Source of the DNA: Tubulanus polymorphus
Lineage: Eukaryota > Nemertea > Palaeonemertea > Tubulaniformes > Tubulanidae
Reading direction: 5' to 3'
Assembly: GCF_964204645.1 (NCBI RefSeq)
Contig: NC_134030.1
Span: 2,643,855 to 2,707,854 of the forward strand
DNA: 64,000 nt
Position numbers and translations under genes: made by a program. This document shows, piece by piece, positions 1 to 64,000 of the stretch (position 1 is its first letter; every line of letters begins with the position of its first letter). The notes below the pieces were generated by a model. That model was given only the letters and a program-made list of their open reading frames with translations, did no database searches and had not been told where the DNA came from.

Positions 1-15223
<15,223 letters not shown>

Positions 15224-15552
15224 TAGGATTGAGTCATCGTCTCGTGATCTTCATTCATCCGCAGCCGATACTAATCAGCTGATTCAGTAAATCCAGTATC
15301 CAGTAAAGCCTGCTTCATCCAGGGCCAACCAATTTATTTAATTTATCTACTTGGGGAGTCTTTTATATAATAAGATGAAAATGATCCCGATTAAGCAGGT
15401 TTATTGATTCTTGCATGTATAATGATGTCAATGAAACTCTGCTAATTAATGTAAATATTTTCATTTCAAATGTTAAAATGATGAGTTGAATCACTTTTTC
15501 TTCTCATGATTTCAATGAACGCATAGTAAAAATAACAATGTCTAATAAGCTG

Positions 15553-15575
15553 AATAAATACTTTATTAAAATAAA
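15553..15575 (+). terminator. POLE poly(A) signals
   Basis: Two AATAAA hexamers, at 15553-15558 and 15570-15575, lie about 330 bases after the POLE stop codon. Between them a TTTATT (15562-15567) gives an AATAAA on the minus strand, which could serve the converging long-tail IgTM-A transcript. Confidence 0.6.
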
Positions 15576-16978
15576 GACAAAAATACAAATCTTTTTTTCC
15601 TTCACGACGTTGAGTTTTACGCACAATATTTAATATATCGTTTCATATGTACAGTGTAGACTACGCTCGAGTCGGATTCAATCAACTCGGAGATAACCGT
15701 TTATCTTGGACGTTTGTTGAAATTGATTTTTCGACACATGAGACTGTTTTTACCTAGAATGGGATCATTCATTTATTACGTGTACAAATTAGGGGAGGGG
15801 TCAGTGCAAATGCGTACTGTAATGCTGAATGTATATGAAAAAATGACCGATTTAGCGTACAGAGGGGGAGGGGGGTAGAAAAAGTCAAATTTTATGCATA
15901 CGTAATGAATGATCCCAATGCGTTGAAGTCTAACACAAATATCGGAACCATCGCAATGGAATATGAATTATACTGCAATTAACTCGAATGATCGCCAAAT
16001 TTCGAAGATCACGTGTCCCAATTGAATTAGGAGGAGTTAACTGTAACGTATAAAACGCAGATATCACTAAAATGTTCATAGTCCCAAAAGTTCTGACACG
16101 AACGAGTCTACTGTATAACGTTAGAGATAGATGATATAATTTGTTTTTTAAGTTGGAATGCATTAGTCTGAGACGGTTTTAAGGAATACAGGTTTAAACA
16201 GTTGTAAACTGTCTGTTAGTGGAATGGATATAAAAACTGCCGGACGGAAAACAATAGGAGTCAGTATCGCGAGCTAATAGCTCTCGCCCTTCATCAATCT
16301 GTGAAAACAATGTCTGATATTTGTAAAAATCTTATTTATAAATTCATCAAAAAATAACTTACAATGTATACATGATGACTGACCAACAGACATAAGACAT
16401 GAGCATTTTTTCAAATAAGAAATCTCATTAAAAAAAGTACGTTCACTACAAAATAACAAGTACAACACGAAGTGTAATTCAACAAGCACAATATGTCAAG
16501 AACATTGAAACAATTACATTTAATATAGGCGAATTTATCACGTCAAATTATATTATATTTGATTTTAAGCAAAATCGTTTTTATCTTGTCATAATCAAAT
16601 TAGATTTGGTCTAATTTTTTAATTTTACACGGCATCAAATTCAAATCGATTTGTCAAATCATTAAATCACCCCCGGAGGTGATTTGATACGATTTCAAGA
16701 TGGTGGACTCACAAATTTGTTTCGAAAAACTGATATAAATGTCAAAACTGAAAAAGAAACCTGAAACTCATTCATAGGAAATAATATTTCATTAAGCGGG
16801 ACAGTATTTTCTAGTCAGCCATTTGGAACAAGCCGCATTAAATTCATCATGTTGTGCAAAACTAATTTGATTAGATTACACGTGACTAGCAAATTATGAT
16901 TAGGAAAATCAAATCTGATTTGACAAGATAAATTCGCCTTATATTTAAGGGAAGTCTTTCAAAGTTTTCTCATTATTT
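15576..16978 (-). other. Convergent 3' region: presumed 3' UTR of long-tail IgTM-A
   Basis: No protein-coding gene is visible between the POLE poly(A) signals and the long-tail stop codon at 16979. The nearest minus-strand AATAAA is at 15562-15567, which would give a UTR of about 1.4 kb. It contains the MITE at 16525-16942. Confidence 0.4.
16525..16942. mobile_element. About 418-bp inverted-repeat MITE in IgTM-A 3' region
   Basis: Left end TAGGCGAATTTATC and right end GATAAATTCGCCTTA are complementary. The inverted similarity continues inward (GTCAAAT and ATTTGAC). Internal smaller palindromes include TCACCCCCGGAGGTGA. Non-coding. Confidence 0.65.
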
Positions 16979-18062
16979 TCACACAATACTGCCTGTTTCT
17001 ATATCATCTGTAAAACCACTAGTAATACGTGGATATTTCACCTCGACCGGTTCAGATATTTCCGGACGTTGTTTCGCGCGTCGCCGCGAGCTTCCGTTTT
17101 CACTAACCCCCGATTCGTAGTGAACGCTACCGTCGAATGATGAAATCACCGCAGTCATACCCTCCGCGCCGGTGAACTCTTCCGGTTGGATTTTATTCTC
17201 GAATCGTCGCGGACGGTGTACCGCGTCGTCGCTGTCGTGACCTCCATCTCCCGGCGAACGCTCCGACTCGTGTCGGCGATGATGATGTTTTTTCTTCTTG
17301 CGTCGATGTCGTTTCGGCGACGTCTGCTCAGGTTCCGTCGGAGCCAACGCGTTTAGAGGGGGTAACGGTAAAGCACGTTTAAACGGACTGTCGGCGAATT
17401 CATCCGGCGGTCGCAATATTAAACCGTCCTTTACTGTTGGTGATACGGGTGGCAACGGTCTCGAAGGAAGAGCACGATCTTGTCTGAAATAGAGAGAACA
17501 CTTCTATCAATCATTCATTCATTCATTCGTTGATCTCTGGTCAAGATTTCCGTGATTTGAAGTTTCTGCTAATTCTCCTGTCCCTGGAGACAGCAGAAAT
17601 CTATCAAGAAGAGAATATTCTTCGGGCAAAGCATAATTGAAAAGTGCCCGAGTCATATTTGAAGAGGATGAAATGGTACTCGTACCGGAATCATGCTCAA
17701 CTTTTGCTCAGAAAGTTTCTCAACATTTCATATAGCATCAAAATACAAAAAAATACTACTTGTAAAACCATTATCAGAAAAAGTTGTTTTCAAGTAAAAG
17801 ATATCGTCTATTGCGTGTATATCTAGGTTGTCGCAAAAGGAGAATGTCAAACAGGAAAGACTAGTTTTTCAAATAGGAGGAGGTGACTAGCTTGTGAAAG
17901 AGTTGACCCGAATATGAGTTGAGTGAACCACTCACCCGCTTAATTCCGATTTAGTTTTATGTTCGTCTTGAAATTGTTCAGGATTAACGGCGCCATCTGG
18001 ATTATCACGTTCAGCAGGCGCGACCAAATTCACGTCTTCGTTTTGTTTCGATGTATTTCTCT
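16979..18062 (-). CDS. Alternative long cytoplasmic tail of IgTM-A (two exons)
   Basis: Exons 18062-17936 (127 nt) and 17483-16979 (505 nt). The first has a TTTCAG acceptor in phase 1, matching the phase-1 donor of the IgTM-A membrane exon at 22128; the two tail exons join in phase 2 to give SELSG/QDRALPSRPLPP. Joined to the upstream exons the frame closes exactly, for about 543 aa. The tail is hydrophilic: proline-rich SH3-ligand-like stretches (SRPLPPVSP, RALPLPPL), a strongly basic run (KRHRRKKKKHHHRRH) and tyrosines near the end (HYESG, KYPRI). The stop is TGA at 16981-16979. I infer an alternative tail that skips the two short-tail exons at 21733-21496. A separate gene lacking a visible start is the alternative; no other membrane exon is seen between 18.1 and 21.4 kb. 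Confidence 0.6.
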
Positions 18063-21000
18063 CTGAAACGACAAATGTTAGAAATAAATATTCAGTCGGA
18101 CTCTCATACTGCAGGAAATATTCAATGATCTTTAAATCAGCCATTGACCAGGCTAATTGACCATGTTCGTGGTCCGATTCACAAAAATGATAAACTCCTA
18201 AATTGTTGTTCTGCAGCCAGTCTAGCTGACCCTGTTCAGCAGCTTGACTGACGAACCCTGTTCAGCAGAGCTTGACTGACTAATCCTGTTCAGCAGCCTG
18301 ACTGATAAACCCAAATAGACTCTTTCATCATAAATGTAAATTTCATTATATATATTTAATTGAAAAAACCATCCGTTTATTAACAACAAAACAAGAATAC
18401 AGTAAGCAGTTCTTTAAGTGAACAATTTCCTTTTTTAATAATTTTCAAATACTTATTATACCACTGGGTATGGACTTGTAAACAAAAAGTGGATGATGAA
18501 AAATCTCAACTTTATTAATGGTGACAAATCGCGATCTTAATTTAAATCGTGTCTTTAGAGAATGACAATAAAAATGGATGAATTTAGATCAATCTCGAAG
18601 ATATCATAATAGTTGGATATTTCATTATCATCTTCATTGACAATCAGCTCATCAATCGTAATAACAATACATAATGACCGAATTTCAGGGGCCACTGATC
18701 CAGGGGACTCTTATAGTGCCATTTTCTATTTTTCAATGAACAAAAATTGTAAAATTTCAGTGATGTGGGAAGTGACAAGTTCAAGTTCCTGTTTTAAACA
18801 GCTGGAGTTTACAGTCTGAGGTCCTGTTACAAGTGGCAAAGTTTGTCAGCATAAAACAGCCGGATGTAGAGTTTGATAAGCCCCTCGGTGCGAAAATCAT
18901 TCAATATTGCCTTTTTGAACATCAAAGTGCTCTTTTGGATTGTGACAAGTTTTTCAAAATCAGACCCTGGATCCTCCCCTGAATTTTCATTCATACCAAT
19001 ATGGATATTATTTTTCCCTTAGTTTATTCTATCTAAGAGCATGATTATTTCATTGAGATAAGAAAGCTCCTCTATTATGCACGGTCAACGTGATTCTACA
19101 ATAATCATTATAGCATTGATTTAATTATTTACACTAGGTGAATCCCGTTAACACCTCTTTTCAGCAATCTTGAATAACAATATAATCTGTGATTACGTAT
19201 GGAAAATTTAACAAGTAAGAATTAAAACTGTCAATATTTAGCCACCTGACAAGTGCTGCCATCTGGCGTTTGATACAAAAACTATTCCATATGACTCAAC
19301 TGCGCATTAGATGATTTATAATTGAGGCGTGTTCACATTTCTATTCTGAGTTGTTGTTACCAGGTGTGGTTATAATAGAACACATTATTTCAAAACAGCT
19401 ACCACCACACACTAATACTATCGGCACTACTACATAGCAATTACTCTCATCTCATATAGAAATACTGTTATATTCTCTTGTTGTACATGACACAAAATTG
19501 GATAAGCTTACGAATGATATTATAGAACGAACTAAGTTGTCTGAGACTGGTCTTAGTTCTAATCCGAGACAATGGAACTGGCCCTTGAATATGTGACTAT
19601 ACGGTATCACTCGTTTTATTCGGATTTTCACATATTTTGGTCCCCTCTGGTTAATTTCTATTCAAACGAGGGCACAGACTTCATTTCATTCGTGAAAAAT
19701 TTACCAGTCTCCGGTTCTACTGTATAACATCCATATTACAGGTATTCAATCTGTAGCCCTTCAGACAATCATCCACGTAATGAACACACTATGAACACTA
19801 CATTGCCTGTGTTGGAAATTGTACAGATATTGTATCTAACATATGTAGTTCATTTTCATTTAGAAATGTCTCGGGTAAAGTTTTGAAAACATGTGGAGTG
19901 TGGACGATCAAAATTGGAAGACTGACGATTAAGGTGTTGAATGTATTGTGTAAGTGCAGGGTCCAGGCAGCAGATTGATACAACACGATATTGTAATTAT
20001 TTGGACAAAAAAGCCATCAATAGTAGAATTAATGCTATTTTACACGCAGCACAAGTGGTAAACTGTTAAACTGATCCGGATTTAGTGAAATTGAAAGATA
20101 TTTGTAAAAGTAAACCTCACTTTACTTGGTCAAACTGCAACTGAAAAAAAATTGGTCCGAAAAATAAAATAGGAAATCAAAAAATGATTTTTTGTTTTTG
20201 TCCAAGTCTGGTGAAAGTCAGCAGCGAGTTGTTGACCAAGACTGAGTTTAGCAAGATTTACTTTGTAAGTAACTACATCATATATTACAAATTAGGTAAA
20301 TAACAATATATTCATAACAAATTCTTCTAAAGAATATTTTGATACGGATTTTGTATAACATAACATGTAATTATATAAATCAGGAGGAGGTGGCAGGGAG
20401 AGGGGGTGGCAGGGAGAGGGGGTCACCTATTTCAATGGGATAGATACCGTAAAGATAAGATAGTTATAATTATATCGAATAACAATACAGCTAATAAAAA
20501 TATTCACCATGCTGTTCACTTCTTGATTTGAATTTTATGTCAAATCAATGCACTGAATTTGAAAACTTTTTCATCTAAGAATTGGTCATGGTCATGCAGC
20601 CTTTTCATAGGACTAACCGAAATTGCTAGACTATGGTATATCAGATTTTGTACTTAAATTTTGTCATTGCTTTTTTACAAAACCGTCGTAGACACAGTCT
20701 GTCTAATTTGTCATTTTTTTTAGAATATGTACAATCAAATACATAAACATGTACATTAACAAATATAACTCAAGAGAATGACTTTAATGGACACAGGACG
20801 GATTAAAGTCTTCATATGATCACAAATCATTTCATCGGCATACAATTAATAGAATAGAATATTTCACGTGATATCCATGAAATACTTCTCCTATGAGACA
20901 TATAGACTTGATCTATGAATAATTCAAATCGGATAAAACTTGATTCTTTGTTAGTTAATTCAATCGGGTATAGTTTGAATAAGTTCCTGAAACGAGGAAG

Positions 21001-21485
21001 TTTGAACGTCAAAATTTTGCAATAAATTCCCCTAACTGAATTCCTCTATTCAAACAAACAAAAAAACCAGTTATATTCTATATAACTGCGATAAAAACCG
21101 ACAAAAATACAGTAGTTACACATGACAACACAATGCTTTGAATAACAGTAGAAACTCTGTTTATCTCTGCCTTCTTGGGACTAATGAATTTTCTCCAGGG
21201 CACGGAGTAAATTCTGGGGTAGTCGGAGAGACATGAATGGAAAGTAGAAAGATTGGTTGTGTCAAGTGTAATAATAAAATTGATCATTATCAACAACAAG
21301 AACTATTAACCCTATCCATGTAACATTACTAAAATTGTCTCTATTTTCAGTCCGAATTTGGATTTATAATTCAATTTCAAAGTGTAAGTCGTCATTTGGA
21401 TAAGTCATCAACTAAATGCCCCAACTAGACTCAAACCAATGTCACTCTATCCTGCTATTTTTATCCTGGTGCGAATTTTTAAAAA
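18063..21485. other. Spacer between the two alternative tails of IgTM-A
   Basis: I see no convincing coding exon. It holds the conserved block at 19861-20010, AT-rich sequence shared with units B and C, and a short GGGAGAGGGGGTGGCA tandem near 20390. Confidence 0.4.
19861..20110. repeat. Highly conserved block of the Ig unit, copy A
   Basis: About 140 bases here are nearly identical to 28899-29040 and 37860-37995, while the flanks carry many indels. The minus strand is open in all three (MLYQSAAWTLHLHNTF...). On the plus strand B and C share a frame ending DPDLVKLKNICKNDI that is broken in A by a stop. It may be an old transposon fragment or an element kept alike by gene conversion. Confidence 0.5.
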
Positions 21486-21495
21486 TTTATTTATT
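21486..21495 (-). terminator. AATAAA signals directly after the short-tail stop of IgTM-A
   Basis: On the minus strand the stop TAA is followed at once by AATAAATAAA. If used, the 3' UTR would be extremely short; a downstream site is also possible. B and C read GATAAA here. Confidence 0.35.
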
Positions 21496-24400
21496 TTAAA
21501 TGGTTTGACCATTACGTGGGTCAGTTGACATCGGTACAGCGCCAACTTCACCTGAAATTTTGAAAAAAAGATAAAATTCTTCAGCAAAATTTCAACTTTT
21601 TCAGATAGAATTTAAGAATCAATAAGCAGTCAATATTTACCCGGATTTTGGAAAGCTTGGTTCATGTTTCCATTTACTTTTGGACTGCTGTTGCAGTTGC
21701 TGTTGTTGTTGGGGTTATTGCAATTGTTCATTTCTGTAATCAAGAAATTCTTTTTCTCGCAAAATGCTTATGAGTTCAACACTGAGTGGAACAAAGGAAT
21801 CGACAATTTTAGGCACAAAATAAACAACCATTTCAACATTTTATAATTTCCCTAGTGTCGCTTGAGCAGGAACGAGCAGCCATTAAATCCATGTCATAAT
21901 CATAGATTCCTATAAATTCTACTATCTATCCATTCTAAATAAATTCAATCTACTTTCGATGATTGAACAGAAATCTTTGATCAAGTGTGACTCTAGAAAA
22001 ATGTCATTTTGTAGCCCGAATCTCATATTATTCATTAAAATCAAAGATGGCTGCTTGAAAACGAAATTGGTGCATCATGTGAGTGCTATGTGCAGTTTGC
22101 AATGGATAGAATAGAATTTGTACTTACTCTTACAATAGCAGATTATTGATATCATGAGTCCAGAAATCACTATAATAATCACTATTACAATTACACTAAC
22201 ACAAGCAGGTACGTTACATTTACACCAACCATCATCGCATAGCTCAGTAATAGGTCCCGCTAAAAAAGAAATAAGATATTTAAATTCATGCTCATTTACA
22301 TTCATCATTCCAAAATGATTGTTATTCATTAGTGTAGGTATTTACTCTGCATTTTTTCATATTTATACAACTAATATTCATAACTTTTTGTGTGCGAAAG
22401 TTGACTTAACCCATTAGACGCCGCAACTTCATATGTATGATCCAGAATAACAAACTCTTAATTAGCCAATTGAATTTTCATATAAAGATTTAGTAGATGC
22501 AGTGTGAAAACTATTGAAAATGATACATTACAACCATTGGTTATTTTGAAGATTTACTATCTATTGCTGTATCGATTTGGTCAATCATTGATCAAAACTT
22601 TGACCTTTGACCCCCTCAAACTATAGATGGCGCTATAGTACAGCGGACGTTGGCGGACATTCTGAGGAGATACAAGTCGAATGTCGACGAATGTTCTGCG
22701 GTCCATTGGGTTAATAGATAAGCCTCCTCTCACCCCTTCCCAAAAAGAATTTGAGTGATACTTACTTGTAGGTTCTTCTGAAAATATATCAATTCAAAAT
22801 GCATTAGAATCTGTTAAATACAGTAGAAACTGCTTCCAAGAGCGGGGCAGTTCAACTGGGATTATAAGATTCTCTAAAAGTATTTTTAGTATTTTGAGGT
22901 ATTTGAGGATGTTTTATGAATTTCATTTTTTATCTGAAGTCATGGTTCCCACAGTTATATGAATTCAAAATTCCCAAGTATTTCATGGGTGATTTTTCAA
23001 TGTTCCCAAATGGAAATGAACATGTCTTATCGTCATGCTACAGTCAACATTTTAGCGGTGACTGGTTGACATAGGTGATTTTCAAGGGAAATCGCTGAAG
23101 AAAGTTGCCTTTGGCAAATGCAATATGTGAAATGTAATGAATTTTCCAAATAATTCCCTGATTTGAGGAAAATTTTTCAAATTCCAAATATTTTGTAACT
23201 GGGTATGTTTATTTCAAAATTCCAAAGTTTTTACCCAATTTCCCTGTTCTGTGGGAACCATGTGAAGTTGACTATTCATTTCTATAACGTTGTCAACAAA
23301 CAACCCAGACTGGCGAGAGTGGAATGCTATTGAATGAATCGATTGAAATAGCTCTGTTGAATGCTGAATAGCTGTATGGGAGTTCCATGAATATGCGGGG
23401 AAAACCCCGGTGATCAATAGACGTAATTGAAAGCTCTAATCAAAACAACTGACAATATCATACTCATATATGAAATGCACGTAAATGATTTTTAAACTGA
23501 TAAAATGAAAGGAAAGTTTCAATTGAAATTACTCTAGCCAAGAGATTTCACTGATTGTAGAATAACAGCAACAAAGCAAGTTTTACTGAATTAATTGAAG
23601 AAATTATATCGAGAGTTTAACTCTTTTGAGAAACTTGACCTTGATTCGCTATTGGGTGAGATATTTACATTCTCAATATTACTGAATAGGAGGCAGTTTC
23701 ACGAGGCTAAACATTTACCTTCAGGTTGACATTTCACCAGTTTGTTCAGATTATTGACATCATATGCACAGCAACGCACATTCTTAATTTCTGTTGCGTT
23801 CTCTAAAACCAGGACACTTTTACTGCGATATTTTGGCCACTTCGGTATAAGTGGACAACTATCATTATTCACAGGGTCGTTAGTGATACTGACTGGATCT
23901 TTCTATGAAATAATGAAACAATTTTTGAATAAACAAAAATGCTAATTGCAGAATTAATTGCTACGAATGAAACCTGAATTCAGAGAATTACTTCAATAAG
24001 TCGCCTCTAATTTCTATTCCCAAATCTATTTGCTAAGAATAAGTCATCATCAACTTAATGATCGTCAAAACTAAATGAACTACGAGGACTTAAAAGTGAC
24101 CGAGTTTAACTGTAATTAAAAAAATTATACTGTTTTTCAGCAATGATGTAGTTTGTGAAAATTTCCCTATTTGATGTAGGCCTAAAAAACTTACTGGTTC
24201 TGTTCCATTAACCGTCCATTTATATGAATATTGTGAGAATGTACAGGCTCCGGTTCCTTCATCAACAGAATCTCCCGCTAAACAAGTGAATTCTGTCTTA
24301 TCATCAGATGATGTCATGTTTATCAGCTGTGGTACGTCTGAAAAATTTTGGTAATTTTGGCAATCCTTTAATAATACAGTGTAAAAATCAATATTTTAGT

Positions 24401-26929
24401 TCAGCAGCTGGTCTTCGTCTGTGATGGTCCTTTGAAGACTTATATCTGGTATGTACCAACAAAACTGACAGAACTAGGCCACCTGGACGTCCTCTTATGT
24501 TAAGTTGAAAGACTTGAGTCTCTTATGTCAGTTGCTAAAGCAGAGTATGTCACAGGCAGTCACAAGTCTCAGGCAGACACAAGTCACTGACAGTCAGTCG
24601 GTTGGCATTTCCTGAAAAATAGGTGTGACAGGCAAAGAGTGAAAGCCAGGTGCAGTGTTTTCAATAAGAAATTAACAAGCCAGGTCCCTTTGAAAAACAG
24701 GAGGGTCCCATAATATGTCACCGTTCCGGAAATGAAAGCTGGTTTGAAAAAACAGGCGGGTCCTTTACAAACAACAGACGGGTCTGGGACCTGGAACCTG
24801 GCTCTTATTGAAAACATTGAGGTGTAGGTCAGGGGCCAGTTGCTCAAAAGTTGGTTAAAGATAATTGTAACAATGAAATTTCAATTGTCACCATATCAAC
24901 TATCCACTGGTTAACTCTAACCAACTTTTCAGCAACCGGCCCCAGGATTTCCATGTTTATAGAATAAAACTAGAAAAAGAAATACTTTCATCAAATTGTT
25001 TTTTTTTTGTTTATCTGGCTCTGTTTTCTCATGTAGAATTAGTAGTATTTCTCAAGTGATAGAGCCTGGTGCGATGCAGAGGGGGTACTTTGCAGGAAAT
25101 ATGTCAGGTGTTTTGAGCCCCACTTCAATAGATAAGGTGTCACTAACACACTGCAAAGAATCACCATGGGCTATAAAACAAAGGGCCATGAAAACACGGC
25201 GAAAGATCAGAGGATATTTTTCCTCAGTGTTTTCGAAATTTAGCACAAATTTGAAATGCATTGACTTATGTGCTATAAATTTTCAACGAGGTGCAAAACG
25301 TACTTTGTTTTTAGTCCATAGAATGACTGATGATAATCTGTTTTAGTAGTACAGTCATTAACCTAACTGGTGTCATGCAATTAATTCGCCATCTATTAGG
25401 CCTATCAGAGTTTAGAAACAGTACGTTTTGACCATACTCCCTCAGCAGGGATTTGAACCTGATGGCACCGAAACCCTGCCACACTAGACCGGGTGCGCAG
25501 CTTAGATGATGACATTATCAGCCAATCAGAAATCTTGTTTTATTTTAGCGCGCGTTTTTTCCATTTATAGTTCTTCCATGTAATTTGTCTCAGAGATTAT
25601 ACAACGAAAGCAATCTGATTGGTGCCGCAAGTTTTTGTGCAGCAAACTCGCGCACCTGGTCCAGTGGGGCAGAGGTTCGTGCTGTGGCCGAGTGTAGAGG
25701 TGCCATCAGGTTTGAATCCCTGCCGGTGTATCATGGCTTTTGGCAGGAAAGTGATGGGAACTTTCAGCTATTCCAGTATGTCTTTGGCAGAAGTTAATAT
25801 GGAGAAAACTAAATTTTGACAGATACTCACCGGTAAGAGTGTATTGTAAACTGTCTAATACATTTCCTACGATACATTTAAAAACAGGTGTCCCGTAATT
25901 ATACCAGCGATCATCAAACATTTTAAACGTCATCGTTAAATTCGCCTCGGTACCGCTCCCCTCCGGATTGTCTCCCGTACACTTTATATCGAACGTGTTG
26001 AAGTCGATAAATAAAGTTGTATTCTTGAAAGCTCTCGCTGGGTATTTTTTACAGTTTGTATTGAATGTAACGTATGAATTACGAGGAGCAGTGTCCATAG
26101 GTCCTTCAGGTTCAACCCTGAACACCGATGAAACACCAGCCGGATCTGGAAAGTCTCTTATCGTACACGTCATATTATACCAGTCTGTAGTTAGCATATC
26201 AGTGTTCCTATTACTAGTCAGTGTTATACTGAGAGCCATCACACCTGAAATATAATATATCTATCTATTTAAACACGGTATAAACAGTTTAATTCATCAA
26301 TTCACCAGAATCAGTGAACACAAGGCGCTGTACGACCTAGAGAGGAGTGTTCATCCTCGCTTGCCAGGGTTCGATTGCCGCCCGCCGAAGCTCACACCAA
26401 AACAAACCCTGGCTTAAAACCCTTCATCGGTTTATCACATCGCCTGAGATTGCCGCTAAAAGTGGCTATCAGTCTATGTATCAAGCAAATCATGCGGTAG
26501 ATTCGCTACACATCTGTTTGGCTAGATATATATAGATTGATGGGGGCTGAGCAGCTGTCAGTTTGGCATAGAAATCTTAGGCAATTTAATATACCAATGA
26601 AATTGAAAGGCAAGCGAGGGTGGGTGAGGAGAGCTGTGGTCGGTATGCCTGCTGTTTAGGTGTCCCTAATGGTTATGTACCTAACCTTAACACTTAACAC
26701 TAGCACCACCCAGTGGATAAGGTGACCCAAACTGCAGACCCCAGGGGACCCCAGTACGTAATAACAAATAAATTAGAACAGAATTAAAGAAAGAATGAAT
26801 GAAAGACTGCTAACTTGATGAATTCGGGTAGAAGAAAACCAGCATCACCAGCAGAGCAGCAGCAACAGCCGCTGCATTAGCAGCTACCGCTTTTTTCATC
26901 GCCCACGGTTTTACAGATCGAATAATCAT
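21496..26929 (-). CDS. IgTM-A: type I membrane receptor with two Ig-like domains, short-tail form
   Basis: Exons: 26929-26815 (signal peptide MIIRSVKPWAMKK plus an Ala/Leu-rich core), 26244-25831 (Ig-like 1), 24337-24195 and 23902-23719 (Ig-like 2 in two exons), 22777-22766 (microexon), 22259-22128 (stalk and membrane helix), 21733-21641 and 21551-21496 (tail). The total is 1,149 nt, 382 aa, with all phases consistent. Ig1 has YNMTCTIRDF and VFKCIVGN as the likely disulfide cysteines, plus two more; Ig2 has FTCLAG, then YKWTV, and NVRCCAYD. Several NxT/S sites fit a glycosylated cell-surface protein. The stalk PITELCDDGWCKCN precedes a Val/Ile-rich helix and CYCKK. The tail is asparagine-rich and ends NPGEVGAVPMSTDPRNGQTI. 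The donor of exon 1 is CAA/GTTAGC. I do not recognise the family; a recognition or immune role is only inference from the tandem duplication. Confidence 0.8.
21734..22016 (-). repeat. Near-identical intron block between membrane and short-tail exons, copy A
   Basis: This sequence just upstream of the short-tail acceptor matches 30901-31183 and 39628-39910 almost base for base, with a run of about 180 bases identical between A and B. It is more conserved than the short-tail exon it adjoins. Confidence 0.75.
22766..22777 (-). CDS. 12-nt microexon of IgTM-A
   Basis: AAGAACCTACAA sits between ATATATTTTCAG and GTAAGTATC, a good acceptor and donor. Phase 1 on both sides inserts four residues (EEPT) between Ig-like 2 and the stalk without shifting the frame. 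In copies B and C the same 12 bases survive, but the acceptor reads TTTTCGG and the donor reads AAGTCG. Confidence 0.65.
24832..24943. mobile_element. 112-bp palindromic MITE (GGGGCCAGTTGCTCAAA family)
   Basis: Starts GGGGCCAGTTGCTCAAAAGT and ends CTTTTCAGCAACCGGCCCC, a near-perfect fold-back, in an intron of IgTM-A. Same family as 5152-5270. Confidence 0.75.
25446..25723. mobile_element. 278-bp MITE with 24-bp inverted ends
   Basis: GCAGGGATTTGAACCTGATG is mirrored by CATCAGGTTTGAATCCCTGC with 22 of 24 matches over the full arms. It sits in the intron after Ig-like 1 of IgTM-A and is absent from B and C, so it arrived after or outside the duplications. Related ends occur at 48231-48459 and 61443-61470. 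Confidence 0.75.
26352..26630. repeat. Inverted-end repeat (CATCCTCGCTTGCCAGGG), IgTM-A intron 1
   Basis: CCTCGCTTGCC at the left and GGCAAGCGAGG at the right are exact complements. The whole block recurs in unit B (33458-33728) and partly in C (43560-43680). The same end word also stands alone near 27140, 36040 and 36583, suggesting a dispersed element family. Confidence 0.55.
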
Positions 26930-27035
26930 TTACACAAGACGAGTGTTTAATCCTTTAATTCAAACTGGGAGTCTCATAATCGCGTCGTTACGGGGTGATG
27001 ACGTGATAGGGTGTAGTTGTAGTATGGAAAATGGA
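26930..27035 (-). promoter_or_regulatory. Shared 5' flank / putative promoter of IgTM-A
   Basis: The roughly 95 bases upstream of the start codon are shared by all three copies and contain TGATGACGTGATAGGG, including a CRE-like TGACGTGA. No TATA box is evident. Promoter activity is inferred from position and conservation only. Confidence 0.4.
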
Positions 27036-27290
27036 AAACCCAGCAAATCGCTTCCTGGTCGACTGATGCGACTTCTATCGATAAATCGTTCTACTATAAT
27101 CAATACAAATTCATATGTTCATTGCGCAAAGAAAATGTCATCCTCGCTTGCCAGGGCTGTCGTCAGGTTTCAACGAAACTCTGTATGTTACCCGGGTACC
27201 AAGAAACATCGTATCAAGTAGTAGATAGATCACGAGATTTATATCACTACAGGGGCGCGTCTAGGGTCTGAATCAGGAAGGGGTACACCC

Positions 27291-27330
27291 GATTTTCAGC
27301 ATTCACGTCGGTTCGATTTCTAGGGGTCGG
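27291..27330 (-). pseudogene. Relic of long-tail exon 1 in unit B
   Basis: Only the core matching the stretch around 18020-18045 remains. The acceptor, the internal reading frame and all sequence downstream of the breakpoint are gone, so it cannot be spliced as in copy A. Confidence 0.6.
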
Positions 27331-28898
27331 AAATGAAGACTACTCACTCCGGACTAGGGGTCTAAATGCACTGAGGAAATATTCAATGATCAATCAGCCG
27401 GTGACCAGGCTAAATGACCCTGTTTTGAGATCCATTTCACAAAAACGATAAACTCCTTAATTAATCTATGAGGTTCGGCAATGCCTGACTGATGACCCGG
27501 TTCAGCAACCTGCCTGATTGACCCTGTTCAGCAGCCTGACTGATAAACCCAAATAGACTCGGTCATTAATGTAAATCTCCATTAAATATATTTCACAGGT
27601 TTATTAACAGCATTACAAGAATAAGCAGATAATTTAGAAGCGAATGAATTATTTCTTTTCGCCCCTTTTTTACATATTTCTCCCGAAAACGTTTGCTATA
27701 ATCATATATTACTCATAAGAAAATGAGATTTGTACTGTTTTGTACTGTTTTTGCTTCTATGGAATTTGAATTATTTAGACTCTCTACCTAAGATCTATTT
27801 TTCAAATACTTATTACGGGTTCTTGTAAACAAAAAGTAGATGATTGAAAAAATATCAACATATTATAGAACACATTATTTTAAAACAGCACACTACTACT
27901 ACACAGCAACAGTACTCAATCTCATATAGAAATATCATTACTCTCATCTGTACACAGCCCGATATCCAAAAGTGATAATCTTACAAATGATATTAACGAA
28001 TTAAGTGGTCGGAGACTGGTGTTAGATCTAGAATTTTCACTAATTTCGGACTAAAATTCCAGTCCTCTCTAGGTCATTTCTATTCAAATGTTAGCACGGA
28101 CTTCATTTAACTTGTAAAAAATTTACCAGTCTCCGTGGATCCAAATTAAGCGAGTTCTACTGGACGTATCGGCCCCACTCCGCGCGGTTGCGCCACCACG
28201 CGGGATTTACGCGAAGCAGCAGAACACAAACATGGCCACTCTCAATTATCAATGATAGAAATCGTGTGTGCATTTCAATTATTTCGGCTGTTAGGGTTTT
28301 AAGGCACAATATAAGTTGATGATGTGATATGGCGATGTTAATTAATGATAATTCCGCAGTGAAGCTAGTCACGAACGGTGCCGATTGAGTGTACAGCTGC
28401 CAAAAACACTGAAATGTGCGTAGTTGCGTAACTATTTGCAATGAATTACAGACGAAACACGAAGCCTTAACGGCCGTTTAAAAAAAATTATACCAATCGC
28501 AATTGTAAAATAAAAATGAGATAGAACCTAAGATTAAATTCTGGCCATTTCTAAAATGTTATTAATTATTATTACTAATTTTTAGTCAGTGCGGAACGTT
28601 TAGTTTTCCAAAAATAATGAGGGGTGGTAGGTAGTCATGCAATTCAAGTCATCATTTATTACACGTTACTTCCGGGTTGTTGAAAATCTCGCGAGTCCTG
28701 GACTAAACCCCAATGAACAATGTGATCTGTGTGCTGGCCACAAATGCACACAGATCACACTACACTACCCATTACACACTCCAGTACCCACAGCTTTCAT
28801 ATATCCATCCAAATATTTAGTGGCTTTCTTCCTGGATAACATATGTATGCTGACGAAATGTCTAATGTCTGGTGTTTGTAGTTGATTTTCGATTAGAA

Positions 28899-29156
28899 AT
28901 GTCTCGGGTAAAGTTCTGAACACATGTGGAGTGTGGACGATCAAAATTGGAAGACTGACGATTAAGGTGTTGAATGTATTGTGTAAGTGCAGGGTCCAGG
29001 CAGCAGATTGATACAACACGATATTGTAATTATTTTGACAAACAAAAAGCCAGCAATAGTAAAATTAATGCTATTTTACACGCAGCACAAGTGGTTAACT
29101 GTGAAAATGACCCAGATTTAGTGAAATTGAAAAATATTTGTAAAAATGATATTTGA
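28899..29156. repeat. Highly conserved block of the Ig unit, copy B
   Basis: Matches 19861-20110 and 37860-38118. On the plus strand a frame ends INAILHAAQVVNC and DPDLVKLKNICKNDI, shared exactly with copy C. It is not assigned a function. Confidence 0.5.
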
Positions 29157-29344
29157 AGCTGATATGATCTACTACACCGGTCATTCGTATACGCCTAACA
29201 CCGGTTATGGATATATTATTTTTACCTGTCTGTTGGTGCAATTATATCAATCATATCACAATTAGATATTTAGAAATCAATGACAAAAATAAACTAAATT
29301 TTATACATAAACATGATACCTCCTACAATCGGATAGATACCATA

Positions 29345-29825
29345 AAGCAGGCTCGGATCTAGGATTTTTTCCAGGAGGGGGTTCATAAAGGATGTTAAGG
29401 CTAAAAAAAATTGATACCTTGTTTCTCCGCTCTGCTGAGCTTAAATGTTGACCCGGCCGGCCGGCCGCCTATCTACCCTATACATTACTTTTTTAAAAAT
29501 CGTGATCAATTTTACCATAACAGACCCGGCCGCTATAGAAATGAGCTGTTTATAAATTTTATCATATTTTACAAAAATGACCCGGCCGCTGCGGAGAAAC
29601 AAGGTATCATTTTTATTTAGCCTAATGTTAGGCTAAAATCTCTGATAGAGGGCCTATACGGCATATTGTTTGGCCAAACATAAGATGATATGGTACCGAT
29701 TACGTAGTATTGTTCGCCCGCTTTGTCTTGAGTACATTCGGTTCAAGAAAAAGATTGAAATATTTTTTTTGGTAGCTGAGCAGGGTCACGACCCCTGAAC
29801 CCCCTCTCTGGATCCGCGCCTGTAA
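29345..29825. repeat. Degenerate element with GGCCGGCCGG palindrome, unit B only in part
   Basis: Bounded by AGGATTTTTTCCAGGAGGGGG and GGTCACGACCCCTGAACC; the same frame occurs in unit C (38325-38555). B has an extra stretch (about 29400-29630) with inverted ends TGATACCTTGTTTCTCCGC and GCGGAGAAACAAGGTATCA, so a small palindromic element inserted in B after the B/C split. Confidence 0.6.
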
Positions 29826-30677
29826 AGATAAGATGGTTTTAATAATATCAAAAGACAATACAGCTAATCAAAATACACCATGCTGTTTACTTCTTGATTT
29901 GAATATGATGTGAAATGTACTGAATTAGAAGAATTGGTCATGCAACTGAAATTGCTAGACTATGGTATATCAGATTTTGTACTTAAATTTTGTCATTGCT
30001 TTTTTTACAAAACCGCCGTAGACAGAGTCTGTTTAATTTGTCAATAGAAAATTTCACGTGATATCCATGAAATACATGAAACATAGAGACTTGATCTATA
30101 AATAATTCAAATCGGATAAAACTTGATTCTTTGTTAATTCATAGTATAGGTATTCATGGTATAGTTTGAATAAATTCCTGAAACGAGGAAGTTTGAACGT
30201 CAAAATTTTGTAATGAATTCCCATAATACTGAACTAAAGTTATATTTTATCCCTCACTGCGATAAAACTCTACATAAATACAGTAGTTGCACATGACAAC
30301 ACAGCTTTGAATAACAGTAGAAACTCTGCTTTCGTGGGACTAATTAATTTTCTCCAGGGCAGGAAGTAAATTCTGGGGTAGTCGGAGAGACATGAATGGA
30401 AAGTAGAAAGATTTCAAACATCAAGTGTTGGAAATCGGCTGTGTCAAGTGTAATAGTAAACTTGATCATTATCAATAACAAGAACTATTAACCCTATCCA
30501 TGTAACATTACTAAAATCGTCTCTATTTTGAGTCCGAATTTGGATTTATAATTCAATTTCAAAGTGTAAGTCGTCATTTGGATAAGTCATCAACTTTATG
30601 GTCCAAACTAGACTTAGGCCAATTTCACTATATTCTGATATTTTATTCCTGGTCCAAATTTTAAAGATTTATCCATC

Positions 30678-30733
30678 TTAAACGCTTTGACCATTACTTG
30701 GGTCAGTTGACATCGGTACAGCGCCAACTTCAC
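30678..30733 (-). pseudogene. Orphaned last short-tail exon, copy B
   Basis: Has an ATTTCAG acceptor and, in the frame used by A, reads EVGAVPMSTDPSNGQSV then stop, the same 56-nt length as A. The shifted frame of the preceding exon ends before it is reached, so it is non-coding unless another acceptor restores the frame. Confidence 0.6.
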
Positions 30734-30847
30734 CTGAAATTATAAAAAAAAGATAATATTCTTCAGAAAAATCTTCTATTTTTTCAGAAAGAATTTAAGA
30801 GAATTAGAAGTCAATATTTACCCGGATTTTGGAAGGCTTGGTTCATG

Positions 30848-33800
30848 TTACCATTTTCTTTTGGACCGCAGTTGCTGCAGGATATTGCGGTTGTTCATTT
30901 CTGTAATCAAGAAATTCTTTTTCTCGCAAAATGCTTACAGTTAACACTGAGTGGAACAAAGGAATCGACAATTTTAGGCACAAATTAAACAACCATTTCA
31001 ACATTTTATAATTTCCCTAGTGTCGCTTGAGCAGGAACGAGCAGCCATTAAATCCATGTCATAATCATAGATTCCTATAAATTCTACTATCTATCCATTC
31101 TAAATAAATTCAATCTACTTTCGATGATTGAACAGAAATCTTTGATCAAGTGTGACTCTAGAAAAATGTCATTTTGTAGCCCGAGTCTCACATTATTTGT
31201 TAGAATCCAAGATGGCTGCTTGAATACGATATTGAGTGCAATGTGCTGTCTGCAATTGATAGAATAGAATTAGTACTTACTCTTATAATAGCAGGTCATT
31301 ACAATTATTATGAGTCCAGACATCACTATGATTATCACTATTACAATTACACTCACACAAGCAGCTAGGTTACATTTACACCAACCATCATCACATGGAG
31401 GAGGAGCAGGTCCCGCTAAAAATGAAATAAAATATTCAAATTCACGCTCATTTATATTCATCAGTCGTACGACTTGTAGGTTCTTCCGAAAATATATCAA
31501 TTCAAAATGCATTAGAATCTGTTAAATACAGTAGAAACTGTTTCAAAGAGCGGGGCAGTTCAGCTGGGACTGAAAGATTCAAATCAAATAGTTTTCTACT
31601 TGTCTAAAAGTGTTCACTGCTTTAATACAAACATCGAATAAACTCAACCACGTCTGGGTACAACATATTTTTAGTATTTGAAGGTATTTGAGAACGTTTT
31701 ATGAATTTCCTTTTTTATCTGAAGTTGACTATTCATTTCTATAACGTTGTCAACATAAACAACCCAGACTGGCGAGAGTGGAATGCTGTTGAATGCTGAA
31801 TAGCTGTATGGGAGCTCCATCTATAAGTTTGGACGGGAAAAACCCCGGTGATTAATACGGGTAATTGAATTAATTGAAGAAATTATAACGATTTAAGAGT
31901 TTTTTGAGAAACTTGACCTCGATTTTCAATTGGGTGAAATATTTACATTCTCAATATTACTGAATAAGTGTCAGTATATTGCAGTTTAACATTTACCTGC
32001 ATATTTCACCAGTTTGTTCGGATTATTGACATCATACGCATAGCAACGCACATTCTCAATTTCGGTTGCTTCCTTTAAAACCAGGACACTTTTACTGCGA
32101 TATTTCAGCCAATTCGGTATAACTGGACAACCATCATTATTCGCAGGGTCGTTAGTGAGACTGACTGGATCTTTCTATGAAATAATAAAGAAATTATTGA
32201 ATAAGAAAATGCTAATTGCAGAATTAATGACAATGAGTGAAACCTGAATTCAGAGAATTACTACAATAAGTCGCCTCTAATTTCTATTCCCGAATCTATT
32301 TGCTAAGAATAAGACATCACCAACTTAATGATCGTCAAAACTAAATGAACTACGAGGACTTAAAAGTGACCGAGTTTAACTGTAATTCAAAAAATTATAC
32401 TGTTTTCAGCAATGATGTAGTTTGTGAAAATTTCCCTATTTGATGTAGGCCTTCTTAAAACTTACTGGTTCTGTTCCATCAACCGTCCATTTATATGAAT
32501 ATTGTGAGAATGTACAGGCTCCGGTTCCTTCATCAACAGAATCTCCCGCTAAACAAGTGAATGTTTTCTTATCATCAGATGATGTCATGTTTATCCACTG
32601 TGGTACGTCTGAAGAAAAACAGTTCATACACATTTCTAAATTTTGAAGGTAAAATTCAATGTTATTCCATTAAACAACTTAATTCCCATAATAGAACGAT
32701 GACCACACTCAACGTGGTGAACGGATAATAAGATATAATCCCACTATTTACAGATTAAAAGAATTTAAAAACTTAATTCCCAGCTTCAAACAAATAAGGC
32801 CCAATAAAAAATAAATGGTTTTTTAATGTAAATTGCTTAAATTTTTTACCTTGATGACGCACACCGCAATTCAACCACATTCGCAGTGAAAGGATTTACA
32901 TAGAGAAAACTAAATTTTGACTAATACTCACCAGTAAGAGTGTATTGTAAACTGTCGAATACATTTCCTACGATACATTTAAAAATAGGTGTCCCCTGAT
33001 TATACCAGCGATCATCAAACATTTTAAACGTCATCGTTAAATTCGCCTCGGTACCGCTCCCCTCCGGATCGTCTCCCGTACACTTTATATCGAACGTGCT
33101 GAAGTCGATAAATAAAGTTGTTTTCTTGAAAGCTCTCTTTGGGTATTTTCTACAGTTTGTATTGAATGTAACGTATGAATTACGAGGAGCAGTGTCCATA
33201 GGTCCTTCAGGTTCAACCCTGAACACCGATGAAACACCAGCCGGATTTGGAAAATCTCTAATCGTACACGTCATATTATACCAGTCTGTAGTTAGCATAT
33301 CAGTTTTGGTATTACTAGTCAGTGTTATATTGAGAGCCATCACACCTGAAATATAATATATGTATCTATTTAAACACGGTATAAACAGTTAAATTCATCA
33401 ATTCACAAGAATCAGTGAACACGAGGCGCTGTAACACCTAGAGAGGAGGAGTGTTCATCATCGCTTGCCAGGGTTCGATTGCCGCCCGCCGAAGCTCACA
33501 CCAAAACAAACCCTGGCTTAAAACCCTTCATCGGTTTATCACATCGCCTGAGATTGCCGCTAAAAGTGGCTATCAGTCTATGTATCAAGCAAATCATGCG
33601 GTAGATTCGCTACACATCTGTTTAGCTAGATATATATAGATTGGTGGGGGCTGAGCAGCTGTCAGTTTGGCATAGAAACCTTAGGCAATTTAATATACCA
33701 ATGAAATTGAAAGGCAAGCGAGGGTGGGTGAGGAGAGCTGTAGTCGGTATGTCTGCTGTTTAGGTGTCCCTAATGGTTATGTACCTAACCTTAACACTAT

Positions 33801-34039
33801 TCTTTAATAACACTAGCACCACCCAGTGGATAAGGTGACCCAAACTGCAGACCCCAGGGGACCCCAGTACGTAATAACAAATAAATTAGAACAGAATTAA
33901 AGAAAGAATGAATGAAAGAATGCTAACCTGATGAATTCGGGTAGAAGAAAACCAGAATCACCAGAGCAGCAGCAACAGCCGCTGCATTAGCAGCTGCCGC
34001 TTTTTTCATCGCCCACGGTTTTACAGAACGAATAATCAT
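30848..34039 (-). CDS. IgTM-B: two-Ig membrane receptor, truncated tail
   Basis: Exons 34039-33928, 33345-32932, 32608-32466, 32174-31997, 31415-31281 and 30900-30848; 1,035 nt, 344 aa, phases as in copy A. Signal peptide MIIRSVKPWAMKKAAAANAA; Ig1 with YNMTCTIRDF and FKCIVGN; Ig2 with DVPQWINMTSS, FTCLAG, YKWTVDG and NVRCYAYD; stalk PAPPPCDDGWCKCN; Val/Ile helix; CYYKK. The microexon is dead. The tail exon carries a net 14-base deletion relative to A, shifting the frame to KKMNNRNILQQLRSKRKW and a stop at 30848. The former last exon (30733-30678) is intact as sequence but out of frame. A functional short-tailed receptor or a recent decayed copy are both possible. Confidence 0.72.
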
Positions 34040-34133
34040 TTACACAAGACGAGTGTTTAATCCTTTAATTCAAACTGGGAGTCTCATAATCGCGTCGTTA
34101 CGGGGTGATGACGTGATAGGGTGTAGTTGTAGT
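34040..34133 (-). promoter_or_regulatory. Shared 5' flank / putative promoter of IgTM-B
   Basis: Same conserved block with TGATGACGTGATAGGG as in A. The hAT-like element at 34134 begins about 95 bases upstream of the start codon and separates this block from the rest of the ancestral upstream sequence. Confidence 0.4.
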
Positions 34134-36461
34134 CACAGGGGTTTGGCGATGGGCTAGACTGGTTGCCTGTCCCATTCAATATGGGACAGGTTTTGCCCGT
34201 ACGCCATCTTCCGCGGATGTTACGGATCCAAACAGATTTCAGTATTTCATCACGTGAACAATGTAACATGGCCGCCTACACTGTGTCTCGATTTACGTTC
34301 CATGGACCTCTTTAAAGTCATTTTTTATACCAATGAAGAAAGAAATTCCATTAAAACTGCCAGGTAACGCTTCTGCAGGCACTTGTTTAGCGTGTGGTAC
34401 CGAAAATATCGGTATGCAATTCAGGATGGCTGCGTGACAGCGCCGTCAAAACCTACAGGTCGTCAATCAGCAATTTGGACTGTGTGTGTGTATGGAGGAA
34501 ACAATAATACATACAATACTACAACAATACATCCAATACTACTTGACATACTGAACCTTGCACCAGAGGCTACTTGTTTGTTCACTCGAGGCGATTGATT
34601 GATTACCGATTGTTCTTAATGTGACATTGGATATCAGCGGTTGATCCAGTGAAAATAATGACATCAACAAGGTAACTTCACCTACTTCCTTACTTCTTCA
34701 TAAAATAAAAATATGAACATTGAATATGAGTGCTATTCCACGAACACTATATTGATTATCTATTGTAGATTATTGTGAGCGTTTTAGTGATGATTTTGTG
34801 AGTCACAACTCGTAGGATGTTTTAAGAAATTGAAGTAATGCATATCAAATTAGCTCAACATGAAAAGAATAGATTGCAATGCATCAAGGTAAGTTTGAAA
34901 AATGGATTCTGAACCATTAATTGTAAAGTCAATCCAGGTTTAATTGTAAGTAAGATATGTATTTTAATTTCAGAATGATAACATCATGCAGTAATCAAAG
35001 AGAATAAAGAATCAGTACTAGCTGTCATGAAATGAGATTCCAAATAACAGGCGGTGAAACTCCTTGATTCTGATAAACTCATCATCATCAGTTACATCAG
35101 CAAGCGCCGCTGCGCCAAGATGTTGTGTACTGTATTTCTCCACTGCTCACGATCTGATAAACTGATGAGGTTTAAAGAGCTGGATTCTGTGAATAACTGT
35201 ACTAGCGAGCCTTCAATTTGAATTGTGATTGGATTATCTGTCTGGTCGAGACATGGTCTTTATGATTCTAAAGACACTATCATTCAAATCGGGGATAGCA
35301 GGATCGTCCCCATTTGTCGATGAAAAAAAAACTACTGTTTTATGTCATGAAATACGTAGTGACATTGCTTATTCTCTTGTCAATTGCTTATTCTCTTGTC
35401 AGGGGCTGAACAAGATATTGTACCAGAAGTGAACAATAAATATTTAATTCAGTGAAAAAGAATTGGTCGTGATGAATTTTATAATCTATTTCTAGCAAAG
35501 TCAACATTGACATTGTGTGGTCCATGAGGAGAGAGGATATTGCGAATTTCCAGTGTGATCTGAGTAACTTGTCTTCACCAAAAGTCTCTTAATTTGACTG
35601 TGCCAACTAGCTGTCTGTATCAGGAAATCAGTAGGCTGAGGTGGATCCAAATATCTGATCTCATAAAGCGCTAAGGAGTTCAACAATAGTAAACTTTATT
35701 CAGATACTAAATATAGTCAACTGTATTAAAACATCAATTCACTAAATACATACATCTCAGAAAGGATGTCCCCTGTTCCTTCAATGTTCCGTATTCAGTG
35801 ACGGTCGCGGCAGAGTTCACCTCGCATTAGATTTCGATCCTTGTTAGTTTGTATTCCGAGTACCAGGTAAATTATCATTGGATTTATCTGATGCTAACAG
35901 CAATTAATGTCTTTCCGTCCATTGTAAAGGGCAATTTTGATATCGCTCGAAGCTAAGCAAATTCGAAGAGACGCCATCTTAACCAGGAAGTAACTTGCTA
36001 CTTTACATGTTTGACCTTATTTGACATGCGTCAAAAATGCATCCTCGCTTGCCAGGGGTCCGGTATCACTCCCGAACTCGCTTCCACCAGCCCCCTGGCC
36101 TCACGAAGCACGATTTCAATACTGGGGCTGTTGCGCATGACGTCATATATCGATTTGCGAAATACTTCCTTGTTCGGTAAAACGTTCGCTGATTGGTCCA
36201 TTTAACGGAAAAACCAACAGAAGTCTACTGTCGTTTGTTACGAGCGCTGTGATTGGTACGACCAGATTCTGGTCGGCTAGTAACGACTCCAACGACTCGT
36301 GAGGTCAAGAAGGGGTTCGACGAACAACTTTAGCGTAGTGGGTTCGAATCCCTTGACGGGTGAAGATGCAAAAATGTAAAATGGAGGATGGGCACAACCG
36401 GTCTCTAATTGAAGATAGAGACCGGTAACCAGTCTACCAAGCCCATCGCCAAACCCCTGTG
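34134..36461. mobile_element. 2,328-bp non-autonomous hAT-like DNA transposon
   Basis: Ends are CACAGGGGTTTGGCGATGGG and its complement, followed by a second shared block (AGACTGGTT) and a small subterminal hairpin on each side (TGTCCCAT/ATGGGACA; GGTCTCTA/TAGAGACC). It is flanked by an exact 8-bp duplication GTTGTAGT (34126-34133 and 36462-36469). Unit A has the empty site with one GTTGTAGT before ATGGAAAATGG. The 8-bp target duplication and CAGGGG-type ends suggest hAT. I see no transposase; the interior shows only short unrelated frames and a tRNA-like B-box (GGTTCGAATCCC near 36340). Confidence 0.88.
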
Positions 36462-36733
36462 GTTGTAGTATGGAAAATGGAAAACCCAGCAAATCACTTC
36501 CTGGTCGACTGATGCGACCTCTATCGATAAATCGTTCTACTATAATCAATACAAATTCATTATTCATTGCGCAAAGAAAAGGTCATCCTCGCTTGCCAGG
36601 GCTGTCGTCGGGTTTCAACGAAACTCTGTATGTTACCCGGGTACCATGAAACATCGTATCAAGTAGTGGATGGATCACGAGATTTGTATTACTACAGGGG
36701 CGCGTCTAGGGTCTGAATCAGGAAGGGGCACAC

Positions 36734-36785
36734 CCATCTGGATTTTCAGCAGGCGCGACCAAATTCACGTCGGTTCGATTTCTAG
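36734..36785 (-). pseudogene. Relic of long-tail exon 1 in unit C
   Basis: CCATCTGGATT, then CAGCAGGCGCGACCAAATT, then CACGTC, match copy A at 17994-18035 with a 6-base deletion. The sequence that should supply the acceptor is replaced and downstream tail sequence is absent. This pins the duplication breakpoint inside the exon. Confidence 0.72.
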
Positions 36786-37859
36786 TTTAGGGGTCGGAAA
36801 TGAAGACTACTCACTCCGGACTAGGGGTCTAACCTGCAGGAAATATTTAATGATCAATCAGCCGGTGACCAGGCTAAATGACCTTGTTTTGAGATCCATT
36901 TCAAAAATAAACTCCTAAATTAATCTATATGAGGTTGTTCAGCAATGCCTGACTGATGACCCGGTTCAGTAACCTGCCTGATTGACCCTGTTCAGCAGCC
37001 TGACTGATAAACCCAAATAGACTCGGTCATTAATGTAAATCTCCATTAAATATATTTCACAGGTTTATTAACAGCATTACAAGAATAAGCAGATAATTTT
37101 GAAGCGAATGAATTATTTCTTTTCGCCCCTTTTTTACATATTTCTCCCGAAAACGTTTGCTATAATATATATTACTCAAAAGAAAATGAGATTTGTACTG
37201 TTTTGTACTGTTTTTGTTTCTATGGAATTTGAATTATTTAGACTCTCTACCTCAGATCTATTTTTCAAATACTTATTACGGGTTCTTGTTAACAAAAAGT
37301 AGATGATGAAAAATATCAACTTATGATAGAACACATTATTTTAAAACAGCACACTCCAACTACACAGCAACATTACTCAATCTCATATAGAAATATCATT
37401 ACTCTCATCTGTACACAGCCCGATATCCAAAAGTGATAATCTTAGGAATGATATATAGAACGAATTAAGTGGTCGGAGACTGGTGTTAGATCTAGACAAC
37501 GGAACCGGTCCAACAATTTTTGATAATACAGAATAACTCATTTGGATCGGTTTTATTCGGATTTTCACTAATTTCGGACTAAAATTCCAGTCCTCTCTGT
37601 CATTTCTATTCAAATGTTAGCACGGACTTCATTAAACTTGTAAAAAAGTCTCCGGGGATCCAAATTAAGCGAGTTCTACTGGATAACATATGTATTGTAG
37701 GTTTTCAATCTGCAGCCCTTGAGACAATCATTTTTGGAAAATGTCTCTGGTGAAGTTCTGACCACATGTTAGTGATGATGATGATGATGATGATCAGTTT
37801 TTGAAAGTGTGCTGACGAAATGTCTAATGTCTGGTGTTTGTAGTTTATTTTCAATTAAA

Positions 37860-38118
37860 AATGTCTCGGGTAAAGTTTTGAAAACATGTGGAGTGCGGAC
37901 GATCAAAATTGGAAGACTGACGATTAAGGTGTTGAATGTATTGTGTAAGTGCAGGGTCCAGGCAGCAGATTGATACAACACGATATTGTAATTATTTTGA
38001 CAAACAAAAAGCCAGCAATAGTAAGATTAATGCTATTTTACACGCAGCACAAGTGGTTAACTGTGAAAATGACCCAGATTTAGTGAAATTGAAAAATATT
38101 TGTAAAAATGATATTTGA
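37860..38118. repeat. Highly conserved block of the Ig unit, copy C
   Basis: Counterpart of 19861-20110 and 28899-29156, preceded here by a short GATGAT microsatellite (37774-37792). Confidence 0.5.
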
Positions 38119-39403
38119 AGCTGATATGATCTACTACACCGGTCATTCGTATACGCCTAACACCGGTTATGGATTTATTATTTTTACTTGTCTGTTGGTG
38201 CAATTATATCAATCATATTACAATTAGATATTTAGAAATCAATGACAAAAATAAACTAAATTTTATACATAAACATGATACCTCCTACAATCGGATAGGT
38301 ACCATAAAGCAGGCTCGGATCTAGGATTTTTTCCAGGAGGGGGTTCATAAAGGATGTTAATGTTAGGCTAAAATCTCTGATAGAGGGCCTATACGGCATA
38401 TTGTTTGGCCAAACATAAGATGATATGGTACCGATTACGTAGTATTGTTCGCCCGCTTTGTCTTGAGTACATTCGGTTCAAGAAAAAGATTAAAATATTT
38501 TTTTTGGTAGCTGAGCAGGGTCACGACCCCTGAACCCCCTCTCTGGATCCGCGCCTGTAAAGATAAGATGGTTTTAATAATATCAAAAGACAATAAAAAA
38601 ATACACCATGCTGTTTACTTCTTGATTTGAATATGATGTGAAATGTACTGAATTAGAAGAATTGGTCATGGTCATGCAACTGAAATTGCTAGACTATGGT
38701 ATATCAGATTTTGTACTTAAATTTTGTCATTGCTTTTTTTACAAAACCGCCGTAGACAGAGTCTGTTTAATTTGTCAATAGAAAATTTCACGTGATATCC
38801 ATGAAATACATGAGACATAGAGACTTGGTCTATAAATAATTCAAATCGGATAAAACTTGATTCTTTGTTAATTCAATCGGGTATAGTTTGAATAAGTTCC
38901 TGAAACGAGGAAGTTTGAACGTCAAAATTTGGTAATAAATTCCCATAATACTGAACAAAGACCAGTTATATTTTATCCCTCACTGCGATAAAACTCTACA
39001 TAAATACAGTAGTTGCACATGACAACACAGCTTTGAATAACAGTAGAAACTCTGCTTTCGTGGGACTAATTAATTTTCTCCAGGGCAGGAAGTAAATTCT
39101 GGGGTAGTCGGAGAGACATGAATGGAAAGTAGAAAGATTTCAAACATCAAGTGTTGGAAATCGGCTGTGTCAAGTGTAATAGTAAACTTGATCATTATCA
39201 ATAACAAGAACTATTAACCCTATCCATGTAACATTACTAAAATCGTCTCTATTTTGAGTCCGAATTTGGATTTATAATTCAATTTCAAAGTGTAAGTCGT
39301 CATTTGGATAAGTCATCAACTTTATGGTCCAAACTAGACTTAGGCCAATTTCACTATATTCTGATATTTTTATCCTGGTCCAAATTTCAAAGATTTATCT
39401 ATC

Positions 39404-39459
39404 TTAAACGCTTTGACCATTACTTGGGTCAGTTGACATCGGTACAGCGCCAACTTCAC
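39404..39459 (-). pseudogene. Orphaned last short-tail exon, copy C
   Basis: Same 56-nt exon as in B (GEVGAVPMSTDPSNGQSV, stop), with acceptor intact, but bypassed by the frameshifted stop in the exon before it. Confidence 0.6.
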
Positions 39460-39574
39460 CTGAAATTATTAAAAAAAAGATAATATTCTTCAGAAAAATC
39501 TTCTATTTCTTCAGAAAGAATTTAAGAGAATTAGAAGTCAATATTTACCCGGATTTCGGAAGGCTTGGTTTATG

Positions 39575-42500
39575 TTACCATTTTCTTTTGGACCGCAGTT
39601 GCTGCAGGATATTGCGGTTGTTCATTTCTGTAATCAAGAAATTCTTTTTCTCGCAAAATGCTTACAGTTAACACTGAGTGGAACAAAGGAATCGACAATT
39701 TTAGGCACAAATTAAACAACCATTTCAACATTTTATAATTTCCCTAGTGTCGCTTGAGCAGGAACGAGCAGCCATTAAATCCATGTCATAATCATAGATT
39801 CCTATAAATTCTACTATCTATCCATTCTAAATAAATTCAATCTACTTTCGATGATTGAACAGAAATCTTTGATCAAGTGTGACTCTAGAAAAATGTCATT
39901 TTGTAGCCCGAGTCTCACATTATTTGTTAAAATCCAAGATGGCTGCTTGAATACGATATTGAGTGCAATGTGCTGTCTGCAAAGGATAGAATAGAATTAG
40001 TACTTACTCTTACAATAGCAGGTCATTACAATTATTATGAGTCCAGACATCACTATGATTATCACTATTACAATTACAATAACACAAGCAGCTAGGTTAC
40101 ATTTACACCAACCATCATCACATGGAGGAGGAGCAGGTCCCGCTAAAAATGAAATAAAATATTCAAATTCACGCTCATTTATATTCATCAGTCGTACGAC
40201 TTGTAGGTTCTTCCGAAAATATATCAATTCAAAATGCATTAGAATCTGTTAAATACAGTAGAAACTGTTTCAAAGAGCGGGGCAGTTCAGCTGGGACTGA
40301 AAGATTCAAATCAAATAGTTTTCTACTTAAATGTCTAAAAGTGTTCAGTGCTCAAATACAAACATCGAATAAACTCAACCACGTCTGGGTACAACATATT
40401 TTTAGTATTTTAAGGTATTTGAGGATGTTCTATGAATTTCCTTTTTTATCTGAAGTTGACTTTTCATTTCTATTACGTTGTCAACAATAACAACCCAGAC
40501 TGGCGAGTGGAATGCTGTTGAAATAGCGAATTGATTGAAATAGCTCTATTGATCGCTGAATAGTTGTATGGGAGTTCCATGTATAGTTACGCGGGGAAAA
40601 CCCCGGTGATCAATAGACGTAATTGAAAGCTCTAATCAAAACAACTGACAATATCATACTCATATATGAAATGCACGTAAATGATTTTTAAACTGATAAA
40701 ATGAAAGGAAAGGTTCAATTGAAATTACTCTAGCCAAGAGATTTCACTGATTGTAGAATAACAGCAACAAAGCTAGTTTTACTGAATTAATTGAAGAAAT
40801 TATATCGATTTAAGAGTTTAACTTTTTTGAGAAACTTGACCTCGATTCTCAATTGGGTGAAATATTTACTCAATATTACTGAATAGGGCCCAGTTTATAG
40901 AGGCTAGATATTTACCTGCACATTTCACCAGTTTGTTCAGATTATTGACATCATACGCACAGCAACGCATATTCTTAATTTCCGCTGCTTCCTTTAAAAC
41001 CAGGACACTTTTACTGCGATATTTTGGCCAATGCGGTATAACTGGACAACCATCATTATTCGCAGGGTCGTTAGTGATACTGACTGGATCTTTCTATGAA
41101 ATAATAAAACAATTATTGAATAAGAAAATGCTAATTGCAGAATTAATGACAATGAGTGAAACCTGAATTCAGAGCACCACTTTAATAAGTCGCCTCTAAT
41201 TTCTATTCCCGATTCTGTTTGCTAAGAATAAGTCGTCATTTGAATAACTCATCAACTTAATAAACGTCGAAACTAAAAAAACTACGAGGACTTAAAAGTG
41301 ACCGAGTTTAACTGTAATTCTAAAAATATACTGTTTTTCAGCAATGATGTAGATTTTTTTTAAATTTCCCTATTTGATGTAGGCCTACTTAAAACTTACT
41401 GGTTCTGTTCCATCAACCGTCCATTTATATGAATATTGTGAGAATGTACAGGCTCCGGTTCCTTCGTCAACAGAATCTCCCGCTAAACAAGTGAATTCTG
41501 TCTTATCATCAGATGATGTCATGTTTATCCACTGTGGTACGTCTGAAGAAAAACACAGTTCAAACACCTTTCTAAATTTTGAAGGTAAAATTCAATGTTA
41601 TTCTATTAAACAACTTAATTCCCATAATAGAACGATGACCACACTCAACGTGGTGAACGGATAATAAGATATAATCCCACTATTTACAGATTAAAAGAAT
41701 TTAAAAACTTAATTCCCAGCTTCAAACAAATAAGGCCGTGAAATTCGCAGTGAAAGGATTTACATAGAGAAAATAAAATTTGGACTACTCACCGGTAAGA
41801 GTGTATTGTAAACTGTCTAATACATTTCCTACGATACATTTAAAAACAGGTGTCCCGTAATTATACCAGCGATCATCAAACATTTTAAACGTCATCGTTA
41901 AATTCGCCTCGGTACCGCTCCCCTCCGGATCGTCTCCCGTACACTTTATATCGAACGTGCTGAAGTCGATAAATAAAGTTGTTTTCTTGAAAGCTCTCTT
42001 TGGGTATTTTCTACAGTTTGTATTGAATGTAACGTATGAATTACGAGGAGCAGTGTCCATAGGTCCTTCAGGTTCAACCCTGAACACCGATGTAACACCA
42101 GCCGGATCTGGAAAGTCTCTTATCGTACACGTCATATTATACCAGTCTGTAGTTAGCATATCAGTATTGGTATTATTAGTCAGTGTTATACTGAGAGCCA
42201 TCACACCTGAAATATAATACATACACGGTTTAAACCGAGTGGCCATCAGTCTAGTATGGTGGCTGATTTACGGAGTTCTTCTGAAAATATATCAATTCAA
42301 AATTCATGAGAATCAGTTAAATACAGTAGAAACTGCTTCAAGAGCGGGGCAGTTCAACTGGGACTGAAAGATTCAAATCAAATAGTTTCTACTTGTCTAA
42401 AAGTGTTCAGTGCTCAAATACAAACATCGAATAAACTCAACCACGTCTGGGTACAACATATTTTTAGTATTTGAAGGTATTTGAGGACGTTTTATGAATT

Positions 42501-43954
42501 TCCTTTTTTATCTGAAGTTGACTATTCATTTCTATTACGTTGTCAACAAACAACCCAGACTGGCGAGAGTGGAATGCTATTGAAATAGCGAATTGATTGA
42601 AATAGCTCTATTGATCGCTGAAAAGTTGTATGGGAGTTCCATGTATAGTTACGCGGGGAAAACCCCGGTGATCAATAGACGTAATTGAAAGCTCTAATCA
42701 AAACAACTGACAATATCATACTCATATATGAAATGCACGTAAATGATTTTTAAACTGATAAAATGAAAGGAAAGGTTCAATTGAAATTACTCTAGCTTCG
42801 TTAACGCTTCGTTAAAACCAGTTTTTCGTTTTAACGCATCGTTAAAACGAAATTTTGGTTTTAACGCTACGTTAAAACCAGTTTTTCGTTTTCTCTCTGG
42901 CATCCTTCCGTCTAAGGCGCAGCGCTGGAACATCTTCTATATCTAGTGTGACTAAGGAGTCGAAAAGCAGTCGCGGTTGCATTGACAGCATATGACGGCG
43001 GAGGGAGTTCTGGTTCTGCTGCTCTAGCTTTCCTACGGATGCGCTTGGTTGTGACAGCCTCTCTGACAGATCTGGTATGTTCGGCATCACGAACACCCGC
43101 TGCCACAGCTCTAGCCCATACCATCACGATCATCAGCAAGGCTTTTCCAAGCGCTAGGGTTAACGCATCGTTAAAAGCAACTTTTCGTTTAACGCCACGT
43201 TAAAATCAGATTTTCGTTTTAACGTGGCGTTAAAAACGAAAAAGACTACGCTAAAAGCAAATTTTTGCGTGGTTTCGTTTTAAACGCCACGTTGAAACCA
43301 ACTTTGATAGAGTTGCGATAAAAAGAAAGTACCACGTTAAAACGAGAAACTGGTTTTAACGCCACGTTAAAATGAAAAATTGGTTTTAACGATGCCTTTA
43401 AACGAAAAGTTGGTTTGTATAAGGATGCGTTAAAACGAAAAACTAGTCTTAACGTGGCGTTAAAATTAAAAATGAAGAATGAGAAAAAAATTGGTGTGAA
43501 CCGAGTGTCATTTTATTTCGCTTTTTTCAATGTGGTCCGAATCAGCCACAGTATATATATTAAGCCAATCATGCGGTAGATTCGCTACACATCTGTTTGG
43601 CTAGATATATAGCAGCTACCTGTCCGGCATAAAAATCTTAAACAATTTAATACACCAATGAAAGGCAAGCGAGGGAGGGTGAGGAGGAGAGCTGTGGCTG
43701 TGGAACTAACAGCACTAATATACTCAGCTCAGATTACGACCACCGATTCACACAAACTCTTCAGCCAGTACGTGTAATAACAAATAAATTAGAACAGAAT
43801 AAGAGAAAATTAATGAAAAACCATTAATGAGAGACCGCTTACCTGATGAATTCGGGTAGAAAACCAGCATCATCAGCAGAGCAGCAGCAACAGCCGCTGC
43901 ATTAGCAGCTGCCGTTTTTTTCATCGCCCACGGTTTTACAGATCGAATAATCAT
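39575..43954 (-). CDS. IgTM-C: two-Ig membrane receptor, truncated tail
   Basis: Exons 43954-43843, 42206-41793, 41542-41400, 41093-40916, 40142-40008 and 39627-39575; 1,035 nt, 344 aa, phases matching A and B. Signal peptide MIIRSVKPWAMKKTAAANAA; Ig1 as in B with the ALSITLTNNTNTDMLTT start; Ig2 WINMTSSDDKTEFTCLAG, YKWTVDG, NMRCCAYD; stalk PAPPPCDDGWCKCN; helix; CYCKK; then the same shifted tail RNILQQLRSKRKW as B. Intron 1 is 1.6 kb because it holds the fold-back cluster. All splice sites are canonical. Expression is not shown by sequence. Confidence 0.75.
42797..43466. repeat. Fold-back cluster of GTTTTAACG palindromes around a unique core
   Basis: Left arm 42797-42893 and right arm about 43161-43466 are made of many short palindromes such as GTTTTAACGCATCGTTAAAAC and GTTTTAACGCCACGTTAAAAC, with variants. 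The 260-bp core is non-repetitive and GC-richer. One minus-strand frame through it reads IPDLSERLSQPSASVGKLEQ and continues into the left arm. Resembles a fold-back transposon carrying a captured fragment. Confidence 0.7.
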
Positions 43955-43998
43955 TTACACAAGACGAGCGCGTTTAATCCTTTACTTCAAACTGGAAG

Positions 43999-44311
43999 TT
44001 CACTGAAGACCTAAGTGTCAGGTATGTCGCTTTCGCGACCTCTAACACTAAGTCGCGGAAGCCATACGCGGTGATTTTAAATTCGTTTAAATTCACCTCT
44101 AATTATATCATCACTACTCACAGAAGCGGTACTAAAACATTTCTAGAGACAATTTTCAGCCACTTCGTGAACTTCAAATATATTCTTGGGAGTGTAAACA
44201 ATGAAAAGATAACTGATGAGAATTTCGACGTAAAATAACGCCCACGAGTCTGGGTGGGTGGTCCGTGCTCTAGTACATGCGGCACACGGAGCACTCTCGC
44301 AGGACTTGGTG
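43999..44311. mobile_element. 313-bp insertion in the IgTM-C upstream region
   Basis: Flanked by direct AAACTGGAAG copies (43989-43998 and 44312-44321), where units A and B have one uninterrupted site. It contains an inverted pair TCGCGACCT / AGTCGCGGA. The ends TTCACTGA and TTGGTGAA are weakly inverted. Class unknown. Confidence 0.6.
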
Positions 44312-44321
44312 AAACTGGAAG

Positions 44322-44368
44322 TCTCATAAACGCGTCGTTACGGGGTGATGACGTGATAGGGTGTAGGC
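44322..44368 (-). promoter_or_regulatory. Displaced promoter block of IgTM-C
   Basis: The conserved TGATGACGTGATAGGG stretch is here pushed about 310 bases further from the start codon than in A and B by the insertion at 43999-44311. Confidence 0.4.
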
Positions 44369-45941
44369 CTAAAATGTTAGTATGGGACAAGTTATATTTC
44401 TAAAAGGAAATATACTGCGACAGGTGGTTTTGCAAAGTCATTAAAGATTTAGATTAAAAGCCTCTAAGGATAAAATTCTTCCGATTATAGAGAAGTCATA
44501 CAGAATGAATGAATTAATGAAGATAACTTAAAAAATCGGAAGTATGAAAATAATAAACGAAACATATTGTTTATTTTAAAGTAAAATTATGGGTCCATTT
44601 AAAAAGAGCGCTATCAATTCACTACTATCAGGATGTCTGCATTACGGGTCAATAAAGTGTTTTGATTTGATTTGATAGCGAATTGAATTGAATTGAATTG
44701 GTATGAGCGATATGGATGACATGAGGTGGATATTCTCGGAGCTACCCATTGTGGATAATTCCAACATTACGGACGCTGTTGAATGATCTTCAATCCTTAA
44801 TCTTACCGTTCTCAACTCGTCGCTGGATTAGGCGGAGGATGGCAGAGAGCCATAAGAATCCTCTTTATGAATGGGAACGCAAGAATCCAGTGCGAACTTA
44901 TTCTAGAACCCAGGTTGTTGTCCATGATTTTCATAATCATGATAATTGCATTGCACTTGCCGGCCAGACCTGGTCGATCGGTCCTCCCCGCTCGGCGCTC
45001 CATCCATCATCGTCATATTTTATGATTTAGGTCTGTTTGCATAGTTTCCAGAACCTCTCATGGGTAAAAGTGCAGATCCGCACCTCTCGTGATTGACGCA
45101 ATCTACTGAATGACAGAATCCAGGCTAAAATCTTTCTAGTGAAGATATCTTGAAATTGACCAATGGCAATGTATGAATTGCTGATGATATTTTGAAACAA
45201 TGATATTTAATGTAATTGATTGAACCGTTAATGCGGAGGTGCAGATCTGCCCTTTTCCCCTGTGATGTCATGGCCCAAGACCTATGAGTCATAGTGTGAC
45301 AAGCTTCGCCTTGTTCTTCCACACACAGGGGCTCATATCAGACACTGTCAGAGAGTTGGGGCTCGTATCAGAGTTGTAGGTGCTGTAAATACAAAGTGGC
45401 TATAAATATGGTGATATTTTAATCATAGTGTCCATAGTGTATTTATTTTTTGTATATTATTGCTAATGTCTATTTCAACCTGACCTGAGAACATACCAGG
45501 ACCAGGTGGCCTAGCTCAAGTCAGTTTCGATGGTACATACGTAATAAACGTCTTATTAGGATCAGAAAGCACTGGCAGTTGACCTAAAACATTGAGAAAC
45601 CCTAGGGAAAGGATTAGATGTATAATATTCAACCAATTATAGGTCTACCTTCGAACATCACAATTAGTCTGTTGCCAAAAGTTTAATTGAGTGGGCAGTT
45701 TCACAGTTCTGAGATTGATTCATTGAAAATGAACTAATTTCAATCAAACTCACAGCTGTGGAACTGGATTCTGGTAACGATGCACTTACAATTGTGATTA
45801 GGCCTACAGCATTTATCTACGAATTAACTCAACCCATTTTTAGGCAATTTGTCCCGGCAGGATTATTCACATCCAAACCACTTTTATTGGGATCAGTCGG
45901 TGCATCCAAATACTGAATTATTGCATGGTTTTCTATTACAG
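44369..45941. other. Divergent spacer between IgTM-C and CCDC191
   Basis: It should contain the first exon and promoter of CCDC191, but I cannot identify a start codon that joins in phase 0 to the exon at 45942. It holds a retroposon-like tail (CAATAAAGTGTTTTGATTTG with a TTGAA run, about 44650-44700) and a diverged dispersed repeat (about 45500-45600). A short plus-strand frame, MDDMRWIFSELPIVDNSN from 44711, has no clear donor. Confidence 0.35.
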
Positions 45942-48900
45942 AGGGTCACCACAGACAATGATATCAGCAGTTGGTTAAAGGTGAATTGGAAATGTGAAAA
46001 AATTATCCTATATTCATAATCTTGATCAACCTATGGGGTAATAGAAACCTAATCTTTCGTCATTCTCATTAGAAAGTTGAAGATGCGTCAAATATTGCGA
46101 CTGCTCAAGTGTTCGGAGTTGAATATGGAAGCGGTGTTAAACTGACTGGTAAAGCTGCAGCTAGGATGACTTCAGATCATGTCAGACATCACGATGCTGC
46201 TTATTCAGAGGGTAAGCATTAACCCTTTCAGTGCTGGCTAATTAATACCCTATAGTGCTGAAGATAATTTGAAAATTCTAAAAAATTTCATCCTAGTGTG
46301 TTTAATAACGGGAATACCACCATAGTGCGTCTACACCGCGGTGCGGTGTATCGTTAGTTACTAATATTTCACTATGTTTGACTGGTGCTGCCATCTTTCA
46401 ATAGAGATAATTAGTAATTACTAATTGAATCAATACACCGCAGTGCGGTGTACTAGCAAAATCCATCACTGATTTATACACTGCACTGCGGTGTAGACGC
46501 ACTGAAAGGGTTTAACGGGGAATCTCAAACGCTACTCTGTGTCAATTGGGGATTACACTTCAGCGTGTCCAAAAACATGGCTGATGTTTAATTTGTAGAC
46601 GCCGTTAATATGACAGGATTACTCCTATTCGCAAGCAGCTTCACTAGCTACCTATCAAAGCCAGGATTGATTTCAAGATCCTGTGTAATGTACATCGGTG
46701 CATCAATGGATCGGGTCCTTTATATTTAGTGAACTTACTGCGTGTCACTGAAGGTCGTACCAGATCTTGTTCTTCAAATTCACTGAGGATTAACCCTTTC
46801 AGTGCGTCTACACCGCAGTGCGGTGTACGAATCAGTGATGGATTCTGCTAGTACACTGCATTACTAGTTTTTATCTCTATTGAAAGATGGTAGCACCTGT
46901 CAAACATAGTGAAATACTAGTAACTAACGATATACCGCGCCAGGGTGTAGACGCACTAAAGCGGTATTCCCGTTATTCAACACACTAGGGTGGAATTTTT
47001 CAGAATTTTCAAATTATCCATGACCATGGGGTATTAATTAGTCAGCACTGAAAGGCTCAATGGCACCCGTACAAAATATGGCGATCTTGCTGGACCACGA
47101 CTGTGGAACAGTCTTCCCCTAGAACTCAAGTCAAAACCAGAAAGCTCTTTCCGAACCGAGTTTAAAACATTTTTGTTTAAAAAGCACAATCAGGAGACTA
47201 CAGAGTTTATCGTGAGATTATTATTACACCAATGACGAGTTCGTAATTTCTCTTACAGCTCAAGACTTATTGAATGAATGGATGAACGAGAAAGTGAATT
47301 TAGATTCTGGTTTAGATATCGATGATGATTATTATGATTATAAATTCGAGCGTCCGACGAGAGCCGAGGTTCAGCGAGAATGGGATAATCTCGTAGATAT
47401 CGATAATCTACCATTAAACCTGCCTAAACACGTCACTCATAAACGTAAGCGCTACTCACAAATAGTTCATCAATATCTCACGTGTCCACCCACCCATATA
47501 GGGCATTTAGAACTCTACTTGTTTTCTGGGCCTTGATCTTCATTCTCCGGGATCCAGTTCCCCAGTTGTGAGTTAAGATTTGACTCGGAGTTCACTGATC
47601 GAAAATGAACTGATTTTCACTCAGAACTGTAGAACTGGGACCGGGGGCTCCGCCTTTTACTTACTGACTGACTATTAGTGAGTGGAATTTGAAACTCTTT
47701 CCTTGTCCTGTCAAATCATCTGGACCCAGTTCTGAGTTAAGATTTAACTCTGAGTTTAACTCATTGAAAATGAACTAGTTTTAACTCATGACTGTGCAAC
47801 TGGATCCTGTTGCTGATTGAAAGTTCTGAGTTAACTTTTAACTCGTTCAACAGTTTTGAGCCAAGTTTGATGTAAAGAAGAGCTCAAATAGTGCGTTTCA
47901 TGTGTTATATTAACTTAGATCCAAATCGTAAAGTCCAAAACTGTCGAACAATGTCCTTTGAAACTGTGTGTTGTGATCTGAATTTTTACTGTTTTTCTGA
48001 TATGTATAGCTGCTGTTGAGTATGATTTGATAAATCAAGATGAATCTGAAATCGTCGACACGATTCTTCACAACATGTTAAACAAACAAGTGATTAACGA
48101 TGACGTCAAACGAGATCTCAGTCTAGAAAAACACAAACTGAACTCCATCGATCCTCGAACTAAAATGACTCTTAGACATCAACAGGTAATTATCAAAATA
48201 TACTTTTATCCATTGAGATATGATTCTCTAGACTTAGCCACGGTACGAAACCCTGCCACCCTAAACCGGTGCGCAGGTACACGTGTGGTACCAATCAAAT
48301 TACTCATTGTATAATCACTGAGGCAAATTTCACAGATTGACTATAAATGGAAAAAGGATTGTTGATTGGCTTAAATAAAATAGTGACATCATCTAAACTG
48401 GGCATGTAGCTGCACACTGTCTTGGGTTAGTCAGGCGGGGTTTCGTACCGTGGCGAGTCTCGATGGCGTCAGTTTGAATCCCTGCCGAGGGTGGATGATA
48501 TTGAAATACATGTATGAGATTTTGGTTTTTAACAAACCAACGAAGCGTCGGTGTGGTAATAATAATAGTAATAATAATTATTATATGTGTCTTATATAGC
48601 GCTAAATCCAGCCAGGCCGCTCAGAGCGCTTTACATTTTCGGTATTATTACCCCGGCCAATTTTATACTCAAACATGTATCAGTCATCTCTCCTTGGAGA
48701 GAAGTAACACCGAGCTGCTAACAAGCGCTCAGGGGCGTTAGAAGCAATTTTTGATTGCTGCGGCCAAATGCCGTTTTTGGACAGGTTCTAAATATTGTCG
48801 CCGTGGTTAATTTACTTAATTTCTTCAAAAATGTGGTATTCAAAGAAAAAAAAATTCATTCAGTAAATTATTGCCGTAGCTTTCGCTGCTGCAGTTGCTG

Positions 48901-51900
48901 CACTTTCAATGCCACTGAGGAGTCATCTATCAGGTCAGGTACCCATTTACTCCTGGGTGGAGAGAGGCAATGAGGATAGTGTCTTGCCCGAGGACACTAC
49001 GGCAATGTACGGGGTTCGAACCCACGACCTGGCTTTCCAGCCGAACGCTCTGACCACTCGGCCACAACTCTCCATGGAAACCAAGCGATAAAAAGAGACG
49101 ATCTACCACTGGGCAAATTTTCAGGGCGATACGTCCAGTTACGACGACATTCAATTATTCTGTCAATTGTAGGTGAAAGAAAATCGTGAAAAACGAGAAA
49201 AAGAACTGGAACGAAAACGTCGCGAACAACAGCTGCAGAAAGAAGCGCGTTCTCAAGCGAAACGCATAGTTCTGAAAGAAGAGCAAGCGAAAGAGATGAA
49301 AAAGAAGAAAGAAGAAGAAGCGGTGCAGAAAGAAATGATGAAAATTCGTCGAGAAATGGACGAACAACGAAGACAAGAGGAAGAAGAACGTTTGAGGTGA
49401 ACGATCGTTCCCACGTTTAGGGAAACTATTCGGTTTCTGGTTTGAAAATATTTGGGAATTCGATGAGTTTTGTTCTAATCTGTGTAAAATATTTTGGAAA
49501 ATCATTTTGCAATTTACATAATAGCAAATACTGAATACGATATTCTTCAGCAAATTTTCTTGAAAATCACCTTTATCGATAAGTCACCAGCAGAATTTTG
49601 ACATTCCGGTCGTATCGTGGTATCTGTTAATTTTAAACGAAGGCCCCATTTCGATTTGGGAAAATTAGAAAATCGCTCGTGAAATACTTGAGGAAAACTA
49701 GGGAAATTTTGAATTCATTTACCATAACTGAGGGAGCCGTCGACTTGAAGTGAATTCTGTTGAATTTTAGAAAACGTAAACAACAAGAAGAACTCGAAAA
49801 TGAAGCTCGTTTGAAAGAAGAACAATTACATTGGGAAGAACAGCAAAGAGAAATATTAGAGAGACGTCAAGCTGAAGAAAGACGACGTCAGGTTCTAAAA
49901 CGTTTACATGAAATTGAAACCGAAAATGCCGCCAATAATTACAAGGTTAGAACTATTTCATGAGCTTAAGTTTGAAGTTGACAGTGTCTAAAAGATAATG
50001 ACTTTCCCGAGGCTCCAAAAACCGACTGGTCGATACCTCGAGAGTTTCAGTGTAGGCAACATCCCGCTGGCAACTCCAGCTTACTGTACATGTTAAGGGA
50101 TTGGAAAATTTATAATGTGGGTATGGAAAAATGAAATTGGGAAACCCATAAAAACTCTGTGGACCTCAGCCTTAGAATATGTTGTTTTTTAATTGTTTTA
50201 CTGTATGTTGGAAGTCGATGATGTATTTAAAGTTGATGCAGAAGTGTTTCTCGGTGTGGTACGGAGTCGTCCTGGAGAGGAGACGTCAGATCGGTAAAGC
50301 GCGAGCGATGTCCGACTGGAAATGTCTGTTACGAGCGTGGAACGCGTGGAAAGCGTTCACGAGAGCGAGACACATCGATCGTGAGACTTTACAACACGAG
50401 GAATACCTACGTGAACAACACAGGTAAAATACCACCACCCTGTTACATGAGCAATATCTATATCCCACGACCCCTCGGAAAGGGCTTTATGGGTGCTTGC
50501 TTGAAACTCCTTTAATTTGAGCTAAACTCTTTCAATTTTGAGAAATAGACAATTAGATATGTTTGTCTAGTTTGTAGCTGTGCAGTAAACTGTGCCTAAA
50601 TTTGTTTTTACCTGATTACGCGGTAGACAAATTATAAGAGACAAAGTTTAGTTAGTTTATAGGATAAAAATCTGCTTACAAAACCACCGAATAAATGGTT
50701 TTACTGAGATAAACACTACTGATTTAGGAGGAGCCTGCAGTAATTGGAAAATTCCTCGAAATTTGAAATTTTCTCCTTTAAAAATCCTTTTATCCATGAA
50801 TGACTGATCTGTAGAGACCCTGATATCAAATTTGACAAATTGTTATGATAAATTGTTAGTCATTGTATCCAAAATTAGGCTAATTCTGCATCTAGAAAAA
50901 GCAGATGCAGACAATATTCATCTAATTCTGTATTCAAACGTTTTTGTGGTCGGAAAATTTCAGGAAATCTCAGTTAGCCTATCAGCATTACTGTTGGATG
51001 TTGATGAGGAAATGCGTCACCAGGTGGCAGGTATTCGTTCAGAGCGAACGACAGGAAAAATCAGTTCGTCTCGAGCAGAACTCGACGTGCTCAAAGATGT
51101 CCGCGTTTCTCGACGCTGCCGCATCGGGCAAATTATGGGAAAAGAAGAATACACAAACACCTGATGAACGTAACACGATCGACTCGGCTCGACTTAAAGT
51201 TGTGAGTTAACACAAAAACTTAAACTAGGCCCGGTGATTGACCTGGTAAACCTGGAAAACTCAGGGAATCAGAAAAATCTAGAGAAAATTGAATTTTACA
51301 AACTTTGCAAACATGGAATTTTACAAACTTTACAAACATCCTGGAAAACTCAGGGAATCAGAAAAATCTAGAGAAAATTGAATTTTACAAACTTTGCAAA
51401 CATGGAATTTTACAAACTTTGCAAACATCCTGAAAAACTCAGGGAATTTGGCTATGCTATATTGAACACGCATTTCTTTATCAATACATTTCTCTGATTC
51501 CATCAGCATTTTCTGTTATAACATGGAATTTCAAATAAGCAGAAAGTGGCTACCCTCGTTAATTGATTAACTGGTCCTGTATCTGAGATTTTTCTTTGAA
51601 TACACCTAAAAAAGTTCTCAAGTTCAAGATGAATGACCGAGTAATATGGTTCCTGTAATACTCTGAACGAGTTTGTTTCTAAACGCAGGATGAATTGTTT
51701 GAAAATGTTGATTCGCGACGGAAAGCAGCGGGAAGTGGTACGTTCCGTTCAGATTGTACGACGGATCGCTCGGAAAAGAGATTGCCGTGGAAGACTCCAC
51801 CTGTGACTAAACCTAGAGAGGCATGGCAGGTACAGGGCTAAATAGATAGTTCATAGATCCCCGTGCCACCAGCTATCCCACTAAAAAATAGTGCTTATTG

Positions 51901-54900
51901 ACGGGAAAACTCAAAATCAAAAATTAACTTTCATTTAGACCTTTTGAGGATCCCACATCAGCAAATTAGGCAAATCACATGTCTTCATAAACTGATATAT
52001 GCATATATAAACATGTCTTCATAGATTGATCTTTAAAGAAAGAATTTGAGAAATTCTGAGTCTATTTCGATTGAAACTGTGAAGAAATCTGGGAATTGTT
52101 GGGTGTCCAAAAACATGAGCGAACCTGGTTAATTGTGGATTGCCACAAGCCAATGTAGAATCCTCTTTATTACCCCACGTTCTAAAAATCTTAATAATTA
52201 CAGGTCACGAGGAAACACGTTAATCTTTCACCGGCTGAAATCACATCTATGACAGCTAATGGTCTCCCTGCAAGTCAAGGCAGCGGGGATAGTGCTGAGT
52301 CATCACCCAGCCATAAGAAGAAACCCTGGGAAAAAACTCCGCCTGCTTTGAGCACATTTGAGAATCGTCATCAGGCTCAACAAAAGGTAAGTTTGAAAAT
52401 GCTACGTTGAATAATCGTACTCCGTGCTCGGATTCACTGTTGAAATTGTGTCAATATTCTATAGATATTGAAAGAGCAGCAACAACAGTTGAAAGAACAA
52501 AAACGCCTCATCGAAGAACTACAATATCTACAAAAACAACAATTCTTACAGCAGCAATTACACCAACAACAGTTACTGTCAAAACAGCTGACAACTGAAA
52601 CACAACCGCAGAGTTTACAGGTATCGTGAGAATGGGTTCAGATTCTAATTTCTCTTACGTACAAAGATGCTGAAAGTTTTACATTTATTTGTATACTTTA
52701 GGATATTCAGGTATTGATTAAGAACCTTCAGAAAAACATTCAAATTCAAGAGCAGAAACTCGCGGCTGACGATAAAGGGCAGGAGACCGTCGAAGATTTA
52801 GAACCTGGTGTTGCCAGCAGTGGAGGAGAAACTGAAAGAACTTGTACAAGCGTGAAAAGTACGACGAGCAGTAAAACTTCAAAACACGACGAGTTCGTTA
52901 AAGGTACTCGAACTTCATACTCAGTAGACTCTCTTAACTCGAATGCGCTTTCAAGTCGATTTATCTCTTAACTCGAACAGAAATCTTACAACCATTCAAC
53001 ATAATATGAATTGAATTCCATTATCGCCTTAAAAATCACTGGCCCCAAATGGTTTTGAGTAAGGAGTCCACTCAGGGGTGATCTGGGGGTCGTTTTGGGG
53101 TCTAAACCCCTGCCTTTGCATTGGTTGTCCTTTTATCAAGACAGAGGTTCTTTAAACTATCAATTTGACACTCGTCTTCTTCGAATTATCCTAGATCCAT
53201 ACTACATATCGGCTACTATATATCGGGATATAGGTTGATGATTTGCATTCATTGTTTGATTTGTAGGAATGGAACAAAGAGCGGCGGAAAGAGCAAGAAT
53301 CAAAGCTGAACGCGAGGAAAAGAAACGGAAAGCAGAAGAGGAAAAACTGGTGAGTACACGAGGACTAGCCGAGTGGTAACTGACCTGGAAAACCCGGGAA
53401 ATTCAGGGAATTAGAAAAACGATGAGGAAAAGGGGTCGAATTTAAGATTTGTAGAAACAGTTTATTTCCTAATGGTTTCGAGGTTAAAACTAAACCTCAT
53501 CTTCAGAGGAACAAAAATACAATGATACAGTCTGGAAAAATATGTTCCAGTCAGTTAGAAATAGAGTCAGGAAAAGGGGCTTGTGTTGTAAATTTCGTTT
53601 CGGTGATCGATGTGAAAATGGATTATTTTAAGGCTCGTTTACAAGCCGAAGAGGAAGAACGACAACTGAAAATGGAGCAAGAGAAAAAAGCGAGGATCGA
53701 AGCTCGAAAAGAACAAAAACGACTGGAAAAACAGGTAGGATTTCGGAGATCGTTGAGCGTGAATGAATCGGTATTTTTTTACCTCGAAAACCCAATGGAA
53801 TCAAAACATTCGGAGGAAGAATCCCAGAAAATTCAGCGAGGGAAAGTGGCCATCATGATGTGTTCTCTTTTATGATTTTAGAGAGAGGAAGAGAAACAAA
53901 AGCAAATTGATTTATCAAACCAGCAGATGGCGTTAGCGGACAATCATTACGCATCTTCATTACTTGTGTATAAAGGATGGAAACCGTGGCGTCGTTTCAT
54001 CGAACAATGTGGACAAGACACTGTCAACGCCACTCGACATCATAACTTAAAACTTCTACAGAAATTATTCCTCAATTGGAGATGGATGACTTATGAAGCC
54101 GTGCAGCGTCGTGAAGACGTCGCAGATGAGTTTTACAAGTGCCTTATTATCAGACGATGTTTTAACAGCTGGAAAAAGGTGAAAATCATTGACATTTTTT
54201 GTGGAGATTCGAACCTTATTTGACCCACCCTCCCTCGCAGTGGATTGAGCCTGATGCCCTATTAGACCCACCCTCCCTCGCAGTGGATTGAACCTGATGC
54301 CCTTTTAGACCCACCCTCCCTCGCAGTGGATTGAACCTGATGCCCTTTTAGACCCATCCTCCCTAGCAGTGGATTGAACATGATGCCCATTTAGACCCAT
54401 CCTCCCTAGCAGTGGATTGAACATGATGCCCTTTTAGACCCATCCTCCCTCGCAGTGGATTGAACCTGATGCCCTTTTAGACCCATCCTCCCTCGCAGTG
54501 GATTGAACCTGATGCCCTATTAGACCCATCCTCCCTCGCAGTGGATTGAACCTGATGCCCATTTAGACCCATCCTCCCTAGCAGTGGATTGAACCTGATG
54601 CCCTTTTAGACCCATCCTCCCTCGCAGTGGATTGAACCTGATGCCCTTTTAGACCCATCCTCCCTCGCAGTGGATTGAACCTGATGCCCTTTTAGACCCA
54701 TCCTCCCTCGCAGTGGATTGAACCTGATGCCCTATTAGACCCATCCTCCCTCGCAGTGGATTGAACCTGATGCCCTTTTAGACCCATCCTCCCTCGCAGT
54801 GGATTGAACCTGATGCCCTATTAGACCCATCTTCCCTTACAGTGGATTGAACCTGATGCCCTATTAGACCCATCCTCCCTCGCAGTGGATTGAACCTGAT

Positions 54901-56802
54901 GCCCTATTAGACCCATCCTCCCTCGCAGTGGATTGAACCTGATGCCCTATTAGACCCAACCTTTTTGTGTTAATGTGTTAGATTTCGTGTAGAACTAGGA
55001 ATGGATGGTCTTGGACTGGTTTCAAACACCCACTGCCCTGTAGAACTAGGCTGGTCTTGGACTGGTTTCAAACACCCACTGCCCTGTAGAACTAGGATGG
55101 TCTTGGACTGGTTTCAAACACCCACTGCTCTGTAGAACTAGGATGGTCTTGGACTGGTTTCAAACACCCACTGCCCTGTAGAACTAGGATGGTCTTTGAC
55201 TGGTTTCAAACACCCACTGCCCTGTAGAACTAGGATGGTCTTTGACTGGTTTCAAACACCCACTGCCCTGTAGAACTAGGATGGTCTTTGACTGGTTTCA
55301 AACACCCACTGCCCTGTAGAACTAGGATGGTCTTGGACTGGTTTCAAACACCCACTGCCCTGTAGAACTAGGATGGTCTTTGACTGGTTTCAAACACCCA
55401 CTGCCCTGTAGAACTAGGATGGTCTTGGACTGGTTTCAAACAACCACTGCCCTGTAGAACTAGGATGGTCTTTGACTGGTTTCAAACACCCACTGCCCTG
55501 TAGAACTAGGATGGTCTTGGACTGGTTTCAAACACCCACTGCCCAGTAGAACTAGGATGGTCTTGGACCGGTTTCAAACACCCACTGCCCTGTAGAACTA
55601 GGCTGGTCTTGGACCGGTTTCAAACACCCACTGGCCTGTAGAACTAGGATGGTCTTGGACCGGTTTCAAACACCCACTGCCCTGTAGAACTAGGCTGGTC
55701 TTGGACCGGTTTCAAACACCCACTGGCCTGTAGAACTAGGATGGTCTTGGACCGGTTTCAAACACCCACTGCCCTGTAGAACTAGGATGGTCTTGGACTG
55801 GTTTCAAACACCCACTGGCCTGTAGAACTAGGATGGTCTTGGACTGGTTTCAAACACCCACTGCCCTGTAGAACTAGGCTGGTCTTGGACTGGTTTCAAT
55901 GGTGATTATTATTTTTCAGTACGGTCAGTACGTGACAATCGAAGAAGAAAAAGCACAACGTTTTTACGATCAACATTTGATGTGGAGAATATTGCGTCGC
56001 TGGTCGGATTTTGCCGTCGGTGAAAAAGTGCGAATGTGGGAACTCGAGCGTAAAGCGAAGGAATTTAATTCCACGTAAGTTGTAATGGGGAATGTTCAAT
56101 ATTGCTGTGGCAATCGAGGGTGCAAGGATCCACCAGGTGTCGCTAGTTTCTTCTCCAATTCAGTTAATAATCGAGTGAATTTTTCTCTAAAAAGTAATCA
56201 AATATTTATGAATTATCTATACCAATCACTGAGTAGAAAAACGAAATGAATGTATATTTTGTGAGTTCTGTTATAAATCAATGGATTCATTAGTCTGTAA
56301 CCTGTCTGTGGTTTAGTTTCATGATTGAATGTTTTCATAAACTACAAAAGCCCATAGTATAAGCTTGATATATACCCTTGGTATAAGCCAATTTGTTTTA
56401 AAGTATATCACTGAAGATTAGTTAAATAACTAGGATTCAGGAGCCTGAAAATTATCAGTATAAAGGATATTGTGAGATAGCTGGTGTTGCAGTTCCCCAT
56501 TAACACATTGTTTTATATTCTATAATATGTTTTGTATACCTCTGTTCTCTCGTTGAGGTGATCAGTGTAAATAAATTTCAGTTAATTTCACATACAGTAA
56601 GTAGACAGTGGTCTATATAACGATGTGTGTTTATAATTATAGACGTGTTGTGAGGACTGTTTTCCGAACTTGGCGCCGATTGCCGGACATCAATAGACGC
56701 GAACGCGAGAAAGAGGCTATGAGATTAGAAATGAGAAGAAAAGTGGCATCGATTTTACCAGATTTCAGAGCCTCCGATAAACTGGACGATATCATAAACT
56801 AG
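45942..56802 (+). CDS. CCDC191: Coiled-coil domain-containing protein 191 (first exon missing)
   Basis: Exons 45942-45980, 46073-46211, 47259-47444, 48010-48185, 49173-49396, 49771-49945, 50215-50423, 50964-51201, 51689-51829, 52204-52386, 52465-52620, 52702-52903, 53267-53349, 53633-53734, 53882-54178, 55920-56074 and 56643-56802; 2,865 nt, 954 aa plus the missing start, close to the vertebrate length. Order: DISSWLKKVEDAS, EAQDLLNEWMNEK, a long charged coiled coil (VKENREKREKELERKRREQQ), then WYGVVLERRRQIGKARAMS and DWKCLLRAWNAWKAF resembling SFI1-type tryptophan repeats, a Gln-rich coil, a second coil, more Trp repeats (YKGWKPWRRF, FLNWRWMTYE, WRILRRWSDF, VFRTWRRLP) and the ending VASILPDFRASD. 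The function is poorly known; the architecture suggests a centrosome or cilium scaffold, which is inference. The acceptor at 50215 could instead be at 50233. Confidence 0.88.
46223..46511. mobile_element. TTAA-type MITE, copy 2 (CCDC191 intron)
   Basis: CCCTTTCAGTGC at the left and GCACTGAAAGGG at the right, with TTAA at 46219-46222 and 46512-46515. Interior palindromes match copy 1. Confidence 0.82.
46600..47235 (+). pseudogene. LINE reverse-transcriptase C-terminal remnant, interrupted
   Basis: The frame reads PIRKQLH, a stop where Trp is expected, LPIKARIDFKIL, then NGSGPLYL and LRVTEGRTRSCSS, then after the MITE GTRTKYGDLAGPRLWNSLPL and EFKTFLFKKH up to a TGA at 47233-47235. The LHWLPIKARIDFKIL and GPRLWNSLP signatures are typical of the end of CR1/L2/Jockey-type LINE polyproteins. 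It is dead: one internal stop plus the 263-bp insertion. Confidence 0.82.
46794..47056. mobile_element. TTAA-type MITE, copy 3, nested in the LINE remnant
   Basis: Same family in the opposite orientation. Left flank TTAA (46790-46793); the right flank reads TCAA (47057-47060), a one-base decay. Removing it joins the LINE frame LRI to NGTRTKYG. Confidence 0.82.
48231..48459. mobile_element. 229-bp inverted-end MITE (CCDC191 intron)
   Basis: GCCACGGTACGAAACCCTGCC mirrors GGCGGGGTTTCGTACCGTGGC with one mismatch. Related in sequence to the MITE at 25446-25723 (ACCGAAACCCTGCCAC, GGTGCGCAG). Confidence 0.75.
48555..49077 (-). mobile_element. tRNA-derived SINE
   Basis: Read on the minus strand, it opens GTTGTGGCCGAGTGGTCAGA (A-box) and GTGGGTTCGAACCCCGT (B-box), a Ser/Leu-tRNA-like head. 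GTGTCCTCGGGCAAGACACT follows, common in animal SINE bodies, then AGAGCGCTTTACA near the 3' end and an ATT-rich microsatellite tail at 48555-48585. Confidence 0.75.
51228..51556. repeat. Dispersed repeat with internal duplication (CCDC191 intron)
   Basis: Same family as 11408-11612 (CCTGGAAAACTCAGGGAATC ... AGTGGCTACCCT), with an internal block around AGAAAATTGAATTTTACAAA repeated. Confidence 0.5.
54224..54957 (+). repeat. 43-bp minisatellite (CCDC191 intron)
   Basis: About 17 copies of a 43-base unit with GACCCATCCTCCCTCGCAGT and GGATTGAACCTGATGCCC. The first begins about 45 bases after the donor at 54178. Variants differ by single bases. Confidence 0.93.
55005..55899 (+). repeat. 46-bp minisatellite (CCDC191 intron)
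   Basis: About 19 copies of a 46-base unit with TAGAACTAGGATGGTCTTGG and ACTGGTTTCAAACACCCACT. The last copy ends about 20 bases before the acceptor of the exon at 55920. Confidence 0.93.
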
Positions 56803-57049
56803 AGTCAACATGAATAAATACACTGTATCCAGTTCTCCAGTTATGAATTAGAATTAACTCTAGTTCATTTTCAATGTTTTAATTCTTCCAGTCAAATAAA
56901 TCTTAACTCATAACTGTGGAACTGGATCCTATTTATAATCATATTGAAATTGTTTTGATAAGTAAAGATCCTATCTTAATGCAACTACGAATAATCCGTC
57001 CTTGGTGTAAAGAAAAATGTTGAGATTTCATTTGTCCACATTTTGTTAC

Positions 57050-57055
57050 AATAAA
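57050..57055 (+). terminator. CCDC191 poly(A) signal
   Basis: AATAAA about 250 bases after the stop at 56800-56802. Earlier AATAAA hexamers at 56813 and in the MITE near 56894 are weaker candidates. Confidence 0.55.
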
Positions 57056-57466
57056 TGAAAGCTTTTAAAGTTTCTAAATTTTGTAAATATATTCTTGTCG
57101 TTTTTCAACGGGATCGTCTCATTGTGAAATTTCTCAAGTGCCTTACTCGAACATGCCTATAGATCTATTTTGTAATGTTCAAGGAATGATTTTACCCCAT
57201 TTGGTTGAAGGCCATATAGGCTTATGCTCTACCCCCTGGGTCTTGGTGGTTACTGGGTGTTTCTCGTGTCTTGTTTGACCAATTGGATTCAAATTCGAGT
57301 ATATTGTGAATGACCAAAAACTCTCGGACAAGTTTGATATTTGTGGTAATCGGATCTGAAAATGCTCATTTAGGCTATCGACTGATATAACATTCCATGT
57401 AGCGCTTTCCAACTACCGGGAATAGGTAATTGACGAGACGACACACGCATTTATATTGAAAGAAAC

Positions 57467-57472
57467 TTTATT
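57467..57472 (-). terminator. THSD7-like gene poly(A) signal
   Basis: AATAAA on the minus strand, about 1.58 kb beyond the inferred stop at 59052, converging on CCDC191 with about 400 bases between the two signals. Confidence 0.45.
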
Positions 57473-57479
57473 CGTTGAA

Positions 57480-59051
57480 TTTTTTGACAAACAAACAAAC
57501 AATCATTCGACAACGTAATATAAACGTCAACGCTACACAACTAATACACCATTATTATCATCATAATATTAACATTATTTTAATCATCCTAAATTGTTAA
57601 AAAGCGAATATAACGGAAATGTTTTATTTTGTATACCTAAACTTCAACAACTTTCTACAACGTATTCTAAACTCTATATGAACGGCAACGGATAAAAAAG
57701 AAAATCTAAACTTCATTTCGTTTTTTTAAATGCATCATTTTGAGAAAGGATTATGCGCTGCGCGAATAGAGATAGAGACATCACAAACACTATATACAAC
57801 ATCGGTGCAAAAATACTCATCATTATCGTCATACGTCGTGTCACAATCAAATCTATTTATTGTGTGTGGATTATTGAATTATTTACAAGACGCAACTTGC
57901 AGTTTATTTACAATATACAATATTTATACATTTTGTTCGCGCGATTTTTTCTCTCTCATTCAATTGGACTTAAGGAGTCTTTTTGCCAATCCATCTAATT
58001 GGTACAGAACTGGAAATATATCGGATATTCAGTTGTTGTCCGCGATTTTTGGCATTCTGTTAAGACATAAATGAGGTATGTACCCCAAAAAGTAAGCAAA
58101 ATATCCCAGAAAAACAGGTCTCATCCATTAATAAATAGACATTAGTTAGAAATAAAAACGAAACCAAACTATTTCGCGCCAGTACAAGAGGTCTTTTGAC
58201 TCGACGATTGGTTGGCAAACGAAACAAGAGATTTACGTGACAACCCTGGATATTCCTTTTATTATCCGCTGTTATTATCAGGGGCATATTCTAAGAACTT
58301 AGAACAGGGCAACGGGGTAAAGCTTCCTGTACCTATAGTTGCATATAGGCCTACATTAAGGTGCAGTACATGAACAGCGAGTACTGTAGGTGCAAAACCT
58401 TATGAGGTGAGGAGAGAATCCCACAATGATAATAAAAAGTCCGAAAATGAAACGTCGAGATAGTAGTTTATTTCAACGTTTCGACTATATCCTAATAGTC
58501 ATCTTCAGGAATAATGAAGATGACTATTAGGATATAGTCGAAACGTTGAATAAACTACTATCTCGAAGTTTCATTTTCGGACTTTTTATTATCATTGTGG
58601 GATTCTCTCCTCATCGCGTCAACACGGATATTGTGTTTTACCTATCGTGACCTTATGAGGTTTAGGAGAATCTGAATTTTTGGGCGAATCTATAACAAAA
58701 TGACCAGCGCAATTGCGTTATCTTGGTAAAGATGGGGAGGTGGTCTTGTTCAACCTAAATCTGCCGCTGCGTAATAATGGCAAGTCACCGGCAAACAAAT
58801 GACGTCACGTAAAAGACCTCTAGTTATAACGATAGGATGTGAAAAAGCGCGCTTTTCTGTACAATTTACAATATATACCATGCACGCATGCCTTTTCTCG
58901 TGCAAATCAAATTCTACGATACGTCACATTCTGAGAAGGACATTAACTACATTTTCAGATACGAGTCGAGACTGAAATAATGGCATATAATCTACTGTAT
59001 AAAATGTATGTATATGACATTTTTTTCTATATAATAATCTATTCTTTGAGT
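57480..59051 (-). other. Presumed 3' UTR of the THSD7-like gene
   Basis: No coding sequence is convincing here. It is AT-rich and contains the long palindrome at 58408-58613. Confidence 0.4.
58408..58613. mobile_element. 206-bp near-perfect palindrome
   Basis: Two arms of about 99 bases, from TGAGGAGAGAATCCCACAAT to its complement, around an 8-base spacer, with very few mismatches. A partial copy with the same words (GAATCCCACAATGATAATAA, AAAAAGTCCG) lies at 5380-5465 in a POLE intron, so it is a dispersed MITE. Confidence 0.85.
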
Positions 59052-62000
59052 TCAATTATACGACAAGCCATGATGACAAGTCACCGGAGACAAACGTTCT
59101 CGCGGAATCCCGTTTTCTAACGCTCGTAATCGAGATTTGCTATTAGCTGCGCAGACGATGAATTCTTTGCGCGGATGAAGTCGATGATCGTTCGATTTCA
59201 CAGGTGTCACGGGGGCAGGCGTTGCAGTAAACCTCTCTTTCTCTGCTCCCCTGAAGAAAAACGTAAACCAATGAAATTCATACGATCATAAAATACCAAC
59301 AAGAAACTAATCAGTAATCTTTTATTTAACGTGCTCGTAACTTTAAAGCCGGTCAGGCGAAAAAGTGCAGCGCTAGTTAACCAGATCTCTCGAAGCAGTT
59401 TCACTCAAACTTGGTTTAATTGCCTTCCTGGTTTCATTGAGGTTATCAATTCAAACAACTTATAACCACTTTTTCTAGAAACTAAACCTTTTGCTACTTC
59501 CACGTTATAGGAGCGGCTGAAGTTATATTTGGAAATTCTGTAACATTTCAACGATTAAAATGATCTCCGTTTTATAGTAATCTTACATTTTCTATCGTAA
59601 TATGCCATCGAAACAAAACATGCGCATGCAAAAATTCGTGATAGATAATTATGTTCTAAAAACAGCATGATGCAAAATTGATCGGTTAAGATGATAAATT
59701 CATGATCGATTCTTATCTCTCCATAGTTCATAGTGAAGCAATTGCATTTAAGACAAGTTAAAGAGAGAAGGAGAGAGAAAGTGAGAAACCGAACCCAGTT
59801 CCATATATGGTTCTACAAATATATGTATATAGTGCAAATGGAACAAATTCAAACTTTTCAACTATGTCTTCATACTTCAAATATGTCCGTTATTGCAGGT
59901 GTGAACGAGAAATGATCTCGATAAGTTCACATTCAACTCCCCTGCACTAGATGGAACAGGGTCTGAGTTATCATGCGGCGGTGGGGAGAAGCTTAAGACA
60001 ATATCGGGGACAATACGAGGAAGGAATCAAAATAACCCACTTCAATTTTAGAATCAATGAATTAAACCATAGAAATAGAATAGATCGGTATCTTATTATT
60101 CGCGTCAGTTTAAATCATTCGTTCAAAAACTGTCCGTGGGTTTTCATTAACACACACATAAAAACGTGCGGATATTGCTACATTGATACAAACTGTGAGA
60201 TTCACTGACAACTGGTTTTTTTTTTTACATCTACCTTTTTTGCTGAGAGGATGAACAGTGACGGCATTATCGGCCGTAGGACTAGTGACGGGAGACGAGG
60301 TCGAGTGTTCAACACGATAAGATTGTTCACGCCGACGTTCTTTTTCAAAATGGCGACTGGTCGTGTGTTTGGTTGGTTGATTGGTTGGTTGGTTGGTTGG
60401 TAGAGTGCGCGTGCCAGGATGACGACGATTTTTTAACATGCAAAAAGGAAAAACAAAGAGCCAACGATAAGCGCGAACACAATTTGACTGTATTTTAGTT
60501 AACCCGTCACAATATCGGGCTAGGGTTATATATATTATTTAGAGATGTTTTATTAAACTTTAAACTTATGGAGTCATTTTAGGCACGCCGTTAATTCATC
60601 GAAAATCCCAATTTTACCCAAACACACAAGTTCTGACAATGTCCGGCGTCACACTGAGTCTGATCCAAGCAATTGGACACAAATAGACGAACAAGGTGAA
60701 TATAAGATATTTCAACATACATTATCATAGAACATATTTTTGGTTTAATCTATATTTTCCGCGGGTTTTGTTTTTGTTCGGAATTTCATAACTTCCCGAC
60801 GGTTTTAACAAGTTTTTTTCCCATTAGACGGAAAAGTATTGATCGCAAATCTTCCCCGAAGCCTTCGGCAAACCGTAAATCAATAAACATTACTTTCGCC
60901 GAGAAAATGTCTATTATTCATTATCGAATTATGGCTTATATTATGAAAGTCTATTGAAGCCATTAATGATGTAAGCTTTTAGTATAATTCAATTTCACAC
61001 TGGACGCCGGTTTTTTTTAGCTTTGTTCGGTTCTACGCTTAGATTAATTGACGCTGCAAACTTAACACATCCTAGGCAGGAAGTGACGTGCTCGGAGGTG
61101 TCGCCATCTACTAGAAACGTGGCAAACTAAAAGGCGGGAATTTATAAATAATGAAAATTACCTCATCAGCGGAAACGATAGCGAAATTTTATAGGTTAGA
61201 GTTTTTGGGTCTGGATACAACGCGGGATGTGAAAATAGAGAAGAATTGATTATTATTACATCCAGGATTCAGTATAATGTATTAGTAATTAGTGACGGAT
61301 ATTTTGCCTCTTTCAATAGACAACATTGTTACAAAACGAAGCCATCAGAAAATGGTGCGTGTGCGCAAGATGAGGCGTGTAAGATACAACTTCGCCCTAG
61401 CATGAGATCCGAAACGGCCGGCATCGCTATGTAATTATACTAACGATGCCATCAGGTTCGAATCCCTGCAAAACAGATGGTACTCAACGAATATACTGCA
61501 CACGATGAAATACTTAGTTCCAGCGGTAGGGGTATATATTTACACACACAATTTATTGACAAAACTTTGGGGTAGGGGAGAGGGGGTTGAGGTGCAGAGC
61601 CCTACCGCAGCATTTATGTAAGCGATCGAATGACTATCTTGTAGTAAGATTGTTGGATGCAGCGCTACTGTGGTAGGATACCGCTTGTCTTTTCGTTGAA
61701 CTGGCGAATTGACTGGAAAAAACAATTCGGTATATACCACGCACACCTGGTCTGATAGCGAGATATATATACTAAAATGCCGACAGGACGCGGGTTTTAT
61801 AGTTAAAGTGTAGGAAGAGATGAAGAGAAATGTGGCAAAAAGCTTTGAAATGGGTTCACGAGAACTTTTCAAAGATTGCTGCTTTCGTTCGGAAATCCTA
61901 TACGAGACGTCGTGAGTTGTTTCAAACTGGTAATAAGTTTAAGGTCGAATAAACGCGGTTTTGCGGGAAGCGGCCGTTATTAGAAGGGCCGAGAGATGGC

Positions 62001-63050
62001 GCTGTCGTCGTTGACGTTGAACCAGTGAGGCGCAGTGAACCGTTCGTTCCGCAACCGATCGATAAAAATGTACCAACTACTCTAAACAAAGCCTACTATT
62101 GCAGTGGTTTCTCGATTCACTTTTTTTATAAATTCAACTATTCATCAATTCAGTATAATCGAAGACATGGTCCACTGCAAACGTGGCACGTTCTAAAACA
62201 CAGCATTCAAAAACCGCAAAGAATGTGGTGCCACCTAGTGGACCGGATACGTACCACATCGTATAGAGAGCGATGACGACGAAGATGATGAACGCAGATC
62301 CGGCTCCTATCACCGCGTACATCCAAAAATTAGTGATGTCATCTTCTGTAAGAAAATAATTACGACTAAAAATTTGAGATCAAACTTAACAGTCACGAAC
62401 ACCATAACGTTTTGTACAATACGGGAAAACATGAAATGTTAGGGGTGGAGCAGTAAGGGGGGTAGATGGTTTGAGCGGCGTGGATGGATTCAGGATAAAG
62501 ACGTTTGAAATCACGAGCACGAGATGCCATTCAAAACGTAGTATTTAGGGGAATGCCGAGTAGTTTATTGTAATTTTCGAGCAAGAACTCGACAATGCGT
62601 CAAAACAAAGCGTTCAGGGAACAAAGGAGGATCGCGGGGTCGAGCAGAGAGATCAGAGATGAGAGGAGAGAGAGGGAAGGACGTTAACGCCACAACACTC
62701 ATGCTAGAATAGTTTAAACTGGCAGCCTCTGATTACCGTATATACAGGTTGAACGTCAAATCTCTTATTGAAATATTTCCCTAAGCGAAACATTGATACT
62801 CATGAATTTGATTTCATTTCAAGGACTCGAAATCGTTAACACTTACTTGGCAGGAATAGAACTTGTTGATCTGCTGAATGACTCGCATTCGTGGACATGT
62901 TACACTGGTCGAGAATTTCGTCTTTATAGATAGGCGTGTAACCTTCCTTACATCGGCATTCATCGATATCAAAACAATACGAGAATATAACATCACAACT
63001 CGGCGAACATTCCTTCGTTTCCGCTGGTTTTGAATCTAACGGACATCCAC
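59052..63050 (-). CDS. Thrombospondin type-1 domain-containing protein 7-like, C-terminal exons
   Basis: Exons 63050-62847 (204 nt), 62345-62255 (91 nt) and a probable last exon 59250-59052 (199 nt); phases 1, 1, 2 agree. The first reads GGCPLDSKPAETKECSPSCD, then DECRCKEGYTPIYKDEILDQ and C, the cysteine-rich ending of THSD7-type proteins after the last TSP1 repeat. The second is the membrane helix KDDITNFWMYAVIGAGSAFI then IFVVIALYTMW. The last would give a cytoplasmic tail beginning GAEKERFTATPAPVTPVKSN and ending SPVTCHHGLSYN. The TSP1 repeats lie beyond the right edge. The THSD7 assignment rests on the stalk and helix; the tail exon is my inference from open frame and phase. Confidence 0.6.
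60235..60356 (-). CDS. Candidate alternative tail exon of the THSD7-like gene
   Basis: After an ACGACCAG acceptor with a poor pyrimidine tract, the frame reads RHFEKERRREQSYRVEHSTS, SPVTSPTADNAV, TVHPLSKKG and reaches an AAAG/GTAGAT donor. Phase 2 in matches the membrane exon, and a basic start directly after a helix is typical. Phase 1 out would read the 59250 exon in another frame ending GLLQRLPP. Without transcripts this is only a candidate. Confidence 0.3.
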
Positions 63051-64000
63051 CTGCGAAAACAAAAACAGAAGAAAAAAAATATCGAACGTTTTTTTTTTTT
63101 AATGCGAAAATGTTGTACGCGGGGCTCCGAGATGACAGTCCCACGATTAACAAACACGACGAGTTGTCCTTGAGCGAGGTATTCTCAGCGCCTTTAATCG
63201 TCAATTTCTATTCGGATGTTCCTTTTTCATCCGGATAAGCCTCGAGCTTTCGATAATAATACGCGCGATACGCGTTCTCACAATCTACCTTTCACTCTTA
63301 CCGACCGCCCGTACTGTCAGGGAATTGAATTTTTTTATCCCGCTCAGGATTTTTTTATCCCGCCGGCCAGTGTAACGATACAAGTTTCAGTAGCATTATT
63401 CTATCCAGCAAATCACTGTCGGAGGTCTTATCTCCGAGATAAATGAGAGACCAGAATTTATATCAGGTAGGTTAAACAGTCATTTTGCCGGAGAACTGAT
63501 CGAATCCTAATTTGTCTCCATACATATTTATATATATATAGATAGAATGCCGTTAGACGGGATATCAGGATATCAGACACAATGGGAGTAAAAGGATTAC
63601 GTATGATTGCCGAGAGAAGCGAGACTGTTGGGGGTATCAGTGAACGAGCTATAGCCCGCAGTTTTGATCGAGATTTCTAGACATTTGGCAAATCGATGTT
63701 AAAACATCATTCTTAATTCCAAAAGGCAAATTCATAGCCATGTTTATGTAATTGAGATTATCGTCCATCCTACATATATCCAGGGAAGTGTGATGAGACA
63801 CTCATCACACTTCCCTGATATATCTATGTATTTACATATATTGTAATTATTTTTCAAATGTTCAAATGTCTTTTTGCTGAGCAAAATAAACTTAACTGTT
63901 ATAATACCAATGATTTAAAATAAAGAAGTTTCCAGTTTCTAGGCGCCATTTTGTGGCGGTCCCTCGAGGTCCCCATTGTTGCGATAATTTGCGCTCTTTT
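63051..64000 (-). other. Intron of the THSD7-like gene to the right edge
   Basis: No TSP1 motif or convincing exon is visible. It contains a perfect 17-base-arm hairpin at 63781-63817. Confidence 0.4.
63781..63817. repeat. Perfect hairpin with 17-base arms
   Basis: CAGGGAAGTGTGATGAG, three bases, then CTCATCACACTTCCCTG. It is isolated from any visible gene end, so it may be a small MITE remnant. Confidence 0.7.

Follow-up and report, generated by a model that had tools for sequence, protein, structure and literature searches.

Identification of a three-copy receptor array

The locus studied here in Tubulanus polymorphus raises the question whether a single receptor gene can exchange a bare cytoplasmic tail for a signalling tail. 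The window, which is the whole stretch of 64,000 nucleotides that was analysed, contains three tandem copies of one receptor gene, all on the minus strand: copy C (43954-39404) and copy B (34039-30678), which are short-tail paralogues extending from exon sp to exon s2, and copy A (26929-16979), the final copy of the array. Each copy comprises a signal-peptide-like exon, three ectodomain exons, a membrane exon and two short-tail exons. Genome searches with the ectodomain and membrane exons gave strong matches to copies A, B and C only. The reading that we favour is that copy A is probably a single-pass receptor gene with two alternative 3' ends, one encoding a bare tail and the other a signalling tail. 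This reading is based on the frames of the exons, on scans for membrane exons, on the age of the long-tail exon l1, on the loss of the long end from copies B and C, and on the layout of a remote relative, the C10 gene. That both mRNAs are made, that the first short-tail exon (s1) is included in the long form and that the long tail signals is what we infer from these data.

Upstream of the tails, copy A starts with a signal-peptide-like first coding exon (26815..26929, minus strand, 115 nt, out phase 1), whose donor is weak (CAA/GTTAGC, matching 6 of 9 consensus bases, compared to 7 in copy B and 8 in copy C). The ectodomain is encoded on the same strand by exon 1 (25831..26244, 414 nt, phase 1-1), which holds the first Ig-like unit and whose protein is 91% identical to that of copy B and 94% to that of copy C, by exon 2a (24195..24337, 143 nt, out phase 0) and by exon 2b (23719..23902, 184 nt, out phase 1). 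The membrane exon (22128..22259, minus strand, 132 nt, phase 1-1) ends at a GTAAGT donor. An earlier model also included a 12-nt micro-exon (22766..22777, minus strand) inside a repeated stretch. This micro-exon is doubtful, and copies B and C no longer have the splice sites for it. Despite the repeat it was not discarded, because the C10 gene carries a 27-nt exon at the matching place. Pieces of the repeated stretch (22940-22764, 31725-31472, 40456-40199, and 42518-42275) are 92-95% alike. They occur in introns of the copies, with one further occurrence upstream of ectodomain exon 1 in copy C.

In each of the three copies, the exons for the first coding part, the ectodomain and the membrane part have open frames, and their lengths differ by multiples of three only (for copy A versus copies B and C, 115 vs 112 nt in the first exon, 184 vs 178 nt in exon 2b and 132 vs 135 nt in the membrane exon). 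Copies B and C are mostly 91-100% identical per block of 100 alignment columns, with a few blocks at 53-84%, and are recent copies of each other, with copy A more distant. In the short-tail exons and in those introns that it shares with B and C, copy A is about 90% identical to them, interrupted by stretches that do not align. Further downstream the alignment of copy A is only partial between 20109 and 19370 (70-82% identity in pieces), and from about 19370 to 18420 copy A does not align to B or C. Amid this poorly aligned downstream DNA, a block of about 269 bp is 93.7% identical between copy A (20109-19844) and copy B (29145-28877).

Substitution rates in the ectodomain were computed with the end of exon 2b cut off, where the lengths of copy A and copies B and C differ. 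The summed nd/N and sd/S values were 0.056 and 0.046 for A-B, 0.039 and 0.033 for A-C, and 0.035 and 0.039 for B-C. As replacement and silent rates are about equal, there is no clear constraint on the amino acid sequence between the copies, which suggests that ectodomain change is fast or weakly constrained. Across the region 26244-23719, replacement rates of copy A against B and C are equal to or slightly above silent rates, with all frames intact.

The original prediction labelled the receptor as an immunoglobulin-type membrane protein (IgTM), and this membership is weakly supported. Pfam searches detected no Ig domain in copy A, for which the whole protein gave three weak matches below the cut-off, including SCIMP (E 0.12) over the membrane part. 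A remote relative, gene D, matched Ig_3 at E 0.043, also below the Pfam cut-off. A profile of four first-unit sequences retrieved, at E ≤10, 49 PDB sequences (best E 0.21), most of which are antibody chains, and a profile of the whole ectodomain found three antibody light chains at E ≤1 (best E 0.66); copy A alone gave no antibody match in the PDB. A structure model of the first unit, made with the exon from the three copies, consists mostly of strands and has a mean pLDDT of 39, which is too poor for a fold search.

Splice routes into the two tails of copy A

The claim under study was that the phase 1 donor at 22128 can join either of two exons, starting at 21733 and 18062, and that these lead to mutually exclusive tails. 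Donor and both acceptors are present and correct to the base, and both routes close exactly, yielding proteins of 382 aa (short) and 543 aa (long), or 378 and 539 aa if the 12-nt micro-exon is omitted. Thus, two in-frame tail routes are found behind one membrane exon, all on the minus strand. The short route uses s1 (21641..21733, 93 nt, phase 1-1), which is Asn-rich, and the last exon s2 (21496..21551), which ends in GQTI with its stop at 21496. The resulting tail is about 50 residues long and contains neither tyrosines nor any of the ligand motifs looked for. The long route uses l1 (17936..18062, 127 nt, phase 1 in and phase 2 out) and the last exon l2 (16979..17483, 505 nt, stop at 16979).

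Two further routes are open as well: membrane exon-s1-l1-l2 (575 codons including the stop) and, with s1 skipped, membrane exon-s2 (352 codons including the stop). Because s1 has phase 1-1 and can be both joined to l1 and skipped, the acceptors at 21733 and 18062 are compatible by frame. Mutual exclusion consequently holds for the last exons and not for the exon at 21733 versus that at 18062. The exclusive choice is between the stop-ended last exon 21551-21496 and the pair of exons starting at 18062 and 17483, and s1 is probably common to both tails.

In the favoured reading, splicing would proceed from the membrane exon to the shared s1 and on to s2, giving the short tail, or alternatively past s2 to l1 and l2, adding 210 residues that contain SH3-ligand, PDZ-ligand and tyrosine forms. 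Two events would compete, termination of the transcript within or behind s2 and splicing onward to l1, and the outcome would decide the tail; termination at the poly(A) signals at 21495, 21491, or 18381 would give the bare one. Ligand binding would be identical in both forms. As only the long form could connect to the cell interior, the short form would be a silent or competing receptor. Points against this reading are the weak first-exon donor of copy A, the stretch from about 19370 to 18420 that does not align to B or C, the lack of clear constraint on the ectodomain and the indirect tie to the C10 gene, besides the features of s1, s2 and l2 given below.

Remote relatives of the receptor

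With the first ectodomain unit of copy A as a query, a relative with the same ectodomain plan was found at C6:2238569 (E 0.0056). This gene D (C6:2238530-2240478, plus strand) finds copies B, C, and A back (E 9.4e-4 to 0.0063), and finds the C10 gene (about C10:630910-626347, within C10:623501-633500, minus strand) at E 8.5e-7, with a reverse E of 3.0e-6. In the genome searches, copy A and the C10 gene did not match each other in either direction. In an alignment D is 23% and the C10 gene 21% identical to copy A, with cysteines and motifs in common. The kinship of copy A and the C10 gene is indirect and is drawn from the link through D, the common cysteines and motifs, and the exon phases. The family found thus consists of five genes (A, B, C, D, and the C10 gene). 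No description of this receptor family was found among the open-licence papers listed, which is no proof of absence.

In the C10 gene a membrane exon of 108 nt (phase 1-1) is followed by exons of 84 nt (1-1), 73 nt (1-2), and 177 nt (2-2) and by 190 nt up to the stop. All these exons are open, and the s1-like 84-nt exon, when read onward, gives a short tail ending in LYL. A short and a long end behind one phase 1 membrane exon can therefore be read twice from the DNA, in copy A and in the C10 gene. The phase match concerns few introns and is modest evidence, and no clear sequence likeness was seen between the tails of the two genes.

The long tail of the C10 gene resembles an SH2 domain. Its best PDB match is phospholipase C-gamma 1 (E 9.1e-5), a match composed of one stretch of 6.8 bits and one of 17.5 bits; taken singly, the better stretch has an E of 0.037. 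The Pfam match to SH2 is below the cut-off (17.2 vs 27 bits, E 0.0043-0.0069). The tail matches the tandem SH2 region of phospholipase C-gamma across its joined exons, but differs from it by a His at the position of the phosphotyrosine-binding Arg. To our knowledge, a receptor carrying its own SH2-like domain would be unusual.

For gene D, no membrane exon (hydropathy ≥2.3) was located in C6 2238001-2258000, except for a poly-Leu repeat, and D may be secreted. D thus speaks neither for nor against a tail switch.

Is the short end in use?

The s2 exon is also present in copies B and C, where it ends in GQSV, and its acceptor, frame and stop are kept in all three copies. The s1 exon of copies B and C is 79 nt long (93 nt in copy A) and frame-broken, and its use would end the protein inside s1, after about 17 residues beyond those of the membrane exon. 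A direct join of the membrane exon to s2 is possible in both copies. Between copy A and copies B and C, s2 carries three amino acid changes and no silent change. With all s2 changes being replacements and s1 broken in B and C, there is no sign of selection on the short tail.

These observations leave some room for the reading that there is no switch: copy A would be long-tailed only, with or without s1, s2 would be a leftover or a rare early end, and copies B and C would use the short end that remained to them. The substitutions in s2 and the broken s1 agree with this, as does the C10 gene, in which all exon phases suit one long route via the s1-like exon. The poly(A) signals are double-edged. 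Two of them lie directly after the s2 stop of copy A (21495 and 21491) and another, at 18381, is conserved across the three copies, which speaks for a switch; the absence of the first two from B and C speaks against it. The conservation of the s2 acceptor, frame and stop also counts in favour of a switch. We regard the absence of a switch as unlikely, although it is the strongest of the alternatives.

Coding potential of the long tail and its membrane exon

The favoured reading, in which copy A has two ends, further depends on l1 and l2 being part of the receptor gene. The long tail looks coding. The given frame of l2 is open in 1 of 2000 dinucleotide shuffles (8 of 2000 for any of the three frames), and the chance of 174 open codons at the local base composition is about 3e-6. 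It is one of 17 stop-to-stop frames of at least 120 aa in the window, and its G+C content is 53%, compared to 32-42% in the 2-kb bins of the window, with one bin at 49%. The purine frequency at the first codon position counts against l2 (0.55 vs 0.62-0.73 in the other exons). Using a simple score against all AG or GT on the minus strand, with ties counted, the donor at 17936 ranks in the top 0.6%, the acceptor at 17483 in the top 1.8%, and the acceptor at 18062 in the top 10%. A genome search with the long-tail protein matched its own two exons and nothing elsewhere, which makes the tail unlike a repeat. A Pfam search with the long tail identified no family, and its best PDB match had an E of 0.097, to a chain named mt-SAF38.

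A distinct membrane exon feeding 18062 had been named in the original prediction as evidence that would speak against it, and within the limits of the scans no clear one was found. Scanning the window for phase 1-1 membrane exons gave no result on the plus strand, and on the minus strand it returned only those of copies A, B, and C. A looser hydrophobic scan gave nine distinct stretches in the window, six of them within 16500-45000, and five of these six derive from the three membrane exons. Between 21495 and 18063, this looser scan detected only a weak membrane-exon candidate at 19430 and no ATG-led hydrophobic exon.

Remnants of the long-tail exon in copies B and C

A block upstream of l1 in copy A (18399-18109) aligns with copy C (37087-36834) and copy B (27623-27370). 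Past this block, by 63 bases in copy C and 73 in copy A, copy C holds a piece of l1 (36734..36771, minus strand) in which 27 exact exon bases (l1 exon positions 27-53) are followed directly by 11 more (positions 60-70), so that 6 nt of the exon are missing in between. Copy B contains a shorter remnant (27288..27321, minus strand), recognized via the alignment with copy C; on its own it has no run of at least 10 bases in common with l1. The TTTCAG acceptor of l1 is kept in neither B nor C, and l2 was not found in either copy. Copy C also resembles l1 at 37233, but this candidate was dropped, as the remnant at the matching place is that at 36771.

Since copy C holds 38 l1 bases as well as s2, both ends are older than the duplication, and with l1 and l2 lost, copies B and C can by themselves only be short-tailed. 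The simplest history would be that the ancestor had both ends, that the duplicated unit broke within l1 and that the long end survived in copy A only. The same trace would result if the duplication had happened to break inside a downstream exon unrelated to the receptor; the remnant therefore speaks for the place and age of l1 and not for its joint transcription with the receptor.

In a second alternative, l1 and l2 form a separate small downstream gene lacking a membrane part, with a phase fit that arose by chance. Besides the ambiguity of the trace in copy C, it has in its favour that the l1 frame is open upstream of its acceptor to 18261 with an ATG inside, and that about 1 kb of copy A (19370-18420) does not align to B or C. 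This ATG, however, is kept in neither B nor C, the l1 acceptor stands in the fitting phase 1 with a CTAAC ending 11 nt before the CAG, and a long tail occupies the corresponding position behind the membrane exon of the C10 gene. We consider a separate gene improbable.

Taken as a regulatory switch by tail swapping, the original proposal thus stands in outline and gains from the lack of a rival membrane exon in the scans, the age of l1 and the C10 layout. It had to be revised as to which exons exclude each other, and the switch would be confined to copy A if the copies act singly.

Motifs in the long tail

The long tail was predicted to carry SH3-ligand prolines in SRPLPPVSP and RALPLPPL. Strict class I SH3 matches (RxxPxxP) are RALPSRP and RALPLPP; SRPLPPVSP does not match. 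Two [RK]xxPxxP motifs are present, a number reached by 924 of 20000 shuffles. The form RxLPxxP occurs twice, which none of 20000 shuffles reached, but this pattern was picked after inspection. A single match to the ITIM form [SIVL]xYxx[IVL] was found (VKYPRI; 1260 of 20000 shuffles reach one), and the YxxPhi form is present in 6546 of 20000 shuffles. The C-terminal SIV has the class I PDZ ligand form [ST]x[VIL] (426 of 20000 shuffles), which is missing from the short tail. The predicted basic run was recovered as at least 12 residues that are purely K, R, or H (0 of 20000 shuffles). The two RxLPxxP sites, the basic run, VKYPRI and SIV all lie in l2. Going by these motifs, the long tail is a putative SH3-ligand and PDZ-ligand tail.

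Comparison with known systems

The long form of CEACAM1 carries inhibitory motifs, as the title of PMC4113144 also indicates. In PMC2490704, CEACAM1 is described as having a short or a long cytoplasmic domain depending on the inclusion of exon 7, so that, as proposed for copy A, one receptor gene yields either domain by splicing. In CEACAM1 an exon is included or not, whereas the choice in copy A, as read from the DNA, lies between last exons. We suggest that copy A works like CEACAM1 in logic and do not claim membership of that family. Among horse CEACAM1 paralogues, PMC5856374 reports one that keeps functional inhibitory motifs and others that lost theirs by splicing changes or stops, which resembles the present array in that the signalling end is lost in duplicates. 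Unlike in those paralogues, it is the long-tail exons as such that have gone from copies B and C, with a piece of DNA left behind.

Tail switching itself is a known kind of regulation, seen here in the DNA of a little-known receptor family. If both forms are made, copy A would show in a compact way how an animal receptor can exist in a silent and in a signalling version, and the array would also contain the DNA trace of duplicates losing the signalling end. The wider family of five genes, in which different tail modules follow one and the same splice junction, would be informative on the gain and loss of signalling parts in surface receptors.

In clustered protocadherins, variable exons share constant exons. 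The array is like these clusters and like the chelicerate Dscam cassettes (PMC4835542) in that several ectodomain units in tandem precede one 3' tail. It is unlike them in that every unit comes with a membrane exon and a short tail and might by itself be a complete gene. A far-reaching reading would be a new receptor family with one splice switch and differing tails (SH2-like in the C10 gene, SH3/PDZ-ligand in copy A), in which the tail of copy A is perhaps common to three ectodomains in a protocadherin-like cluster; we give this little credence. Also very unlikely is that one long tail serves A, B, and C, with the membrane exons of B and C splicing over copy A to 18062. In its favour, these exons share phase and donor, their join to l1 and l2 would be open to the stop, and the array ends in the only long tail found. 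Against it, no copy lacks a first exon or a short tail, and such splicing would need to pass over the whole of copy A.

Outside the array, the window contains a tandem repeat of roughly four units, each about 105 bp long and 90-96% alike (15007-14583), and a repetitive stretch with long open frames on both strands (8288-8830). On the plus strand at 9411-9866 lies a 151-aa frame that looks like part of DNA polymerase epsilon.
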